In this document: positions 1 through 64,000 of the stretch, one piece after another
Numbering within the stretch: position 1 is the stretch's first letter
Layout of the letters: every line of letters starts with the position of its first letter
DNA from: Phyllobacterium endophyticum
Lineage (GTDB): Bacteria > Pseudomonadota > Alphaproteobacteria > Rhizobiales > Rhizobiaceae
Direction: 5' to 3'
Assembly: GCF_003010935.1 (NCBI RefSeq)
Contig: NZ_PGGN01000002.1
Location: 248,001 to 312,000 of the forward strand
DNA: 64,000 nt
Notes under the pieces: model-generated
Seen by the model: the letters and a program-made list of their open reading frames with translations, nothing else
What the model was told of the DNA's origin: nothing
Databases searched by the model: none
Program-made: the position numbers and the translations under genes

Positions 1-531
1 CAGTCTGTTCCTGATGGTCTGTACACGGCGAATGTTCCCATGACCATCAGTTATTTTGAGAATCCTTTCGAGGCTGACAAGGATTGTAACAACCCTTCGG
101 AACGAAGGGCGCAGAAAACATTCAAGGCAGCGTTCCTCTATGTGTCGAGTTGTCAGCTGAGCATAACCAGCGATATTGACTTCGGAAAGGTGCTAGACTT
201 GGACCAAGCATTGCAGGCGCAGGGTGCGTTGCGCGCCAACTGTGACAAGGAACTTCCCTATACGATCAGGATGGGTTGGGGGAATAATACCGAAAGCGGC
301 ACCGCCAACGGGCGATTCATGTCCAACGGCAAGGAGAAAGTTAAATACGAGCTGTTTCAGGACAGCCAGAGAATGCTGGTCTGGGGGGATGGACCGAATG
401 ATTTGCTGAAGGGCAAGAAGGGGACGGGAATACCGATCAGTATACCAATCTATGCGCGTGTGCCGAAACAGGCAACGCCTCCGCCGGGAACCTATACGGA
501 CAACGTGGTCGTTACGCTCGAGTATAATTGA
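1..531 (+). CDS. Spore coat protein U (SCPU) domain protein, 5' end cut by the window
   Basis: The reading frame is already open at base 1, so the gene begins outside the window; the ATG at 40 is internal. The residues before and just after it (VPDGLYTANVPMTISY) look like the closing strand of a first SCPU domain. A second domain follows and closes with PGTYTDNVVVTLEYN, the typical C-terminal GTYxDxVxVTxxY strand. Family members are secreted, immunoglobulin-like subunits, often assembled by a chaperone/usher system into surface fibres or capsule-like layers; that role is family knowledge. The usher and chaperone would lie to the left and are not visible. The domain call is fairly secure, the role is not. 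Confidence 0.75.
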   Translation, partial: QSVPDGLYTANVPMTISYFENPFEADKDCNNPSERRAQKTFKAAFLYVSSCQLSITSDIDFGKVLDLDQALQAQGALRANCDKELPYTIRMGWGNNTESGTANGRFMSNGKEKVKYELFQDSQRMLVWGDGPNDLLKGKKGTGIPISIPIYARVPKQATPPPGTYTDNVVVTLEYN

Positions 532-1378
532 TGTTGCGGCTTCAAGCGCAGGCAATCGCTGCAGCTGTCGTAACGGTCTGCACCGGCTGAAGAAAATCGG
601 TGTGCCGTATACAGAGTGGCGGGATGGCCGGTGATTGCTGCCATCCATGGGTGTAAAACCCACCGAGGGAAGCACTGCGTGAACCGTCCCGCAATCGCCC
701 TGCATGAGGCGAGGAAGCGTTGTAAATGCGTGCTAAGCTTTGGTGCGCCGCGGCAGCACTGAACAGGTCGAAGGCGCGATAGACATCTGGCGCCGACCAT
801 GTCCGGACCCGATGCAATGGCGCTGAGGGCCGCCGAAGACTTCGCCGCTTCCAAGACGATCGCTTCGGGTTCCAATGGTGTGATAAACAATAGAAAAGCA
901 AAAGGCCGGGAGCTACCCGACCTTCCTAAGCTTACCTCGACACCAGTGCCAGTACATCCGTGGTCAAAAATGGAAATAAGCTATTCGCTATGACTAGAGA
1001 TTAACTTGCCAATGCGACAGAATGATGACGCATGGCAAGAAAACTGGAAGCGCGTACGCACTACATATTCGCGCTTGAGAACAAGGTGAATGATCTAGGT
1101 AAAGACCGGGTTAACAGGCAAGGGAAAATTTGGTAAAACGCTGCCGTGATCTTTCTCCGCGACCTTTATCGCCACGCGACTGCTCCTCAAACAGGGATCA
1201 GAGGCCGGCTGTCATCGGAACCTTCCTCGATCTCGGGCATGATATGCCACTTCTCCCTGCGCCGGTGATTTCGACCCGACGAGCTCATGTCCGGGGATGA
1301 CCGGGAGAGGGGTGAGGCAGGGTAAGGATCCGCGGATGACGGGGAGATTAACCCGAGGGAATGCTGGCCCGGCGGCGC
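532..1378. other. Gene-poor gap after the SCPU gene
   Basis: About 850 bases hold no reading frame that I can defend. Short frames on both strands lack ribosome binding sites and protein-like composition. A hairpin at 902-924 could serve leftward transcription (listed separately). The remainder may be the long 3' side of the minus-strand nnr operon or decayed sequence. Confidence 0.5.
893..924 (-). terminator. Possible leftward terminator
   Basis: On the minus strand AAGGTCGGG and CCCGGCCTT form a 9-base stem with one mismatch and a 5-base loop, followed by TTGCTTTTC. It lies about 455 bases beyond the end of the small lipoprotein gene, so either the operon has a very long 3' region or an unrecognised short transcript ends here. 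Confidence 0.35.
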
Positions 1379-1822
1379 TCATGCCGGTCCGAGCAGCACG
1401 TCGGAAGGTCCTCGCATGCGCTCGCAGCGATAGCGCACTTCGTAGCGCGGATCGAGGATGAGGGTGACGTCTTGCGCGGTGCAGCGGCGTTCGGTCGATC
1501 GCAGATATTGCTCCGCAACGTCGCGGAAGACGACAGGCGGAATAGAACCGAGGCCAAGACCCTTGACAAAGCCTTGCGTGGCCGAGGCTGTGGCACCCGG
1601 TCCAATCATCAGCCTGCTTTGGCCGATATTGTCATAGATGGTGTATTTGTCACCATTGGCTGCGGTAAAATACTGGGGCGTGATACCGGCATAATTATCC
1701 TTGGCATAGCTGATGGCGGCGCATCCTGCCAAGCCGGCTAAAAGGAGAGGGGCGGTCAATCTAAGCGCCCGCGCGACGTTTGGCCATGGAAGTCCGGCTT
1801 TCGTGCTTGCTATTGCTCTCAT
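1379..1822 (-). CDS. Small putative lipoprotein
   Basis: Encodes 147 residues. The ATG at 1822 is preferred because AAGGAG stands seven bases before it and because it overlaps the stop of nnr in an ATGA junction. A hydrophobic stretch ends in a lipobox (LLAGLAGC, residues about 27-34), so the product should be lipidated and anchored in a membrane. The mature part has no family that I recognise; it carries a few Cys residues near the C-terminus. The overlap implies translational coupling to nnr, although a functional link to NAD(P)HX repair is not evident. Confidence 0.7.
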   Translation of the reverse strand: MRAIASTKAGLPWPNVARALRLTAPLLLAGLAGCAAISYAKDNYAGITPQYFTAANGDKYTIYDNIGQSRLMIGPGATASATQGFVKGLGLGSIPPVVFRDVAEQYLRSTERRCTAQDVTLILDPRYEVRYRCERMRGPSDVLLGPA

Positions 1823-3354
1823 GGTGCAACTCCTTCGTTCCTTGCGCTTTTCTCCTGCTGCCAATCATCCATCAAATCGCCGAGAACGATTGCCGTGACG
1901 GCGGGAAGGTCCTCGGCGATCAGGCCAAAGCCGAGGCTGCGGGCCGCTGCGGCGTGGATGAAGACCGCGGCGCAGGCTGCCTCGAATGGCGGCATGCCCT
2001 GTGCCATCAAGCTGGCAACGAGACCGGCGAGCACGTCGCCGGACCCCGCCGTCGCCAGGAGCGGCGTTCCATTGGTGTTGATCGCGGCGCGGCCATCCGG
2101 CGACGCGATCACCGTGTCGGCGCCCTTATAGATGATGATTGCATGCGCCCTGGCGGCGGCTTTACGCGCCCGTTCGAGCTTCGATCCTGTTTCGCTCCCG
2201 GCAATATCGGGAAACAGACGCTTGAACTCGCCTTCATGCGGCGTCAGCACGAGCCGGATTTCAGCTGTGCTGCCTGCCGCGTGGAAGAGGACGTCCGGAT
2301 GTTTCTCGAACGATGTGATGGCATCCGCATCGAATACGAGTTGTGCGGGCTGGTAGCCGAGGAGCGCCAGGGCGAACGTGCGCGCTCTTTCGCCGATGCC
2401 AAAGCCGGGCCCGAGTACGAAGGCGGAAGCTTTCCGCGTTTCAACGAAGGTCTGCAAATCCTGGTTGTGATCGCAGCGTGCGAGCATGATCGATATGAGG
2501 TGGGCAGCGTTCACGGCCAGCGCTTCCCCCGGCGACAAGACCGTCACCGCGCCTGCACCGGCTCTGGCGGCGGCCAGGGCGGAAAGCCGGGCTGCGCCGG
2601 TTGCGGTTGCACCACCGGAAAATACCGCGACGTGACCGCGCTTGTATTTATGCGTGTTGGCCTCTGGGGCCGGTAGCCGTTCGCACCACTGATGCGGCGT
2701 ATTTTCAAAACAGCGGGGCTTTATGGCGGCGAGAACGTCCTTGCGGATGCCTATATCGGCAACGACAAGCTCACCGCACAAGGTGCGTCCCGGATAGAGC
2801 AGATGGCCAGGCTTCTTGCGAAAGAAGGTGATCGTGCGGCCGGCGTGGAAGACGGGACCGAGCGGCAGGCCCGTCAGCCCGTCAAGGCCGGAGGGGATGT
2901 CGACCGCGACGCGCCGGGCCGCGGCCACATTGGCACGCCCGATCGCTTCGGCTGCTTCGCCTGTCACCGCCTTGTTCAGCCCTGCGCCGAAGAGTGCATC
3001 GACAATGACGCTGCCTGGCGTCGGCTGGAACTCCGCAATTGGCCGCGGCTGGACCGGACAATCCTGCAAGGCCATTGCAGCATCGGTCTGAGCCGCCGGT
3101 TTGCCATATGACCAGACATGGACGCTTGCGCCGCTCTCGGCAAGAAGGCGCGCGACGACATATCCATCGCCGCCGTTGTTTCCAGGTCCGCACAGGACGT
3201 GAAACGCCGAGGCGTCGCCATCGTCTGCGAGCAGACGATGAGCGATGGCCGACCCTGCATTGAGCATCAGTCCATATCCATCATATGGGCCAGCGGCGAT
3301 CGTCAGCTTGTCAGCCTTCCCCATCTCCACAGGCGTCAAGATTTCATAAGCCAT
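1819..3354 (-). CDS. nnr: Bifunctional NAD(P)H-hydrate repair enzyme (epimerase + dehydratase)
   Basis: A 511-residue fusion that repairs hydrated NADH and NADPH in the cytoplasm. The N-terminal half (about 1-215) is the YjeF_N epimerase with GPGNNGGDGY at 57-66, the nucleotide-binding loop, and VDALFGAG near 115-122. The C-terminal half (about 225-500) is the ADP/ATP-dependent dehydratase with LTPHEGEF and the late ATAGSGDVLAG signature. Length matches the usual bacterial fusion (about 500). It is the first gene of a two-gene minus-strand unit with a small lipoprotein, overlapping by four bases. The function is well supported by motifs. Confidence 0.95.
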   Translation of the reverse strand: MAYEILTPVEMGKADKLTIAAGPYDGYGLMLNAGSAIAHRLLADDGDASAFHVLCGPGNNGGDGYVVARLLAESGASVHVWSYGKPAAQTDAAMALQDCPVQPRPIAEFQPTPGSVIVDALFGAGLNKAVTGEAAEAIGRANVAAARRVAVDIPSGLDGLTGLPLGPVFHAGRTITFFRKKPGHLLYPGRTLCGELVVADIGIRKDVLAAIKPRCFENTPHQWCERLPAPEANTHKYKRGHVAVFSGGATATGAARLSALAAARAGAGAVTVLSPGEALAVNAAHLISIMLARCDHNQDLQTFVETRKASAFVLGPGFGIGERARTFALALLGYQPAQLVFDADAITSFEKHPDVLFHAAGSTAEIRLVLTPHEGEFKRLFPDIAGSETGSKLERARKAAARAHAIIIYKGADTVIASPDGRAAINTNGTPLLATAGSGDVLAGLVASLMAQGMPPFEAACAAVFIHAAAARSLGFGLIAEDLPAVTAIVLGDLMDDWQQEKSARNEGVAP

Positions 3355-3425
3355 TTAACAGCAATGCTTTCTTGCAAAAGAATCTTCCGGCCAGACTAGA
3401 GCTTTCGCACCGGCCGGGTAAGCCT

Positions 3426-3450
3426 TGAACGCAACAATGCATCCAAAGTT
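3426..3450 (+). promoter_or_regulatory. Weak EcfG-like promoter before the DUF2171 gene
   Basis: TGAAC, 16 bases, then AGTT. This has the geometry of the general-stress sigma factor EcfG (GGAAC-N16/17-cGTT) with one mismatch in each box. It sits about 40 bases before the start codon. It is weaker than the other sites of this kind in the window and may be chance. Confidence 0.25.
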
Positions 3451-3491
3451 CATTTCACGCGTTCCTGATGCGTCGCCTTTGGAGGTAAGTC

Positions 3492-3746
3492 ATGGCTGTT
3501 ACTGGCATCAAGGAACATATGGAAGTGATTGGCGCCGATGGTGTCCATATAGGCACTGTCGACCAGGTTGACGGGGCACGGATCAAGCTGACCCGCAAGG
3601 ATAGCGGCGAGGGCTCGCACAGGGGTCATCACCACTATATCTCGACGTCGCTCGTGGCAGAAGTGGAAGGCGACCGGGTTCGCTTGTCAGCCAATTCCGA
3701 CGTGGCGGTGATGTTCGAGGAAGAGGAAGAACCGGGCAAAACGTAA
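3492..3746 (+). CDS. DUF2171-type small protein
   Basis: Encodes 84 residues, started by an ATG with TGGAGG eight bases upstream. The sequence (AVTGIKEHMEVIGADGVHIG, then TVDQVDGARIKLTR and a final acidic EEEEE tail) fits the DUF2171 family: small PRC-barrel-like proteins of soil alphaproteobacteria with no fixed function. The conserved pattern is 'GxHVGTVDxVxGxxIKLT'. A weak general-stress-like promoter stands upstream. It is monocistronic. Confidence 0.8.
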   Translation: MAVTGIKEHMEVIGADGVHIGTVDQVDGARIKLTRKDSGEGSHRGHHHYISTSLVAEVEGDRVRLSANSDVAVMFEEEEEPGKT

Positions 3747-3769
3747 CGGCGCGCCTGCCGCGGTTCCTG

Positions 3770-4123
3770 TCAGACAGCACCCAGTCTTACCAGGACAGAA
3801 CGGGGAATCCCGTAGTGCCTGACAGCGTCGTCATGGTTGCGCAGGCCGCATAGTTCACGCTGGATGAAATAGGCGTGGACCGCTCGAGCGGCCGCCTTCA
3901 GGTGCGCGGTACGCTCCGCTTCCGGAGCCGCACCGAGTTTCTCCAAAGTCTGTTCGACTTTTTCCCCGGCACGCCCGAGGGCGGCGGCCATCTCGGCCAT
4001 GATTTCCATGTCAAGCGCGTTGGGGGGACTGGTGCCGGCGGAATTGCTGGAAATGTTTCGCGGAGGTCTGACGGACATTGGCTGACTACGACTGCTTAAA
4101 ACCGGTGGAGGCGATTCGATCAT
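3770..4123 (-). CDS. Small conserved alpha-helical protein of unknown function
   Basis: The C-terminal ~90 residues look like a real protein: NALDMEIMAEMAAALGRAGEKV, then an AEAERTAHLKAAARAVHAYFIQRELCG helix and a closing YGIPRSVLVRLGAV. The start is uncertain. ATGs stand at 4138, 4123 and 4078 and none has a strong ribosome site; the coding signal is clear only from about 4078. Upstream of that the frame merely shadows the opposite proline-rich gene. No function can be assigned; the helical, charged character would fit a small cytoplasmic protein. Confidence 0.6.
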   Translation of the reverse strand: MIESPPPVLSSRSQPMSVRPPRNISSNSAGTSPPNALDMEIMAEMAAALGRAGEKVEQTLEKLGAAPEAERTAHLKAAARAVHAYFIQRELCGLRNHDDAVRHYGIPRSVLVRLGAV

Positions 4124-4150
4124 AATCGCCAAGCTCATGCAAGAAGCGGC

Positions 4151-4175
4151 GGAACATTCGGTGGCGCGCGGGATT
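4151..4175 (+). promoter_or_regulatory. Possible EcfG-like promoter before the proline-rich gene
   Basis: GGAAC, 16 bases, then GATT. The -35 box is perfect and the -10 box differs from the GGTT seen at three other sites by one base. It ends 27 bases before the ATG at 4202, a sensible spacing. Confidence 0.35.
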
Positions 4176-4201
4176 AAACCTTGATGCAAGGAGGAACCGA
4201 A

Positions 4202-4411
4202 ATGGGCGATCCAGTACCAATCCCGGAACCCGGACCCGGCACCAACCGGCCGGGCGATCCTGCTCCCACGCCGCGGCCCGAGGAATTGCCACCCGAGCCC
4301 AACCCGATGCCCGGCGAGATACCCGTGGAGGAGCCGCCACCAGACCGGCTCCCGGACGAGATGCCGGTGCCGAATCCGGACGAGGTGCGCGAGCCGCCGA
4401 AGCACGTCTGA
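4202..4411 (+). CDS. Small proline-rich, acidic protein
   Basis: Encodes 69 residues. The start at 4202 has CAAGGAGG seven bases upstream, one of the best ribosome sites in the window; an upstream ATG at 4181 has none. About a third of the residues are proline, with Glu and Asp (GDPVPIPEPGPG, PEELPPEPNPMPGEIPVEEP). There is no signal peptide or membrane segment. Such composition suggests an extended, disordered protein. A possible stress-type promoter precedes it. The function is unknown. Confidence 0.6.
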   Translation: MGDPVPIPEPGPGTNRPGDPAPTPRPEELPPEPNPMPGEIPVEEPPPDRLPDEMPVPNPDEVREPPKHV

Positions 4412-4445
4412 ACCGAGCGCCACGCGCCTCTATCGCGGCGCCACG

Positions 4446-4880
4446 CTACTGGTTCGACCGGCCCGAGCCTCCCATATAGTTGCGACCGCGTTGCGGGATA
4501 TAGATCGGGTCTCCGCCAGGCGTGCGCTCCCTCACTCTGTCGGTCCGCTCCCGTGACCTGTCGGAACGCTCGATCCGGGCCTGCTGGCGGCGCCAATCGT
4601 CCCGGCGCTCCGAACCTTCGCGCCAGTCACTGCGACGGCGCCAATAATCCCGGCGATCGTCGTAGCGGCGATAACGCCGGTCGTAGCGCGGGCCATCATA
4701 GAACCCGCTATAGATCGTGGTGCCGTAATAACCGCCATAGCCACCATAGCCGCCATACGTGCCGTACCCGCCGTAACCACCATAACCACCGTAATAGGGA
4801 CCGGTGGTCTCGACGCACCCGGAAACCGACAGGCCGGACAGGCCAATTACTGCGGCAACGAGCAAAGATTTTATCGACAT
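4446..4880 (-). CDS. Gly/Tyr-rich lipoprotein with an Arg/Asp-rich tail
   Basis: Encodes 144 residues. The ATG at 4880 has GGAGGAAGG upstream. A signal sequence (MSIKSLLVAAVIGLSGLSVS) ends in a GC lipobox. Next comes a YGGYGGYGGYG segment of imperfect GGY repeats (about residues 30-50), then an Arg/Asp/Tyr-rich stretch of alternating charge and a Pro/Gly tail. This is typical of small envelope lipoproteins of rhizobia that are strongly made under stress or in stationary phase. A perfect EcfG-type promoter upstream (4925-4949) supports stress control. No enzymatic domain is seen. Confidence 0.7.
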   Translation of the reverse strand: MSIKSLLVAAVIGLSGLSVSGCVETTGPYYGGYGGYGGYGTYGGYGGYGGYYGTTIYSGFYDGPRYDRRYRRYDDRRDYWRRRSDWREGSERRDDWRRQQARIERSDRSRERTDRVRERTPGGDPIYIPQRGRNYMGGSGRSNQ

Positions 4881-4924
4881 GATACCTTCCTCCCGGCTGT
4901 TGATATCAACCGCTATCACCGTTG

Positions 4925-4949
4925 AACCAATGCACAATAAAAAGGTTCC
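4925..4949 (-). promoter_or_regulatory. EcfG-type general-stress promoter
   Basis: On the minus strand GGAAC is followed by exactly 16 bases and GGTT, matching the alphaproteobacterial EcfG/RpoE2 consensus (GGAAC-N16/17-cGTT). It points at the Gly/Tyr-rich lipoprotein gene, whose start is 45 bases further on. Confidence 0.6.
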
Positions 4950-5221
4950 AGCGGCTACATTGATGACAAAGAAGATCGGCAGGGAAGACGAGAAGTCAAC
5001 CGGCGCTTGAAAAGCGAAGGGCCTGATCGTTGTGATGCTGTTTGGCTAAGTTGCACATTCACATCTGATCGGATGTGACGTCATCGGCATTTAATTGGAG
5101 TTCAAGCACATCGCAGACACTCTTGATTCACCAAGGACAACCTGAGGTTTCTGTTGTTGCAGGAATCGCTCCATTCGTGCCACTTTCACGAGTATCGTCA
5201 CCGGGGGTCGACAGGCATATC

Positions 5222-5713
5222 ATGATGACATTGATCTTGGCACTTCTGATCGGGATCGTCGCTGGCCTGCGCACGATGACTGCCCCAGCGGCCATCAGTT
5301 GGGCCGCATATCTCGGGTGGCTGAACCTGGGCGACAGCTGGCTCGCCTTTCTTGGCTATGCCTTCACACCGTGGATATTGACCATTCTCGCCATCGGTGA
5401 ACTTTTTGCCGATCAACTGCCATCGACGCCCAGCCGCAAGGTGCCGATGCAATTCGGCGCCCGCGTATTTATGGGAGCACTGTGCGGTGGGGCGATCGGT
5501 ATCGGTGGCGGCTCAGTCATCGGCGGATTCATCGCGGGAATAATTGGCGCGGTCATCGGGACGTATGGAGGCGCGGAGATCCGCGAGCGCCTTGCTGCAA
5601 GGTTCGGCAAAGACTTGCCAGCGGCGCTGATCGAGGACGTCGTGGCTATCGCCGGCGCCTTGCTGATCGTTGCCGCTTTGCCGTTAGGCGAGGGTGCGTT
5701 GAGTTTAGTTTGA
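5222..5713 (+). CDS. DUF4126 family membrane protein
   Basis: Encodes 163 residues from the ATG at 5222; an upstream in-frame ATG at 5075 would add a non-hydrophobic leader with little support. The protein is almost wholly hydrophobic, with about four membrane segments (LILALLIGIVAGLRTMTAPA, WLAFLGYAFTPWILTILAIG, the Gly-rich GGGSVIGGFIAGIIGAVIGT and IEDVVAIAGALLIVAALPL). The AGLRTMTAPA motif at the end of helix 1 is characteristic of DUF4126. It sits in the inner membrane; the role is unknown. No clear ribosome site is visible. Confidence 0.75.
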   Translation: MMTLILALLIGIVAGLRTMTAPAAISWAAYLGWLNLGDSWLAFLGYAFTPWILTILAIGELFADQLPSTPSRKVPMQFGARVFMGALCGGAIGIGGGSVIGGFIAGIIGAVIGTYGGAEIRERLAARFGKDLPAALIEDVVAIAGALLIVAALPLGEGALSLV

Positions 5714-5789
5714 TCTTCACACAGCCGGATCGTCGGTGAACGTTCGGGCCTATAGACGCCGGGGTCAGCTTCCCGGCTAGATGAACAAG

Positions 5790-5864
5790 TGGCTCCCCGG
5801 GCCGGATTCGAACCAGCGACCGATCGGTTAACAGCCGATTGCTCTACCACTGAGCTACCGGGGA
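5790..5864 (-). tRNA. tRNA-Asn (GTT)
   Basis: The minus strand reads TCCCCGG-TAGCTCAGTGGTAGAGC and continues through an anticodon loop CTGTTAA to GGTTCGAATCC and the matching acceptor CCGGGGA-GCCA. All four stems pair, the anticodon is GTT, and CCA is encoded (5790-5792). The length is 75 bases. It stands alone between two plus-strand genes. Confidence 0.97.
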
Positions 5865-6026
5865 ACAGCTGCTTATTCATCAGCGAAGTGGCCTATAGCA
5901 AAAGGGTTTCCCTTTTGCAAAGGACCATTTCGATTTTTTTCCTCTTATGTGCATAACAGGCCGATGACATGAGGCAAAACCGTTCCTACATCGGGTTTTG
6001 ATGCCGACAAGCAAAAGAGAAGATAT

Positions 6027-6347
6027 TTGTCAGAAGACCCCACCCATAAGGAAAGCCAGGCCAACAAGGCGCATCACAGCCACAAGAAGCGGCGCCATAT
6101 GCGCATCTTCGGCCGTCACGTGCCGGTGCCGCAGTCGGTGGCAATGCGCCGCACGCTGGGCGGCGTGTTGATCGCGGGCGGTGCCTTGGGGTTCCTGCCT
6201 GTCCTGGGCTTCTGGATGGTTCCGCTCGGGTTGGTTGTCCTCTCGCAGGATTCCGCGCTCGTCAGGCGCAAGCGTCGCCAGATAGAGGTGAAGCTCGGCC
6301 GCCGCTGGAAGAGCGGATGGTTCAATTCCGACAAGGACAAGATCTAA
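6027..6347 (+). CDS. Small conserved membrane protein
   Basis: The reading frame gives 106 residues from a TTG at 6027, or 86 from the ATG at 6087. The TTG has a purine-rich AAGAGAAGA upstream and would add a Lys/His-rich leader. The core is one hydrophobic hairpin (LGGVLIAGGALGFLPVLGFWMVPLGLVVLS) followed by a basic tail (RRKRRQIEVKLGRRWKSGW). This arrangement, two short membrane spans with a Gly-Phe-Leu-Pro turn, recurs in rhizobial hypothetical proteins and resembles the PGPGW group. The function is unknown. Confidence 0.7.
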   Translation: MSEDPTHKESQANKAHHSHKKRRHMRIFGRHVPVPQSVAMRRTLGGVLIAGGALGFLPVLGFWMVPLGLVVLSQDSALVRRKRRQIEVKLGRRWKSGWFNSDKDKI

Positions 6348-6395
6348 GCCGGCGTCATTGCAGGCGGGTGCCCGTTCTTCGGCTCGTTCCCGATC

Positions 6396-8333
6396 CTAGT
6401 TCGCCAAGGCTTTGGCGATGTGAGATGCCAGATCGGCCTGGGTATAGGGTTTTGCCAGCCGGGGGATATCGATATCCATGCCCGGGGGCAAATCCGCGTA
6501 GCCTGTTGCAATCAGGACAGGAAGGCCCGGCTTCAACAATCTCGCTGCCTTGGCAAGTTCCGCACCGGTCATCTTCGGCATGGAATAGTCGGTGATGAGA
6601 AGGTCGACTTCCTCTCCAGCTTCCAGGATTTCCAGTGCGTCCTTCCCGGAATGGGCTTCGATTACCTCGTGACCCAGATCCTCCAGCATATCGACGGTGC
6701 TCATGGCGATCAGAGCGTCATCGTCCACCATCAATATCCTGAACTTTGCCTCCACGATCTCGGGGCTGACCTCAACTCCGGGGTTCGCACTGCTCTTCGA
6801 ACCTGTGCTGACAGGCAACCATAACTCCGCTTTTGTCCCGGCTCCCGTAGAACTCGATAACCTGAGCGCGCCCTTGAGCTGGACCGCGAGACCGTGGATC
6901 ATGGATAGACCGAGGCCGGTCCCTTTTCCAAGTTCCTTCGTCGAGAAGAAAGGATCAATGGCCCTTTCAAGCGTCTCAGGCGTCATGCCCTGACCGTTGT
7001 CACGCACCGACATGACAACGTAGGTTCCCGCGGTCAGGTCCTGTGTCGACGCAGCCACTTCCATTTTCTGAAGCCCAATGCCGATTTCTCCACTCTTTGA
7101 AATCGCGTCGCGTGAATTGACGACCAGATTGAGGAGAGCAAGTTCTATCTGATTGGCATCGGCCAGAACGGGTGGCAGGGCAGCTGGCAGGTCGTAGTTC
7201 AACTGAATGTTGGAGCCGACAGATCGCCTGAGCAGGTCATTCATTCCCCTGACAAGTTCGATAAGATCGACCGGCTCGACCTTCAGGTCCTGCCGCCGGG
7301 CAAACGCCAGCAATCTCTGGGTCAGTGCCGCTCCCCTTTGTGCACCCTTCAATGCGCCATCGATCAGCCGGGTCGCTTTCGGATCATTCATGCAATGCTT
7401 GCGCAACAGGTCGAGATTGCCCAGCACTGCCATCAGCAGATTGTTGAAATCGTGCGCAACGCCGCCTGTGAGGTGGCCTATGGCCTCCATCTTCTGCGCC
7501 TGTCTCAGCTGTTCCTCGGCGATCTCGCGCTGCTTCACCTGCGCAAGAAGCGATTGGTGGGCATCGTGGAGTTCCAGCGTGCGCTCGACAACGCGATCCT
7601 CAAGTGTGCCGTTAAGTTCGATGAGCTCTTTTTCAGCGATCTTACGTGCCGTTATATCAGATGAAACACCAACGAGCCTTGAAACATTGCCATGCCGGTC
7701 GCGTACGGCCCGTCCCCTGAACTCCGCCCAATGCGGACTTGAATCCTGCCAGATGGTGCGGCACTCGAGTTCGAAGTCCTCGCCGCTCGAGATTGCCTTG
7801 TCTATGAGCGATTGCATTGTGCCGCGATCATCCGGATGGATGGTGCCGAGCAGTTCGGTGTCGGTGAAACTGTCGTCCGGGTTCCTGCCGAATACCGCCT
7901 TGCAAACATCCGATGTCACGAGCACTCCGGTGGCAAGGTCATATTCCCAGGAGCCAAGCCGCCCGGCCCGCAGGGCTGTCTGCAGCCGGCGCTCGCCCTC
8001 ACTCAGTTCTTCCATTCTACCCAGGGCTTCATATTGTCGGGCCCTTGCCCGACGAGCGGTCTTCGCAATGCTGATGAAGCTGGTGGCGTGGAACGGGCGC
8101 TCAAAGAACGTCACGTTGCGCAATATCTCGGACACTCTCGCCGCTGCCGGGTTGCGCTCCGGTCCGCCGCCGCGCTGTGTCAGAACGATAAACGGCAGGT
8201 CCGACCAGCTGGGCTGATGTTCCACCCACGCGGAAAGGGGCTTGAGATCGGCATGGCGAATTGCTTCCTCCGTTGTTACGACGAAAGTGACGCGTTCGCC
8301 GAGGGCGCGGCAAAGACTTTCCAGATCCGGCAT
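6396..8333 (-). CDS. PAS-containing hybrid sensor histidine kinase
   Basis: At least 645 residues, counted from the first ATG at 8333. The order is a degenerate receiver-like N-terminal domain (1-95), a PAS domain with PAC (about 120-230), a coiled linker, a HisKA domain with GGVAHDFNNLL (His 294), an HATPase with NLVVNSRDAI, VRDNGQGM and GKGTGLGLS, and a C-terminal receiver with VDDD and the phospho-accepting Asp 582 in LLITDYSMP. There is no membrane segment, so it is cytoplasmic. Coding sense continues upstream of 8333 in the same frame to about 8438, where it overlaps the end of the KaiC-like gene, but no ATG, GTG or TTG is available there; see findings. It is co-transcribed with the KaiC-like ATPase. 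Confidence 0.93.
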   Translation of the reverse strand: MPDLESLCRALGERVTFVVTTEEAIRHADLKPLSAWVEHQPSWSDLPFIVLTQRGGGPERNPAAARVSEILRNVTFFERPFHATSFISIAKTARRARARQYEALGRMEELSEGERRLQTALRAGRLGSWEYDLATGVLVTSDVCKAVFGRNPDDSFTDTELLGTIHPDDRGTMQSLIDKAISSGEDFELECRTIWQDSSPHWAEFRGRAVRDRHGNVSRLVGVSSDITARKIAEKELIELNGTLEDRVVERTLELHDAHQSLLAQVKQREIAEEQLRQAQKMEAIGHLTGGVAHDFNNLLMAVLGNLDLLRKHCMNDPKATRLIDGALKGAQRGAALTQRLLAFARRQDLKVEPVDLIELVRGMNDLLRRSVGSNIQLNYDLPAALPPVLADANQIELALLNLVVNSRDAISKSGEIGIGLQKMEVAASTQDLTAGTYVVMSVRDNGQGMTPETLERAIDPFFSTKELGKGTGLGLSMIHGLAVQLKGALRLSSSTGAGTKAELWLPVSTGSKSSANPGVEVSPEIVEAKFRILMVDDDALIAMSTVDMLEDLGHEVIEAHSGKDALEILEAGEEVDLLITDYSMPKMTGAELAKAARLLKPGLPVLIATGYADLPPGMDIDIPRLAKPYTQADLASHIAKALAN

Positions 8334-8430
8334 GATCTCGGAGGCAATCTCGGCCTCCCGGAGAATCGAGACGGCAACCGCCGCGTCCCTGCCGCCAGGC
8401 GCATAGATAAGTGCAGCTTTGTTTATGCTC

Positions 8431-9942
8431 TCAGAAATGATCTGGATCCGCCTGACTTGGCTTTAACAACGGGTCTACCTTGCCGACAAACTGCGGCACG
8501 CCACGCAACACGCCCTGGAACTCATCGAGAGGCTGACCGAGCGACAATCCTTGACTGGATATCCGGAATTCCCGGATCGTATCCTCGTGGCGGCCCGTCC
8601 TCTTCTTGATGACAGAGACAGCCCTGCGAACCCTGCCATGTGCCTCGAAATAACGGAGAAGGACCACTGTGTCGGCGAGATAAGTAACGTCGACAGGCGC
8701 TTTCATGTCGCCGACCAGGCCATGCTGGGCGACGGTGAGAACCGTTGTCGCTCCCTGGCGATTGAGATATTGCAGCAATTCGTGGATGTGCAGGACGAGG
8801 GCGTTTTCCTCCGGCATGGATGCCTGATAGCCATTCAAGCTGTCGACCACGACAGTTTTGGCGTTCGTGCTGTCGACATGCTCGCGGACGCGATGGGCAA
8901 ACTCGCCCGGAGAGAGTTCCGCAGCGTCAAGCTGCTCTATGTGAAGGTTCCCATCGTCCCGCATCTGCTGGAGATCGATACCGATTGCCTTGGCGCGTGC
9001 GAACAAAAGGCCAAGCTCTTCGTCAAAAACAAAGATGGCAGCCTTTTCTCCGCGATTGATGGCGGACATGATGAACTGGAGTGCAAACGTGCTTTTGCCC
9101 GTACCGGCGGGTCCGAGAACAAGGCAGCTCGAGCCGCGCTCGAGGCCGCCGCCAAGAAGATCATCCAGCTCGCCAATGCCACTCGGCAAAACGTCGCGCG
9201 TGAACTCTCGGCGGTGCTCCAGCGCCACGAGGCGCGGAAACGCCGAAACACCGCCAGTCTTGATGATGAAATCATGATAGCCGCCGCGAAAAGCCTGGCC
9301 CCGATATTTGAGGACGCGAAGGCGGCGCCGTTCGGATCCGTAGGTAGGTGCGAGTTCTTCGAGTTTTATGACGCCGTGAACAACACTATGGACGGTCTTG
9401 TCCTGACTGCTTGAAGTCAGATCGTCGAGGAGCAAGACCGTTGCACCCTGCCTGGCGAAATAGTGCTTGATCGCCAGTATCTGCCGGCGATAGCGGAGCG
9501 ATCCCTGCGCCAAAAGCCTGATCTCCGACAGGCTGTCCAGAACAACCCGGCGCGGCCGGACACGCTCGAACTCCTCGAAGATGGCCTTGGTCGTCTCGCC
9601 AAGCTCCAGATCCGAGGAATAGAGGAGGCTTTGCTGCTGCTCGGCGTCAAGCAGGCTTTCCGGCGGCACAAGCTCGAAAACCCTTATGTTCTCGCCAATC
9701 GTGAAACCGTGGGAGCTTGCCCCTTCACGAAGCTCATCCTCGGTTTCAGAGAGCGTGACGTAGAGGCCTTTCTCGCCTTTAGCTGCGCCCTCGAGCAGGA
9801 AACTCAACGCGATCGTGGTCTTTCCCGTACCGGGATTTCCCTCCAGCAAAAATACCCGGCCCTCGCTCAGTCCTCCTGCTAGTATTTCGTCCAGTCCGGG
9901 AATCCCAGTTCGAGCTTTTTTCGATCTGGGTCGAGAATTCAT
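8431..9942 (-). CDS. KaiC-like double-domain RecA-fold ATPase
   Basis: Encodes 503 residues with two KaiC domains. CI (about 10-240) has the P-loop GNPGTGKTT, and CII (about 250-490) has GPAGTGKST. Both carry Walker B-like runs ending in DSL (RRVVLDSLSEI, KTVVVDSLNGY). Length and layout match cyanobacterial KaiC (519), but the positions aligned with its phospho-sites S431/T432 appear to be Thr 420-Tyr 421. No kaiA or kaiB is in the window. The gene is first in an operon with a hybrid histidine kinase that starts in its last codons. A consensus EcfG-type promoter stands about 100 bases upstream, so the module is probably induced in general stress. Use as a clock or as a stress-signalling switch is inference. 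Confidence 0.92.
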   Translation of the reverse strand: MNSRPRSKKARTGIPGLDEILAGGLSEGRVFLLEGNPGTGKTTIALSFLLEGAAKGEKGLYVTLSETEDELREGASSHGFTIGENIRVFELVPPESLLDAEQQQSLLYSSDLELGETTKAIFEEFERVRPRRVVLDSLSEIRLLAQGSLRYRRQILAIKHYFARQGATVLLLDDLTSSSQDKTVHSVVHGVIKLEELAPTYGSERRRLRVLKYRGQAFRGGYHDFIIKTGGVSAFPRLVALEHRREFTRDVLPSGIGELDDLLGGGLERGSSCLVLGPAGTGKSTFALQFIMSAINRGEKAAIFVFDEELGLLFARAKAIGIDLQQMRDDGNLHIEQLDAAELSPGEFAHRVREHVDSTNAKTVVVDSLNGYQASMPEENALVLHIHELLQYLNRQGATTVLTVAQHGLVGDMKAPVDVTYLADTVVLLRYFEAHGRVRRAVSVIKKRTGRHEDTIREFRISSQGLSLGQPLDEFQGVLRGVPQFVGKVDPLLKPSQADPDHF

Positions 9943-10038
9943 GTTGGAGCTCCATGAGATGTGTGGGGTGACGCGGCAAGAACGGCACTGGACCTTCTAC
10001 GGGCGGTCGCCCCCGCAGACGGCAATTCAGCCCTGATA

Positions 10039-10063
10039 AACGACTGCACGTCGAATTGGTTCC
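10039..10063 (-). promoter_or_regulatory. EcfG-type general-stress promoter before the KaiC-like gene
   Basis: On the minus strand GGAAC is followed by exactly 16 bases and CGTT, a full match to the EcfG/RpoE2 consensus of Rhizobiales. It reads toward the KaiC-like gene; the -10 box lies 97 bases before the ATG at 9942, implying a leader of roughly 90 bases. Confidence 0.65.
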
Positions 10064-10199
10064 TTCGATCTCGTCTGAAAACGACACATACTTTTAGGGG
10101 GAGCGACGATAGCCATGCGCGCGCGATCCACGCTAATGGTCCGCAGTCGGACCGTCAGCCTATGCGAAGCCTCGAGACAACGCAGAGGTCAAGCATTGC

Positions 10200-11681
10200 T
10201 CAAGGGAAGTAGCCTATGGCCTCGCCGAGTTTGACGAGGACGATATCTCCATCCCTTACCACCGAACCGGCGTTGGGCCAGGAGGGCATCGACCTGTATC
10301 TGCCTACGAGGCCCCGCCGCTCGGCTTCCGGCAGGAGCTGAAGATTTTCATAGCCGAGCAGTTTCATATAGGCCGCGATGCGGCCAGCATTGCCGTTATC
10401 CCAGGAAAAGAAGGAGCCGGCGGCAGATGAGGTCCTGCCGGTCCGAAAGACCGGTTTTGGGGCGGGCAGGCCTCCAAAGAAATCGACCTTGGTAACCTGC
10501 GTCAAGTCGGCGACAGACGCGATACGCTGATAGATCTGCGCTGCGGCGCTCCGGTCATGTTCCGCCACGAGATTCCTGACGGCCTGATACTGGCTTATAA
10601 CCGCCACTGACTGAATGGTGAGAAGAGCAATTGCGGCGATCGAGACATAGCGGATCGCCTTGACGCGATCGTGAAGCGCCAGAATGGAAAGGGCCCATAT
10701 GGCGATCGGCACGCCAAGCAATGCACGATCGGGTAAACCGCTGCCACCTGACGCGAAGGCGAGGCCCAACGGCACACTCATGAGCGACCCGACGAGGCAA
10801 AGGTTCACCCACGAACCGCGACTTCCAGCAATCGCCCCCATGACCACTACTACACCGACGATGAGGAAAGAGCCGAATACCCGCGGTGTGCCAAAGTAGA
10901 TGTTTGCAGCCTGAAACGCCGTTTTGGCCAGTACCCACAGCGGCGAGTCCAGGAAGAGGTCCAGTCGCAGGAATTGGGCTACATAGCCGCCGGGCAGCAG
11001 GCCAAAGCCGAAGTAGAACAATTTCTGTATGGCATAGTTCAATAATGTTGCGGCGATCAGGATCAGGGCAGCCTGTACAGCCAAGCCTGTTCTGTCTTTG
11101 AGGTTTGCAAAAGAAGGGTTGATCAGCAGAAGCGCAATGATCATGGTCGGGTAGACGACGACGAAGGCCTGATAAGTGCCGATGGCCATGGTGAGCGCGG
11201 CGATTTCCGCGGCGACTAGCCAGCCAGGTGTACCGTTTTCGGCCCGCCTGGACTTTATCGCGAGGGCGGCGAGGGCGCAGAGAAGCAAGCTGACGCCGGC
11301 ACCCGCAATGTTGGAGGGGAACTCCGCGATGAAGCTCCAGATGGGGAAGCCGCAGAAAATGGGAAAGGTCAGGAGCGTTCGCCAATCGAGCGGCAGGGAG
11401 CAAGACTTGAGGACCAGCAGGTAGGCAGCGCATGCCAAAAGGCCGAACAAGGCGATTGTAAAATAGGGAACGAGGTGCGGAGGCAGGATGAACGTGGTCA
11501 GGACATAGGCAAACCAGCGGCCCTGTGTAATCCAGTAATGATGGTTCGGGGCGATCGTCGTCCATTCGGCGTCGATCGTCAGTGGCATTGCGGTGAGCAT
11601 GCGAAAGTAAACGAAGGCAAAGATAAGCCAAAGTTTGACAAAGTCGCTTGCCCGCTGCTCCAGATACATAAGAATATCCAT
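10200..11681 (-). CDS. GtrII-like membrane glycosyltransferase
   Basis: Encodes 493 residues with about ten hydrophobic segments through the first 370 and a soluble C-terminal part. An acidic pair near the start of the first loop (TIDAEW, about residues 36-41) and the HHYWITQGRWFAYVLTTFILP stretch fit the GtrII family of polytopic glucosyltransferases, which add glucose from a polyprenyl carrier to surface polysaccharide outside the inner membrane. The usual gtrA/gtrB partners are not adjacent, so it may act on another glycan. The ATG at 11681 lies in an AT-rich leader. The family call is moderate. Confidence 0.7.
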   Translation of the reverse strand: MDILMYLEQRASDFVKLWLIFAFVYFRMLTAMPLTIDAEWTTIAPNHHYWITQGRWFAYVLTTFILPPHLVPYFTIALFGLLACAAYLLVLKSCSLPLDWRTLLTFPIFCGFPIWSFIAEFPSNIAGAGVSLLLCALAALAIKSRRAENGTPGWLVAAEIAALTMAIGTYQAFVVVYPTMIIALLLINPSFANLKDRTGLAVQAALILIAATLLNYAIQKLFYFGFGLLPGGYVAQFLRLDLFLDSPLWVLAKTAFQAANIYFGTPRVFGSFLIVGVVVVMGAIAGSRGSWVNLCLVGSLMSVPLGLAFASGGSGLPDRALLGVPIAIWALSILALHDRVKAIRYVSIAAIALLTIQSVAVISQYQAVRNLVAEHDRSAAAQIYQRIASVADLTQVTKVDFFGGLPAPKPVFRTGRTSSAAGSFFSWDNGNAGRIAAYMKLLGYENLQLLPEAERRGLVGRYRSMPSWPNAGSVVRDGDIVLVKLGEAIGYFP

Positions 11682-11924
11682 AAAAAATAAATAATGGTGC
11701 CACTACCGCTGAGCCGTGTTGTTTGCAAGTGCCGACGTGGGTCCATTAGTCTAATGCCGGGTCGATGAGCGTATAAACATATTGACGAATGTTCCGGCAG
11801 TTCTCATTTTTCGTATTGCGGCACAAAACAAAAACGGCTATTCGGAATGCCGCAAGTGACGCTGTTCGCCATGAACTATGGTCACTTCACTAAGTAGTTA
11901 ATTTCATTAACTATTTGACGTCGA

Positions 11925-11998
11925 GGCCTCGTGGCGGAGTGGTTACGCAGAGGACTGCAAATCCTTGCACCCCGGTTCGATTCCGGGCGAGGCCTCCA
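11925..11998 (+). tRNA. tRNA-Cys (GCA)
   Basis: GGCCTCG at 11925 pairs with CGAGGCC near the 3' end, followed by discriminator T and encoded CCA. The D arm is TGGCGGAGTGGTTACGCA, the anticodon loop CTGCAAA gives GCA, and the T arm is CCCCGGTTCGATTCCGGG. The length is 74 bases. A U73 discriminator is typical for tRNA-Cys. Confidence 0.97.
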
Positions 11999-12152
11999 AA
12001 AAACACGCCTAACATGTTGATTGATATTACTGACGAACTTAGCTTTGTGGGCAAGGGCGGAATCCCACCTTGTAGCCTGATCAGAGTCTACCTGATCGGC
12101 TGGATCGACAGACTGCAAACGCAGACGCCGCTTGGGGCAAGCCTCGCTTGGG

Positions 12153-12493
12153 TTACAGCAACGGAGCATTGGCAAGCGACAAACCTTGACGGATTTCCAA
12201 TAGCGTGCCGGCCGGGATGCAACAGCGATGTTCTGTGACCACACTGGTCTTCCGCCGAAGGTCTGTAGCGACGGTCATGACGCGCTTTTTGGCCAAACGG
12301 GCTATCGGGCCGATGCGTCCACCCCGTGAAATGCCTCGATGACCTTCTGTCCAAAGTCGTGGCTCCGCAAATGGGGCGTTGATCGCAGCTCCGCAGCCGT
12401 GAACTCATCATAGTTGCGGCCGCTGCGACACCTCGGACAGAGGCATGCTTTTGTGAAGAACACTTCTGACTGTATTTCAGACCTTATGGGCAA
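12153..12493 (-). pseudogene. Possible decayed coding sequence between tRNA-Cys and tauA
   Basis: Two minus-strand frames in this gap read like protein. One (12302-12493, TTG start) has CPRCRSGRNYDEFTAAELRS then HDFGQKVIEAFHGVDASAR. After its stop, a second frame (12153-12278) reads MTVATDLRRKTSVVTEHRCC then IPAGTLLEIRQGLSLANAPLL. Neither has a ribosome site. They may be two short genes, one broken gene, or chance; I recognise no family. The rest of the 1-kb gap (11682-12696) holds only the tRNA and AT-rich DNA. Confidence 0.25.
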
Positions 12494-12696
12494 TATTTTC
12501 TAAGTGGATCGCAGTTAACAAGAAAAATATACTGGTTAATAAAACAGGCAGTACAGGACATATAGTTCTTCTTATAAGCAATTTTTAAAAAGTCGTTTCT
12601 TTGTCTTTGCTTCCTTGTCGATAGCCTTCAAGCGGTCGGGGCAAAAGTAGTTCAGCCGGTCTGAAGCTGCCCCCTTTGCAAGAAGGATAGATATTC

Positions 12697-13704
12697 ATGC
12701 GCAAGCTTATTCCCGCCGCTCTTTTCGGAATAGCCCTGGCTTCAATGTTTTCAGCTGCGCATGCAGATGAAAAGAAGGTGGTCATCGCCTATCAAACCGG
12801 AGCATCTCCCTATGTTGCGGGCATTGCCGATGGCAATATCGCAAAGAAAACGGGCTGGGACATTGAGTTTCGCCGCTTTAACTCCGGAGCCGATATATTT
12901 GCAGCGATTGCATCCGGCGACGTGCAGATCGGCGACGTTGGTTCAAGTCCGTTCGCAGCGGCTGTCAGCCGAGGCATCGATGTGAAGGCTATCTATATTA
13001 CCGGTGGCGCAGGCGATGGTGAGGCGCTCATTGTCCGGCCGGAAATCAAAACACCAGCCGATCTGAAGGGTAAGAAGTTTGCTGCTGCCCCGGTCTCGAC
13101 TGATCACTACCAGTTATTGGCCGTTCTGAAACAGGAGGGGATCAGTGAAAAGGAAACGCAGATTATCGCGATACCGCAACCGGAAATCGTTGCTGCCTGG
13201 AAGCGCGGTGACATCGACGGTGCCTTTGTCTGGGATCCTGCACTGTCGGAGCTAAAGAAGGACGGTCGCGTTTTTCTGACATCCGGACAGGTTGCCGATC
13301 GCGGCGCTCCAGTTTTCGGGGCTTTTGTGTCGACTGGCGAATTTGCCGCCAAGAACCCGGAATTCGTCTCTGACTTCGTTCATGTGGTGGATGACTATTA
13401 CACCTCATATCAGAACGACAAAGCTGCATGGGGACCAGACTCCGAGAACGCAAAGCTGATCGCAAATCTTCAGGGTGGGACAGCCGCGGACAATGCGGAA
13501 CGGTTGAAAGCGACTGTGGTGGTCCCGATTTCCGAGCAGATTTCCAGCAAATGGCTCGGTGGCGGCAACGAAGGTGGTGTCGCCAAGGTCCTGAAGGATA
13601 CTGCAGGGTTCCTGAAGGACCAGCGCAAAATTACGGCGATCAAGGACAGCTATGCAGAGTTTGCCGATCCGAAATTTGCGGCAACAATTGTCTCTTCCAA
13701 CTGA
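12697..13704 (+). CDS. tauA: Taurine/sulfonate ABC transporter, periplasmic binding protein
   Basis: Encodes 335 residues with a cleavable signal peptide (MRKLIPAALFGIALASMFSAAHA). An AAGAAGG ribosome site precedes the ATG. The mature protein is an SsuA/TauA-type binding protein (KKVVIAYQTGASPYVAGIADG; GDVQIGDVGSSPFAAAVSRG; DGAFVWDPALSEL), about the usual length. It should capture taurine or a related sulfonate in the periplasm for TauB/TauC. First gene of tauA-tauB-tauC-ssuD. Expression is normally induced by sulfur limitation; no such site could be recognised upstream. Confidence 0.92.
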   Translation: MRKLIPAALFGIALASMFSAAHADEKKVVIAYQTGASPYVAGIADGNIAKKTGWDIEFRRFNSGADIFAAIASGDVQIGDVGSSPFAAAVSRGIDVKAIYITGGAGDGEALIVRPEIKTPADLKGKKFAAAPVSTDHYQLLAVLKQEGISEKETQIIAIPQPEIVAAWKRGDIDGAFVWDPALSELKKDGRVFLTSGQVADRGAPVFGAFVSTGEFAAKNPEFVSDFVHVVDDYYTSYQNDKAAWGPDSENAKLIANLQGGTAADNAERLKATVVVPISEQISSKWLGGGNEGGVAKVLKDTAGFLKDQRKITAIKDSYAEFADPKFAATIVSSN

Positions 13705-13776
13705 TCCTTCCCCTGCAACCCGAACGTGACCGCAGGGCTCGCGGTTGCGTTCCTACCACGTAAAAAGGGGTTAGTC

Positions 13777-14571
13777 GTGCTTCAGATTCGCAATGCCAGC
13801 GTGCGATTTCCCGCTGCCGATGGCAGTACCGTTCATGCGCTTGATCACGTATCGCTCGATATTCCGCCCTCGTCGATAGTGGTGGCGCTCGGTGCTTCTG
13901 GATGTGGAAAGTCCACGCTCCTCAATTCCATCGCCGGCTTCCTGCCCTTGACTGAGGGTTCGATTACGCTCGATGGCGTTGAAATCAAACAGCCGGGCGG
14001 CGACCGGGGTGTAGTGTTTCAAAAGGATACGCTCTTGCCGTGGGCGAATGTGATCGACAACGTTGCTCTTGGCCTCAAATATCAGGGCGTGCCGAAATCC
14101 GAGCGATACGAGAGCGCCCGCAAACTTCTGCGGCTTGTTGATCTCACCGAGTTTGCAGATAAGCCACCCTATGAACTTTCCGGAGGAATGCGGCAGCGGG
14201 TCGGCATCGCGAGAGCACTCGCCACCGACCCGAAGATACTGCTGATGGACGAACCATTCGGCGCACTCGATAGCCTTACCCGGGAGACCATGCAGCAATT
14301 GCTGGCATCGTTGTGGGCGCGAACCGAGAAGCAGATATTCTTCATCACGCACTCTATTGAGGAGGCCCTTATTCTTGGCACCGAGATCGTTGTGATGTCG
14401 CCGCGTCCCGGCCGCATCATCGCGCGCTACAGCGCCGATTTCGTCAGGCAGTTCGCAGAAACAGGCGACATTGGTCCGATCATGTCCGATCCGCGATTCA
14501 TCGAACTGAGAGAAGCGATCCGCGACCTCATCCACCGTCCGGACACCAGAGGCTTTGGAGGATTGCAATGA
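13777..14571 (+). CDS. tauB: Taurine/sulfonate ABC transporter ATP-binding protein
   Basis: Encodes 264 residues from a GTG at 13777 with AAAAAGGGG upstream; the frame is open further up (to 13726) but the protein family starts here. Walker A is GASGCGKST, the signature [15 protein letters not shown], Walker [13 protein letters not shown], and the switch His lies in [11 protein letters not shown]. It energises sulfonate uptake at the inner membrane. Its stop overlaps the tauC start (ATGA). Confidence 0.93.
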
Positions 14572-15410
14572 CGATTGCAGCTGATCACCGCACCGATATC
14601 CCTGCTGAAGCTGCCAAAAACTCAAGGAGGCGGCTGCCTGCTACCGAACGCGGTACGCTCGGCATCAGCGTCGCAACATTCTCTGTTCTTGCTGCATTGT
14701 GGCTTGTTGCAACGAAGTACCACTGGGTCTCTTCGCTGTTTTTTCCGTCGCCTGATGAAGTGGTACGTCAGTTTGTCGATGTTGCGACGTTTGGCTACGC
14801 CGATGGATCGCTGCTGGACCATGTTCTGTCCAGCCTTGGACGCTTGTTCGCAGCTCTCCTCATCGGCGTCGGACTTGGTATTCCTGTGGGTCTGGCTATG
14901 GGCATCAACCGGTGGGCACGTGGTGTTTTCAGCGTCCCAATCGATCTTTATTGGGGCCTTCCTCCTCTCGCCTATCTGCCTCTCCTTATTATCTGGCTCG
15001 GGATAGGAGAGACGTCGAAAATCGTCCTTTTGACCTTATCCACCTTCGCTCCGATTTGTTTTTCGGCGCAGGCCGGCGTGCGATCGGTTCCGCCAGAACG
15101 TGTGAATGCTGCGCTTTCACTTGGCGCCAATCGCGCGCAAATCTTCACGAGCATCATTCTGCCGTCTGCCTTGCCGGAAATCCTGACTGGTCTGCGCATC
15201 GCAATTGGTGCCGGGCTCAGTACGTTGGTGGCCGCGGAGCTCATCGCTGCCCGCTCGGGCATTGGCTATATGATCATGTCTGCGGCCAATTTTCTTGCGA
15301 TCGACGTCGTTTTTGTTGGCCTCATAGTCATAGCTGTACTCGCCTTCACATTTGCCTTCCTGATGCGCTTGCTGGAGCGACGACTGGTTCCCTGGAAGGG
15401 CAAGTTGTGA
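14568..15410 (+). CDS. tauC: Taurine/sulfonate ABC transporter permease
   Basis: Encodes 280 residues with about six membrane helices and the binding-protein-dependent permease (EAA) loop near [21 protein letters not shown]. The four-base overlap with tauB indicates coupled translation. It forms the channel of the importer with TauB. Confidence 0.93.
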
Positions 15411-15450
15411 CCCGACCAACGCGTTATCATATCCCTCGAGAGGCTTGAAA

Positions 15451-16656
15451 ATGTCCCGGACCGCACCACTTGATCTTTATTGGTATCTTCCAACCCATGG
15501 TGACGGTGCTTATCTTGGCACCGACGAGCGCCACCGGCCCGCAACATTCGGTTACATGCGCGACATCGCGCAGGCTGCGGACAGGCTCGGTTTCAAGGGG
15601 GTTTTGCTTCCCACCGGAACGCGCTGCGAAGATGCATGGATCACAGCCGCCGCGCTTATTCCACTAACCGAACGTCTACGTTTCCTGGTGGCGTTGCGGC
15701 CGGGAAGCGGTACTCCTTCTCTGTTTGCGCGACACGCCGCTGCACTCGACCGAATTTCTGGCGGTCGCGCGCTCGTGAATGTCGTCACCGGTGCGGATCC
15801 CGCAGATCTTGCTGGCGACGGTAACAAGCTCTCCCATAGCGAACGCTACGAACAGACAGATGAGTTCCTCACCATCTGGCGCCGGATCCTTTCCGGTGAA
15901 CCCGCAGACTTCGAGGGGAGGTATCTATCAGCGCAGGGAATAGAGTTGTCCTTTCCGCCTGTTCAGCGCCCACACCCTCCGCTGTGGTTCGGCGGATCAT
16001 CCGACTCCGGCATCGCGGTCGCTGCCAAACATGCCGACACCTATCTGAGTTGGGGTGAACCTGTCGGTCTGCTCGCGGGAAAGATAGAACAGGTCAAGGC
16101 AAGGGCCAGCGAAGCCGGCCGCACCATCCGGTTTGGTCTGCGCATTCACTTGATTGTACGGGAGACAGAGGCGGAAGCTTGGGCGGCGGCGGACAAATTG
16201 ATCAGTCATGTCACCGACGATCTGATCGCAGAAGCCCAGCATCAGTTCTTGAATGTTTCTGAATCTGTGGGCCAGAAGCGAATGGCCAGCCTGCATCAGG
16301 GCAGTCGTGACAAGCTCGTCATCGGCCCCAATCTATGGGCAGGATTTGGCCTTGTCCGTGGCGGCGCCGGTACCGCCCTTGTTGGCAATCCCCAAAACGT
16401 GGCCGAACGCCTGCGCGAATATCAGGAGATCGGTATCGAAACAGTGATTGCGTCTGCCAACCCGCATCTTGAAGAAGCGTTCAATGTTGCCGAACTGTTA
16501 TTTCCGGAGCTCGGGATCACCGGTGAGGCTTCAAATCCAGAACGTGGATGGGACCTGGAATTTGGTCGCGGCCCTAGCGCTTTATCGCCTGCACGCTCAT
16601 CTGCCCGGGCGGCATCAGCACCGCAGGAAACGATCGTATCGAAGCTGCCCGCATGA
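15451..16656 (+). CDS. ssuD: FMNH2-dependent alkanesulfonate monooxygenase
   Basis: Encodes 401 residues; the ATG at 15451 has CGAGAGG upstream. It is a luciferase-like flavin monooxygenase ([13 protein letters not shown] at the start; [38 protein letters not shown]) that splits alkanesulfonates to sulfite and aldehyde in the cytoplasm with reduced FMN. It follows tauABC by 40 bases. The uptake genes resemble the taurine type while the enzyme is the SsuD type rather than the TauD dioxygenase, so the operon probably handles alkanesulfonates broadly. No flavin reductase (SsuE) is adjacent. The last 30 residues are low-complexity Ser/Ala. Confidence 0.93.
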
Positions 16657-17047
16657 CCTAGCATCCGAACGCATACACCAGTGCTCGAAGATACGACCGT
16701 GCCTTTTCCATATGAGCAAGGGCAGGCGGCTTTAGCCCGCAGGCATTCCTTTTCAGGTCACCAAAGCCCATACTACTCGAGAGCTAATGGAGGATTGCAC
16801 GACGCTGGTAGCCGGCAACGGGCGTGTTGTGGCGGCCGCTGGCCTTGGCATTGGCAACGGTATCAAAGAATATCAAGCTGGCCGAAATTCTGGTCGCGAC
16901 GCATGTCAGCCCCAACCCGTTAGCACTGGCGGACGCTGGCGTGAACCTCAAGACCCTTCTACGAGCGCGCGGGGCGGAGTGATGCGGATCGCCAAAGCAG
17001 CAACTTCTTGACCCGGTGCGAGTTAGGAGCGTCAGGAGGCAACTGCC
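16657..17047 (+). other. Gap after ssuD with possible gene remnant
   Basis: No intact gene. In one plus-strand frame ending at the TGA of 16980-16982 the translation reads KLAEILVATHVSPNPLALAD then AGVNLKTLLRARGAE, which looks protein-like, but a TAG lies about 60 codons upstream and no start has a ribosome site. It may be the tail of a decayed gene. Nothing else stands out. Confidence 0.25.
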
Positions 17048-17272
17048 ATGCGACATCCAGATATGACAGACAAAATCAGTTCGAAAAGGCGGGGCGATGC
17101 CGTCAATGTCCTCCGACGCAACGATGACGGCTCGGATGAGAATTGGGTGCAGGCAACAGTCGTCTCGAACTTCGAGTCGGTTATCACCGTGGAATATTCA
17201 GACGGTGTGAAAGAGGTCATACCATGGGTGTCAGGCAGGATTGGCGTCGATGTTGCCGGCAGAGCCGGATAG
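17048..17272 (+). CDS. Small hypothetical protein, 74 residues
   Basis: The ATG at 17048 has CAGGAGG nine bases upstream, which supports it as a gene. The protein is soluble and contains a compact beta-rich core (GDAVNVLRRNDDGSDENWVQ, then ATVVSNFESVITVEYSDGVKEVIPW), reminiscent of small SH3-like or agenet-like folds that read 'V.V...DG....W..A.V'. No family can be named. It stands alone between two gaps. Confidence 0.6.
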   Translation: MRHPDMTDKISSKRRGDAVNVLRRNDDGSDENWVQATVVSNFESVITVEYSDGVKEVIPWVSGRIGVDVAGRAG

Positions 17273-17630
17273 GAAATCGAGCCAAGGTCACCTTTCTCAG
17301 AGTCTGCCGCCTGGCGAGGCTGGCGGTCTGCGCGTGCCGGAGTTCTCAACGACCGCCAGACAATCAAACCGTCCTGCGGCAACGTTCCTCGATTAAATCC
17401 ATAGCATCCGGTGAAGCACGAGAAGAACGAACGTTTTTCGAAGCGTCCGTCTGTATAAAATCCTCATAACCCTGATACCCTGCCCACCACGTTGTGGCTT
17501 TGCTTCAGCCCCGGCCTTCGCCGAAGACTGGCGTTATCGGCTCGGAGCCAGCAGCGCATCTCCACAGATGTCCCGCTAGAGCGACAGAGCTATTCCAGCC
17601 GTGGCCGAGGAATGGTCATCTCACGAGCGG
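17273..17630. other. Gap of 358 bases, at most a gene fragment
   Basis: On the minus strand (about 17370-17505) one frame reads WWAGYQGYEDFIQTDASKNV then RSSRASPDAMDLIEERCRRTV before a stop. It looks protein-like but has no usable start codon and no ribosome site, so it may be a remnant. Otherwise nothing is seen. Confidence 0.25.
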
Positions 17631-17840
17631 CTAGTCAGACCTCACGTTTGGCTTGCTGGGAGCTTGGCGGTCTTTCTTGTTCTCCTTCGCATCCGATTTG
17701 AACGTCGCATCGCCGTCCTTCTTGCCAGATAAGACGCGCGGATTTGCACTGGAAACTCCATCGTTGTCGCCCCCGTGCTGAGTCTTGGCGAATTGACCTT
17801 TGGCGTCGGTTTCCGGTGACTTTTGAGTTGATTTAGCCAT
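17631..17840 (-). CDS. Small hydrophilic protein under a stress-type promoter
   Basis: Encodes 69 residues from an ATG at 17840 with AGGAGG seven bases upstream; longer starts further up would read through the promoter. The composition is Lys/Asp/Ser/Gln-rich with almost no hydrophobic residues (MAKSTQKSPETDAKGQFAKT; KKDGDATFKSDAKENKKDRQ), so it should be disordered, like hydrophilins. A perfect GGAAC-N16-GGTT promoter precedes it by about 22 bases. This suggests strong induction in general stress. The specific function is unknown. Confidence 0.65.
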   Translation of the reverse strand: MAKSTQKSPETDAKGQFAKTQHGGDNDGVSSANPRVLSGKKDGDATFKSDAKENKKDRQAPSKPNVRSD

Positions 17841-17861
17841 TGCGACCTCCTGTTGCCAAGA

Positions 17862-17886
17862 AACCATTTGCCGCGGGGAGGGTTCC
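17862..17886 (-). promoter_or_regulatory. EcfG-type general-stress promoter
   Basis: The minus strand shows GGAAC, exactly 16 bases, then GGTT, 22 bases before the start codon of the 69-residue hydrophilic protein. This matches the EcfG consensus and is the same core as the sites at 4925-4949 and 26488-26512. Confidence 0.6.
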
Positions 17887-18062
17887 CTGGCGCTACGATC
17901 TATCAAGAGAATGGCGATGACACAGGCTGCCTTTACCGCTCTGCCCCTAGATGATGGCAGTTATGTTCATGCACTCCGCGACACGTATTCGACAGAACAA
18001 CATCTGCTCGTTTGCGGATGTCTCAATTTCGATGCCGCGGCTGATTGCGAGATGGCAGTTCG

Positions 18063-18833
18063 CTATGCCTGTTCAATACGCTTGAGTACCGATCCGAGGG
18101 CAAGCGTCAAAGCTTCCGGTCCGCCATTTCGGGTAAACTCCGCCAATACCTGCTCATTCAAGCCGCCTTTCGTCGAAAACTCGGAGGCCATTGCCTCGAA
18201 CGTTTGCTCTTTCGATGAGTTGGCGACGTTGGAAAGACCGCCAAACAGCTGTCTTAGATACAAATTGGCCTGATCGTAGGGCATTCCTTGCGCTTCGAGC
18301 CACCGGGCGCTTGTCTCCATCAGGCCGAAATACGTGGCCATCAATGCACTCGCGGTGCCGAAAAGGTTATACTGCTTGAGTTCTTTCGCCTGAACCGCAG
18401 TTCCCAGGGAAGAAAACAAGTCGGCTATGCGATCATTGGGCGGGTATATTGCCGTTGCTCCACGCAACTCGGCGACGAACGGAAGGGGAATTGCCCTGTT
18501 GATGGTCGCCGGCACGCCAATCCAGCTGGCAAGTGCTTCGATCTGGACGGCAGCAACGAAACTCACCACATGCTGTTGCTCACGAAACCTGAGCTCTCGC
18601 ACCACGTCTTCGGCAATCTGCGGCCTGATTGCGAGAAACACGATGTCGGCGCTGTCTACGACCTCCTGATTGCCGGCACCCACGCGTACGGTTGGAAACG
18701 TCTTTGCGAGGCGGGATGCCACGTGTTGATTGCGCGGCGAAACGATCACCCCGTCGATATCCGTCCTCGATTTCATCAGGCCTGTGACGACAGCTTCGGT
18801 TATGGCACCCGATCCCACAAAGCCTAGTTGCAT
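18063..18833 (-). CDS. proC: Pyrroline-5-carboxylate reductase family protein
   Basis: Encodes 256 residues; the ATG at 18833 follows GGAGGAGCG. The N-terminus is a Rossmann fold (MQLGFVGSGAITEAVVTGLM) and the C-terminal helical part contains SALMATYFGLMETSARWLEA and the late FSTKGGLNEQVLAEF, equivalent to the 'PGGxTxxGL' loop of ProC. ProC reduces pyrroline-5-carboxylate to proline with NAD(P)H. The loop here is less conserved than in housekeeping ProC, so this may be a paralogue with a related imine-reductase role; a second proC elsewhere is likely. It is a single gene. Confidence 0.75.
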   Translation of the reverse strand: MQLGFVGSGAITEAVVTGLMKSRTDIDGVIVSPRNQHVASRLAKTFPTVRVGAGNQEVVDSADIVFLAIRPQIAEDVVRELRFREQQHVVSFVAAVQIEALASWIGVPATINRAIPLPFVAELRGATAIYPPNDRIADLFSSLGTAVQAKELKQYNLFGTASALMATYFGLMETSARWLEAQGMPYDQANLYLRQLFGGLSNVANSSKEQTFEAMASEFSTKGGLNEQVLAEFTRNGGPEALTLALGSVLKRIEQA

Positions 18834-18902
18834 CGCTCCTCCGATCTGACGTGTCCGGTATCATAGGCCGATCAACATGAGAAATCGACCGGCTTTCACA
18901 GA

Positions 18903-19106
18903 TCAGGCCGGAGCGGCTATGGCAAGTACAACGGCGATGATCACCAATAGCGGTCCCATCCATCTGAAATGGTTCACAATATTTGCAAGCCACGCATTTT
19001 TCTCGCCGGGGCCCGGGATTGGAAAGGAAATATAGCGGAACCCTACGGCGGTCATCCACAACCCTGCACAGAGCATGATGAACTCGTCGATATAAGCTGC
19101 GATCAT
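18903..19106 (-). CDS. Small membrane protein with two spans
   Basis: Encodes 67 residues from the ATG at 19106, which has GGGGGAG upstream; a second ATG five codons earlier overlaps that site. Two hydrophobic segments (IDEFIMLCAGLWMTAVGFRYI and MGPLLVIIAVVLAIAAP) flank a PIPGPGEKNAWLANIVNHFRW loop. No family is recognised. It lies downstream of an epimerase on the same strand, about 140 bases away. Confidence 0.6.
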   Translation of the reverse strand: MIAAYIDEFIMLCAGLWMTAVGFRYISFPIPGPGEKNAWLANIVNHFRWMGPLLVIIAVVLAIAAPA

Positions 19107-19247
19107 GGCTGTCTCCCCCACAGTTCAATAACAGCCCCGGTGCCCGGGACGTACGGTGACTCATGAGAATCGCCGGACGGCGAGATGATATGTGCGGCCA
19201 GCAAGACGGGCAAGCCGATCGAAAGCTCATAGCAGGAACTGGTGGCA

Positions 19248-20216
19248 CTACTTACCGCGTTGCAGGCTTTCTATTTGTCGAATCGGGTCCTCCACGGCGA
19301 CCCAGCCGGTGGACTGGAGCTTGCTCGAGCTTGCCACGAGGTCACGGTACAGCCTCTGTTTTCGGTCGTTTTGAGCGGTTATTTGCGCGACCAGATCGAG
19401 AACATGGTCGGGAAGGGAAAAAAGCATGGGGCGGTGGCCCATTCCCCGGCGCATGGCCGAAATCATTTCGCCGAGCGTCAAGGAGCGCTGATCCGCAACG
19501 ATGAACACCTCGCCATCCGTCTTCGGTTCCTGCAGACAATGGATGATGGCCGCGCAAAGGGCGGCGCGGTCGAGCAGCGATCGTCTGCCGGGCAGTGATT
19601 TCAGCGGGAGCGGTACGGGCAGCGCCGCGAGCCGCGCCAGTTTGGCAAGATTGCCGGTTGCGGCCGGACCGTAGACGAGAACCGGCCGCAGGATCGTATA
19701 GTTCCGGCGAGGCATGGCGGCGGCGATCTCGGCTTCCGCAGCGAGTTTCGCCCGTCCGTAATCATCCGTCGGGTGCGGCGGATCGTTCTCGCAGATGACG
19801 CCGTCGAATACGCCGCCGCACTGCGCCCGGATCGAAGATGTGAAAACGAGTTTCCCGCTTATCATCTTGTCGGCAGCCTGAGCCAGTCTGGCGGTCAGCA
19901 TGCAGTTTGCGGCATGATATTCCTCGGCCGACACGGATGCACTCGCATGGTGAATGGCCGCCAGATGCACCACATGGTCAACATCCTCAAGCAGGTCTTC
20001 AAAGGCGGTGAGGGGGTCGTCAAAAGAGGGCAATTGTAGCACCGGAAGCCTGCCGGGGCGGGTGTTGCGTGAAGCCTGGGTCACACGATAGCCAGAGGTT
20101 TCCAGCTGTCTGATCAGTTCGCTGCCGATAAACCCCGATGCGCCCGTCACAAGGACATTTTTCCGCCGGAGCAGGCTCGTTTCATGGCCGAAATTCTGAA
20201 CGACCTGTTTATTCAT
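19248..20216 (-). CDS. NAD-dependent epimerase/dehydratase (extended SDR)
   Basis: Encodes 322 residues. The nucleotide-binding motif GASGFIG lies at 25-31 and the catalytic YGRAKLAAE (Tyr-x3-Lys) near 148-156, with Ser upstream in VFTSSIRAQ. It resembles UDP-glucose 4-epimerase-like enzymes acting on nucleotide sugars, consistent with an O-antigen or exopolysaccharide role. The substrate cannot be told from sequence. No sugar-metabolism neighbours are present. Confidence 0.85.
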   Translation of the reverse strand: MNKQVVQNFGHETSLLRRKNVLVTGASGFIGSELIRQLETSGYRVTQASRNTRPGRLPVLQLPSFDDPLTAFEDLLEDVDHVVHLAAIHHASASVSAEEYHAANCMLTARLAQAADKMISGKLVFTSSIRAQCGGVFDGVICENDPPHPTDDYGRAKLAAEAEIAAAMPRRNYTILRPVLVYGPAATGNLAKLARLAALPVPLPLKSLPGRRSLLDRAALCAAIIHCLQEPKTDGEVFIVADQRSLTLGEMISAMRRGMGHRPMLFSLPDHVLDLVAQITAQNDRKQRLYRDLVASSSKLQSTGWVAVEDPIRQIESLQRGK

Positions 20217-20474
20217 CGCCGACGGACGTCCTGCTCTAATATATGCTCAGTCCCAGTCGATCATTCGGATCATTCGAAAAAACATAGGGTCGATGGTCCT
20301 CCATTTGGATCTCACTGGAACCAAGCTAAAACAGTGGTTTACGCAAGTGCGTGCCTGCCGCTATCTTAACCGGCAGCGTGACTTAAAGTTCCGGTCAAAT
20401 TGGTGGGTAAGCCGCCTTGAGTTCCCGATCTCTCAATGCGGGATTTCAATGTAAAAATTCGAACAGCTCGCACC

Positions 20475-21476
20475 TCATGCCACTGAGATCACGACCTTCC
20501 CCTTCGCGCGTCCCGTTTCGACATATTCAAGCGCCTCGTTGGTTTTTTCGAACGGGAAGATACGGTCCACGACAGGCCTGATCGCACCTGCCTCGATCAA
20601 TGAGGTGATCTGCGAGAGCTGCCCACCGTTCGCGGTCATGAAAAGGAAGGAATAGCTGACGCCGCGATGCTTTGCTTTTCTCCTGATGCCGAGGCTGAGG
20701 AGGCGCATGACCTGTTGAAGCAGCCAGTTGGAGCCATTTGCCTTGGCAAATTCCCGGTCAGGCGGACCGGAAATCGAGATCAGCTTTCCTCCCGCCTTCA
20801 GTACAGCGAGTGAATTTGTCAGTGTGTCGGTGCCCAAGCTGTTGAGCACGACGTCATAGTCCCTCAGAACCTCTTCGAACTCATCCCTCTTGTAGTCGAT
20901 CGCGACATCGGCGCCGAGGCTTTCGACGAGCTCGATATTTGCCGTGCTGGTGGTCGTCGCCACTTGCGCACCAAGATATTTGGCGAGCTGGATGGCGATC
21001 GTGCCCACGCCGCCGGAGCCGGCATGGATCAGGACCTTCTGTCCTTTCTGCAGGTTCGCCCGCTCGACCAGCACCTGCCAAGCTGTCAAGGCAACCAGTG
21101 GTATCGACGCCGCTTCCTGCATGGTCAGGTTGTTGGGCTTCAATGCCACATCGGCCTCGTCCATCGCGATATATTCCGCAAATGTCCCGATGCGATCCTG
21201 GGCGGGCCGCGCATAGACTTCGTCACCGGGCCTGAACCGCCGGACGCCGGATCCGACCCGGGCCACGACGCCCGCTACATCATTGCCAAGGATCAATGGC
21301 AGGCGATATGGCAGGATGAGCTTGAATTCTCCGTTCCTGATCTTGGCATCCAGGGCGTTCACACTGGCGGCATGGACCTCAACCAAGACGTCATTCTCCC
21401 GCAACTCCGGCTGCGGATGATCAGCGAGGCGGAGGGCGCCGCCCTTCTCATATCGATCGATCAGGAAAGATTTCAT
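20475..21476 (-). CDS. NADP-dependent quinone/zinc-free alcohol dehydrogenase family oxidoreductase
   Basis: Encodes 333 residues from the ATG at 21476 (a TTG lies three codons upstream). It belongs to the medium-chain reductases without catalytic zinc. It has the GroES-like N-domain (LILGNDVAGVVARVGSGVRRF, RPGDEVYARP) and the Rossmann motif HAGSGGVGTIAIQLAKYLGA. It should reduce quinones or enones with NADPH. It lies 60 bases downstream of an SDR gene on the same strand, and both diverge from an HxlR regulator that probably controls them. Confidence 0.88.
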   Translation of the reverse strand: MKSFLIDRYEKGGALRLADHPQPELRENDVLVEVHAASVNALDAKIRNGEFKLILPYRLPLILGNDVAGVVARVGSGVRRFRPGDEVYARPAQDRIGTFAEYIAMDEADVALKPNNLTMQEAASIPLVALTAWQVLVERANLQKGQKVLIHAGSGGVGTIAIQLAKYLGAQVATTTSTANIELVESLGADVAIDYKRDEFEEVLRDYDVVLNSLGTDTLTNSLAVLKAGGKLISISGPPDREFAKANGSNWLLQQVMRLLSLGIRRKAKHRGVSYSFLFMTANGGQLSQITSLIEAGAIRPVVDRIFPFEKTNEALEYVETGRAKGKVVISVA

Positions 21477-21535
21477 GGAACGCAACTTTCAGATTTAGCA
21501 AGGGGGCGAAGCCACATGGTGTCGCTTTGAGCGTT

Positions 21536-22351
21536 TCAGTTGGGGAGCCGAACGAACTTCCGCAGGTTCTTGTCGACAAACGATTCCGGCATGAAGCGAC
21601 GCATCAGACGAACCTGGCCCGCCACCTTGCCGGAAGTGTAACGCCTTTTGGGCGCGGCCGCATTGGCGGCTCTCACAACCGTTGCCGCGACAATCTCGGG
21701 TGCATCGCCCTTCTCGATGATTTCCCGCATCAGTTGCTCCGCGAAGTCACGGATAGAGTCGTAGAAGGGGAGCGGCTGGTCCGGGCGGGTGAGGTTTTCC
21801 TCGAAGGACGTGCGCGTTGCGCCGGGCTCGACGAGCACAACGCGGATGCCCTGCGTGCGAACCTCATGATCGAGTGATTCCGAATAGCCCTCGATTGCAT
21901 GTTTGGTCGATGCATAGAGGGCGTTGTAAGGAGCTGGAACCAGGCCGAATATGGAACTCAGATTGATAATGCGGCCGCTGCGCTGATTTCTCATTACGGG
22001 CAGGACGGCATTCGTCATCCGCAGGACGCCGAATACATTCACGTCAAACACAGCTTTCGCCTGAGCCGCAGAGGATTCTTCTGCGCCGCCGAGCAGGCCG
22101 ATACCGGCATTGTTGACGAGCAGATCGATTTGTCCGGTCCGCGCCATGACATCGTCTACGACCGCCTGAACAGATGCATCATCTGTCACGTCGCAGACCA
22201 GCATCGTGATCCCGTCCGCCGCGTCGGGCATCTGTTTGCGGCTGGTTCCAAATACGCGATAGCCATCGCGCCGCAAGGCCCGAGCGGTTACCAGCCCAAT
22301 TCCCGAGGAAGCGCCCGTGACGAGGGCTACGCGGGGTTCTGTCTTGCTCAT
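21536..22351 (-). CDS. Short-chain dehydrogenase/reductase
   Basis: Encodes 271 residues of classical SDR form: GASSGIG at about 14-20, NNAGIG near 86, catalytic Ser in LSSIFG and YASTK near 153-157. The substrate is unknown. It is the first gene of a two-gene unit with a quinone-type oxidoreductase; the divergent HxlR gene starts 90 bases away, with repeat elements between them that may be its operator. Confidence 0.9.
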   Translation of the reverse strand: MSKTEPRVALVTGASSGIGLVTARALRRDGYRVFGTSRKQMPDAADGITMLVCDVTDDASVQAVVDDVMARTGQIDLLVNNAGIGLLGGAEESSAAQAKAVFDVNVFGVLRMTNAVLPVMRNQRSGRIINLSSIFGLVPAPYNALYASTKHAIEGYSESLDHEVRTQGIRVVLVEPGATRTSFEENLTRPDQPLPFYDSIRDFAEQLMREIIEKGDAPEIVAATVVRAANAAAPKRRYTSGKVAGQVRLMRRFMPESFVDKNLRKFVRLPN

Positions 22352-22394
22352 CTTCGTCTGCCTTCAATTTGTTGTGGAACATTGATGGACAATC

Positions 22395-22427
22395 AGTTAC
22401 TATCATTTTCGTACTAAGTCACTATCA
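22395..22427. promoter_or_regulatory. Direct repeat, probable HxlR operator
   Basis: AGTTACTATCA (22395-22405) and AGTCACTATCA (22417-22427) are near-identical 11-mers whose starts are 22 bases apart, two helical turns. They lie between the divergent SDR and HxlR genes. HxlR-family regulators commonly bind such intergenic repeats next to their own gene. Confidence 0.45.
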
Positions 22428-22440
22428 AAAAGATATCGAC

Positions 22441-22881
22441 ATGAAGAATCTTTCAAACCAGCCATGCCTGATCGCCCGGAGCCTCGCTCTCGTGGGGGAT
22501 GCGTGGAGTATGCTGATCATGCGGGATGCCAATACGGGCCTCACCCGATTTGATGAATTCCGCAAAAGTCTTTCGATCGCGCCGACAATGCTGACGGCGC
22601 GGCTTGCAACGCTGACTGACGAGGGGTTGCTGGAGAAGCGACGCTATTCCGACCGCCCCCCGCGCGACGAATACGTGCTGACGCAGGCTGGACGTGACTT
22701 TCTGCCGGTCCTTTTTGCGATCGGCGCATGGGGAAGCAAATATCGCAGTGGAGGTGAGGTGACGCGGTTTTTCGATGCCGAGACCGGAACCGAGATCGAT
22801 CCGGTCACCATCGACCGCAGGACCGGCGCCCCCGTCGGTACGCGCCCGATCAGGATTGTCGTTCCCGAGCGAGAGGGCTGA
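22441..22881 (+). CDS. HxlR-family winged-helix transcriptional regulator
   Basis: Encodes 146 residues from the ATG at 22441. The body is HxlR-like (CLIARSLALVGDAWSMLIMR, FDEFRKSLSIAPTMLTARLA, LTDEGLLEKRRY). A single early Cys (residue 9) sits where redox- or aldehyde-sensing members such as YodB and HypR carry theirs. The gene is divergent from an SDR and a quinone oxidoreductase, so it is probably an electrophile-responsive repressor of them; this is inference. The C-terminus carries an extra ~40 residues beyond the helix-turn-helix. Confidence 0.88.
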   Translation: MKNLSNQPCLIARSLALVGDAWSMLIMRDANTGLTRFDEFRKSLSIAPTMLTARLATLTDEGLLEKRRYSDRPPRDEYVLTQAGRDFLPVLFAIGAWGSKYRSGGEVTRFFDAETGTEIDPVTIDRRTGAPVGTRPIRIVVPEREG

Positions 22882-22896
22882 AGCTTTGACGAAAAG

Positions 22897-22926
22897 GAGC
22901 CGGGCCTGGAGCCCGGCTCAGTTTCC
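22897..22926 (+). terminator. Terminator after the HxlR gene
   Basis: GAGCCGGGC and GCCCGGCTC form a perfect 9-base stem with loop CTGGA, followed by a short AGTTTCC. It lies 16 bases after the stop codon. The T-run is weak. Confidence 0.6.
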
Positions 22927-23222
22927 ATGGGAGGGCCAGGAAAGAGGGGAGTATTTCCTGGACGGGGGGCCTAACTGGTAACCTGAGCAAACGTTCCCAG
23001 TTTATTTTCTGCGGCCGACCTCGAATGTCGGAACCTCCAGCCGCTCTGGTGACTACAACCGAAGTTGAACAACCGAGCCGATCATCCGAAGCCGCGTCGT
23101 TGCTGCACGGCAACAGGTTCAAGCTTTCTTAAGCAACAATGAGAATTGCCGATACAACCTATTGATGTACTTCTTGAATGCCATAGGTTGCAGTTCCAAG
23201 AGTAGCATCAAGGGGCAGGTCG
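22927..23222. other. Gap before the autotransporter
   Basis: Nearly 300 bases without a supportable gene. A GGAAC at about 23033 lacks a fitting -10 box. The last 30 bases hold a purine-rich AGGGGCAGG before the GTG start of the autotransporter. Confidence 0.4.
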
Positions 23223-26135
23223 GTGGGAAGAAGCGGCAGCAGTGAAATATTGGGCACACGAAACGCGCTTCTTGCCGGGGTGTGCACTTCGGCATTGGCG
23301 ATTGCCTTTTCCATATCTCCAGCTTCGGCGGGTGATTACACGGCCAGTACCGACGCGGAGTTGCGCCAGGCCATTGTTGATGCGAACGCAGATGGCGATC
23401 CGAATGCGACGATTGTGCTTACCGGTGACTTCGCGGTGGCGAACAGCGTTTTGCCGTCGCCTGCCAAACCCATCACGATCGATGCGCAAAGTTTCACACT
23501 CTCGGGTTTCTATAATGTGGCAACCCTGACAAGTCGGGGGGCCGTGTCGTTGACTGGTCCTTTTCCGGCAGGGGCCCAGTTCGCATTCGCCGGATCACTG
23601 GTTGGCGGCAGCGCCGGTCCTGCTGGCACGACAAGTGGACAGGTCGGAATGTGGCTGAATCAACGAATGACGGTAACCAACAATGGAACAATCACTGGTG
23701 GGGCAGGCGGTGGAGCGGGCGGAAGCGGAGGGCTTGGCGCCAAGGTTGGCTCGAATGCATCGCTGAGCAACAACGGCGTTATTCAAGGAGGTAATAGCTC
23801 AGTTGCATTCGGTGGCAATGGCATTGATATAGGCGGTCCTTTAGGAACCTCGACACTGATTAACAATGGAACGATTCGCGGTGGCAATGGGCCTCTGAAT
23901 GGCACGACGCCGACAGTGGGGTCCGCACTATATGTCCGCATAGGAACCGGAACCATCGTCAATAACGGTACGATTGAAGGCGGGGGCGGGGCGACCGCAA
24001 TCGTGAACAACACAACCGGTGTCACTTTGGACCTCATCAATAGCGGAACCATTCGCGCTGGGAGCGGCCAAGCCAATGCAATTCTGCTTAACCCAGGAGC
24101 AACGAACTCACTGATCCTTGAACTCCAATCCGGATCGGTCATCGAAGGCAATGTCGTCGGCAATGCAACAGCGACGACTGACACGCTGAGGCTTGGTGGA
24201 GCGGATGACGATGTCTTCGATGTCTCGACCATCGGCCCGCAATACCAGAATTTCGACTCCTATCAGAAGGTCGGTGTCAGTGCCTGGTATCTGACCGGCA
24301 CCGGTGCCGCCGTGACGAACTGGGATATACAGGAGGGCGGCCTGGCCATCGGCGATGGTGGCACGAGCGGCAGCATCGTCGGCGACATCACGCTGAGCGG
24401 TGGTGCGCTGGGCTTCAACCGGTCCGATACGGTGACTTTCGATAACGCCATTACGGGTGACGGGACCGTCGTGCAGATCGGCACCGGCAAGACGATCCTG
24501 AATGGCGCTTATACCTATAGCGGCCTGACGGCGGTCGGCCTCGGCACTCTGGTCATCAATGGCTCGATCACCACTCCCATGCTCGTGGCTCCGGACGGTA
24601 CACTCGGCGGCATCGGCACGATCTTCGGTGACACGGATAACGAGGGGACGATTGCCCCCGGCAATTCCATCGGCACATTGACGATCGACGGCGATTATAC
24701 GGGCAGCGGTGGCCTGCTCGAGATCGAAACAGAGCTTGGCGGCGATGCCTCGCCGACCGACAGGCTGGTTGTGACCGGCGCAACCTCCGGCAGCAGCGAT
24801 GTGAAGGTGATCAATGTCGGCGGCGCAGGTGCAGCGACTGTCGAGGGCATCAAGATCGTCGACATTGGCGGTGCTTCCAACGGCACATTCTCGCTGCTCG
24901 GAGATTATGTGATCAACGGCGAACAGGCGGTCGTTGCCGGCGCCTATGGCTATACATTGCACAAGAACGGCGTTGCAACGCCCGCCGACGGCGACTGGTA
25001 CCTGCGTTCTCAATTGACCAATCCCCCGACAAATCCACCGACCAATCCACCTACCAACCCGCCTACGACACCGCCTACGATACCGCCGTCAGGCCCGATC
25101 TACCAGCCGGGAACGCCGCTCTACGAAGCTTATTCGCAGGTGCTGCAGAAACTGAATGGCCTGTCGAGCCTGCAGCAGCGTGTCGGCAACCGCTACTGGG
25201 CGGGGGCAGGCAACAGCGCGCTTGCACAGGGCGATGGCCCCGGCACGCTGGAAGCTGCGCCGATGGCTTCCGAAGGCGGCGATATCATCACCAATGCGCG
25301 CGGCATCTGGGGGCGGATCGACGGCGCGCATGGCAGGTTCGAGCCGAGGACTTCGACGACGGACGCGGATTACGACGTGGATACCTGGAAGGGCACGGCC
25401 GGTATCGACGGCCAGTTCCACGAGAGCGACGCCGGCAGGCTCATCGGCAGCCTCAGCGCGCATTACAGCCATGGCTCGGCGGATATTTCCTCGTTCTTCG
25501 GCGATGGTTCGATCGACACGGACGGCTATGGTCTTGGCGGCACGCTGACCTGGTATGGCCAGAACGGCTTTTACCTCGACGGTCAGGCGCAGGCGACCTG
25601 GTATGACAGCGATCTCAGGTCGAGCACGCTTGGTACGAACCTTGCCGAGGGCAGTGACGGCTTCGGCTATGCGCTCAGCCTCGAGACGGGCAAGCGCATC
25701 GGCCTGAACCAGAACTGGACCCTGACGCCGCAGGCGCAGCTTGCCTATTCCAGCGTCGATATCGACGACTTCACCGATCCGTTCGGGGCAGCGATCTCCT
25801 TTGGCAGCGGCGACAGCCTCAAGGGCCGTATCGGGCTTTCCGCCGATTACCAGAATGCCTGGGAAGACGGCGCCGGCAGGATGACCCGCACCAATCTCTA
25901 TGGCATCGCCAATCTCTATTACGAATTCCTCGACGGCACCGACACTGACGTCTCGGGCGTGAACTTCGCTTTGGAAAACGATCGCACCTGGGGCGGCATC
26001 GGCGCCGGCGGCAGCTATAACTGGAACGACGACAAGTACTCGCTCTACAGCGAGCTCTCGCTCAATACGAGCCTGTCCAATTTCGCCGACAGCTATAGCG
26101 TCAATGGTACGGCAGGGTTCAGGGTGAAATTCTGA
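23223..26135 (+). CDS. Autotransporter (type Va) with beta-barrel domain
   Basis: Encodes 970 residues from a GTG start preceded by AGGGGCAGG. The order is an extended signal peptide (to about residue 40, ending PASA), a passenger rich in Gly, Asn and Thr with repeated INNGTIxGG strands (about 150-290) typical of a beta-helix, a Thr-Asn-Pro-Pro linker (599-622), and a C-terminal 12-strand barrel (about 695-970) ending in FRVKF, the outer-membrane insertion signal. The passenger should be displayed on or released from the cell surface, probably as an adhesin. No protease triad is visible. It is a single gene. Confidence 0.92.
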   Translation: MGRSGSSEILGTRNALLAGVCTSALAIAFSISPASAGDYTASTDAELRQAIVDANADGDPNATIVLTGDFAVANSVLPSPAKPITIDAQSFTLSGFYNVATLTSRGAVSLTGPFPAGAQFAFAGSLVGGSAGPAGTTSGQVGMWLNQRMTVTNNGTITGGAGGGAGGSGGLGAKVGSNASLSNNGVIQGGNSSVAFGGNGIDIGGPLGTSTLINNGTIRGGNGPLNGTTPTVGSALYVRIGTGTIVNNGTIEGGGGATAIVNNTTGVTLDLINSGTIRAGSGQANAILLNPGATNSLILELQSGSVIEGNVVGNATATTDTLRLGGADDDVFDVSTIGPQYQNFDSYQKVGVSAWYLTGTGAAVTNWDIQEGGLAIGDGGTSGSIVGDITLSGGALGFNRSDTVTFDNAITGDGTVVQIGTGKTILNGAYTYSGLTAVGLGTLVINGSITTPMLVAPDGTLGGIGTIFGDTDNEGTIAPGNSIGTLTIDGDYTGSGGLLEIETELGGDASPTDRLVVTGATSGSSDVKVINVGGAGAATVEGIKIVDIGGASNGTFSLLGDYVINGEQAVVAGAYGYTLHKNGVATPADGDWYLRSQLTNPPTNPPTNPPTNPPTTPPTIPPSGPIYQPGTPLYEAYSQVLQKLNGLSSLQQRVGNRYWAGAGNSALAQGDGPGTLEAAPMASEGGDIITNARGIWGRIDGAHGRFEPRTSTTDADYDVDTWKGTAGIDGQFHESDAGRLIGSLSAHYSHGSADISSFFGDGSIDTDGYGLGGTLTWYGQNGFYLDGQAQATWYDSDLRSSTLGTNLAEGSDGFGYALSLETGKRIGLNQNWTLTPQAQLAYSSVDIDDFTDPFGAAISFGSGDSLKGRIGLSADYQNAWEDGAGRMTRTNLYGIANLYYEFLDGTDTDVSGVNFALENDRTWGGIGAGGSYNWNDDKYSLYSELSLNTSLSNFADSYSVNGTAGFRVKF
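25017..25088 (+). repeat. 12-base tandem repeat encoding the TNPP linker
   Basis: Six tandem 12-base units encode TNPP four times, then TTPP and TIPP. They lie inside the autotransporter, between passenger and barrel. The units differ slightly at third codon positions. Such a tract can gain or lose units and so change the linker length. Confidence 0.85.
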
Positions 26136-26204
26136 GGAGATATTTGCCCGATATTGGTCCTGTGGCGGACAGCAACCTTTTGGGATACCGGTCGTTCACC
26201 GGGC

Positions 26205-26462
26205 ATGGAAGAGCTCACATTTCCAAGGGTATTCGTCATCGGCCCGCGTGTCGACGAGAGTCGAGGGCTGAATTCCGTACCTGCGGCCCTGGCTTTCATG
26301 CTGGAACATTGGCCGGGCGATACAGGACCGAAAAAAGCAGCGGCGCTTGAAACATTGAGGCGAGCGATCGCAGGAGATGCTTCAGCGGAGGAAGCTCGAG
26401 CGGACTTCGTGCATGCTGCCGATGAAGCCGGAATCCTCGCCCCGCCTGTCGCGTCGGGATAA
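26205..26462 (+). CDS. DUF982 family small protein
   Basis: Encodes 85 residues from the ATG at 26205; an in-frame TTG at 26154 is the only longer option. The pattern FPRVFVIGPRVDE, ALAFMLEHWPG, a repeated ETLRRAIAG helix, and ARADFVHAADEAGI near the end match DUF982, a family almost restricted to Rhizobiales and present in many copies per genome. The function is unknown. Confidence 0.8.
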   Translation: MEELTFPRVFVIGPRVDESRGLNSVPAALAFMLEHWPGDTGPKKAAALETLRRAIAGDASAEEARADFVHAADEAGILAPPVASG

Positions 26463-26487
26463 AATCACACTTTTTCTTTCCGGCGCT

Positions 26488-26512
26488 GGAACCTACACCG
26501 GACTTTCGGGTT
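26488..26512 (+). promoter_or_regulatory. EcfG-type general-stress promoter before the NepR-like ORF
   Basis: GGAAC, exactly 16 bases, then GGTT. The -10 box ends 25 bases before the ATG at 26537. It has the same core as the sites at 4925-4949 and 17862-17886. Confidence 0.6.
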
Positions 26513-26536
26513 TGCTGCCCAACTGAGCAGGAAGCC

Positions 26537-26707
26537 ATGGTCGAAGACAAAAGCCCAGGGAACGCTGCAATGCCAAAACAGCGGTCACACCGTCATGAGC
26601 TGCGTGAAGCGCTCCAGACGCACTATAAGGCCGTGCCCACGGACCAACGCTTCCGTGACTTGCTGGAGCGCCTCGATCAAACCGAGCAGGAGAAGCGAAG
26701 CTTCTGA
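26537..26707 (+). CDS. 56-residue NepR-like protein (possible anti-sigma factor)
   Basis: A short ORF with AGGAA seven bases before its ATG. The translation contains ELREALQTHYKAVPTDQRFR followed by DLLERLDQTEQEKR. This resembles the core of NepR, the anti-sigma factor of EcfG (helix 1 'LRxxYxxV', a Pro-containing turn 'PVPDRF', helix 2 'xxLLxxLD'). The turn is PTDQRF rather than PVPDRF, so it could be a divergent paralogue; Rhizobiales often carry more than one. phyR and ecfG are not adjacent. A consensus EcfG promoter immediately upstream fits negative feedback. Assignment is tentative, existence of the gene is likely. Confidence 0.5.
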   Translation: MVEDKSPGNAAMPKQRSHRHELREALQTHYKAVPTDQRFRDLLERLDQTEQEKRSF

Positions 26708-26711
26708 CCGG

Positions 26712-27104
26712 TCATGTGCCGCGCGACCAGAAAGCTGCAATCAGCAATAAACTGCTCACCAGCCATAATGCGATGATGACGGCCGCGCCGATGCGACTGA
26801 CAGGCCGGCGTTCTGCCGCGTCGGCTCTCGCCCGGAACTCCGCCATCAACGGCCGCGGCACCATGCGAACAGCCGCGAGAATGCCGAGAGGAACAATGAT
26901 GATATCGTCGAGATAACCGAGGACCGGAATAAAATCCGGGATGAGGTCGACAGGCGAAAGCGCGTATGCCGCAACGCACCCGGCGAGAAGCTTTGCATAC
27001 CATGGCACGCGTGGATCCCGTGCGGCGATCCACAGGGCGACCACATCGCGTTTCACCAGCCGCGCCCATGTCTTCGCCTTTTCCAGCCTTTGGCGGAATG
27101 TCAT
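26712..27104 (-). CDS. YkvA family (DUF1232) membrane protein
   Basis: Encodes 130 residues. The YkvA core is clear: DPRVPWYAKLLAGCVAAYAL, then SPVDLIPDFIPVLGYLDDIIIVPL. A second hydrophobic segment near the C-terminus (IGAAVIIALWLVSSLLLIAA) anchors it in the inner membrane. The function of the family is not established. It converges with the NepR-like ORF, with only four bases between the stops. Confidence 0.88.
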   Translation of the reverse strand: MTFRQRLEKAKTWARLVKRDVVALWIAARDPRVPWYAKLLAGCVAAYALSPVDLIPDFIPVLGYLDDIIIVPLGILAAVRMVPRPLMAEFRARADAAERRPVSRIGAAVIIALWLVSSLLLIAAFWSRGT

Positions 27105-27242
27105 GGCGAATCAAACCGTCCTTTCCCTACACCTACACCTGCACCAGCACATTGCACGATGCACCATGCCCGTAGCTTGTTTCAACCGGGCTGCGGCATC
27201 TTCGATCTTGACGCGCCGGAACGATGTTCGCATTTTGTTCTC

Positions 27243-27710
27243 ATGACGAAGACGATTACAACGCTGGGGCAGGCCGCCCGACACGGTATGCTGGTGCGAT
27301 CCCGGTGCCTGACGTGCAACAAGTCTGCAAGCTTCACGGCTGGCAGTCTCGCTGAAATGTTCGGCCATGGCCGCGACATAAGGAGCCTCAAGTTCAAATG
27401 CAGGGACTGCAACAGCACCAAATGCGAGGTGTTGCCCTACGAGGAGCTTTCGAAACGCCCCGCAATCCCGAAACCCGTTCAGGTGCAAACCGGCACAAGC
27501 GACAATGGCACAATCGGCGCGTTGATCGACAATGGCTACAAGCTTTGGGCGCATTGTTACGAATGCCGTCATTCCCGGAAAATGGAGCTCGCGCTCCTGG
27601 AAGCCAGGCTTGGGAGAAGTCACAGCGCCATGCACAAGGACCTTGCCCCGAAACTCAAATGCTCGGCTTGCGGATCAAAGAATCTCGGCCTGAGTGCAAC
27701 GCCGTACTGA
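27243..27710 (+). CDS. Zinc-ribbon-like protein with four CxxC pairs
   Basis: Encodes 155 residues from the ATG at 27243; the frame is open upstream to 27090 but that part looks non-coding. Four CxxC pairs (CLTC, CRDC, CYEC, CSAC) are arranged as two similar halves: 'C-x2-C … LKFKCRDCNSTKCEV' and 'CYECRHSRKM … LKCSACGSKNLGL'. Each half could hold one zinc ion, so the protein looks like a duplicated ribbon. There are no helicase or nuclease motifs. The role is unknown; nucleic-acid or protein binding would be a guess. Confidence 0.65.
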   Translation: MTKTITTLGQAARHGMLVRSRCLTCNKSASFTAGSLAEMFGHGRDIRSLKFKCRDCNSTKCEVLPYEELSKRPAIPKPVQVQTGTSDNGTIGALIDNGYKLWAHCYECRHSRKMELALLEARLGRSHSAMHKDLAPKLKCSACGSKNLGLSATPY

Positions 27711-27712
27711 CA

Positions 27713-28264
27713 TCAGCTGGAACGTCGCTCGGAATATCTGCGGTACACGCCTTTGCCGGCCTTCTTGGCAATGTAGAGCGCTGCGTCGCCGCACCACAGC
27801 AGGCTTTCGGGCGTATCGCCATCGCGCGGCGCCAGCGCGGCGCCGATCGTGACACTGATCGCCACGGGCTCCGGCCCACCAAGATCATAGGGCTGTGAAA
27901 CCGACCCAATGATACGATCCGCAACGCTTGCAACCTCGTTGGCCGTTACCTGCAAGAGGACGATGGCGAACTCGTCGCCGCCCATGCGATAGACGACATC
28001 GCTCTTGCGCAGGCAGGTTTGCAGGCGGTCCGCCACGAGCTTCAAAAGACTATCGCCTTCGGCACGCCCATACTGGTCGTTGAATTTCTTGAAGCCGTCG
28101 AGATCAATACAAAGAATAGCGAACTGAAGCCGGTCATCGAAGTCGCTTTGGGCATAGGAACCACAAAGACTGTCGAGATGATCTTCAAGTGCGGCCCTGT
28201 CCGCCAACCCCGTCAATTCATCCTGGCTTGCAGGGAAATCGCTGAATCCCTTGATCTCAATCAT
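27713..28264 (-). CDS. Minimal diguanylate cyclase (GGDEF only)
   Basis: Encodes 183 residues, little more than one GGDEF domain. The start is DELTGLADRAALEDHL, the substrate helix CIDLDGFKKFNDQYGRAEGD, the active loop MGGDEF, and the inhibitory site RKSD lies five residues before GGDEF. It should make cyclic di-GMP from GTP with product feedback. No sensor domain precedes it, so control must come from expression or partners. It converges with the CxxC gene, with two bases between the stops. Confidence 0.9.
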   Translation of the reverse strand: MIEIKGFSDFPASQDELTGLADRAALEDHLDSLCGSYAQSDFDDRLQFAILCIDLDGFKKFNDQYGRAEGDSLLKLVADRLQTCLRKSDVVYRMGGDEFAIVLLQVTANEVASVADRIIGSVSQPYDLGGPEPVAISVTIGAALAPRDGDTPESLLWCGDAALYIAKKAGKGVYRRYSERRSS

Positions 28265-28606
28265 CTGCTTTGCATTCCCACTGGTTGCAGAACGACTCCC
28301 TTCTGCAAGTATAGAATGACAGGTGCAGCCAATACATTCAATCCCGCAATAGACCTAGGGTTAAACGCCGTCGTTCAAAGGTGGTGCGCGGACACATCAT
28401 GCGGCAAATATCGCCAGCGAGGCGCTGGCGCCCGTTAGTCATTCATTGACGCTGATGGAATTTTTTGCCACATCCAGTGACAAATATCGCTTCTGGTGAC
28501 GGACGGGTAACCATACGGGCTTTAAAGTCTGTGCCTGATCGTCAGGAGCATGTCACGCGCCCGCAAATCCTTTCCTTGCGAGTGCCTTGAAGAAAGCTTG
28601 TAGACC
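28265..28606. other. Gap between the GGDEF gene and the pcm-like gene
   Basis: The divergent promoters of both genes must lie in these 342 bases. CGCCAGCG (28412-28419) and CGCTGGCG (28423-28430) form a tight 8-base hairpin with no T-run, so it may be a protein site or an RNA structure. No gene is seen. Confidence 0.35.
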
Positions 28607-29263
28607 ATGACGCTGAACTTTGAAGACCTGCGAATCAAGATGGTCGACAATCAGTTGCGCACGACTGATGTCACCGACAAACGCTTGCTCCAGGCCTTTC
28701 TCGACGTGCCGCGCGAAAAATTCGTGCCTGAAACCCGGATGCCACTCGCCTATATCGACGACGACGTGCTTGTCGCCGACGGCCGTTACCTGATGGAGCC
28801 TTCGCCTTTCGCCAAGCTGGTCCAACTCGCCAATATCCAGCCGGAAGATGCGGTGCTCGACGTTGGATGCGCTACCGGCTATTCCTCTGCAGTGCTGTCG
28901 CGCATAGCCCGTTCTGTCGTGGCAGTCGAAAGCAACACGGACCTAGCCGCTCAGGCGCGCTCGAATCTGTCCAGTCTGGGCTATGACAATGTACGGGTTG
29001 TCGACGGGCCGCTGCCGAGCGGGTACGCCGCCGAGGGACCCTACGATGTAGTAATAATTGAGGGTGGCGTTGACCACGTTCCTGCGTCATTATTTCAGCA
29101 GTTGAAAGACGGGGGACGGCTTGTGGTTGTTGAGGGTGTGGGAAACTCTGGAAAATCAATGATTTACGTGAAAAACGAGGGAATCGTTTCCGGACGCCGC
29201 GCATTCAACTCGGCCGTTAAAACGCTCCCAGGTTTTGAAAAACTAGCTGAGTTCGAGTTCTGA
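28607..29263 (+). CDS. Protein-L-isoaspartate O-methyltransferase family protein (first copy)
   Basis: Encodes 218 residues with the class I methyltransferase motif VLDVGCATGYSSAV (about 85-98) and the N-terminal PCMT part (VDNQLRTTDVTDKRLLQAFL, VPREKFVP). Family enzymes methylate isoaspartyl residues in damaged proteins with SAM. This copy precedes tolC, an arrangement common in Rhizobiales. The motif after the PCMT start (LMEPSPFAKLVQLA) lacks the usual 'ISQPxxVAxM' wording, so the substrate may differ from that of the canonical copy after surE. Confidence 0.85.
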   Translation: MTLNFEDLRIKMVDNQLRTTDVTDKRLLQAFLDVPREKFVPETRMPLAYIDDDVLVADGRYLMEPSPFAKLVQLANIQPEDAVLDVGCATGYSSAVLSRIARSVVAVESNTDLAAQARSNLSSLGYDNVRVVDGPLPSGYAAEGPYDVVIIEGGVDHVPASLFQQLKDGGRLVVVEGVGNSGKSMIYVKNEGIVSGRRAFNSAVKTLPGFEKLAEFEF

Positions 29264-29402
29264 AACCCGTTGCACGTGAGACAAAACTGCAACGGTTGGC
29301 CACTTTGTTCGCATTTTAGGGAATGCCCCAGTGGTCAACCCGGAATTTGGCGGCTATCTAAAGCGCACTGTCGAACCGAATGGTTCGGTCGGAATTGAAA
29401 GA

Positions 29403-30797
29403 ATGAAGGGGTTTATAGTGTTCATAGCGGGCAAGCGATTTTTAACCGCAGCGCTGTTGTCAGCCACGGTACTAACCTCTACGCCTTCGATGGCCGAGAC
29501 GATTTTCGGAGCGATGGCCAAGGCCTACGAGAGAAACTCCACTGTCAATGCCGACAGGGCGGGCGTACGCGTAACGGACGAAGGCGTGGCGATTGCAAAA
29601 TCCGGGTACCGCCCGACTGTATCGGCGACAGGAAACCTGTCCAGCACCTATACGCGGCAAGATGGGGGCGCGAGCGGCCGTGCCGACATCGGGCAATTCG
29701 GCATCGAGGTCAATCAGCTGCTGTTCGACGGGTTCACAACGCGTAACACAGTCGCATCTGCAAAAACACAGGTGCTCGCAGCCCGTGAAAACCTGCGCAA
29801 CAGCCAGCAGAACCTGCTTTTCAGCGCCGCGCAAGCCTATATGGACCTGTATCTGGCACGGCAGATCGTGGTGCTTCGACAGAAGAACCTCGAATTCCTC
29901 GACGAACAGCTACGCGCTGCACGCGCCCGTTTCGACGTAGGTGAAGGAACGCGGACGGACGTCGCACAGGCCGAAGCATCGAAAGCTTCGGCGATTGCTA
30001 CGCTGAGCGCGGCAAAATCCGATGCTCAGATCGCCGAATCCACCTATATCCAAACTGTCGGAGCAGAGCCGGGTCGTCTCAGCCCGGCTGCGATGGCGTC
30101 GAAATCCTTGCCGAAATCCATGGAACAGGGATTCAGCATTGCCACCAACAATCATCCGGCGATCCTCGCCACGCAGTTTGCGGTCGATTCGGCGGGATAT
30201 GACGTAAAAGCGCGGGAGGGGCAGCTTCTGCCGCAGGTGAGTCTCAATGGCGCGATCACCCGCAATGAGATCTTTGCGCCCGGCATCGGTAACCAGACGA
30301 CGGACTCGACGCAAGCAAGTGCGGGTATCCAGGTGACAATTCCGATCTATAGCGGCGGCAGGACATCGGCTCAGGTTCGTCAATCCAAGGAGACACTGGG
30401 TCAGCGGCGCATCGAAGTCGATGTGGCACGCGACCAGGTTCGCCAGGCTATTGCCCAGGCCTATTCGCAGATGGCATCGGCGAAGGCGCAGATCATCGCC
30501 CAAAGATCGGTGGTTGCAGCAGCGGAACTCGCCCTCAACGGCGTGATCGAAGAGCGCAAAGTCGGCCAGCGTACGACGCTCGACGTGTTGAACGCCCAAG
30601 CCGATGTGCTGACCGGACAGGTCAGCCTTGCCCAGGCGGAGCGCGACAGCGTGGTGGCGAGCTACGCCGTCCTGCTCGCCGTGGGACGCCTGAATCCGAG
30701 CCAGATCGGCTTGCAGGTTGCCGAGTATCGTCCCGAAGAGCATTACGAGGCCGTGAAGGACAAGTGGATCGGCCTGCGCACGCCAGACGGCCGCTAG
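29403..30797 (+). CDS. tolC: TolC family outer-membrane efflux channel
   Basis: Encodes 464 residues from the ATG at 29403; GAAAG lies just upstream and the preceding in-frame residues are not part of a signal peptide. The signal peptide ends about TPSMA. The mature protein is TolC-like with two repeats of long coiled helices (AKTQVLAARENLRNSQQNLL; RARFDVGEGTRTDVAQAEAS; QASAGIQVTIPIYSGGRTSA; EERKVGQRTTLDVLNAQADV). It forms the outer-membrane duct for type I secretion and drug efflux. It lies between pcm and popZ as in many Rhizobiales. Confidence 0.93.
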   Translation: MKGFIVFIAGKRFLTAALLSATVLTSTPSMAETIFGAMAKAYERNSTVNADRAGVRVTDEGVAIAKSGYRPTVSATGNLSSTYTRQDGGASGRADIGQFGIEVNQLLFDGFTTRNTVASAKTQVLAARENLRNSQQNLLFSAAQAYMDLYLARQIVVLRQKNLEFLDEQLRAARARFDVGEGTRTDVAQAEASKASAIATLSAAKSDAQIAESTYIQTVGAEPGRLSPAAMASKSLPKSMEQGFSIATNNHPAILATQFAVDSAGYDVKAREGQLLPQVSLNGAITRNEIFAPGIGNQTTDSTQASAGIQVTIPIYSGGRTSAQVRQSKETLGQRRIEVDVARDQVRQAIAQAYSQMASAKAQIIAQRSVVAAAELALNGVIEERKVGQRTTLDVLNAQADVLTGQVSLAQAERDSVVASYAVLLAVGRLNPSQIGLQVAEYRPEEHYEAVKDKWIGLRTPDGR

Positions 30798-31000
30798 GCA
30801 ACGAAAATAATCCTGTGAAAACCGAACTTTGCCGTCGGGGCATGTCCCCGGCGGCAAAGTGCATTTCGGCCAGGTTTCACAAAAGTCTGTGGGTTAGGCC
30901 CAAACAATCCCCGCGGGGATTCTCAAACGCAATGCAAGCCTCTACACTGGATACAGATTCGTTGCTGCGCAATGAAACAAGATGTAGTGGGCAAAGTATC

Positions 31001-31816
31001 ATGGCACAATCATCCAGCGTCGCACGGGAACCCTCGATGGAGGAAATTCTCGCGTCGATCCGCCGTATCATCGAGGAAAGCGATACGGGGCGTCCCGAAG
31101 AAGCGGCGCCTCAGCCCGTCAACTCCGATGTGCCACCGCGTGCAGCGATTCCAGAACTTCCGCCTGCGGTGCACGCAGGCGAGGAGGCCGAGCTTCCGCC
31201 GCGCCAGGGCATCGCCGTGCCGCCCGCAGCGCCGCGCTCCTATTCAAGCGCATCCGAACGCCCTCTGACGCCAATGCGATCCGGGCCGATCGAGCGCGAA
31301 GCTTCGCGGCCCGAACCGCTTGCCAAAGCCGAGATGGTGAAGGTTCCGGTCGAATCGATCGAGCCGGCGAGCACAGTCGATGCGAACGATGCGTTGGGTG
31401 GAGATGTTCCGGAGGCCCTGTTGTCACCGGAGGTTGCGCCGGAGTCGCCGGCAGAGGAGGAATTCATCGCCGAACCCGTCGATGTGGCGAGTGACGCCGG
31501 TTCGCCGCAAGCGGACGGGGCCATGCGAGCGCCCGCCGTCCAACATACGAAGACTTCGGAGGACGAGGAAGTATCGATGGACCTCCAGCGCGCCCTTGAA
31601 CCGATCCTATCCGAAACTGTCGAGCGGCAGGTGAGCGCGTCGTTCGAGGATTTGTCGTTCGCGGTACGAAGCGAGCAACGGCGGTCGTTCGACGAGATCG
31701 CCCAGGAAATCATGCGGCCCCTGCTACAGGAATGGCTGGACAACAATCTTCCGACGCTTGTCGAACGCCTTGTGCGCGAGGAAATCGAGCGCGTGGCACG
31801 CGGCGGGCGGCGGTAA
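31001..31816 (+). CDS. popZ: Polar organising protein PopZ (DUF2497)
   Basis: Encodes 271 residues from the ATG at 31001. The N-terminal helix PSMEEILASIRRIIEES (12-27) is the PopZ binding region for client proteins. A long Pro/Glu/Ala-rich acidic linker follows, and the C-terminal helices (RSFDEIAQEIMRPLLQEWLD then NNLPTLVERLVREEIERVAR) drive self-assembly. PopZ forms a condensate at the cell pole that gathers ParB and signalling proteins. The linker is longer than in Caulobacter (total 177), as usual in Rhizobiales. It sits between tolC and valS. Confidence 0.9.
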   Translation: MAQSSSVAREPSMEEILASIRRIIEESDTGRPEEAAPQPVNSDVPPRAAIPELPPAVHAGEEAELPPRQGIAVPPAAPRSYSSASERPLTPMRSGPIEREASRPEPLAKAEMVKVPVESIEPASTVDANDALGGDVPEALLSPEVAPESPAEEEFIAEPVDVASDAGSPQADGAMRAPAVQHTKTSEDEEVSMDLQRALEPILSETVERQVSASFEDLSFAVRSEQRRSFDEIAQEIMRPLLQEWLDNNLPTLVERLVREEIERVARGGRR

Positions 31817-31901
31817 CAGGATTCCATGGTGTCCACGCCATGGCCGTCTTTTTGCAATCCGGTGCTGGACAATTGGTCACTACCGATTGACGTGACACTC
31901 G

Positions 31902-32013
31902 TTGGCAATGCTGCTGTGCGTGGTTCGACAAGCTCACCATGAGGGATGCAGAGAATTGCCAGGTGCCGTGTTCTGCATGGTCTGCCGTTGGCGATGCTGC
32001 TGTGCGTGGTTCG
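31902..32013. repeat. REP-like element and partial direct copy
   Basis: The motif GTGCGTGGTTCGACAAGCTC(ACCATGAGGG), found as inverted pairs at 43920-44042 and 54988-55111, occurs here once (31916-31945). A truncated direct copy follows: TTGGCAATGCTGCTGTGCGT (31902-31921) recurs with one change at 31988-32007, ending after GGTTCG. The gap between popZ and valS (31817-32152) holds nothing else that I can name. Confidence 0.7.
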
Positions 32014-32152
32014 GACCGCGCGAAACAGCATTGCAGGCCAAAAATACCTGACATCTCAAAGTCGTACCCAGTGCAATATCATTGACTTGAGCCCCGTCAT
32101 TGGGTTTACACCGTAGCCAATCCCCTTTTCCGCAAATGACGGACACTTTCGC

Positions 32153-34939
32153 ATGCTTGAGAAGACCTATGATGCCGCGGCCGTAGAGCCTGAGATCGCA
32201 AAGCGCTGGGACGAGGCCGATGCGTTCAAGGCGGGAGCGGGTTCGAAACCCGGAGCGGAGGCATTTTCCATCGTAATTCCGCCGCCCAACGTGACGGGCT
32301 CGCTGCATATGGGACATGCGCTGAACAACACCATTCAGGACATACTCGTGCGCTTCGAGCGCATGCGCGGCAAGAACGTGCTGTGGCAGCCAGGCATGGA
32401 CCACGCCGGCATAGCGACGCAAATGGTGGTCGAGCGTCAGTTGATGGAACGCCAGCAGCCGGGCCGCCGCGCGATGGGCCGTGAAAAGTTCGTCGAACGT
32501 GTATGGGAGTGGAAAGCCGAATCGGGCGGTATGATCGCCGGACAGCTCAAGCGTCTCGGCGCATCCTGCGACTGGTCGCGTGAGCGCTTCACCATGGATG
32601 AAGGCCTGTCGAAAGCCGTGCTCGAGGTTTTCGTCACGCTCTACAAGCAGGGATTGATCTACAAGGACAAGCGGCTGGTCAATTGGGACCCGAAGCTTCT
32701 GACGGCGATCTCCGACATCGAGGTCGAGTCGCGCGAAGTCAAGGGCAACCTCTGGCACTTCCGCTATCCGCTGGAGAATGTCGCTTTCGATCCGGAAAAT
32801 CCACACACATATATTGTTGTTGCAACAACGCGCCCCGAGACGATGCTGGGCGATACGGGTGTTGCCGTCAATCCTGAGGATGCGCGTTATCACGCACTTG
32901 TCGGCAATGATGTGGTTCTGCCACTTGTAGGCCGCCATATCCCAATCGTTGCCGACGAATACGCTGATCCGGAGGCCGGGTCAGGCGCGGTCAAGATCAC
33001 GCCTGCCCATGACTTCAACGATTTCGAGGTCGGCAAGCGCAACGATCTGCGCCAGATCAACATTCTTCACACGGATGCATCGATTTTCCTAAGGGAAAAC
33101 AACGATTTCCTCGAAGGTCTGGAGAAATCGAGTCAGCTCGACCAGCTGATACATGCGCTGGACGGCAAGGATCGTTTTGCCGCGCGCAAGCTGATTGTCG
33201 CCATGATGGAAGAAGGCGGCTACCTGGAGAAAATCGAGGATCACACCCATTCGGTACCGCATGGCGATCGCGGCGATGTGCCCATCGAGCCATACCTGAC
33301 TGATCAGTGGTATGTGAATGCAGGTGAATTGGCGAAGCCCGCCATTGCCAGTGTCCGCGAAGGGCGGACCAGCTTTGTGCCCAAGAACTGGGAAAAAACC
33401 TATTATGACTGGATGGAAAACATCCAGCCCTGGGCGATTTCACGGCAGTTGTGGTGGGGCCATCAGATACCGGCGTGGTACGGGCCGGATGGTCAGGTTT
33501 TCGTCGAGCGCACGGAAGAAGAAGCGCTTGGTGCCGCCGTTCAGCACTATCTTGCGCATGAAGGTCCGATGAAAGCCTTCGTTCAGGATCTGCTTGAAAA
33601 TGGCAAACCGGGCGAGATTCTGACGCGCGACGAGGACGTGCTCGACACATGGTTCTCTTCGGCGCTTTGGCCGTTCTCGACCTTGGGTTGGCCAGACGAG
33701 ACGCCGGAGCTATCAACCTACTATCCAACCAGCGTCCTCGTCAGCGGCTTTGACATCATCTTCTTCTGGGTGGCCCGGATGATGATGATGGGTCTGCACT
33801 TCATGGACAAGGAGCCTTTCCACACAGTCTATATGCATGCGCTTGTCCGCGACAAGAACGGCGCCAAGATGTCGAAGTCGAAGGGCAACGTCATCGATCC
33901 ATTGGAGTTGATCGACGAGTACGGCGCCGACGCATTGCGGTTCACGCTTGCAATCATGGCGGCACAGGGCCGGGACGTGAAACTCGATCCGAGCCGCATT
34001 GCCGGGTACCGCAATTTCGGTACGAAGCTGTGGAATTCGACGCGCTTTGCCGGGATGAACGGTGTTGCGCGCGATCCATCTTTCCAGCCGGAAAATGCGA
34101 GCCTGACTGTCAATCGCTGGATCCTGACAGAACTGACCAACACGGTGCGCGATGTCACGGACGCAATTGCCAGCTATCGTTTCAACGAAGCGGCGGGCGC
34201 TGCCTATCGCTTCGTCTGGAACCAGTTCTGTGATTGGTATATCGAGCTGCTGAAGCCCGTATTCAACGGCGAAGATCCGGAAGCCAAGGCGGAGGCGCAG
34301 GCCTGTGCGGCCTATGTGCTCGACGAGATTTACAAGCTCCTGCACCCGTTCATGCCCTTCATGACCGAGGAATTGTGGACGCTGACCGCGGGCGAGGGCC
34401 GGAGCCGCGAGACGTTGCTGTGCCACGCGGGTTGGCCGGAGCCGGACTTCGCCGACGCCGAGGCTGCCGCCGACATCAACTGGCTGATCGACCTGGTCAC
34501 GGGGATCCGTTCGGTGCGCGCCGAAATGAATGTTCCGGCATCGGCCGTGGCACCGCTCGTCGTGATCGGCGCCAATGCGCTGACGAAGGAACGCTTGCAG
34601 CGCCACGACGCTTCGATCAAATGGCGGGCGCGGGTCGAGTCCATCACATTCGCAGACGCTGCGCCAAAGGGCTCGGCGCAATTCGTCATCGGCGAAGCTA
34701 CGGCGTCGCTGCCGCTCGGCAGCTTGATCGGTGTTGGTGCGGAGATAGCGCGGTTGACAAAGGAAGCCGGCAAGATTGCCGATGAATCCGCCAAGATCAT
34801 CAAGAAACTCGAGAACGAGAGATTTGTCGCCAACGCCAAGCCGGAAATCGTCGAAGCCGAGCGTGAGCGTCTCATCGAGCTTCAAGCCGCGGCGGAAAAA
34901 ATCGACGCTGCCATAATGCGGGTGCGCGACGCAGGCTGA
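32153..34939 (+). CDS. valS: Valyl-tRNA synthetase
   Basis: Encodes 928 residues of class Ia synthetase: IPPPNVTGSLHMGHAL with HMGH at 52-55, the editing domain (about 190-340, TTRPETMLGDT), KMSKSKGN at 572-579, anticodon-binding helices, and the C-terminal coiled coil (IARLTKEAGKIADESAKIIK) that clamps the tRNA. It charges tRNA-Val in the cytoplasm and clears mischarged threonine. A single transcription unit is likely: REP-containing DNA lies before it and a 400-base gap after it. Confidence 0.98.
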   Translation: MLEKTYDAAAVEPEIAKRWDEADAFKAGAGSKPGAEAFSIVIPPPNVTGSLHMGHALNNTIQDILVRFERMRGKNVLWQPGMDHAGIATQMVVERQLMERQQPGRRAMGREKFVERVWEWKAESGGMIAGQLKRLGASCDWSRERFTMDEGLSKAVLEVFVTLYKQGLIYKDKRLVNWDPKLLTAISDIEVESREVKGNLWHFRYPLENVAFDPENPHTYIVVATTRPETMLGDTGVAVNPEDARYHALVGNDVVLPLVGRHIPIVADEYADPEAGSGAVKITPAHDFNDFEVGKRNDLRQINILHTDASIFLRENNDFLEGLEKSSQLDQLIHALDGKDRFAARKLIVAMMEEGGYLEKIEDHTHSVPHGDRGDVPIEPYLTDQWYVNAGELAKPAIASVREGRTSFVPKNWEKTYYDWMENIQPWAISRQLWWGHQIPAWYGPDGQVFVERTEEEALGAAVQHYLAHEGPMKAFVQDLLENGKPGEILTRDEDVLDTWFSSALWPFSTLGWPDETPELSTYYPTSVLVSGFDIIFFWVARMMMMGLHFMDKEPFHTVYMHALVRDKNGAKMSKSKGNVIDPLELIDEYGADALRFTLAIMAAQGRDVKLDPSRIAGYRNFGTKLWNSTRFAGMNGVARDPSFQPENASLTVNRWILTELTNTVRDVTDAIASYRFNEAAGAAYRFVWNQFCDWYIELLKPVFNGEDPEAKAEAQACAAYVLDEIYKLLHPFMPFMTEELWTLTAGEGRSRETLLCHAGWPEPDFADAEAAADINWLIDLVTGIRSVRAEMNVPASAVAPLVVIGANALTKERLQRHDASIKWRARVESITFADAAPKGSAQFVIGEATASLPLGSLIGVGAEIARLTKEAGKIADESAKIIKKLENERFVANAKPEIVEAERERLIELQAAAEKIDAAIMRVRDAG

Positions 34940-35339
34940 CACGTTCAGAGGGAATCGCCAGCGCGTGTGAGATAAGGACAATGGTCCCGATCAACCGACA
35001 CACGCGTTGCTCCGCGCGAGTAACCGCCCAATCCCGCCGATGAAAAGCCGCAATTTTGTCAATTTTGCCGGCCGTTGCATTTGCGCAACATTGCCGGATT
35101 CGGCGGTAAAATACCGCTGATTTGCCTGTAACTATTTCGGATTAGGCGCCAGAAAGCCGGAATCCTTTCTACTAAAGTCCAAAAACAGCCGGTTTTTCGT
35201 TTTTCCGATGGGGAGAAGAGGATGCCGCAACTCGCAAACCCGTTGCACGTGTTGCGTGTGATTTGTACGTATTACGTATTGGTAACAATTTTCCTGAACT
35301 GTGGGGATCAGGAAGTTTCAAGGCTTCGGGAGGGACTTA
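34940..35339. other. Gap between valS and the first FadL gene
   Basis: No gene is seen. The left part has an 8-base inverted repeat CGCGTGTG/CACACGCG (34962-35006) around a 29-base loop. The right part has a palindromic TTAC-N6-GTAA site (35272-35285) and a strong GGGAGGG ribosome site for the porin gene. Confidence 0.5.
35272..35285 (+). promoter_or_regulatory. Palindromic operator candidate before FadL copy 1
   Basis: TTACGTATTGGTAA, an inverted repeat TTAC-N6-GTAA, ends 54 bases before the start codon. The identical 14-mer occurs at 36918-36931 at almost the same distance from the second FadL start, so it is probably bound by a shared regulator. Confidence 0.55.
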
Positions 35340-36635
35340 ATGTCTAGAGCGATTTCAACGATTTTGGGTGGTGCACTGCTTTTGACGAGCGTGGCCTCTG
35401 CTGCACAGGCCGGTGGCCTCGAGCGCAATGGCTATAATTGGGACCTCCTCTTCGATCAGGAACGCTTTGCTTCGGAAGCCGGCGTGATCTACGTCATGCC
35501 CGATCGCAAGATCAAGAATGCGGTGGACACCAATCCGCTGAACGGTACAGGGTCGGACGGTATCGGCGGGGGAGCCACATCCGTTGACGAGACGCCCAAC
35601 TACACTGTGCCGCGCTTCGGTGCGAAGGTCGGGCTCACTCCAGAAGCCGACTGCCTGGCGACCTACAGCCAGCCATGGGGCGTTCATACCAATCCCGGAT
35701 ATGACTGGGTTGGCGCGAACGAAAACATCGAAACCAAGATCAAGAGCAACGATTACGGCCTGACCTGCTCCTATAAGTTCGACATGACCAAGGGGTATGT
35801 CCGCGCCATCGGCGGTGTCTCCTATCAGGAAGTCTCAGGCTTCAAGAGGCGGCTCGTCAACGGCCTGCTTGCCCAGACGCCGTTCGCCGCAGCCGGCTTT
35901 GATGGAACCGGACTTCTCGACCTCGAGGCGGATGGTGTCGGCTGGCGTGTTGGCGCTTCCTACGAGATTCCCGAAATCGCGTTCCGCGCCAGCCTTATCT
36001 ATAATGCCGAAATCGATCTCGGGCAGATCAACGGCACCGTGGACCTGACCGAAATACCAGCCATCCTGGCAGGACCGACCGGCAATCCATTTGTGGGCCA
36101 GGTGACCGACGTTTATGGCACGGCGACGATGCCTCAGTCCGTCGAATTCAAGTGGCAGACAGGTATTGCTCCTGATTGGCTGGCATTCGGAACGGTGAAG
36201 TGGGTCGACTGGAGCGTTCTCCAGGTCGTCGCTTTCTGCCCCACCGTCACGAAGTCCCTCGGTAGCTGCGGACCAAGCTCACCCTTCCGCCTGACCTCCC
36301 TCGATCTGATGTTCCAGGACGGATGGACGGTTTCAGCCGGTATTGGCCACAAGTTCAACGAGCAGTGGAGCGGATCGGCACAGATCAGTTGGGATCGCGG
36401 CACGTCCACCGGCCTGACCACACAGACCGACACCTATCTGTTGTCCGGCGGTGTTGCCTATACGCCCAACAAGAATGTCGAGCTTCGCGTCGGCGGTGCC
36501 GTGGGCGTGCTGACGGCAGGCTCATTTGGTCCGACGGATTGCCCGGGCAACCAGCCATGCGGCACGGAAGTGACCTACGACTTCGGCGATGATTTCGTGT
36601 CGGCGCTGTCGATCTCGGGCAAGGTCAAGTTCTGA
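35340..36635 (+). CDS. OmpP1/FadL family outer-membrane transporter (copy 1)
   Basis: Encodes 431 residues; the ATG at 35340 has GGGAGGG upstream. The signal peptide ends VASAAQA, followed by GGLERNGYNWDLLFD. The remainder is a FadL-like 14-strand barrel with VGWRVGASYEIPEIAFRASL, ATMPQSVEFKWQTGIAPDWL, FGTVKWVDWS and a C-terminal SISGKVKF ending in Phe. FadL proteins let long-chain fatty acids or other hydrophobic compounds pass the outer membrane. It is one of two tandem paralogues that share an upstream operator. The substrate is unknown. Confidence 0.9.
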   Translation: MSRAISTILGGALLLTSVASAAQAGGLERNGYNWDLLFDQERFASEAGVIYVMPDRKIKNAVDTNPLNGTGSDGIGGGATSVDETPNYTVPRFGAKVGLTPEADCLATYSQPWGVHTNPGYDWVGANENIETKIKSNDYGLTCSYKFDMTKGYVRAIGGVSYQEVSGFKRRLVNGLLAQTPFAAAGFDGTGLLDLEADGVGWRVGASYEIPEIAFRASLIYNAEIDLGQINGTVDLTEIPAILAGPTGNPFVGQVTDVYGTATMPQSVEFKWQTGIAPDWLAFGTVKWVDWSVLQVVAFCPTVTKSLGSCGPSSPFRLTSLDLMFQDGWTVSAGIGHKFNEQWSGSAQISWDRGTSTGLTTQTDTYLLSGGVAYTPNKNVELRVGGAVGVLTAGSFGPTDCPGNQPCGTEVTYDFGDDFVSALSISGKVKF

Positions 36636-36662
36636 ACTGCCGGCAACTTTTTTGAAAGCGGG

Positions 36663-36690
36663 AACCCGGTCGAAAGGCCGGGTTTTTCTT
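36663..36690 (+). terminator. Terminator after FadL copy 1
   Basis: AACCCGG and CCGGGTT form a 7-base stem around TCGAAAGG, running into TTTTTCTTT. It lies 28 bases after the stop, so the two FadL genes are separate transcription units. Confidence 0.85.
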
Positions 36691-36917
36691 TGCATACTAT
36701 GTTGAAAACCAATTTCGCGTTCCGTTGCAGATGGGTAACAGAGGCCGTTTGCCGTGAAAAGCCGCGCGTTTCTGGCTGTTTTCTGTTCCTGCTTCACGAA
36801 TATTCCTCGCTTTTCAGCCGCGAGATCGCAGATCGGAACGTTTTCAGCCTGAAGTAATCTTCCAACCGCGACCCTGCGACCAAAGTCGTATTGCGCGCCG
36901 GCGATCCTCGGTTACTG

Positions 36918-36931
36918 TTACGTATTGGTAA
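36918..36931 (+). promoter_or_regulatory. Palindromic operator candidate before FadL copy 2
   Basis: An exact copy of the TTACGTATTGGTAA site at 35272-35285, ending 51 bases before the ATG of the second gene. The surrounding gap (36636-36982) otherwise differs from the first gene's leader, which argues that this short core was kept by selection. Confidence 0.55.
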
Positions 36932-36982
36932 TACATTTTTCGATTCTGCGATTTTTTAAACTATATTTCGGGGGAGATTTTG

Positions 36983-38284
36983 ATGACGAAAGCTATTTCA
37001 ACGATTCTGGGGAGCGCGCTGGTTCTTTCAGGACTCGCGGGCGCAGCCCAGGCGGGAGGGCTTGAGCGCGGCGGTTATGAGTGGGATCTGCTTTTCGATA
37101 CGCAGCGTTTCGCCACCGAGGCTGGCGTGGCCTATGTCATGCCGGAGCGGAAATTCAGGAACGTCAAGGATATCAATCCGGCGGATGGTCTGGGTGCCGA
37201 TGGCAAGGGCGGCGGTGCCAACTCGGTCAAAGGGACCGCAAGCTTCGCGATTTACAATTTCGGTGCAAAAGTCGGGCTCACTCCGGACGCGGACTGTCTT
37301 GCGAGCTACAGCCAGCCTTGGGGTGTTCATTCAAAGCCTGGTGCAAACTGGGTGGGCGCTCAGGACGAAATAGAGAAGAAGGTCAATAGCCATGATTACG
37401 GCCTGACCTGCTCTTACAAGTTCGACGTTGGCAAGGGACAGCTTCGAGCCATCGGCGGTGTTTCTTATCAGGAAATATCAGGTTTCAAGGAAGGCCTCGG
37501 TCTCTCGCCAAATGTTTTCAAATCCCTTGATCCCCGCTTGGCGCGTTTTCCCGGTGACGGAACCGGTCGCCTCGCGCTGGAAGGCGATGGCGTGGGCTGG
37601 CGTGTCGGTGCAGCCTATGAAATACCGGAAATCGCACTTCGGGCAAGCCTGATCTATAATGCGGCGGTCGACTACGATCTCAACGGCACTTATGATCTGA
37701 CCAAAATTCCCGCACTGGATCCTGTCAACAAGCCATTGCTGGGTCGGCTCACGGATGTTTATGGTTCGACAACGCTGCCGCAATCGGTTGAACTGAAGCT
37801 TCAGAGTGGTATCGCTCCGGGCTGGCTGGCTTTCGGCTCGGTCAAATGGGTTGATTGGAGCGTGCTTGATATCGTGACATTCTGCCCGGTTTCCACGAAA
37901 GGCGTCGTCGCATGCGGGCCCAGATCGCCTGCCTTGGCCGATTCACTCGAATTGATGTACCAGGACGGCTGGACTGTATCCGGCGGTATCGGCCACAAGT
38001 TCAACGATCAGTGGAGCGGCGCGGTTCAATTGGCCTGGGACCGTGGGACGACGACGGGCATCTCCGCTCAGACGGACACATGGACATTGTCAAGTGGTGT
38101 CGCATACTCGCCGAACAAGGATTTCGAGGTGCGTCTTGGCGGTGCTGTGGGCCTGATGACGTCCGGATCTGCCGGCCCGGTGGATTGTCCCAATACTGCA
38201 GGCAAATGCGGCACCGGCATTACTTATGATTTCGGCAACGATATCGTGACCGCCGTTTCCATCTCTGGCAAGTTCAAGTTCTGA
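36983..38284 (+). CDS. OmpP1/FadL family outer-membrane transporter (copy 2)
   Basis: Encodes 433 residues from the ATG at 36983 with GGGGGAG upstream. It is clearly a paralogue of the gene before it: signal peptide ending AGAAQA, GGLERGGYEWDLLFD, TPDADCLASYSQPWGVHSKP, VGWRVGAAYEIPEIALRASL, FGSVKWVDWSVLDIVTFCPV and a final SISGKFKF. Differences cluster in the loops, which may set substrate range. Tandem duplication with retention of the operator suggests two porins induced together for related lipophilic substrates. Confidence 0.9.
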   Translation: MTKAISTILGSALVLSGLAGAAQAGGLERGGYEWDLLFDTQRFATEAGVAYVMPERKFRNVKDINPADGLGADGKGGGANSVKGTASFAIYNFGAKVGLTPDADCLASYSQPWGVHSKPGANWVGAQDEIEKKVNSHDYGLTCSYKFDVGKGQLRAIGGVSYQEISGFKEGLGLSPNVFKSLDPRLARFPGDGTGRLALEGDGVGWRVGAAYEIPEIALRASLIYNAAVDYDLNGTYDLTKIPALDPVNKPLLGRLTDVYGSTTLPQSVELKLQSGIAPGWLAFGSVKWVDWSVLDIVTFCPVSTKGVVACGPRSPALADSLELMYQDGWTVSGGIGHKFNDQWSGAVQLAWDRGTTTGISAQTDTWTLSSGVAYSPNKDFEVRLGGAVGLMTSGSAGPVDCPNTAGKCGTGITYDFGNDIVTAVSISGKFKF

Positions 38285-39089
38285 TTGCATAAGCCTCCCA
38301 AGGTTGAAGAGAGCCCGGCCTGGTGCCGGGCTCTCTTGTCCATGCTCCATCTTGAATGAAAATCTTATGGATTGCCGTGGTATCCGAACTCGTAAGCTCC
38401 AGGGCGCAAGGCCGAAGGGAGTCATTTTGTTGCGGCTTGCACCGGAAAATCTCGCGATTTCGGGCATATCCAGCGGGACGTGAGGCCTTCAGCCTCGGCT
38501 TTGTCGAACAGCCCGGTTTAACGAGACACCGGGGGTCGGGTTTTTTCGCCCTCCCGAGTTCACACAATATCGGCTGGCGGGCGCAAACCGATCAGTATCC
38601 ATCCGACCTGCCTTTGCACGCGACCTGCGGCGGCCATCAATTTTTGTGACGATTTAGCAACACTGCGGAGTGATGATCGTCTAGGGGCCGGGCGAGGGCT
38701 GAATTTGCCCATTTTGCGCCACAAACCCGGAGCAACTCGAAAGGGCGGCAACCTTGGATGGTTGGATACATCGAGTAACGGTACAGATGTTCCGCTTGGG
38801 GATATGATGGACACGATACTTGTTTCATTGGAAAACACCTGGAGCCACAGGGTCATAACCTGCTTCCACCTTACCGTTGCGCCATCAAGCAGATCCTGTT
38901 CTTTCGACACGCCCCTGCATTGCGGTTCTGGCCGTACTAAAGCCGGAATGCGGTCAAATGTTTGCTGGAATGGCATGCAAGCTTTTGACTTCCCGTTGTC
39001 AGCTGCCGCGAAAGGGCGGCCCGGCGGGAGGGCCATGACCGTTTGCAAGGCGCGCGGACACGCTGCGACACATGCGATCAGGGCAAAGG
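38285..39089. other. Gap of 805 bases between FadL copy 2 and exoR
   Basis: Apart from the terminator at 38308-38340, I see no gene here. A 162-residue minus-strand frame (38560-39048) has no ribosome site, no signal and no domain pattern. A GC-rich stretch followed by GGGTTTTTTCG at about 38536-38546 may be a second terminator. The region is long enough for an untranslated leader of exoR or a small RNA. Confidence 0.4.
38308..38340 (+). terminator. Strong terminator after FadL copy 2
   Basis: AGAGAGCCCGGC and GCCGGGCTCTCT form a perfect 12-base stem with loop CTGGT, 24 bases after the stop codon. Only TTGT follows, but the stem is very stable. Confidence 0.8.
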
Positions 39090-39896
39090 ATGAGAATAGT
39101 CATGCTTATTGCTGATCGTTTTTATGGTCCGATTACCGGGTTCGTCCTGTTGATGAGCGCGATGACGATGCCTTGTTTTGCCTTCGATACGCAAAATGAG
39201 GTCAAGGAAGACTCAAGCCCGTTCGCGCTCTTCAAGTTCGGTTTTTCCGCCTACAAGAACGGCCACAAGGATGAGGCGGTGAAAGCGTTGCGCTTTGCGG
39301 CCGAAAAGGGTCATCAAGGCGCCAACTGGAAGCTTGCACGAATGTATGCGGAAGGCGACGGCGTCAAGGAAGACGACTACCAGGCCTACAAGATGTTCGA
39401 ACAGGTGATCCACGAAGGCGCCGAACAGGGCACCGAGAATGTAAGCTATGTCGCCGACGCGCTGGTGGCGCTTGCGGGTTATGTCAAACGCGGTATCCCC
39501 AATTCGCCCATCAATTCAAACCCTGGCGCAGCGCGTGATCTCTACCTGCAGGCAGCATCGAATTTCGGCGATCCGGACGCGCAGTTCGAGCTCGGCAAGA
39601 TGCTTATGAAAGGCGAGGGCGGACAGCCCAGCCCGAACCAGGCGGCGCGCTGGTTCCGCCTCTCGGCCCAGAAGGGCCATCCGGGCGCTCAGGCCATGCT
39701 CGGCAATCTGCTGTTTCAGGCTGGCAAGACGGTTCGCGGTCTGGCGATGATGACGGCGGCGCTCGAACATGCATCAGGCAAGGACCGCATCTGGATCCGC
39801 GACATCCAGGAGCAGGCATACTCGATCTCGGACGAGGCCGACCGCCGCACAGCGATCGCACTCGCGGAAGACATCGTCAAGACCGGCGATTTTTGA
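39090..39896 (+). CDS. exoR: ExoR, periplasmic Sel1-repeat regulator of exopolysaccharide
   Basis: Encodes 268 residues, the length of Sinorhizobium ExoR. The signal peptide covers about residues 1-33 (ending CFA). Sel1-type repeats follow: FGFSAYKNGHKDEAVKALRF, AAEKGHQGANWKLARMYAEG, AASNFGDPDAQFELGKMLMK, SAQKGHPGAQAMLGNLLFQA. ExoR binds and restrains the sensor ExoS in the periplasm; its proteolysis frees ExoS/ChvI and raises exopolysaccharide and motility responses (known for Sinorhizobium and Agrobacterium). exoS/chvI are not in the window. A later ATG at 39105 is possible but would shorten the signal. Confidence 0.9.
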   Translation: MRIVMLIADRFYGPITGFVLLMSAMTMPCFAFDTQNEVKEDSSPFALFKFGFSAYKNGHKDEAVKALRFAAEKGHQGANWKLARMYAEGDGVKEDDYQAYKMFEQVIHEGAEQGTENVSYVADALVALAGYVKRGIPNSPINSNPGAARDLYLQAASNFGDPDAQFELGKMLMKGEGGQPSPNQAARWFRLSAQKGHPGAQAMLGNLLFQAGKTVRGLAMMTAALEHASGKDRIWIRDIQEQAYSISDEADRRTAIALAEDIVKTGDF

Positions 39897-39948
39897 GTGG
39901 AACAGCTGCCGGCGAGAGCTGCCGGCAGCTATTGGAGTCGAACCAAGA

Positions 39949-42420
39949 TCAGACCATTTGGTTGTAGGTCAGGAAAACGTCAGTTGTGCTCGGCTTGCCA
40001 TTTTCCATGTGCCCGGCATAACGCCGCAGAAAAAGGTCGTCGGCATGACCTACCGCATCCGCGAATTCAACCGATACGTCGTACCATCCATCAAGAGTAA
40101 TGATTTCAAGTTCAATCGTCTCCTTTTTCATTGTGGTCGGCAGGGGCACGAGATAATAAAGCCATTGTTTCTTGCCGTTATCGGTTACTATCTTGGCGTA
40201 TTTGGTAGTAACCTTCAGGAAATTGTTCTTCCATTGCCCCTCGACGTTGATCTTCAATCGGATGCCGCGAAAATTTCCGTATTTAGTGGTTATAAGCTTA
40301 TCTCTCATGTCTTCGACGGCTATATCGATGCAATCGTCGACCATAGTCCGACAGCCACCCTTGGCCTGGAACAGATAGCCATTGGGCCCATGGACGGAAT
40401 ATCCGTATTGAAAGTTGTAGGTGCGTAACACCGCCTTCAGCGGTTCGCCGGTCACAACGGTGTAGCGGGTCGGTGCCTTCCTTTGTGTTACGGTAGGGGT
40501 AAAATAAGCCACTTCGTCAAATATATAGAAACAGACACCCGCCTTGCCTCTGTTGATCAGATCAATTGTGAATGCGCTTTTCGCCGTGTCTTTCATATTG
40601 CTGATGCGGCTGGCGTTCACACTAAAATCATAGGGAATTGGCCGCGCCTTGCGTGTTCCTGTCGCGCGATTTGATGTTTCGTGTTTGAACAAGTGATGTG
40701 GATTTTCGACTTTCGGCAGATTTGTCCGGTTGTCGGCGGGCACTTTCGGTGGCGCTCCCGCTTTTTTCGGGCCTCGAATCTCAAAGCTTTTGTGGATGAG
40801 GTCTTTGTTCAGGAGTTCCGTGCTTCTCACATCTGGATTGGCGAAATCAAATGCGGAGGTCAGATCACCTGCAACCGCACGCCGCCAGGCACTGATATTG
40901 GTTTCCTTGATGCCAAAGCGCGCTTCGAGGAATTGCAGCACGGATGTGTGATCGAAAACCTGGGAACAAACCCAGCCGCCCTTTGACCAGGGTGAGATGA
41001 CCAGGCAGGGCACGCGTGGTCCAAAGCCAATGGGATGATCCTTGCAGATAATGGGATCACGTTGAATTTCGTGGGTAAGCCCCTTTTTTAACGAGGGTGA
41101 CACTTTGCCATCGGCATCCGTGACCGGCGGCATCGGTGGTACGATATGGTCGAAGAACCCGTCATTTTCATCGTAATTGATAATGAACACGGTTTTGCTC
41201 CAGACATCCGGATATTCAACCAGGGTGCTTAGCACTTTGTTGATGTAGTAGGCACCATGCGTGGGTGCGTTGCCGCCTGTGTGCTCCGAATAGAGTTCCG
41301 GCGGAACGATCCACGATATATTCGGTAATTTGCCGTCTCTCACATCGGCGTGAAATTCTTCCAAGGTTCGGTTGACAGCGCCGTATTTCGTCAGATTGCC
41401 CAATTTGTCATAATTGACATCGGTCTTTTCCTTGTAGCGCCCGTATTTGTCGGGTGCGAAACATTTCCCAGCGGACCAGTAGCAGCCCTTCACCGGATCG
41501 TTACGATAGGCTTTGAAATACTCAAGGCTGTTGTCGCCATAATTATCGGTTGCTTTTGAAGCCGGATCACCTGTCCCGCCTTGGTAAACGCGCCAGCTCA
41601 CCTTCCGGTTTGTGTCCTGCTGCTTGGCATTATACGCTTCGATCCTTTCAGGATAAGTCTTCCATCCGCAGCCGGTACCGGCTTCCGGTCCAAGCAGACC
41701 AACCAAACCTTTCTCGTAAGCATCTTTGCCGCCTTTCAATACAGCCGGATCGGAAGCCGTTCCAGAGAAAAGGTGCAGCCGGTTCGGATTGGTATTGCCA
41801 TGGACGGACGAGAAATAGTGATCACAAATCGTGAATGAATTGGCCAGAGCCCGGTGGTAGCTCACGTCCTGATGTTTGAGATAGCCCATGACGAGAACAT
41901 CAAGCTTGGCTTCTATCCAGTTATCGTAGCTGCCGTCGCTCCACGCCTGTATCCCTGAATGAACCAGATGACACGTCGAACGGATCACTTCCCCGGTTTG
42001 TGCGTAGTTGATATGAAATGGGGCAACCGTGCCGGTGCTGGTGGCGACCCCGCATGTCAGATCGATGTTGAGCTTTGTAACGTCTTGTACGGCTTTTGAA
42101 GCATCCTGAAGGATTTTCAGGCCACCGTAGCTCGGGTAGGGCTGGAACCAGATCGGAAGGTCGTGGCCCCCCCACAATTTGACGGGACGCGTATCCGTGT
42201 AGCCGCGCACGCCATTATAGGTGCCGAAATAATGGTCGAAGGAGCGGTTTTCCTGCATCAGGATCACCACATGCTCGACATCTTCTATCGTGCCTTTGGC
42301 CCTGTTGGGTTCAATCGCGAGAGCCTGGGCGATAGCCGGTGGCATCCTGCTGAGGCCTGCCGTGCCCGCAGCCGTGACACCCATCATTTTCATAAATCTA
42401 CGCCGGTCGAATTCACTCAT
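39949..42420 (-). CDS. Phosphocholine-specific-type phospholipase C, Tat-exported
   Basis: Encodes 823 residues. A Tat signal (FDRRRFMKMMGVTAAGTAGL) precedes the catalytic domain with VEHVVILMQENRSFDHYFGT, the metal/phosphate site of the AcpA/PLC superfamily, and later NYDENDGFFDHIVPP and DPIICKDHPIGFGPRVPCLV. Two DUF756-like C-terminal repeats complete the PLC layout (about 650-820). It should hydrolyse phosphatidylcholine or related lipids in the periplasm or outside. Third codon positions look more A/T-rich than in neighbouring genes, which hints at acquisition; this was judged by eye. A possible Pho box lies upstream, consistent with phosphate-starvation lipid turnover. Confidence 0.9.
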   Translation of the reverse strand: MSEFDRRRFMKMMGVTAAGTAGLSRMPPAIAQALAIEPNRAKGTIEDVEHVVILMQENRSFDHYFGTYNGVRGYTDTRPVKLWGGHDLPIWFQPYPSYGGLKILQDASKAVQDVTKLNIDLTCGVATSTGTVAPFHINYAQTGEVIRSTCHLVHSGIQAWSDGSYDNWIEAKLDVLVMGYLKHQDVSYHRALANSFTICDHYFSSVHGNTNPNRLHLFSGTASDPAVLKGGKDAYEKGLVGLLGPEAGTGCGWKTYPERIEAYNAKQQDTNRKVSWRVYQGGTGDPASKATDNYGDNSLEYFKAYRNDPVKGCYWSAGKCFAPDKYGRYKEKTDVNYDKLGNLTKYGAVNRTLEEFHADVRDGKLPNISWIVPPELYSEHTGGNAPTHGAYYINKVLSTLVEYPDVWSKTVFIINYDENDGFFDHIVPPMPPVTDADGKVSPSLKKGLTHEIQRDPIICKDHPIGFGPRVPCLVISPWSKGGWVCSQVFDHTSVLQFLEARFGIKETNISAWRRAVAGDLTSAFDFANPDVRSTELLNKDLIHKSFEIRGPKKAGAPPKVPADNRTNLPKVENPHHLFKHETSNRATGTRKARPIPYDFSVNASRISNMKDTAKSAFTIDLINRGKAGVCFYIFDEVAYFTPTVTQRKAPTRYTVVTGEPLKAVLRTYNFQYGYSVHGPNGYLFQAKGGCRTMVDDCIDIAVEDMRDKLITTKYGNFRGIRLKINVEGQWKNNFLKVTTKYAKIVTDNGKKQWLYYLVPLPTTMKKETIELEIITLDGWYDVSVEFADAVGHADDLFLRRYAGHMENGKPSTTDVFLTYNQMV

Positions 42421-42534
42421 AATTCTCGTGCCCTAAAAAGGTAGAAGGCGCTGAAGGCGCTAAAAAACTAAGCCGCCGGAAACAGGCGGGGTATCGGTCA
42501 AAAAAAGTGTTTGGAAAAGGATTTCCGCTGCACA

Positions 42535-42552
42535 CAAACAATTTAGTGACAG
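42535..42552 (-). promoter_or_regulatory. Possible half-conserved Pho box before the phospholipase gene
   Basis: On the minus strand CTGTCAC-TAAA-TTGTTTG has the spacing of the PhoB box (two CTGTCAT units, 11-base period), with the first unit nearly perfect and the second poor. It lies about 115 bases before the phospholipase start. Confidence 0.3.
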
Positions 42553-42620
42553 GTAGAAGGCGAAAGAACCCCGGTCAATTCACCGAAGGTCTAAGGTAAA
42601 TCGTCATAAATCTGTTGAGA

Positions 42621-43400
42621 TCAAACGATGGAAATGGCCACCGGAACGTGATCCGATGGCTTTTCCCAGGCGCGGACATGCTTTTCGATACTGGCGGATT
42701 CGAGCATGTTCGCCGCTTCCGGGGACAGCATCAGGTGATCGATGCGGATGCCGTTGTTCTTTTGCCAGGCGCCTGCCTGATAATCCCAAAACGTATAGAC
42801 ATCGCCCTTGTCGGTGACGCTGCGAACCGCATCGGTGAAGCCGAGGTTTTCCAGGCGCCTGAAGGATTGACGTGTCGCCGGCTGAAAAAGGGCATCATTG
42901 ACCCAGACCTCGGGCACTTTCGCGTCGATAGGCTCCGGGATGACGTTGTAGTCACCGGCCAGGATGAGCGGTTCTTCAAGCGCCAAGCGCTCTTCCGCCC
43001 AGCGCTCCAGCCGCGCCATCCAGCCTATCTTATATGGAAACTTTTCCGTGTTGATCGGATTTCCGTTGGGCAGATAGAGCGAAACAACGCGCAGTGCGCC
43101 TTTCTCGGTGGAGAAGACGGCTTCGATGAAGCGGGCGTGATCGTCTGCATCGTCGCCGGGGAGACCGCGATTGACCTCGTCGGGAGACTGCTTCGATAGA
43201 ATCGCGACGCCGTTGAAGCCCTTCTGGCCATTCGTCTCGACGTGATAGCCGAGCGCTTCAAGTTCAAAGCGCGGGAAGCCTTCATCCACGGACTTGATTT
43301 CCTGGAGGCAGACGATATCCGGGTTGGATTCCTGCAGCCAGGTCGTCAGTACTTCAATGCGGGCTTTGACGCCGTTGATGTTCCAGGTGACGATTTTCAT
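42621..43400 (-). CDS. xthA: Exodeoxyribonuclease III
   Basis: Encodes 259 residues from the ATG at 43400. It has the EEP-fold motifs MKIVTWNINGVKAR, CLQEIK (metal-binding Glu), LAGDYNVIPEPIDAK and the C-terminal GIRIDHLMLSP and SDHVPV (catalytic His). It cuts DNA at abasic sites and trims 3' ends in base excision repair. It lies 41 bases after erpA on the same strand. Confidence 0.95.
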   Translation of the reverse strand: MKIVTWNINGVKARIEVLTTWLQESNPDIVCLQEIKSVDEGFPRFELEALGYHVETNGQKGFNGVAILSKQSPDEVNRGLPGDDADDHARFIEAVFSTEKGALRVVSLYLPNGNPINTEKFPYKIGWMARLERWAEERLALEEPLILAGDYNVIPEPIDAKVPEVWVNDALFQPATRQSFRRLENLGFTDAVRSVTDKGDVYTFWDYQAGAWQKNNGIRIDHLMLSPEAANMLESASIEKHVRAWEKPSDHVPVAISIV

Positions 43401-43441
43401 GGGCTTGCGCTCTGGTTGCAACGGCGGACAATTATAGGCGA

Positions 43442-43777
43442 TCAAACGGAGAAGCTTGTCCCGCAGCCGCAGGAAGAGGTGGCGTTCGGGTTGCGGATCT
43501 GGAAGGACTGGCCCATCAGATCATCGACAAAATCGATTTCGGAGCCGCCAATATAGGGCAGGGATATCTGATCGATCAGAACCCGGGCGCCCAGTTTCTC
43601 GATGACGATGTCATCGGCTTCCTCTACGTCGACCAGGTCATATTTATAAGAGAAACCCGAGCACCCGCCGCCTTCGACGGAAATGCGCAATGCAGTCTTT
43701 TCGGGGTCGGACTGGAGTATCGCCGAGATGCGCTTTGCGGCGGCGTCGGAGACGGAAACATTGGCAACTTCGGTCAT
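43442..43777 (-). CDS. erpA: Iron-sulfur cluster insertion protein ErpA
   Basis: Encodes 111 residues of A-type carrier with the three conserved cysteines: Cys 39 in GGGCSGF and Cys 103 and Cys 105 in SSCGCGTSF. It hands [4Fe-4S] or [2Fe-2S] clusters to target apoproteins. It is first in a two-gene unit with xthA. The early Asp/Glu run (EGGGCSGFSYKYDLVDVEEA) fits the ErpA rather than the SufA branch, though this split is not certain. Confidence 0.93.
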   Translation of the reverse strand: MTEVANVSVSDAAAKRISAILQSDPEKTALRISVEGGGCSGFSYKYDLVDVEEADDIVIEKLGARVLIDQISLPYIGGSEIDFVDDLMGQSFQIRNPNATSSCGCGTSFSV

Positions 43778-43919
43778 TGTTCAAAAGGTCCTTGCGAATT
43801 ACTCCGCCACTCTCATAAAGGCGTTCGACATTGAAATGTCACGCCTTGCCGTTCATCATACACCATAGCTAGGAATTGGCGACTGGGAAGTCAACGTCGC
43901 GAGTGGATGCTTATAAGAT

Positions 43920-44042
43920 GTGCGTGGTTCGACAAGCTCACCATGAGGGAGGACGGTGCAGGGAAGCCAGGACCTGCAATGTTGGCGATTGTCATTGCAG
44001 CAACCCACCTCCGTCATGGTGAGCTTGTCGAACCACGCACAT
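43920..44042. repeat. Inverted pair of REP-like elements (REPIN)
   Basis: Left arm GTGCGTGGTTCGACAAGCTC then ACCATGAGGG (43920-43949); right arm is the reverse complement without its outer G's (44013-44040). The arms enclose about 65 bases. The transcript or single strand can fold into a cruciform of roughly 120 bases. It lies between the divergent erpA and dgt genes. Confidence 0.8.
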
Positions 44043-44087
44043 GGTCATGCAATCCGGCGCTAAGCGCGAACGAAGGAACAGTCGAAC

Positions 44088-45296
44088 ATGTCCATGCAGG
44101 GTATCGGATTCGGTTACAGGGAGAGGGCACCATACGCCTCTGATCCCGCGAAAAGCCGTGGAAGGCTTGTGCCGGAAAGCGAAAGCCCGACGCGCACGGT
44201 ATTCCAGCGTGATCGCGACCGTATCATCCATTCGACGGCGTTCCGGCGGCTGAAGCACAAGACGCAGGTGTTCATTGCGCATGAGGGCGATCACTACCGC
44301 ACGCGGCTGACGCATACGATCGAAGTGGCGCAGATCGCCCGGGCACTGGCCCGTTCCATGCGGCTCGACGAGGACCTCGCCGAAGCGATTGCCCTGGTGC
44401 ATGATTTCGGCCACACGCCTTTCGGTCATACGGGTGAGGATGCGCTCAACGAAAAGATGCGCAACTTCGGCGGCTTCGACCATAACGCGCAATCCCTGCG
44501 TATCGTGACCAGTCTTGAAAAGCGCTATGCCGAGTTCGACGGGCTCAATCTGACATGGGAAACTCTGGAGGGATTGGTCAAGCATAATGGCCCGCTAACG
44601 GATAGCCATGGCGATGGTTTGAAGCAGCAGGTACCGGCTGCCATCCTCGAATATAGTGCGCAGCACGACCTGGAACTCGCGCGCTTTGCCTCGCTGGAGG
44701 CGCAATGTGCCGCAATTGCCGACGATATCGCCTACAACGCCCATGACATAGACGATGGGCTGCGTTCGGGTCTGCTGACGCTCGATGCGCTGGAAGCCGT
44801 GCCGATAACAGGGAATATCCTGGGGGCTGTCCGGCAGAAATATCCGCATCTCGACGATGTTCGAACGGCGCACGAAATTGTTCGCCGGCAGATCACGCTC
44901 ATGGTCGAGGATGTTATCAGAAGCGCACAGGCCAATCTGGAAGAGCTGCAGCCTGGGACAATCGACGATATCCATGACGCGGGGCGGACATTGATCGGAT
45001 TTTCTGCGCCGCTGCGCGAACAGGAAAAACGTCTCAAGGCTTTTCTCTACAAGAACCTTTATTTTCACGACAGCGTCATGCGGGTTCGGAAATCCGCCGA
45101 CAGGATCGTGAAAGACCTGTTCGACGCCTATATCGCGGACGATCAGTGCATGCCCCAGGGCTGGCGGGAGACAGAAAACCGGGGTGACCTGCGCGCTCGG
45201 GCGCGGCTGGTGGCTGATTTTCTCAGCGGCATGACCGATACCTATGCTGTGCGCGAGCATCGACGGTTGTTTGACGACACGCCCGATTTGGCCTAG
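44088..45296 (+). CDS. dgt: Deoxyguanosinetriphosphate triphosphohydrolase-like protein
   Basis: Encodes 402 residues of HD superfamily. Metal ligands are visible as His 76 in RLTHTIEV and His 105-Asp 106 in [17 protein letters not shown], and a later Asp in [14 protein letters not shown]. The N-terminal [20 protein letters not shown] matches the type 2 subfamily. It removes triphosphate from dNTPs (dGTP preferred), helping to balance nucleotide pools. It lies 174 bases before argS in a conserved dgt-argS-SPOR order. Confidence 0.95.
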
Positions 45297-45470
45297 AGAC
45301 CCTCTGCAAATCCACCCCGATGGCCATCTGATGCGATTTTCTGCGCTCCGGTTCTCGAAAACCACACCAGACTGCCTCATCGGGCTGAATTTTCAAATGG
45401 TCTCTGAAGGCGAGCGCAACGTCGGCAAATAGCCGGTAATTTTATACAAACCCCGAATGAGTATGACGTC

Positions 45471-47228
45471 ATGAACATCTTCGCCGATTTCGACGCGCGG
45501 ATTAAGAACGCCCTGCAAGCGCTTGATTTAAAAACCACAGATGGTTCTGCAGTGGATTTGTCCCGCGTGGGCGTCGAGCCCCCGCGCGATCCCAGCCACG
45601 GGGATATCGCCACCAATGCGGCGATGGTACTCTCCAGGGCGGTCGGCCAGAACCCGCGCGAACTCGCCGTCAAGATTGGCGATGCGCTGAAGAACGACCC
45701 CGATGTCGGCTCTGTTGATGTCGCAGGGCCGGGTTTCATCAATCTGCGGCTCAAGGATGTCTACTGGCACCGGCAACTCGCCGTGATGCTCGGCGCTGGC
45801 GTCGATTATGGACGCTCGAAGCTCGGCTACGGACATCGGGTCAACGTCGAATATGTGTCGGCCAATCCGACCGGCCCCATGCATGTCGGTCATTGCCGGG
45901 GTGCGGTGGTCGGCGATGCGCTCGCCAACCTGCTCAAATTTGCAGGTTATGACGTGGCCAAGGAGTATTACATAAACGATGCGGGCGCACAGATCGATGT
46001 GCTGGCAAGCTCTGTGATGTTGCGTTACCGCGAGGCGCTGGGTGAGCAGATCGGCGATATTCCTGCCGGGCTCTATCCTGGCGATTATCTCGTACCCGTG
46101 GGGCAGGCACTTGCCGCCGAGCATGGGACGAGGCTCCTGGAGATGCCGGAAGACGAGGCGATGGCTATCGTCAAGGAGCGGACGATCGACGCAATGATGG
46201 CTATGATCCGCGACGACCTCGCGTCGCTCAATGTCCATCATGACGTATTCTTTTCAGAACGGACGCTGCACGCCAACAATGCCAAGCTGATCCGGTCTGC
46301 GATCAACGATCTGACACTGAAAGGTCACGTCTACAAGGGCAAACTGCCGCCGCCCAAGGGGCAATTACCCGAAGATTGGGAAGATCGGGAGCAGACGCTG
46401 TTCCGGTCGACCGATGTGGGCGACGATATCGACCGGCCATTGGTGAAATCGGATGGCCAGTTCACCTATTTTGCCGCCGATGTTGCCTATTTCAAGGACA
46501 AGTACGACCGGCATTTCGACGAGATGATCTATGTGCTCGGCGCAGACCATGGCGGTTACGTCAAACGGCTCGAGTCCCTGGCGCGTGCAGTATCAGGCGG
46601 TACGGCGAAGTTGACCGTTCTGATATGCCAACTCGTCAAGCTCTACCGGAACGGCGAACCCGTGCGGATGTCGAAGCGCTCTGGCGAGTTCGTCACCTTG
46701 CGCGACGTCGTGGAAGAGGTTGGACGCGATCCCGTCCGGTTCATGATGCTGTACCGGAAGAACGACGCGCCGCTCGATTTCGACTTTGCCAAGGTGACCG
46801 AACATTCCAAGGACAATCCTGTTTTCTACGTTCAGTATGCCTCGGCCAGATGCCACTCGGTTTTCCGGCAGGCAATGGAACAGCTCGGTATCGGCGAAGT
46901 CCAGCTCGCGGCGAGCGCACAGCATTTCGATCTACTGACGGATGAGAGTGAAATCGCGCTCATCCGCAAGCTTGCGGAATACCCGCGACTGATCGAAACA
47001 GCAGCCTTGCATCAGGAGCCGCACAGGCTTGCTTTTTACCTCTACGATCTTGCAAGTTCGCTTCATACGCAGTGGAACAAGGGAACCGAAAACCCGGACT
47101 TACGTTTTATTAAGGTTAACGATCCAAACTTGTCCCAAGCCAGGCTAGGGCTGGTGCAGGTTGTTTCGAAGGTCTTGACGTCCGGATTGTCTATTATTGG
47201 TGCGGACGCCCCGACTGAAATGCGTTAG
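45471..47228 (+). CDS. argS: Arginyl-tRNA synthetase
   Basis: Encodes 585 residues of class Ia. The N-terminal Arg-tRNA domain (1-~95) is followed by [20 protein letters not shown], the HIGH equivalent; the second signature is the variant RMSKRSGEF. The DALR anticodon domain ends the protein ([32 protein letters not shown]). It charges tRNA-Arg. Downstream is a gene for a SPOR protein, as in many Rhizobiales. Confidence 0.97.
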
Positions 47229-47339
47229 TAAACGCTGAAAAGCGTAGCAATCCTGTCAACTTTTGCCCACATTGCGCTGGTAGGGCCAATGCGGCGACGA
47301 TTCCGGTCGTCCCACAGTTGAGAGTACAGGATTAACGCT

Positions 47340-49889
47340 ATGGCGGACAACTATCTTCAGCGTTCTCACCGGCAGGATGATTCGCGACAAGGTCATGACG
47401 ACCCTCTAATGGAGCTTTCCCGTATCATGGGAACGCTTGAAGAAGAAAGGGCGTCTTCCGAGTCGGGCGATGATTTTGCCATGGATCTCGAACGCGAACT
47501 GATGGGCGGCCTCGATGAGTCCGTTGAGTTACGGTCCGCCGACACAGAGACACAAGACGACGATTTTGCGGCTCGGGATTTCCAGGAATCCATCGAGCGT
47601 GAATTGTCGGCAAATGGTTCGCGTGTGGATCCCGACCGGGTTTCGAGCGTGCCACTGGCAGCCTATGAGGAACCGGACTACGCGGATTATGAGCCGGACC
47701 CAATCTATGCCGACAGCGAAGTTGGCGAGGGTGCTCCGGTGGAGTCTGTCGCCGCCCCCTATGAGGAGCGTGCCGTCGCTGCACCATCTCTCAGCCTTGA
47801 AGATGAACTTGAGAATCTGCTGGCAGGAGCGGCGCAGCCGGCGGTGCAACGCTCTGCACACGCTTCCTGGGGTTATGGATCCCAGACGCAGGTTCCGGGG
47901 AGGACAGAGATTGCTCCCACGATCAGCCGGACCACGCCATACCAGCAGGTAGCACCGCAAGCGGTCGTCGACCAGGTACCCGAGCCCGAGCCTGTCGCCT
48001 ACGACATTGCCGGCGAGCAGGTTCTGGACTCGGCAGATGAGGATTTCGATACTGACGAACTGATGACGGCATTCGATGATTTCGACGTCGCGGCGGATCA
48101 GGACGAAGAGAGCGAACCTGTTGCAGAAGCCGACCCGGTTTTTCCACTGTATCAAACCGTCGAACAATCGTCGGCGCCGGTTCACGAACCCATCGCCGTG
48201 CCCGTGGCCGCACCGATTGCAAGTGCGCCGCAATTGCCGGAAGTTCATGCACTCAGCGACTATGCCGATGAACTCGACCGTGCCGTGTCATCGTTCAGCG
48301 CCGCGCCGGACGTTCATACGGTTTCCGTGTCGGAAAATCGCGTGGACTATACAGAATCGCTCGACCTTCCTGTGGTCAATTATGAAGACGACGTACCGCA
48401 GCACAACGGTTTAGGTGAACTCGAGAACGAATTCGCCGAGGTATTCGGCTCCATCGAGGAAGATCCACGCGGCGTCTATGCAGCGGAAGAAGCTGCGAAG
48501 CCGGCGTCAGAAGATGACGAATACGCCGAGATTTTCGCGGATGTGTTCGGCAACCAGGCAGATGGTGCCACGCACAATCCTGCCGGTCATGCGGTAGCGG
48601 CTGGAGCGACTGCAGCCGGGATGGGCGCTGCCCGTGCGCAGCAGAATCGCACTGCAATGTCCGCCTACGGTCCCGAGGACGACGATCTGGACTTTGCCTA
48701 TGACCCGCGCCGGGATGAGGTCGACATGGCCGCATCGTCCCAGGTTCAGGCGGAGCAGGCGGTGCGCCGTCGCAGCAGTCTCTTTGTTCCAGGTGTTGCC
48801 GCGGCAGTCGTGCTGCTCGCCGTCGCCGGTGCTGTCGCCTATAAATGGACCGGCGGATCGAATGGCGAACCCGTGGTCATCATGGCCGATAAAACGCCGA
48901 TCAAGGTGCAGCCCGAGACTGCCTCCACGGCCGCTGTTCCAAACCAGGACAAGGCTGTTTATGACAAGAGCGCGACGACCGCTCCGGAGGCGCCGAAGCA
49001 GGATCAACTCGTGACCACGCGGGAAGATCCGATCGATCTTCCATCCGACGAGGACGAAGCCCTTTCTGCCATCGATGCGCCAGACGCTGATGCGCCTGTT
49101 GCAGACGACAAGGTGGAGGCCCGTATCGATCCGGCAAACGAAGACGCGAGTGCAGATACAGCCGACGCAGCCCCGAACAATGCCATTGCACCGCGCAAGG
49201 TGCAGACAATGGTCGTCAAGCCTGACGGCACGATGGTCGCCTCCATCCCAGCGCCGGCCGACCCCGTCAGCGCCGGCCCCGCCGCTGCTCCAGCGGATCG
49301 TCCTGCGCAGGCTGATCCGGTCGGTGCGCTGCCATCAGCAATGGGCAATGACGAGATCGGCGACTTGATGCAGGACGATCAGACGGCGGCTCCCGTCCAC
49401 ACTGCCGGGCTGGCTCCAGCGCCTGCAGCACCTGTTGCCACTGAGGCCAAACCGGCACCTGCTGCCGGTAAACTGCCGCCGAAACCTGTTGCAACCAAGA
49501 AAATCACCCCCGAGACGGTTGCTTCCGTTACGCCTCGAAACATTCCGGTAGTGGAATCGCGTCCAGCAGATCAACCAATCGATATTGTTGACCGCGTTCC
49601 GCCAAAGAATGCGGGCCAGCAGGTCGCTTCTGCAGCCCCGGCAGCGGGCAGTTATCTGATCCAGATTGCTTCGCAGCCAAATGTCGAAGGCGCACAGAAG
49701 ACCTACGCCTCGCTCTCGCAGAAGTATGCCGGCGTAATCGGGGGGCGGGGTGTCGATATCAAGCAGGCCGAAATCGCAGGCAAGGGCACATTCTTCCGTG
49801 TCCGCATCCCGGCAGGCTCCAAGAGCGACGCAAACGCCCTTTGCGCCAAGTATAAGACCGCCGGTGGAAGCTGCTTCGTGACGCAGTAA
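47340..49889 (+). CDS. SPOR-domain cell-envelope protein
   Basis: Encodes 849 residues. A long acidic, low-complexity cytoplasmic part (1-~475) precedes one membrane span (RRRSSLFVPGVAAAVVLLAV then AGAVAYKW, about 477-503). A Pro/Ala/Asp-rich periplasmic region follows, then a C-terminal SPOR domain (769-849; SYLIQIASQPNVEGAQKTYA and TFFRVRIPAGSKSDANALCA). SPOR domains bind denuded peptidoglycan at the division site. The size and single-span layout suit a division or polar-growth scaffold. A strong terminator follows. Confidence 0.9.
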   Translation: MADNYLQRSHRQDDSRQGHDDPLMELSRIMGTLEEERASSESGDDFAMDLERELMGGLDESVELRSADTETQDDDFAARDFQESIERELSANGSRVDPDRVSSVPLAAYEEPDYADYEPDPIYADSEVGEGAPVESVAAPYEERAVAAPSLSLEDELENLLAGAAQPAVQRSAHASWGYGSQTQVPGRTEIAPTISRTTPYQQVAPQAVVDQVPEPEPVAYDIAGEQVLDSADEDFDTDELMTAFDDFDVAADQDEESEPVAEADPVFPLYQTVEQSSAPVHEPIAVPVAAPIASAPQLPEVHALSDYADELDRAVSSFSAAPDVHTVSVSENRVDYTESLDLPVVNYEDDVPQHNGLGELENEFAEVFGSIEEDPRGVYAAEEAAKPASEDDEYAEIFADVFGNQADGATHNPAGHAVAAGATAAGMGAARAQQNRTAMSAYGPEDDDLDFAYDPRRDEVDMAASSQVQAEQAVRRRSSLFVPGVAAAVVLLAVAGAVAYKWTGGSNGEPVVIMADKTPIKVQPETASTAAVPNQDKAVYDKSATTAPEAPKQDQLVTTREDPIDLPSDEDEALSAIDAPDADAPVADDKVEARIDPANEDASADTADAAPNNAIAPRKVQTMVVKPDGTMVASIPAPADPVSAGPAAAPADRPAQADPVGALPSAMGNDEIGDLMQDDQTAAPVHTAGLAPAPAAPVATEAKPAPAAGKLPPKPVATKKITPETVASVTPRNIPVVESRPADQPIDIVDRVPPKNAGQQVASAAPAAGSYLIQIASQPNVEGAQKTYASLSQKYAGVIGGRGVDIKQAEIAGKGTFFRVRIPAGSKSDANALCAKYKTAGGSCFVTQ

Positions 49890-49910
49890 TCAACCGTACA
49901 GCCGCACCGA

Positions 49911-49938
49911 AAGGCTCCGCCATCGCGGAGCCTTTTTC
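49911..49938 (+). terminator. Terminator after the SPOR gene
   Basis: AAGGCTCCGC and GCGGAGCCTT form a perfect 10-base stem with loop CATC, followed by TTTCAT. It lies 22 bases after the stop codon. Confidence 0.9.
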
Positions 49939-50036
49939 ATTTGCGCATCATTAATCGGCTGATAGCTTGACCTTTTCATCACAAAACCAGCACACCACGG
50001 GCGGCACTTGCTCGATATGATATCGTAACCCGGCGC

Positions 50037-50345
50037 GTGGCAATAGAACTGATGAATGGGTGCAGCTATGCATTTCCCTTTCATTTAGCGCAGGATTTAC
50101 AGAATGCGAGTGATGCGGACCTCGCCGACATCCGAGTAGATGGAGCCCGCCTTAACCTGCAATGGCCAAAGCTGGACGTTGATCTCTTAGTGCCTGCACT
50201 TGTGGCTGGCATGTTCGGGACACGTGCCTGGATGACCCGGGAACTTGCTCGCGTAGCAGGGAGGGCCGTTTCACCCGCCAAGTCGGCTGCAGCCAGGACG
50301 AATGGCGCAAAAGGCGGTCGTCCGCGGAAAATCGCGAATGGCTGA
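50037..50345 (+). CDS. DUF2442 domain protein, possible antitoxin-like, N-terminus unclear
   Basis: Encodes 102 residues from a GTG. The pattern NGCSYAFPFHLAQDL, ADLADIRVDGARLNLQWPKL, DVDLLVPALVAGMFGTRAWM and a basic tail KSAAARTNGAKGGRPRK matches DUF2442, often paired with a DUF4160 toxin-like protein; no partner is adjacent. In-frame residues before the GTG (LARYDIVTRRVAIEL) also look like DUF2442, but no start codon is found before an upstream TGA, so the N-terminus may be lost. No ribosome site is visible. Confidence 0.7.
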   Translation: MAIELMNGCSYAFPFHLAQDLQNASDADLADIRVDGARLNLQWPKLDVDLLVPALVAGMFGTRAWMTRELARVAGRAVSPAKSAAARTNGAKGGRPRKIANG

Positions 50346-50411
50346 TCCTGGTATTCTCAAGTTTCAAGCGAAGCCTGTGCCATCGGCGTTAATTTGCAGT
50401 AGACTTGGCAC

Positions 50412-51431
50412 ATGAGCGAATCAAAAGCATGGATTGCCGGAACGACCGGTCTGAAACTCACCCCCGACGAAATCGCGTTCTTTCGCGATGAGCGGCCGTG
50501 GGGTTTTATTCTTTTTGCCCGCAACGTCAGCGAGCCGGCACAGATCGAGGATCTCTGCGCGCACCTGCGTGACTTGGTGGAGCGCGACGACGCACTGGTG
50601 CTGATCGACCAGGAAGGCGGACGCGTGCAGCGGCTGCGGCCACCACTTGTGCCGGATTATCCATCCGGGTCGCAACTCGGTGCGCTGTACCGGGAGAACG
50701 AGGAACTGGGTCTGCGTTCGGCATGGGTCCTGTCGCGTCTGCACGCATTCGATCTTCTCAAGCTCGGCATCAATGTCGATTGTCTGCCTGTGCTCGACGT
50801 TCCGGTCGAAGGCGCCAATGACGTGATCGGTACGCGCGCCTATGGCAAGCATCCGGAGATCGTGACGGCAATGGGTCGTGCTGCCGCGGACGGACTGCTT
50901 GCGGGGGGAATGTTGCCGGTGATCAAGCATATCCCTGGCCATGGGCGCGCCTTTGCCGACACGCATCATGAACTGCCCACGGTCACGACGCCGCTCGACG
51001 AGCTGGCCGAGCATGATTTTGCGCCCTTCCGCGCATTGGCGGACCTGCCGATGGCGATGAGCGCGCATGTGATTTTTTCGGCAGTCGATCCAAAGAACCC
51101 GGCGACGACGTCGGGAAAGGTGGTCGAGGAGATCATCCGGGACTATATAGGGTTCGACGGGCTTTTGATGAGCGACGACGTCTCCATGAACGCACTTTCT
51201 GGGGATTATTTCGACCGGACCAAAGCAATCTTTGCGGCCGGACTTGATATCGTGCTTCATTGCCACGGCATCATGGATCAGATGAAGGCTGTTGCCGCTT
51301 GCACGCCCGAGCTCGAGGACAAGGCTTTCGAGCGGGCGCAGCGGGCAATCGCCTATCGAAAAGAACCGGATGCTTCCAACGAGGAAGAACTTCGGGAAGA
51401 GTTCCAGCGTATTTTCGAGGCGGTGGCATAG
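50412..51431 (+). CDS. nagZ: Beta-N-acetylhexosaminidase
   Basis: Encodes 339 residues of glycoside hydrolase family 3. LIDQEGGRVQRLRPP (83-97), KHIPGHGRAFADTHHELP and the nucleophile Asp in LLMSDDVSMNAL are all present. It removes GlcNAc from anhydro-muropeptides during cell-wall recycling in the cytoplasm. The order nagZ-scpA-scpB is typical for Rhizobiales; scpA starts 13 bases after its stop. Confidence 0.95.
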   Translation: MSESKAWIAGTTGLKLTPDEIAFFRDERPWGFILFARNVSEPAQIEDLCAHLRDLVERDDALVLIDQEGGRVQRLRPPLVPDYPSGSQLGALYRENEELGLRSAWVLSRLHAFDLLKLGINVDCLPVLDVPVEGANDVIGTRAYGKHPEIVTAMGRAAADGLLAGGMLPVIKHIPGHGRAFADTHHELPTVTTPLDELAEHDFAPFRALADLPMAMSAHVIFSAVDPKNPATTSGKVVEEIIRDYIGFDGLLMSDDVSMNALSGDYFDRTKAIFAAGLDIVLHCHGIMDQMKAVAACTPELEDKAFERAQRAIAYRKEPDASNEEELREEFQRIFEAVA

Positions 51432-51444
51432 AGGCGAGAAAGTC

Positions 51445-52296
51445 TTGGCAGCAAGCGAGCAAAAGATAAACGGCACCGGTACGGCACCCATGGAGGCGCT
51501 GTGGGAAAGTCAGGTCGATCGCGCTGCCAGCGAGCCCTCGCTTGTGATCGATATCAAGGGGTTCGAAGGTCCGCTTGATCTTTTGCTTCATCTGGCGCGC
51601 AACCAGCGGGTTGATCTTGCCCGTATTTCCGTACTCGCGCTGGTTGAGCAATACCTGATCTTCATAAGGCAGGCGCAGGCATTGCGGCTTGAGCTTGCCG
51701 CCGACTATCTGGTCATGGCCGCGTGGCTTACATATCTGAAGTCCAAGCTTCTGATCCCCAAGTCGCCCGGCGATGATGGCGAAAGCGGCGAGGAACTGGC
51801 GGCAACGCTGCAGTTCCGGCTGAAGAGGCTGGAGGCTATGCGGGACGCGGCGACGAAGCTCATCAACCGCAACCGGCTCGGCCGCGATGTTTTCGCGCGC
51901 GGCATGCCCGAGGCGGTTATCGTCGATCAGACCAACGCCTATGCGGCGACGCTCTACGAGCTTTTGACGGCTTACGCCGCCCAACGGCAGAAACGGGCCA
52001 CATCGCATGTGCAGATTGCGCGCCGCACTGTCTGGTCGCTGAAAAACGCACGCTCGATCCTGATGCGGCTCGTGGGTGAGATGAAGGACTGGACGGCGCT
52101 GGATCATTACCTGCTCGAATTCATAATCTCGCCGGCAGAGCGTGCGACCGCCATGGCGAGCTCCTTTGCTGCCAGCCTGGAAATGGTGCGCGAAGGACAT
52201 CTGGAAATACGCCAGGCCGGTGCATTCAACCCGATTTATCTGCGCAACAGGCTGGACAAGCAGACCGAGCCGCTGAAGGACGTGGCCAATGGCTGA
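51445..52296 (+). CDS. scpA: Segregation and condensation protein A
   Basis: Encodes 283 residues if the TTG at 51445 is used; it has GAGGCGAGAAAG upstream. The ATG at 51490 has no ribosome site and would give 268 residues. It is the kleisin of the SMC complex, with the N-terminal FEGPLDLLLHLARNQRVDLA, the VEQYLIFIRQAQALRLELAA helix and a C-terminal winged-helix part. It bridges SMC heads for chromosome condensation. It overlaps scpB by eight bases. Confidence 0.93.
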   Translation: MAASEQKINGTGTAPMEALWESQVDRAASEPSLVIDIKGFEGPLDLLLHLARNQRVDLARISVLALVEQYLIFIRQAQALRLELAADYLVMAAWLTYLKSKLLIPKSPGDDGESGEELAATLQFRLKRLEAMRDAATKLINRNRLGRDVFARGMPEAVIVDQTNAYAATLYELLTAYAAQRQKRATSHVQIARRTVWSLKNARSILMRLVGEMKDWTALDHYLLEFIISPAERATAMASSFAASLEMVREGHLEIRQAGAFNPIYLRNRLDKQTEPLKDVANG

Positions 52297-53017
52297 CAGT
52301 ATACGCGATCACATCGATGATGATGACAAGCTGGAACTGCCTGCCGGCAACTGGAACTCACCGACTTCACTATCGGAAGCGTTGCGCATGGCCGAGGCCA
52401 TATTGTTCGCATCGGCGGAGCCGGTGACGGAAAAGGCCCTGCGGGAGCGCCTGCCTTCAGGTGTCGACGTGACGCGGCTGCTCGGTGAATTGCAGGAAAT
52501 CTATTCCAAGCGCGGCATCAACCTGCGACAGGTCGGGGGAGCATGGGCATTTCGCACTGCGGCCGATCTTGCCTTCCTGATGAACCGGGAGGCCGTGCAG
52601 CAGAAAAAACTGTCGCGTGCTGCCCTCGAAGTCCTGGCGATCATTGCCTACCACCAGCCGGTGACACGCGCCGAACTTGAAGACATTCGCGGCGTCGAAA
52701 CATCCAAGGGCACGCTCGATGTGCTGATGGAGACCGGGTGGATCAAGTTTCGCGGCCGCCGCCGCACGCCCGGCCGCCCTATCACCTATGGCACCACGGC
52801 ATCGTTCCTCGATCATTTCGGCCTGCAGGAAGTGCGCGATTTGCCTGGAGTCGATGAATTGCGCGGGGCAGGCTTGCTGTCAACGCGTATGCCGACGAAT
52901 TTCGCCATCCCGATCCCTGTCAACGATCCGGATGAACTGACCGAAGATGAAGATCCTCTGACGGACATCGATCTCGAGGAACTCGGTCTTTTGACACCCC
53001 GCGTCGAACATGATTGA
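52289..53017 (+). CDS. scpB: Segregation and condensation protein B
   Basis: Encodes 242 residues with two winged-helix domains: RMAEAILFASAEPVTEKALR at the N-terminus and LSRAALEVLAIIAYHQPVTR with IRGVETSKGTLDVLMETGWI in the second. It binds ScpA in the SMC complex. The C-terminal ~50 residues are acidic. The start lies in the end of scpA, so the two are coupled. Confidence 0.95.
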   Translation: MADSIRDHIDDDDKLELPAGNWNSPTSLSEALRMAEAILFASAEPVTEKALRERLPSGVDVTRLLGELQEIYSKRGINLRQVGGAWAFRTAADLAFLMNREAVQQKKLSRAALEVLAIIAYHQPVTRAELEDIRGVETSKGTLDVLMETGWIKFRGRRRTPGRPITYGTTASFLDHFGLQEVRDLPGVDELRGAGLLSTRMPTNFAIPIPVNDPDELTEDEDPLTDIDLEELGLLTPRVEHD

Positions 53018-53189
53018 GACAAGCTTTTTGGCTACAAGTAAGCGCATCGCATAAAAATCGTGATCCCGATTTCAATTCGGACTTGCGCAGCGTTTACATG
53101 AATGTGAAAGAGCAGATGAGACTTGTGTTTGAAAAGCACGGGGATAAGACATAGATCAGCCCGAACGGTTGGGCGAATGTGAGGATCAA

Positions 53190-53417
53190 ATGGGTAGTTT
53201 TTCAATCTGGCACTGGCTTATCGTGCTTGCGGTCGTGCTTCTTCTTTTCGGCCGTGGCAAAATCCCGGAATTGATGGGTGATGTTGCGAAGGGTATCAAG
53301 AATTTCAAGAGCGGTATGAGCGACGAAAATGCCGACACTGCCGACAGCTCAAAGACGATTGACAACCAGACAAGCCAGCCGGTGAATTCAGCCAAGGAAA
53401 AGACCACAAAGTCTTGA
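53190..53417 (+). CDS. tatA: Twin-arginine translocase subunit TatA
   Basis: Encodes 75 residues from the ATG just after TGAGGATCAA. The single membrane helix ([20 protein letters not shown], with the FGxxxxPE hinge) is followed by an amphipathic helix ([15 protein letters not shown]) and a polar tail. TatA oligomers form the pore for folded proteins. First of the tatABC unit; the phospholipase at 39949-42420 is a likely substrate. Confidence 0.95.
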
Positions 53418-53500
53418 GAGCCGTGAAACGGGCTCCAAGTTCGACAATCGCCTCGCCCTACGGGCGGCTATGCTGTCGCGTGACGGCTGGAGCATGATGA

Positions 53501-54130
53501 ATGTTTGAAATTGGCTGGTCGGAAATCCTGGTGATCGTGATTGTCATGATCGTCGTGGTTGGACCCAAGGATTTGCCGAAGATGTTGCGCGCCTTCGGCA
53601 AGGCGACTTCGAAGTTTCGGGCAACTGCCGGCGAGTTCCGCAAGCAGTTCGACGAGGCGTTGAAAGAGGCCGAGCTCGACGATGTTCGCGACATCGTCAA
53701 TGAGGCGAAGAGCCTTGATCCGCGCAGCGATATCCGCAAGGTCTTCGATCCCGTACGTACGATCGGCGAGGAGATCCGCTCCAGCTTGAAGGATGCGACG
53801 GTAACAGGCAAAGACAATGTCGCCGTGCCGGATCCAGCCGCACCGGATGCTACACAGTTGCAACCCCAGGTGATGGAGCCGCTGGCGGCTCCAGACGTTG
53901 CAAAGAAGCCAGCGAGGGTGAAGTCCAAGACAGCCGGCCAGACATCCGGAGCAGCAGCGACAGTATCTGCTCCTGTCAAAAAGCCGGAGCCGGCGAAGGC
54001 CCCTAAAGCGGGGGCGAAGCCGAAGAATGGTCCGGCTGCGGACATTGCAAGCAGTGCAACAGCCAGGACGGCTACAAAAAGAACAGCGAAGCCAAAGGCC
54101 GAAGCTCGCGATGCGGGGACAAAAAGTTGA
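53501..54130 (+). CDS. tatB: Twin-arginine translocase subunit TatB
   Basis: Encodes 209 residues. The N-terminal helix MFEIGWSEILVIVIVMIVVV with GPKDLPKMLR is diagnostic. An amphipathic helix and a long Ala/Lys/Pro-rich tail follow. TatB with TatC recognises twin-arginine signals. Its TGA overlaps the TTG start of tatC. Confidence 0.95.
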   Translation: MFEIGWSEILVIVIVMIVVVGPKDLPKMLRAFGKATSKFRATAGEFRKQFDEALKEAELDDVRDIVNEAKSLDPRSDIRKVFDPVRTIGEEIRSSLKDATVTGKDNVAVPDPAAPDATQLQPQVMEPLAAPDVAKKPARVKSKTAGQTSGAAATVSAPVKKPEPAKAPKAGAKPKNGPAADIASSATARTATKRTAKPKAEARDAGTKS

Positions 54131-54951
54131 GCAGCGCTGACGACGAAATCGATAAAAGCTCGGCCCCGTTGATGGAGCATCTGATCGAGCTGCGCCGCCG
54201 CCTGATCTGGGCGCTGCTGGCGTTCTTCATCGCATTCCTCGGATGCTTCCATTTTGGCAAGCAATTGTTCAATCTGCTCGTGATCCCCTATCAATGGGCC
54301 GTCATGTGGGCGGGGTTCGACCCAGACAAGGCACAACTCATCTACACTGCTCCGCAGGAGTTTTTCTTCACGCAGGTGAAGATCGCCATGTTCGGCGGTA
54401 TCGTTATTGCCTTTCCGGTCATTGCATCCCAAATCTACAAGTTCGTCGCGCCGGGTCTTTATCGCAACGAGCGCATGGCGTTCCTGCCATTCCTCATTGC
54501 CTCCCCGATCCTGTTTCTGATGGGCGGTGCACTTGTCTATTTCTTCTTCACGCCAATGGTCATGTGGTTTTTCCTTGCCATGCAGCAGACCGGCGGAGCA
54601 GGGGAAGTGCAGATCTCGCTGCTGCCCAAGGTTTCCGAATATCTCAGCCTGATCATGACGCTGATCTTCGCCTTCGGTCTCGTGTTTCAGCTGCCGGTCG
54701 TGACGACGTTGCTCGCCCGCGTCGGTCTTGTGGGCTATGAGGGACTGAGGTCGAAGCGCAAATATGCCATCATCATTGCGTTCGTCGTAGCTGCCATTAT
54801 CACGCCTCCTGATCCGATCAGCCAGATCGGTCTTGCACTCCCGACGATCCTTCTCTACGAGGTTTCGATCTGGATGGCGCGCCTGATCGAGAAGAAGCGG
54901 GCTGTAAGCGAGGCTGAAGCAAAATCAGACTCCAGCGAAGTCTCGTCCTGA
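54127..54951 (+). CDS. tatC: Twin-arginine translocase subunit TatC
   Basis: Encodes 274 residues from a TTG that overlaps the tatB stop by four bases; no ATG is nearer. It has six membrane helices. MEHLIELRRRLIWALLAF is the conserved N-terminus, and FAFGLVFQLPVVTTLLARVG and ITPPDPISQIGLALPTILLY are typical later motifs. It is the signal receptor of the Tat system. The gene is followed by an inverted REP pair and then serS. Confidence 0.96.
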   Translation: MSSADDEIDKSSAPLMEHLIELRRRLIWALLAFFIAFLGCFHFGKQLFNLLVIPYQWAVMWAGFDPDKAQLIYTAPQEFFFTQVKIAMFGGIVIAFPVIASQIYKFVAPGLYRNERMAFLPFLIASPILFLMGGALVYFFFTPMVMWFFLAMQQTGGAGEVQISLLPKVSEYLSLIMTLIFAFGLVFQLPVVTTLLARVGLVGYEGLRSKRKYAIIIAFVVAAIITPPDPISQIGLALPTILLYEVSIWMARLIEKKRAVSEAEAKSDSSEVSS

Positions 54952-54987
54952 CGATATCCAGGTGAAGAAAGAGTTTGCATAACCATT

Positions 54988-55111
54988 GTGCGTGGTTCGA
55001 CAAGCTCACCATGAGGGATGTGGATGGATGGCAGGGAGATGCGAGCTGCAAGGTAGCCATTCAGCCTTGCAAACCATCTCCTCCCTCATGGTGAGCTTGT
55101 CGAACCACGCA
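54988..55111. repeat. Inverted pair of REP-like elements (REPIN)
   Basis: The left arm (54988-55018) reads GTGCGTGGTTCGACAAGCTC then ACCATGAGGGA; the right arm (55081-55111) is its reverse complement. They enclose about 62 bases with partial internal symmetry. It lies between tatC and serS and has the same arms as the pair at 43920-44042 and the single copy at 31916. Confidence 0.85.
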
Positions 55112-55158
55112 CCGTAGAAACAGAACCCGGTACTTAACTCCAATACGGCTTTACTCCC

Positions 55159-56442
55159 ATGCTCGACATCAAATGGATCCGAGAGAATCCGCAAGCGCTT
55201 GACGCGGCTTTGGCCAAGCGGGGCGCCGAGCCGGCGTCTGCGCGGCTGATCGAACTCGACGAAAAGCGCCGTCGGCACATTGCCACGTTGCAGGAAGCAC
55301 AGGAACGCCGCAACGCCGCTTCGAAAGAAATCGGCAAGGCAATGGGTGCCAAGGACCATGCAACCGCCGACCGCCTGAAAGCCGAAGTTGCGGAGATCAA
55401 GCTGTTCCTGACATCGGCTGAAGAGGAAGAGCGCCAGCTCGACCGCGCGCTGAGCGATGCTTTGTCGGTGCTGCCAAATATACCACTTGCTGACGTTCCC
55501 GTTGGTGAGGATGAAAGCGGCAATGTCGAAGCGCGCCGTATCGGAGACCTCAAGAATTTCGCCTTTGAGCCGAAAGAGCATTTCGAGATCGGGGAAAAGC
55601 TGGGCTACATGGATTTCGAACGGGCTGCCAAGCTTTCGGGGAGCCGCTTTACGGTCCTGAAGAGCCAGTTGGCTCGGCTGGAGCGCGCGCTCGGGCAGTT
55701 CATGCTCGACCTGCACACGACCGAACATGGATATACCGAGGTCAATCCACCGCTGCTGGTCAATGACGAAGTGCTCTATGGCACGGGCCAATTGCCGAAG
55801 TTTACCGAAGACCTGTTTCAGACCACTGACGGCCGGTACCTCATTCCGACAGCCGAAGTTCCTCTGACCAATCTGGTGCGCGAAGAGATACTCGATATTC
55901 GCGATCTACCGATCCGCATGACTGCCCTGACCGCGTGCTTTCGCTCGGAGGCGGGGTCGGCCGGACGCGACACGCGCGGCATGCTGCGCCAGCACCAGTT
56001 CATGAAGGTTGAACTTGTATCGATCACCGACGCAGAGCATTCCATCGAGGAACATGAGCGGATGACGTCGTGTGCCGAGGAAGTTTTGAAGCGGCTTGAC
56101 CTGTCGTTCCGAACAATGACGCTGTGCACCGGCGATATGGGCTTTGGCGCGCAGAAAACGTATGATCTCGAAGTCTGGCTGCCGGGGCAGAAGGCTTATC
56201 GCGAGATCTCCAGTTGCTCTGTTTGCGGTGATTTCCAGGCTCGCCGCATGAACGCGCGTTACCGTCCGGAGGGCGAAAAGTCCACGCGCTTCGTTCATAC
56301 GTTGAACGGCTCAGGTACTGCCGTGGGCCGTGCGCTGATCGCCGTGGTCGAAAATTATCAGAATGAGGACGGCAGCGTAACAGTTCCTGAAGCTCTTGTG
56401 CCCTATATGGGTGGACTGAAACGGATCGAAAAAGCGACTTAA
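55159..56442 (+). CDS. serS: Seryl-tRNA synthetase
   Basis: Encodes 427 residues of class II. The N-terminal tRNA-binding coiled coil (about 25-105) is followed by motif 2 in [20 protein letters not shown] and motif 3 in [20 protein letters not shown]. It charges tRNA-Ser and tRNA-Sec type acceptors. It begins a serS-surE-pcm unit, with 12 bases to surE. Confidence 0.97.
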
Positions 56443-56454
56443 AAGGCCTCGGCA

Positions 56455-57213
56455 ATGCGCATTCTCCTGACCAACGATGATGGTATTCATGCAGAAGGTC
56501 TGAGCGTGCTTGAACGCATTGCACGCCAGCTTTCAGACGATATCTGGGTGGTTGCGCCCGAGACCGACCAGAGCGGTCTTGCGCATTCGCTGACGCTCTC
56601 CAATCCGCTGCGCCTGCGCAAGATCGATGACCGGCACTATGCCGTGCGCGGCACGCCAACGGATTGTGTCATCATGGGGGTCAAGCATCTGATGCCGGAA
56701 GCGCCGGACCTGATCCTGTCCGGCGTCAATTCGGGGTCGAACATGGCTGACGACGTCACCTATTCAGGGACTGTCGCCGGAGCCATCGAAGGTACGCTGC
56801 TCGGCATCAAGTCCATTGCCTTGTCGCAGGAATACAATCTCGATGGCAGCGCACGCGTGCTGCCATGGGAGGTGGTGGAGGAGCGGGCGCCCGCAATCCT
56901 CAAAAAGGTACTTGCTGTGGATCTCGCAAAGAGTGTTCTCATCAACATCAATTTTCCAAGTTGCAGCGCTGCGGAAATTGCCGGAACCCGGGTCACGGCG
57001 CAGGGCAAGCTTTCCCATGGTCTGACCATCGAAGAGCGTCATGACGGGCGCGGCTTGCCCTATTACTGGCTGCGCTATGGCCGGGGCAAGGATGTGCCGG
57101 CGGAGAACAGCGACGTGGCGGCACTCGCCCGTAACTTCATCTCCATCACGCCGCTGCAGCTCGACCTGACAGCACATGACACGCTTGCAAGCCTGGCGAG
57201 TGCAATTGCATGA
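56455..57213 (+). CDS. surE: 5'/3'-nucleotidase SurE
   Basis: Encodes 252 residues. [15 protein letters not shown] carries the metal-binding Asp 8-Asp 9, with Ser in [12 protein letters not shown] and Asn in [20 protein letters not shown] completing the site. It is a survival protein that dephosphorylates nucleoside monophosphates and related compounds, often next to pcm. Its stop overlaps the pcm start (ATGA). Confidence 0.96.
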
Positions 57214-57863
57214 AGGTTGCCATGTCTGATCGTGAGGGTTTTGCGGCTTTCGTACTGCGCATGCGAGCGTTGGGCTTGTCGGATCAGCGGATCGTCAGCG
57301 CCTTCGAGGCAACACCACGTACTGCCTTTGTCAACGGCAATCTCGGCAATCTGGCCTATGGCGTCGGAACGCTGCCGATCGAATGCGGTGAGTTCATGGA
57401 GGCGCTCGATCTGCAGGCGCAACTCATCAACTCGCTTGATCTCGAGCCCGCGCACCGGGTGCTGGAGATTGGCACCGGCTCCGGCTTTACAGCAGCAGTG
57501 ATGGCGCGGCTTGCGGGCCGCGTGCTTTCGCTCGAGCGGTATCGCACGCTGGTCGAACTGGCGCAGCAGCGGCTCCAAGCGCTGAAGATCGAGAATACAT
57601 TCGTCAAGCATGCGGATGGCCGGCATGGTCTTGTCCATGACGGTCCGTTCGATCGCATCATCGTATGGGGCGCTTTCGAAACCATGCCGCGACAGTTCGT
57701 CGATCTCCTGTCGTCGAACGGCGTGATGATTGCACCCATCGGTCCGCTCGACGGCAGGCAGGTGATGGCGCGCCTCTCGAAGATCGGCAGCCGCTTCGAG
57801 CGCCACGATCTGATGCCTGTGCGGCTGCTGCCCCTGATGGAAGGCGTTGCGGCAGCGCTTTAA
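57210..57863 (+). CDS. pcm: Protein-L-isoaspartate O-methyltransferase (canonical copy)
   Basis: Encodes 217 residues coupled to sur[21 protein letters not shown] and [16 protein letters not shown] are the N-terminal part; SAM motif [20 protein letters not shown] lies near 85-104. It repairs isoaspartyl damage in ageing proteins. The surE-pcm-nlpD-like order is widely kept among proteobacteria, which makes this the true Pcm and the gene at 28607 the divergent paralogue. Confidence 0.93.
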
Positions 57864-58025
57864 GGGTGATGCATCGTGACGATATGGCGGGGTCATGCAA
57901 AGCGCTGACCCTTTACGAGTTTGGTGAATTTTTTACAAATTTTATTCGCTCTTTAACGGTCGAGTAACATTAACGCGATCTAATGAGTCCCACAATTCTT
58001 GTATTGAGTACGGGCGGGATATGCG

Positions 58026-59330
58026 ATGCGTTTGAGTGTACTAGACAAAGCGTCACGGCGGCTGGCTCTGAATGCCGCCATTCTCATGGTTGCCGGTGCT
58101 GCGGCGGGTTGCAGCTCGGGGGTACAGCGCTTTACCAGCGCCGATTTCAGTTCCGGATACAGCGATAATCAACGATCAGTCATGCAAGCGTCGAACAACA
58201 CTCCACAACCATACACACCACCTGTCGATTCAACGCAGACTGCTTCGGTCGGCCGCAGCGGCGGCGTCCAGCGCAGCAGCCTTCCTCCGGTCGGCGCCGC
58301 AAGCGCTTCGACGCTGCCTCCTGTCTCATCGCAGCCAACACGTCCGGCTCTTGCGCCCGTTGCCAGCGCAGCTCCTCTACGCCAGCGGCAGGTCGCATCC
58401 GCAGAACCGATGCAGGCTGCGCCGCTGGGATCAGGAACACTGAAAACCCCGGATGGGCGTGAAGCGAAGATGCCTGTGAAGCCATCATCGGCGACCCAAC
58501 CCTCAAACAATGTTGCTGTATTGCAGACGCCGACGGCGAACAAGCAGGCAACGGCCACTGCCAAAGCAACGAGCCAAGGTACCTACACGGTCCAGAGTGG
58601 CGATACGCTGCATGCCATATCGCGGAAGACCGGCAGCAATGTCGAGGCGATCAAGCAGGCCAACAGCATGAAGGACGGTACTGTCCGCGTCGGGCAGTCG
58701 CTCATCATTCCGCCATCGAACTCGGCGCTTGCGCAGAATGTCGCCAATACCATGAAGCCGAAGACCGGTGCAGTCGATCAGGTCAAGACAGCCTCGACAC
58801 CTCCTGCAGAACAACCGAAGGCCGTTGCAAGTGCGGCAACGCAGGCAGCGGCGGCACCCGAGGCAAATAACTCGGCCAAGCCTTACACACCGCCTCAGGC
58901 CAGCGAGAAGGTGATCGAGAACGCCGACAAGGACAAGGATGTAGCAGCAGCACCTTCAGCCACCGGAGTGACGGGAATGCGCTGGCCGGTACGCGGCCGT
59001 GTCGTTGCCAATTATGGCAAGGGCAGCGACGGGATCAACATCTCCGTGCCCGAAGGGACGCCGATCAAGGCAGCTGAAAACGGCGTTGTCATCTATTCCG
59101 GCGATGGCTTGAAGGAATTCGGCAACACGGTGCTGGTACGCCATGACAACGGCCTTGTGACCGTCTATGGCAATGCCAGCAAGCTGGACGTGCAGCGTGG
59201 CCAGAAGGTCAAGCGGGGCGAACAGCTTGGGGTATCGGGCATGACCGGCAATGCGACGACGCCAATGCTTCACTTCGAGGTTCGCAAGAACTCGACGCCG
59301 GTAGATCCAACGAAATATCTCGAATCCTAA
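58026..59330 (+). CDS. LysM/M23 lipoprotein, NlpD-like amidase activator
   Basis: Encodes 434 residues. A lipobox (GAAAGC) near residue 29 makes it a lipoprotein. A Pro/Ala/Ser-rich linker precedes a LysM domain (about 186-230; YTVQSGDTLHAISRKTGSNV) and a C-terminal M23 domain (about 316-432). The M23 metal ligands look lost: the usual HxGxD is GSDGIN and the HxH site is YGNAS with only LHFEVR kept. It is therefore probably not a peptidase but, like NlpD/EnvC, an activator of cell-wall amidases during division. It follows surE-pcm as nlpD does in E. coli. Confidence 0.9.
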   Translation: MRLSVLDKASRRLALNAAILMVAGAAAGCSSGVQRFTSADFSSGYSDNQRSVMQASNNTPQPYTPPVDSTQTASVGRSGGVQRSSLPPVGAASASTLPPVSSQPTRPALAPVASAAPLRQRQVASAEPMQAAPLGSGTLKTPDGREAKMPVKPSSATQPSNNVAVLQTPTANKQATATAKATSQGTYTVQSGDTLHAISRKTGSNVEAIKQANSMKDGTVRVGQSLIIPPSNSALAQNVANTMKPKTGAVDQVKTASTPPAEQPKAVASAATQAAAAPEANNSAKPYTPPQASEKVIENADKDKDVAAAPSATGVTGMRWPVRGRVVANYGKGSDGINISVPEGTPIKAAENGVVIYSGDGLKEFGNTVLVRHDNGLVTVYGNASKLDVQRGQKVKRGEQLGVSGMTGNATTPMLHFEVRKNSTPVDPTKYLES

Positions 59331-59341
59331 TGGATCCCTTA

Positions 59342-59357
59342 TCTCCCCTTGGGGAGA
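59342..59357. terminator. Symmetric hairpin between convergent genes
   Basis: TCTCCCC-TT-GGGGAGA, 12 bases after the stop of the LysM/M23 gene and 70 bases before the end of the opposing DUF815 gene. There is no long T-run, but the place suggests a shared terminator. Confidence 0.4.
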
Positions 59358-59426
59358 AAGCGATTTCAGCAACTTGAACTCTTTGCTGAACCTTTCTCTC
59401 TCACAGGGAGAGATAAACGGTACCGA

Positions 59427-60299
59427 TTAAAGTTTCTTGCCGAGACGTCCGGCAAGATCCTGGGTAAACTGCCATGCGACACGACCGGAACGCGCGCCGC
59501 GCGTCGTGGACCACTCCAGCGCCTGTGCATGCAGCTGTTGCTTCTCCATCGGCAGATCGAAATGGGCCGCATAGCCGTCGATCATCGACAGGTAATCGTC
59601 CTGGCTGCATTTATGAAAGCCGAGCCAAAGACCGAAGCGGTCTGATAGCGAAACTTTTTCCTCAACCGCTTCAGAAGGGTTGATGGCGGTTGACCGCTCA
59701 TTTTCAATCATGTCGCGTGGCAATAGGTGACGGCGGTTGGACGTGGCGTAGAAGATCACATTGTCGGGCCGGCCCTCGACACCCCCTTCCAATGCCGCCT
59801 TCAGCGATTTGTATGAGGTGTCGTCATGATCGAAGGAGAGGTCATCGCAAAACAGGATGAAACGGTGGTTCGTGTCCTTGATGGCATTCATCAATGCTGG
59901 AAGGCTGTCGATGTCCTCGCGGTGGATTTCGACGAGTTTCAGCGGGTGGTCTCCGGTGGGGGCGGCGACGTTGACCGAAGCATGCACTGCCTTGACCAAC
60001 GACGACTTGCCCATGCCCCGCGCACCCCACAAGAGCACGTTGTTTGCCTGCAGCCCATCGGCAAAACGTTTTGTATTATCGAAGAGAATATCGCGCACAT
60101 TATCGACGCCGCGGATAAGGGAAATGTCCACGCGATTGACTTTGCGGACAGGGTCGAAGGCGAATTTGTCGGGATTCCATACGAAGCAATCCGCCCCATC
60201 GAGGTCAATGGGTTGGGGCTCCGGCGGGGCCATACGCTCCAGCACGGCGATCAGCCGGTCAAGTTTATCTGTCAGCAATTCATCGGACATTCTCGTCAT
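59427..60299 (-). CDS. DUF815 family AAA+ ATPase
   Basis: Encodes 290 residues from the ATG at 60299. Alternative starts are the ATG at 60290 and one at 60377, which has GAGGCGGGA upstream. Walker A is LLWGARGMGKSSLVKA, Walker B FILFCDDLSFD, followed by sensor NVIFYATSNRRHLLP. The C-terminal helical part ends GRVAWQFTQDLAGRLGKKL. The family is conserved but has no settled function. It is convergent with the LysM gene and divergent from yajC, a constant position in Rhizobiales near secDF. Confidence 0.88.
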   Translation of the reverse strand: MTRMSDELLTDKLDRLIAVLERMAPPEPQPIDLDGADCFVWNPDKFAFDPVRKVNRVDISLIRGVDNVRDILFDNTKRFADGLQANNVLLWGARGMGKSSLVKAVHASVNVAAPTGDHPLKLVEIHREDIDSLPALMNAIKDTNHRFILFCDDLSFDHDDTSYKSLKAALEGGVEGRPDNVIFYATSNRRHLLPRDMIENERSTAINPSEAVEEKVSLSDRFGLWLGFHKCSQDDYLSMIDGYAAHFDLPMEKQQLHAQALEWSTTRGARSGRVAWQFTQDLAGRLGKKL

Positions 60300-60560
60300 G
60301 CCTTTGTTATCATGCATATGGTCAGGTGGTGCCCATTCACCGGCCGCTTTGACGAAGTCTCGTAGCGGCTTCGGCATACGTCCCGCCTCAAGCAATTTTC
60401 TCCGGCAGAACGGGCGTGGACAGGCAAAACCTGCTCTATCATGTTGAAGATAATTCGAAAAGCAGGACACGCAGTTTTGTACGGTTGCTTTTGACAACCC
60501 AAACATTGTATTGCGCAGGCTCAAAGTCTTTCAAAACTGATTTCTCTGGAGGTTGTCTCA

Positions 60561-60902
60561 ATGTTCGTAACTCCCGCATATGCACAGGCAACGGGTGTCG
60601 GTGGCGCACCGGAAATGCTCATGAGCATCCTGCCTTTCATCCTGATCTTCGTTATCATGTACTTCCTGATCATTCGTCCGCAGCGGACCGCCGCAAAGAA
60701 GCGGGAAGAACAGCTGAAGAATATTCGCCGCGGCGATACAATCATCACCGGCGGCGGTTTCATTGCCAAGGTTACAAAGGTCTACGAAGACACCGGCGAG
60801 CTGGATGTCGAAATCGGCGATGGCGTCAAGGCCCGCGTCCTGCGGGGCATGGTGGCTGACGTCCGGGTCAAGGGCGAGCCGGTTGCCGACAACAAGAAAT
60901 AA
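60561..60902 (+). CDS. yajC: Preprotein translocase auxiliary subunit YajC
   Basis: Encodes 113 residues with TGGAGG upstream. A single membrane helix (LMSILPFILIFVIMYFLIIR then PQRTAAKKREE) is followed by a small beta-domain (GDTIITGGGFIAKVTKVYED). It joins SecDF in supporting the Sec channel at the inner membrane. A hairpin separates it from secDF. Confidence 0.95.
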   Translation: MFVTPAYAQATGVGGAPEMLMSILPFILIFVIMYFLIIRPQRTAAKKREEQLKNIRRGDTIITGGGFIAKVTKVYEDTGELDVEIGDGVKARVLRGMVADVRVKGEPVADNKK

Positions 60903-60913
60903 GGCATAGTGAC

Positions 60914-60938
60914 GGGGCGGCCATCGAGCCGCCCCTTT
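60914..60938 (+). terminator. Hairpin between yajC and secDF
   Basis: GGGGCGGC and GCCGCCCC form a perfect 8-base stem with loop CATCGA and then TTTG, 12 bases after the yajC stop. The T-run is short, so it may be only partial, letting some transcripts continue into secDF. Confidence 0.6.
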
Positions 60939-61023
60939 GATTCTAGTACTTGTTTCGTCGCAATTCCGGATGGAAAACCGGTTCCTATTTCGAGAATTGC
61001 TCCAAGCTCAAGGTTGCGACTGC

Positions 61024-63291
61024 ATGCTTTATTTTAGCCGCTGGAAGACCGTACTCATCTGGGCTGTTGTTCTGGCAGGCGTCATTTTGGCGCTGCCAAA
61101 TCTCTTTACGCAAGACCAACTGGTGAAACTGCCGGACTGGCTGCCGAAGAAGCAACTGGCACTGGGTCTCGACCTCGAGGGCGGATCGCGGCTGCGTCTG
61201 CAGGTCGACAAGGACCACCTGCCGGATACGGACGCGACGATTGCAATACTCACGCGACGTCTCAGCGAGCTCGGCTATACCAATCGGATCGTGGACGGAC
61301 AGCGGAACGGCCGGGTACTGGTCGAGGTGCCGGGTCTATACGATTCGCAATTGCTGAAGGACATCCTGAGTCTTACCGGCGAACTGCATTTCCAGATGGT
61401 CGACGACTCCGTTCCGGTGCAACAGGCAATCGATGGAACACCGCCTGAAGGCGACGAAATTGTCTATTCCTTTGACGATCCGCCGGTCCCCTATCTGGTC
61501 AAGAAGGAACCGCTCGTTTCAAACAAGAATTTCGTTGATGCCCAGGCAGGCATCGATACGGCGACCCAGGAGCCCGTGATCACCTTTAGACTGGACAGCA
61601 TCGGTGCTGACAGGTTTTCAAAGGCAACGAAGGCCAATGTCGGAAAATCCTTCGCGATAGTCCTCGACAACCAGGTTCTGTCGGCACCGGTGATCAGCGA
61701 AGAAATCCCCGGGAATACGGGTCAGATCTCCGGTAATTTCGATCTCTCGGGCGCCAGCAACCTCGCGCTCGTGATGCGCGCAGGCGCACTGCCAGCCAGT
61801 GTTACCGTCCTTGAAGAGAGGACGATCGGCACCGACCTAGGGGCCGCGTCAGTGGCTTCCGGCAAGATCGCAGCGCTTATTGGCGCGGCACTTGTCATCG
61901 CTTTCATGCTCTTGACCTACGGACTTCTCGGCGTCATTGCCAACATCGCACTCGTCGTCAATGTGATCCTCATCCTTGCCGTGCTGACGCTTTTCGGAGC
62001 GCCCCTGACGCTCGCAGGTGTCGCCGGTATCGTGTTGACAATCGGCATGGCCGTCGATTCCAACGTGTTGATCTATGAACGTATTCGCGAGGACAGGCGC
62101 GCCGGCTTCTCCGTCACGCAGGCCATCGACTCCGGGTTCTCACGGGCGCTCGCAACGATCGTCGACGCCAACGTGACCACACTGATCGCCGCGCTCGTGC
62201 TCTTCACACTGGGCTCCGGGCCGGTACATGGTTTCGCGCTCACCGTGACTATCGGCATTGTCACGACATTGTTCACGACGTTCACCCTGACGCGCTGGCT
62301 CGTGTCGATCTGGGTGCAGCGGGCGCGGCCCAAGGAAGTGCCCGGTGCGCTTCTCAAGCTCGTTCCAGACGACACCAGAATCCCGTTCATGAAGCTGCGC
62401 TTCCTCACGCTTGGCTTTTCGGCACTGTCGAGCATCGCAGCAATTGTCCTGTTTGCGATCATAGGCATGAATTTCGGCATCGATTTCAAGGGCGGCACAA
62501 TGGTCGAGATTCAATCGCACGAAGGCGCGATCGACCTCGACGATGTCTATAGCCGGCTCGAAGACTTGAATATTGGTGACATCAAGATTGAACCGTTCAA
62601 ATCGGACAATCGCGCTTTGATCACTGTGGGCAGTCAAGGCGAGGGCGAGGACGCCGAACAGACTGTCGGCGTGAAAATCCGCGGCGAATTGCAGGATGAC
62701 TTCGATTTCCGTCGCATTGATGTGATCGGCCCCTCCGTATCGAGCGAACTGTCGCAGGCCGGAATGCTCGCTGTCGGGCTCTCCCTGGCGGTGATCTTCG
62801 TCTATGTGTGGCTTCGCTTCGAGTGGCATTTCGCGTTAGGCGCAATACTCGCGACGATTCACGACGTGTTGCTGCTGCTCGGTATGTTCATCGTCTTCCG
62901 GATGGAATTCAATCTGTGGAGCATTGCGGCACTTCTGGCGATCGTTGGCTATTCGCTCAACGATACGGTGGTCATATACGACCGCGTGCGTGAAAACTTG
63001 CGTCGATACGGTAACAGCATGTCGCTGCCGGCTCTCCTGGATGCCTCGATCAACCAGACCCTGTCGCGTACGATCCTGACCTCGGTCGCAACTTTTCTGG
63101 CACTGATCGTGCTATACATCTATGGTGGCGACGACGTGAAATCATTTGCGCTGATCCTTGCTGTCGGCATAGTCGTTGCAACCTACTCGTCCATCTTTGT
63201 TGCCGGGCCGCTGCTGATGCTGTTCGGCCTCAGGGGCAGGGACGTGACGAACAAAGGACCGTCGGCTGTGTCCGGCCAGAGTGGAGCCTAG
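61024..63291 (+). CDS. secDF: Fused protein translocase SecD/SecF
   Basis: Encodes 755 residues; the ATG at 61024 starts MLYFSRWKTVLIWAVVLAGV, and the longer upstream frame lacks a membrane start. SecD has helix 1, the periplasmic P1 domain (LGLDLEGGSRLRLQVD at its entry) and five further helices (to about 460). SecF follows directly (MKLRFLTLGFSALSSIAAIV and GMNFGIDFKGGTMVEIQ). The fusion uses the proton gradient to pull proteins out of the Sec channel. Such fusion is seen in several Rhizobiales. The stop overlaps the next gene. Confidence 0.95.
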   Translation: MLYFSRWKTVLIWAVVLAGVILALPNLFTQDQLVKLPDWLPKKQLALGLDLEGGSRLRLQVDKDHLPDTDATIAILTRRLSELGYTNRIVDGQRNGRVLVEVPGLYDSQLLKDILSLTGELHFQMVDDSVPVQQAIDGTPPEGDEIVYSFDDPPVPYLVKKEPLVSNKNFVDAQAGIDTATQEPVITFRLDSIGADRFSKATKANVGKSFAIVLDNQVLSAPVISEEIPGNTGQISGNFDLSGASNLALVMRAGALPASVTVLEERTIGTDLGAASVASGKIAALIGAALVIAFMLLTYGLLGVIANIALVVNVILILAVLTLFGAPLTLAGVAGIVLTIGMAVDSNVLIYERIREDRRAGFSVTQAIDSGFSRALATIVDANVTTLIAALVLFTLGSGPVHGFALTVTIGIVTTLFTTFTLTRWLVSIWVQRARPKEVPGALLKLVPDDTRIPFMKLRFLTLGFSALSSIAAIVLFAIIGMNFGIDFKGGTMVEIQSHEGAIDLDDVYSRLEDLNIGDIKIEPFKSDNRALITVGSQGEGEDAEQTVGVKIRGELQDDFDFRRIDVIGPSVSSELSQAGMLAVGLSLAVIFVYVWLRFEWHFALGAILATIHDVLLLLGMFIVFRMEFNLWSIAALLAIVGYSLNDTVVIYDRVRENLRRYGNSMSLPALLDASINQTLSRTILTSVATFLALIVLYIYGGDDVKSFALILAVGIVVATYSSIFVAGPLLMLFGLRGRDVTNKGPSAVSGQSGA

Positions 63292-63685
63292 TCAATTGGT
63301 CAAGGGCATTGAAATTCGGGACGCGCACTTTCCAGGGCGTGCACCCATCGATGCCTATGGCAATGGCGGGTTTCGCTTTGCGGACATGTCGCACCGAGGC
63401 TCCATACTATGTCTGCCCTCCGGCATACATGGCTGGGAGCCAAAGGCTCCGCCAATTCTGACCATCGCCGATTTCTCGCTCGTGCTTGAACAAGCCGCTG
63501 ATATTGAAATCCTGCTGGTGGGGACGGGAATAGACCTGCGCCGGTTGCCTCAGGAGGTGCGAGATGCACTACGCCAACATCGTATATCATCTGATCCGAT
63601 GAGCACGGGAGCGGCGGTGCGTACTTACAACGTGCTTCTCGCCGAAGATCGCGCGGTGGCTGCTGCGTTGATTGCTGTGGATTAA
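63281..63685 (+). CDS. Mth938-domain protein (bacterial relative of NDUFAF3)
   Basis: Encodes 134 residues from a GTG that overlaps the secDF stop by 11 bases; its ribosome site lies within secDF. The pattern IEIRDAHFPGRAPIDAYGNG, GGFRFADMSHRGSILCLPSG, LLVGTGIDLRRLPQEVRDAL and a late STGAAVRTYNVLLAEDR fits the Mth938 domain, whose mitochondrial member NDUFAF3 is needed for complex I assembly. A function in bacteria is not established. Coupling to secDF and the following gene suggests a membrane-assembly role. Confidence 0.88.
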   Translation: MEPSQLVKGIEIRDAHFPGRAPIDAYGNGGFRFADMSHRGSILCLPSGIHGWEPKAPPILTIADFSLVLEQAADIEILLVGTGIDLRRLPQEVRDALRQHRISSDPMSTGAAVRTYNVLLAEDRAVAAALIAVD

Positions 63686-63712
63686 CCCGGTGCATCCCTA
63701 TATCTCAGCATT

Positions 63713-64000
63713 ATGAATGCCAACGAAACTCACTGCCTGCAATTGCTGCGGAATGCTGATCCTGATCGTTACCTTTCGGTACTATATGCGCCGGAAGAGA
63801 AACGCGGCGCCTTGGCTGCGCTTTATGCCTTCAATACGGAGATCGCCCGTATCCGTGATCTGATCCACGACCCTTTGCCGGGCGAAATCCGATTGCAATG
63901 GTGGCGCGATCTTATCATCGGGATGGAGCATGGCGAAGCAACGGGCAATCCCGTCGCGGCCGGGCTCATGGATGCGATCAGAACCTACGATCTGCCGCGC
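63713..64000 (+). CDS. Squalene/phytoene synthase family protein, 3' end cut by the window
   Basis: Open from the ATG at 63713 to the last base (96 codons). The start reads CLQLLRNADPDRYLSVLYAP, then EEKRGALAALYAFNTEIARI and RDLIHDPLPGEIRLQWWRDL, typical of the family branch that includes mitochondrial NDUFAF6. It is not the carotenoid phytoene synthase itself: the first Asp-rich motif of that enzyme is not seen in this part. It lies 27 bases after the Mth938 gene. Confidence 0.85.
   Translation, partial: MNANETHCLQLLRNADPDRYLSVLYAPEEKRGALAALYAFNTEIARIRDLIHDPLPGEIRLQWWRDLIIGMEHGEATGNPVAAGLMDAIRTYDLPR

What the first reader, a model, noticed from the sequence alone, without database searches (positions are those of the whole stretch)
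8431..10063. KaiC-like ATPase/hybrid kinase operon behind a consensus EcfG stress promoter
GGAAC-N16-CGTT at 10039-10063, on the correct strand and about 97 bases before the start codon, is a full match to the EcfG consensus. The operon pairs a two-domain KaiC ATPase with a soluble PAS hybrid kinase and has no kaiA or kaiB. This points to a KaiC-based signalling module that is switched on in general stress rather than, or as well as, by a clock.
Basis: partly seen in the sequence, partly recalled or inferred. Interest (0 to 1): 0.72.

Follow-up and report, generated by a model that had tools for sequence, protein, structure and literature searches.

The report
Stress-promoter KaiC and kinase pair
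A soil or plant-associated bacterium carries a relative of a cyanobacterial clock protein paired with its own sensor kinase, and the pair appears to be switched on by the general stress response; the pairing is already known, but this stress wiring and an unusual start codon of the kinase were not found in the papers searched.

Summary
The site is real: GGAAC-N16-CGTT at 10063..10039 (-), 96 nt before the kaiC ATG. Alone it is weak evidence (112 matches genome-wide, fewer than a backward-pattern control). It is convincing because it is kept in all four Phyllobacterium orthologues with changed spacers, and in a separate Devosia clade (4 of 4). The other 73 of 80 named orthologues lack it; 27, all Rhizobiaceae-clade, carry an RpoH2-like promoter instead (inference), one step below the same stress sigma factor.
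The operon belongs to a module described in 2011 in Ramlibacter: kaiC plus an HK with a KaiC-specific N-terminal domain, no kaiB. Added here: that domain is modelled as a pseudo-receiver (pLDDT 94, phospho-Asp lost); it sits directly behind 39 of 39 close KaiCs and matches behind 0 of 45 distant ones; the kinase core can be swapped (HisKA hybrid or HWE); and in most Rhizobiaceae and Phyllobacterium loci the kinase probably starts at an AUU at the kaiC stop. In 10 of 50 such loci, the window among them, no ATG/GTG/TTG precedes it in frame.
Best reading: a stress-induced KaiC ATPase whose state is read by a scarce pseudo-receiver kinase. Timing is unproven.

The parts
10039..10063 (-). EcfG-type promoter: -35 GGAAC (10063..10059), 16-nt spacer, -10 CGTT (10042..10039)
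   Evidence: same kind of site in 3 other Phyllobacterium species and in a Devosia clade
8431..9942 (-). kaiC, 503 aa, two KaiC ATPase domains; Walker A in both; T420-Y421 at the place of the cyanobacterial S431/T432 phosphosites
6396..8438 (-). hybrid histidine kinase, 680 aa if started at ATT 8438..8436; 8-nt overlap with kaiC; soluble
8436..8438 (-). probable AUU start codon of the kinase, overlapping the kaiC stop (CATTTCTGA)
   Evidence: no ATG/GTG/TTG in frame between the upstream stop and the conserved domain; ATT at the corresponding place in 49 other loci
8447..8452 (-). GGCGGA, Shine-Dalgarno-like element 8 nt before the ATT (GAGGA in many orthologues; the window's copy is weaker)
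7989..8438 (-). pseudo-receiver domain (PsR; very probably 'RtaNt' of the 2011 Ramlibacter paper), no Pfam match
7665..7916 (-). PAS_3 domain
7290..7475 (-). HisKA domain; AHDFNN box, His at residue 329 of the 680-aa reading
6807..7160 (-). HATPase_c domain
6399..6737 (-). C-terminal true receiver domain with LLITDYSM and AKPY motifs (Pfam match covers 6489-6737)

Best explanation
This is a two-gene stress-signalling operon. Under stress, EcfG-RNA polymerase starts transcription at 10063-10039 and makes KaiC and its dedicated kinase together (promoter: inferred from conservation). KaiC forms a two-ring ATPase whose nucleotide or phosphorylation state changes slowly (established for cyanobacterial KaiC; inferred here). 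The kinase is made from an AUU start coupled to the end of kaiC, so it is scarce compared with KaiC (start: supported by sequence; scarcity inferred). Its N-terminal pseudo-receiver docks on KaiC and passes KaiC's state through a long helix and the PAS domain to the HisKA/ATPase core (docking inferred from the gene linkage and from core swapping; also proposed in 2011). The phosphate goes to the kinase's own receiver and then to a phosphotransfer protein not found next to it. So the stress response itself sets the dose of a KaiC-gated kinase; it may act as a duration or energy sensor within the stress response, not necessarily as a clock.
For: EcfG site present and kept with changed spacers in 4 of 4 Phyllobacterium and, separately, 4 of 4 rows of a Devosia clade. 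EcfG-NepR-PhyR core in the genome. No E. coli-type sigma70 site in 6200-10300 (0 found, 1.5 in shuffles). KaiC/PsR linkage: 39 of 39 listed KaiCs at 43% identity or more have a PsR match 11-71 nt behind the KaiC match, 0 of 45 at 40% or less do, and 39 of 41 PsR matches are kaiC-adjacent. All 80 named loci have it within 900 nt behind kaiC, though the profile was built from 63 of them. Core swapping: HWE kinases with the same N-terminal domain behind kaiC in two Methylobacterium species and in the second pair of this genome. PsR fold and lost phospho-Asp. AUU start. Stress phenotypes of KaiC proteins in M. extorquens (section of PMC8069551 read); a title for Pseudomonas (reference list of PMC11372060).
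Against: 73 of 80 named orthologue loci lack the strict EcfG site, so control by EcfG is not a general property of the family. The motif's genome-wide count is not above a backward control. No expression data. No direct evidence for KaiC-kinase contact. In M. extorquens the delta-kaiC2 strain was MORE resistant to UV and heat, so a KaiC of this kind may restrain rather than aid resistance. The 2011 paper likened the N-terminal domain to KaiB/SasA as well as to a receiver, and proposed an hourglass. The output of the kinase is unknown.
Confidence: 0.6

Rival explanations
1. The operon is a KaiC-only hourglass or proto-circadian timer that reads time of day, and the stress promoter is incidental or one of several inputs.
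For: KaiC homology; this reading was proposed for the kaiC/Nt_HK context in Ramlibacter (PMC3164672, section read) and as a possibility for rhizobial KaiC in general (PMC11346424, passages). T420 and Y421 are both phosphorylatable in principle and invariant (81 of 81).
Against: The phosphosite pair is Thr-Tyr, not Ser-Thr, in 81 of 81; the first residue of the CI glutamate pair is Ser in 80 of 81 and the first of the CII pair is Asp in 81 of 81 (the pairs are recalled). No KaiB over the cut-off. The family is found in only 20 of 199 genomes of the order.
Confidence: 0.2
2. The GGAAC-N16-CGTT match is chance and the operon is read from another promoter.
For: Genome-wide the motif is not over-represented (112 against 204 for the backward pattern); most orthologues lack it.
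Against: Kept in all four Phyllobacterium and all four Devosia-clade loci with diverged spacers; 0 of 80 for four wrong-spacing and reversed controls.
Confidence: 0.1
3. The kinase is not initiated at AUU; ribosomes reach it from kaiC by a +1 frameshift at the UCC-UAA/UGA end of kaiC, making a KaiC-kinase fusion, or it starts at canonical codons inside kaiC.
For: The kinase lies in the +1 frame and ATTCCTAA/ATTCCTGA is common at the junction. 26 of 50 loci have an ATG, GTG or TTG within 6 codons upstream of the ATT, and C58 is annotated from such an ATG.
Against: 10 of 50 loci have no canonical start up to the upstream stop. ATT (or ATC) stays in place where the kaiC stop has moved and no UCC-stop exists (L035, L039, L064, L025). 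An SD-like core is at the right distance in 42 of 50 against 6.9% of random coding windows. Other clades have ATG/GTG/TTG starts there.
Confidence: 0.12

Closest known systems
kaiC/Nt_HK 'second kaiC context' (Ramlibacter tataouinensis Rta_04330/Rta_04340; PMC3164672)
   Same: kaiC followed directly by a kinase with a conserved N-terminal domain; no kaiB; S-Y/T-Y/S-F sites in that group (T-Y here); co-transcription shown there; contact with KaiC through the domain already proposed
   Different: Here an EcfG promoter, a probable AUU kinase start and a domain modelled as a pseudo-receiver; the paper reported weak similarity to a receiver and, weaker, to SasA and KaiB. Ramlibacter sequences were not compared here
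Methylobacterium (Methylorubrum) extorquens AM1 kaiC2-kaiR2 (PMC8069551, section read)
   Same: KaiC with one partner gene, tied to UV and temperature resistance; two other Methylobacterium species have a window-type kaiC plus an HWE kinase with the same N-terminal domain
   Different: AM1 KaiC2 has Ser426; I did not have the AM1 sequences, so orthology was not tested; deleting AM1 kaiC2 raised resistance; AM1 also has a kaiC1-kaiB cluster
KaiC-like proteins of environmental Pseudomonas (Terrettaz et al. 2023; title and citation sentence seen in PMC11372060 only)
   Same: KaiC homologues that contribute to stress resistance according to the title
   Different: Paper not held; sequence relation not tested with a named genome
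Cyanobacterial KaiC with SasA/CikA/KaiA
   Same: KaiC state read by histidine kinases; CikA and KaiA carry pseudo-receivers (passages of PMC12632262)
   Different: No KaiB over the cut-off here; here the pseudo-receiver is at the kinase's N-terminus and its gene is linked to kaiC; SasA's N-terminus is a KaiB-like fold (recalled)
EcfG (RpoE2/RpoE4) regulon of Rhizobiales
   Same: ggAAC-N16-cgTT, as printed for R. etli (passages of PMC4167512)
   Different: No paper of the library holds both words KaiC and EcfG; other names of EcfG were not searched together with KaiC

Membership tests
kaiC/Nt_HK context (PMC3164672) | kaiC followed directly by a specific HK | tested here: met
   8-nt overlap in the window; the N-terminal domain follows kaiC within 900 nt in 80 of 80 named loci
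kaiC/Nt_HK context (PMC3164672) | HK carries the conserved N-terminal domain | tested here: met
   65-row alignment A1; identity with RtaNt itself is inferred from the description, the Ramlibacter sequence was not compared
kaiC/Nt_HK context (PMC3164672) | no kaiB elsewhere in the genome | tested here: met
   no PF07689 match over the cut-off; two below it
kaiC/Nt_HK context (PMC3164672) | phosphosite pair S-Y, T-Y or S-F | tested here: met
   T-Y in 81 of 81; S-F in the second KaiC of this genome
EcfG regulon | consensus site at promoter distance on the right strand | tested here: met
EcfG regulon | site conserved in orthologues | tested here: inconclusive
   met in Phyllobacterium (4 of 4) and a Devosia clade (4 of 4); absent in 73 of 80 named loci
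EcfG regulon | EcfG/NepR/PhyR present in the genome | tested here: met
EcfG regulon | EcfG-dependent transcript | not testable with these tools
   needs RNA
KaiABC clock | kaiB present | tested here: not met
KaiABC clock | kaiA present | not tested
   not searched for
KaiABC clock | Ser-Thr phosphosite pair in CII | tested here: not met
   Thr-Tyr; position taken from the alignment with a solved KaiC (8zn5) that has the Ser-Thr motif
Receiver domains able to be phosphorylated (for the N-terminal domain) | phospho-acceptor Asp at the end of strand 3 | tested here: not met
   at the last residue of strand 3 of the model Thr in 57, Ala in 6, other in 2 of 65, Asp in none; Lys place Arg in 65 of 65 (register by the model's strands)
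Receiver domains (fold) | five alternating strands and helices | tested here: met
   (Foldseek TM-scores 0.53-0.68 by query length in the rows shown)

The most novel reading that the evidence does not exclude
The alphaproteobacterial general stress response contains a slow KaiC arm: EcfG, or in Rhizobiaceae its target RpoH2, makes KaiC together with a scarce AUU-initiated pseudo-receiver kinase, and the KaiC ATPase cycle sets how long after stress onset the kinase fires and feeds back on the response. The pseudo-receiver would be a general KaiC-docking module that can be mounted on unrelated kinase cores.
Probability: 0.15. Interest if true: 0.8.

Novelty: new variant of a known kind. Interest (0 to 1): 0.5.

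Why it matters
[quoted passage not shown] This work points to the partner, the likely contact domain, the sigma factor that probably turns the pair on in Phyllobacterium and Devosia, and a start codon that can mislead annotation of the kinase. Each is directly testable in ordinary soil bacteria. A 2025 review says that how bacterial pseudo-receivers are switched remains a mystery (abstract and passages of PMC12632262); here is one family with an obvious candidate ligand, KaiC.

Tried and rejected
General EcfG control of the family: rejected, 7 of 80 named loci. Of six plasmid-borne orthologues looked at, 0 had the strict site.

RpoH2 reading of the Rhizobiaceae promoter: kept as inference only. 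27 of 80 loci have [CG]TTG[CT]...CTA[AGT]NT against 0.14 expected; I chose this pattern after reading the upstream sequences, so the P value is not a blind test. The base after TTG is C or T in 28 of 31 looser matches, like CTTGCC-N15-16-CCTATCT of RpoH2 and unlike CTTGAA of RpoH1 (passage of PMC4843759) or cTTGAc of sigma70 (passage of PMC4167512). RpoH and RpoD promoter predictions overlap heavily (section of PMC3616915), and in R. sphaeroides specificity is graded (passages of PMC3441632).

A third ECF-like form, GGAAC-N17-CGTC, occurs in one clade (L017, L026, L054, L056, pattern also chosen after looking) and in A. fabrum C58; not followed. Offsets printed for 'H-like' matches are shifted by 150 and were not used.

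KaiB/SasA-like fold for the N-terminal domain: not supported; by their titles the 50 rows shown are nearly all response regulators or receivers and none is KaiB or SasA.

Limits. One search scored at most 7 candidates a genome, at most 19, at most 9 and at most 3, so tallies may miss copies. The 80 named loci are the best 80 of 261. One search called no ORF at kaiC in 8 of 80 loci and no partner in L046; one search replaces that count. The kinase-start script (which ended in an error after printing its tables) placed 74 of 81 loci; L043, L047, L050, L055, L062, L065 and L073 were not placed. Of 51 ATT loci I dropped L051, whose start is TTG. In 48 of the 50 the ATT overlaps the kaiC stop; in L041 and L067 it lies behind it. 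In neighbouring rows L009, L027 and L052 the codon is not ATT, and in L025 it is ATC. In one search the site of L008 was not aligned with the other three.

Full report
What is there. On the minus strand of the window a kaiC homologue (8431-9942, 503 aa) is followed with an 8-nt overlap by a hybrid histidine kinase (6396-8438), and then comes a convergent plus-strand ORF at 6027-6347. The site GGAAC-N16-CGTT at 10063..10039 lies in the gap between the kaiC start and the upstream codirectional gtrII-like gene (10200-11681; Pfam Glucos_trans_II). The genome is close to Phyllobacterium: the nearest named orthologues are P. myrsinacearum (89%), P. trifolii (88%) and P. pellucidum (85%).

Is the promoter more than chance? 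In one genome, barely: 3 strict matches in 64 kb against 1.03 expected, and 112 in 5.5 Mb against 204 for the backward pattern. Across orthologues, yes. Of 80 named loci (the best 80 of 261), 7 have the strict site upstream against 0.28 expected, and four control patterns with wrong spacing or reversed halves give 0 of 80 each. The seven are the three named Phyllobacterium and four loci of one Devosia clade (three labelled Devosia, one unlabelled MAG). On a tree of 82 KaiC rows these two groups are separate clades, each with full support, and the label needs two changes. Spacers and flanks are largely changed while the two boxes stay (in one search the aligner did not bring the site of L008 into register). 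In the genus scan 4 of 20 genomes have this kaiC (own, 89, 88 and 86%), and all four have the site; the three others have the same upstream sequences as the named loci. The genome has nepR, ecfG and phyR side by side.

What the other orthologues have. 73 of 80 named loci lack the strict EcfG site. An element of the form [CG]TTG[CT]-N-CTA[AGT]NT stands upstream in 27 of 80, against 0.14 expected, all of them in the Rhizobiaceae clade of the tree. The pattern was drawn up after reading the upstream sequences. It resembles the RpoH2 consensus CTTGCC-N15-16-CCTATCT more than RpoH1 or sigma70 (passages of PMC4843759, and PMC4167512). rpoH2 itself is RpoE2-dependent in S. meliloti (passages of PMC3616915) and RpoE4-controlled in R. 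etli (passages of PMC4167512). If right, both promoter types lead to the general stress response, one directly and one through RpoH2. This is inference; RpoH and sigma70 predictions overlap widely (section of PMC3616915).

The KaiC. Both Walker A motifs are kept. At the place of cyanobacterial S431/T432 the family has Thr-Tyr, 81 of 81 rows; CII has D-E-E (81 of 81) and CI has S-E (80 and 81 of 81). A Tyr as second site is known in some KaiC3 (passage of PMC5520375), and T-Y in the Ramlibacter survey. KaiB is not found over the cut-off.

The kinase's first domain. The N-terminal ~150 residues have no Pfam match. A profile of 65 rows has its best PDB sequence matches among response regulators (FixJ, E 8e-4). 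AlphaFold gives a (beta-alpha)5 fold ending in a long helix, pLDDT 93.6, pTM 0.87, and Foldseek finds receivers (best FixJ and DctD; TM-scores 0.53-0.68 by query length in the rows shown). At the end of strand 3, where receivers carry the phospho-Asp, there is Thr in 57 of 65 and never Asp; the acidic pair is replaced by Ala-Pro in nearly all; the Lys place is Arg in 65 of 65. So it is a pseudo-receiver.

It belongs to KaiC. In 199 genomes of the order, 20 have a KaiC at E 1e-50 and the same 20 have the domain; the one extra genome (G025) has a FixJ-like true response regulator, and a second, 31% identical KaiC of G155 has no such domain near it. In 398 genomes of the phylum, 39 of 39 listed KaiCs with 43% identity or more have the domain (11-71 nt from match to match), 0 of 45 with 40% or less do, and 39 of 41 domain matches are kaiC-adjacent. 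The two orphans are kinases without a kaiC in the 6 kb fetched, in genomes that also have a pair; the two KaiCs at 37-40% are followed by proteins whose N-terminus looks receiver-like by eye but misses the profile. All 80 named loci have the domain within 900 nt behind kaiC (63 of them had supplied the profile). The rest of the kinase is exchangeable: HisKA hybrids in the window, L048 and L075, HWE kinases in two Methylobacterium species and in the second pair of this genome (G000:C6, L107:4495-7061). This argues that the domain, not the core, is what faces KaiC.

The start codon. In the window the kinase frame has no ATG, GTG or TTG between its upstream stop and the conserved LIYAPGGRD. An ATT sits 8 or 9 codons before that motif in 51 of the 74 loci that could be placed (81 examined); one, L051, has a TTG start and was dropped, leaving 50, nearly all Rhizobiaceae or Phyllobacterium. 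In 48 of these the ATT overlaps the kaiC stop, in 45 by 8 nt. Ten of the 50 have no canonical start at all up to the upstream stop; 26 have one within 6 codons upstream, so in those the start is open. An SD-like core lies 7-14 nt before the ATT in 42 of 50, against 6.9% of random coding windows; Ile is ATT in 273 of 1356 Ile codons of the first 400 codons of the kinases. The ATT stays where the kaiC stop has moved (L035, L039, L064; ATC in L025). I take it as a conserved non-canonical start coupled to kaiC; low kinase dose would follow, but this was not measured. A. fabrum C58 has the same junction and is annotated from an ATG three codons upstream.

What is known. [quoted passage not shown] KaiC proteins affect UV and temperature resistance in M. 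extorquens, KaiC1 positively and KaiC2 negatively (section of PMC8069551), and a 2023 title links KaiC-like proteins to stress resistance in Pseudomonas (PMC11372060; paper not held). A search for papers with KaiC and EcfG found none (other names of EcfG not tried); one for KaiC, histidine kinase, pseudo-receiver and proteobacteria (3 of 4 terms) found 26 and listed 20, among them the Ramlibacter paper. So the module is known; its EcfG wiring, the pseudo-receiver assignment of its first domain by model and the AUU start were not met in these searches, which cover open-licence papers only. A search for AUU starts was read as a listing only.

How it most likely works is given under the best explanation. 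Shown here are the gene pair, the conserved site, the domain, its linkage and the junction. Inferred are EcfG dependence, docking, kinase control, low dose and any timing. After rechecking I raised the odds of the start-codon rival from 0.08 to 0.12, because it now includes canonical starts inside kaiC, which 26 of 50 loci allow.

Noticed in passing
G000:C6, L107:4495-7061: A second KaiC (43% identical, Ser-Phe site) directly followed by a 346-aa HWE kinase with the same kind of N-terminal domain. HWE kinases often act on PhyR (recalled), so this pair might feed the stress response; no strict EcfG site upstream.
   Followed up: partly
window 8436-8438 and 49 other loci: Conserved ATT at the kinase start, mostly overlapping the kaiC stop; probable AUU initiation.
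   Followed up: yes
L017, L026, L054, L056 upstream of kaiC; L152 (A. fabrum C58) 84 nt before the annotated start: GGAAC-N17-CGTC, an ECF-like site with a different -10, in one clade.
   Followed up: no
   Followed up: no
L161 (G577:C11:142882-143292) and L162 (G492:C21:291452-291880): Kinases with the KaiC-linked pseudo-receiver but no kaiC in the 6 kb fetched, in genomes that hold a kaiC pair elsewhere; possible extra readers of the same KaiC.
   Followed up: partly
L158 (G100:C1:3790000-3796000): A kaiC that appears split over two frames in front of a kinase with the pseudo-receiver; sequencing error or decay.
   Followed up: no
window 31385-31410 (-) and 47082-47106 (+): The two other strict EcfG matches of the window lie inside ORFs (on the opposite strand of 30764-31816; within 45471-47228, by eye argS-like, about 230 nt before the next start) and look like chance.
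   Followed up: partly
plasmids collection, 237 records: KaiCs of this kind are common on plasmids, Sinorhizobium (60) and Agrobacterium (51) first (237 records; best place 60-80% identical in 88, under 60% in 149; PLSDB typing 114 conjugative, 114 non-mobilizable, 9 mobilizable), so the trait looks accessory.
   Followed up: no
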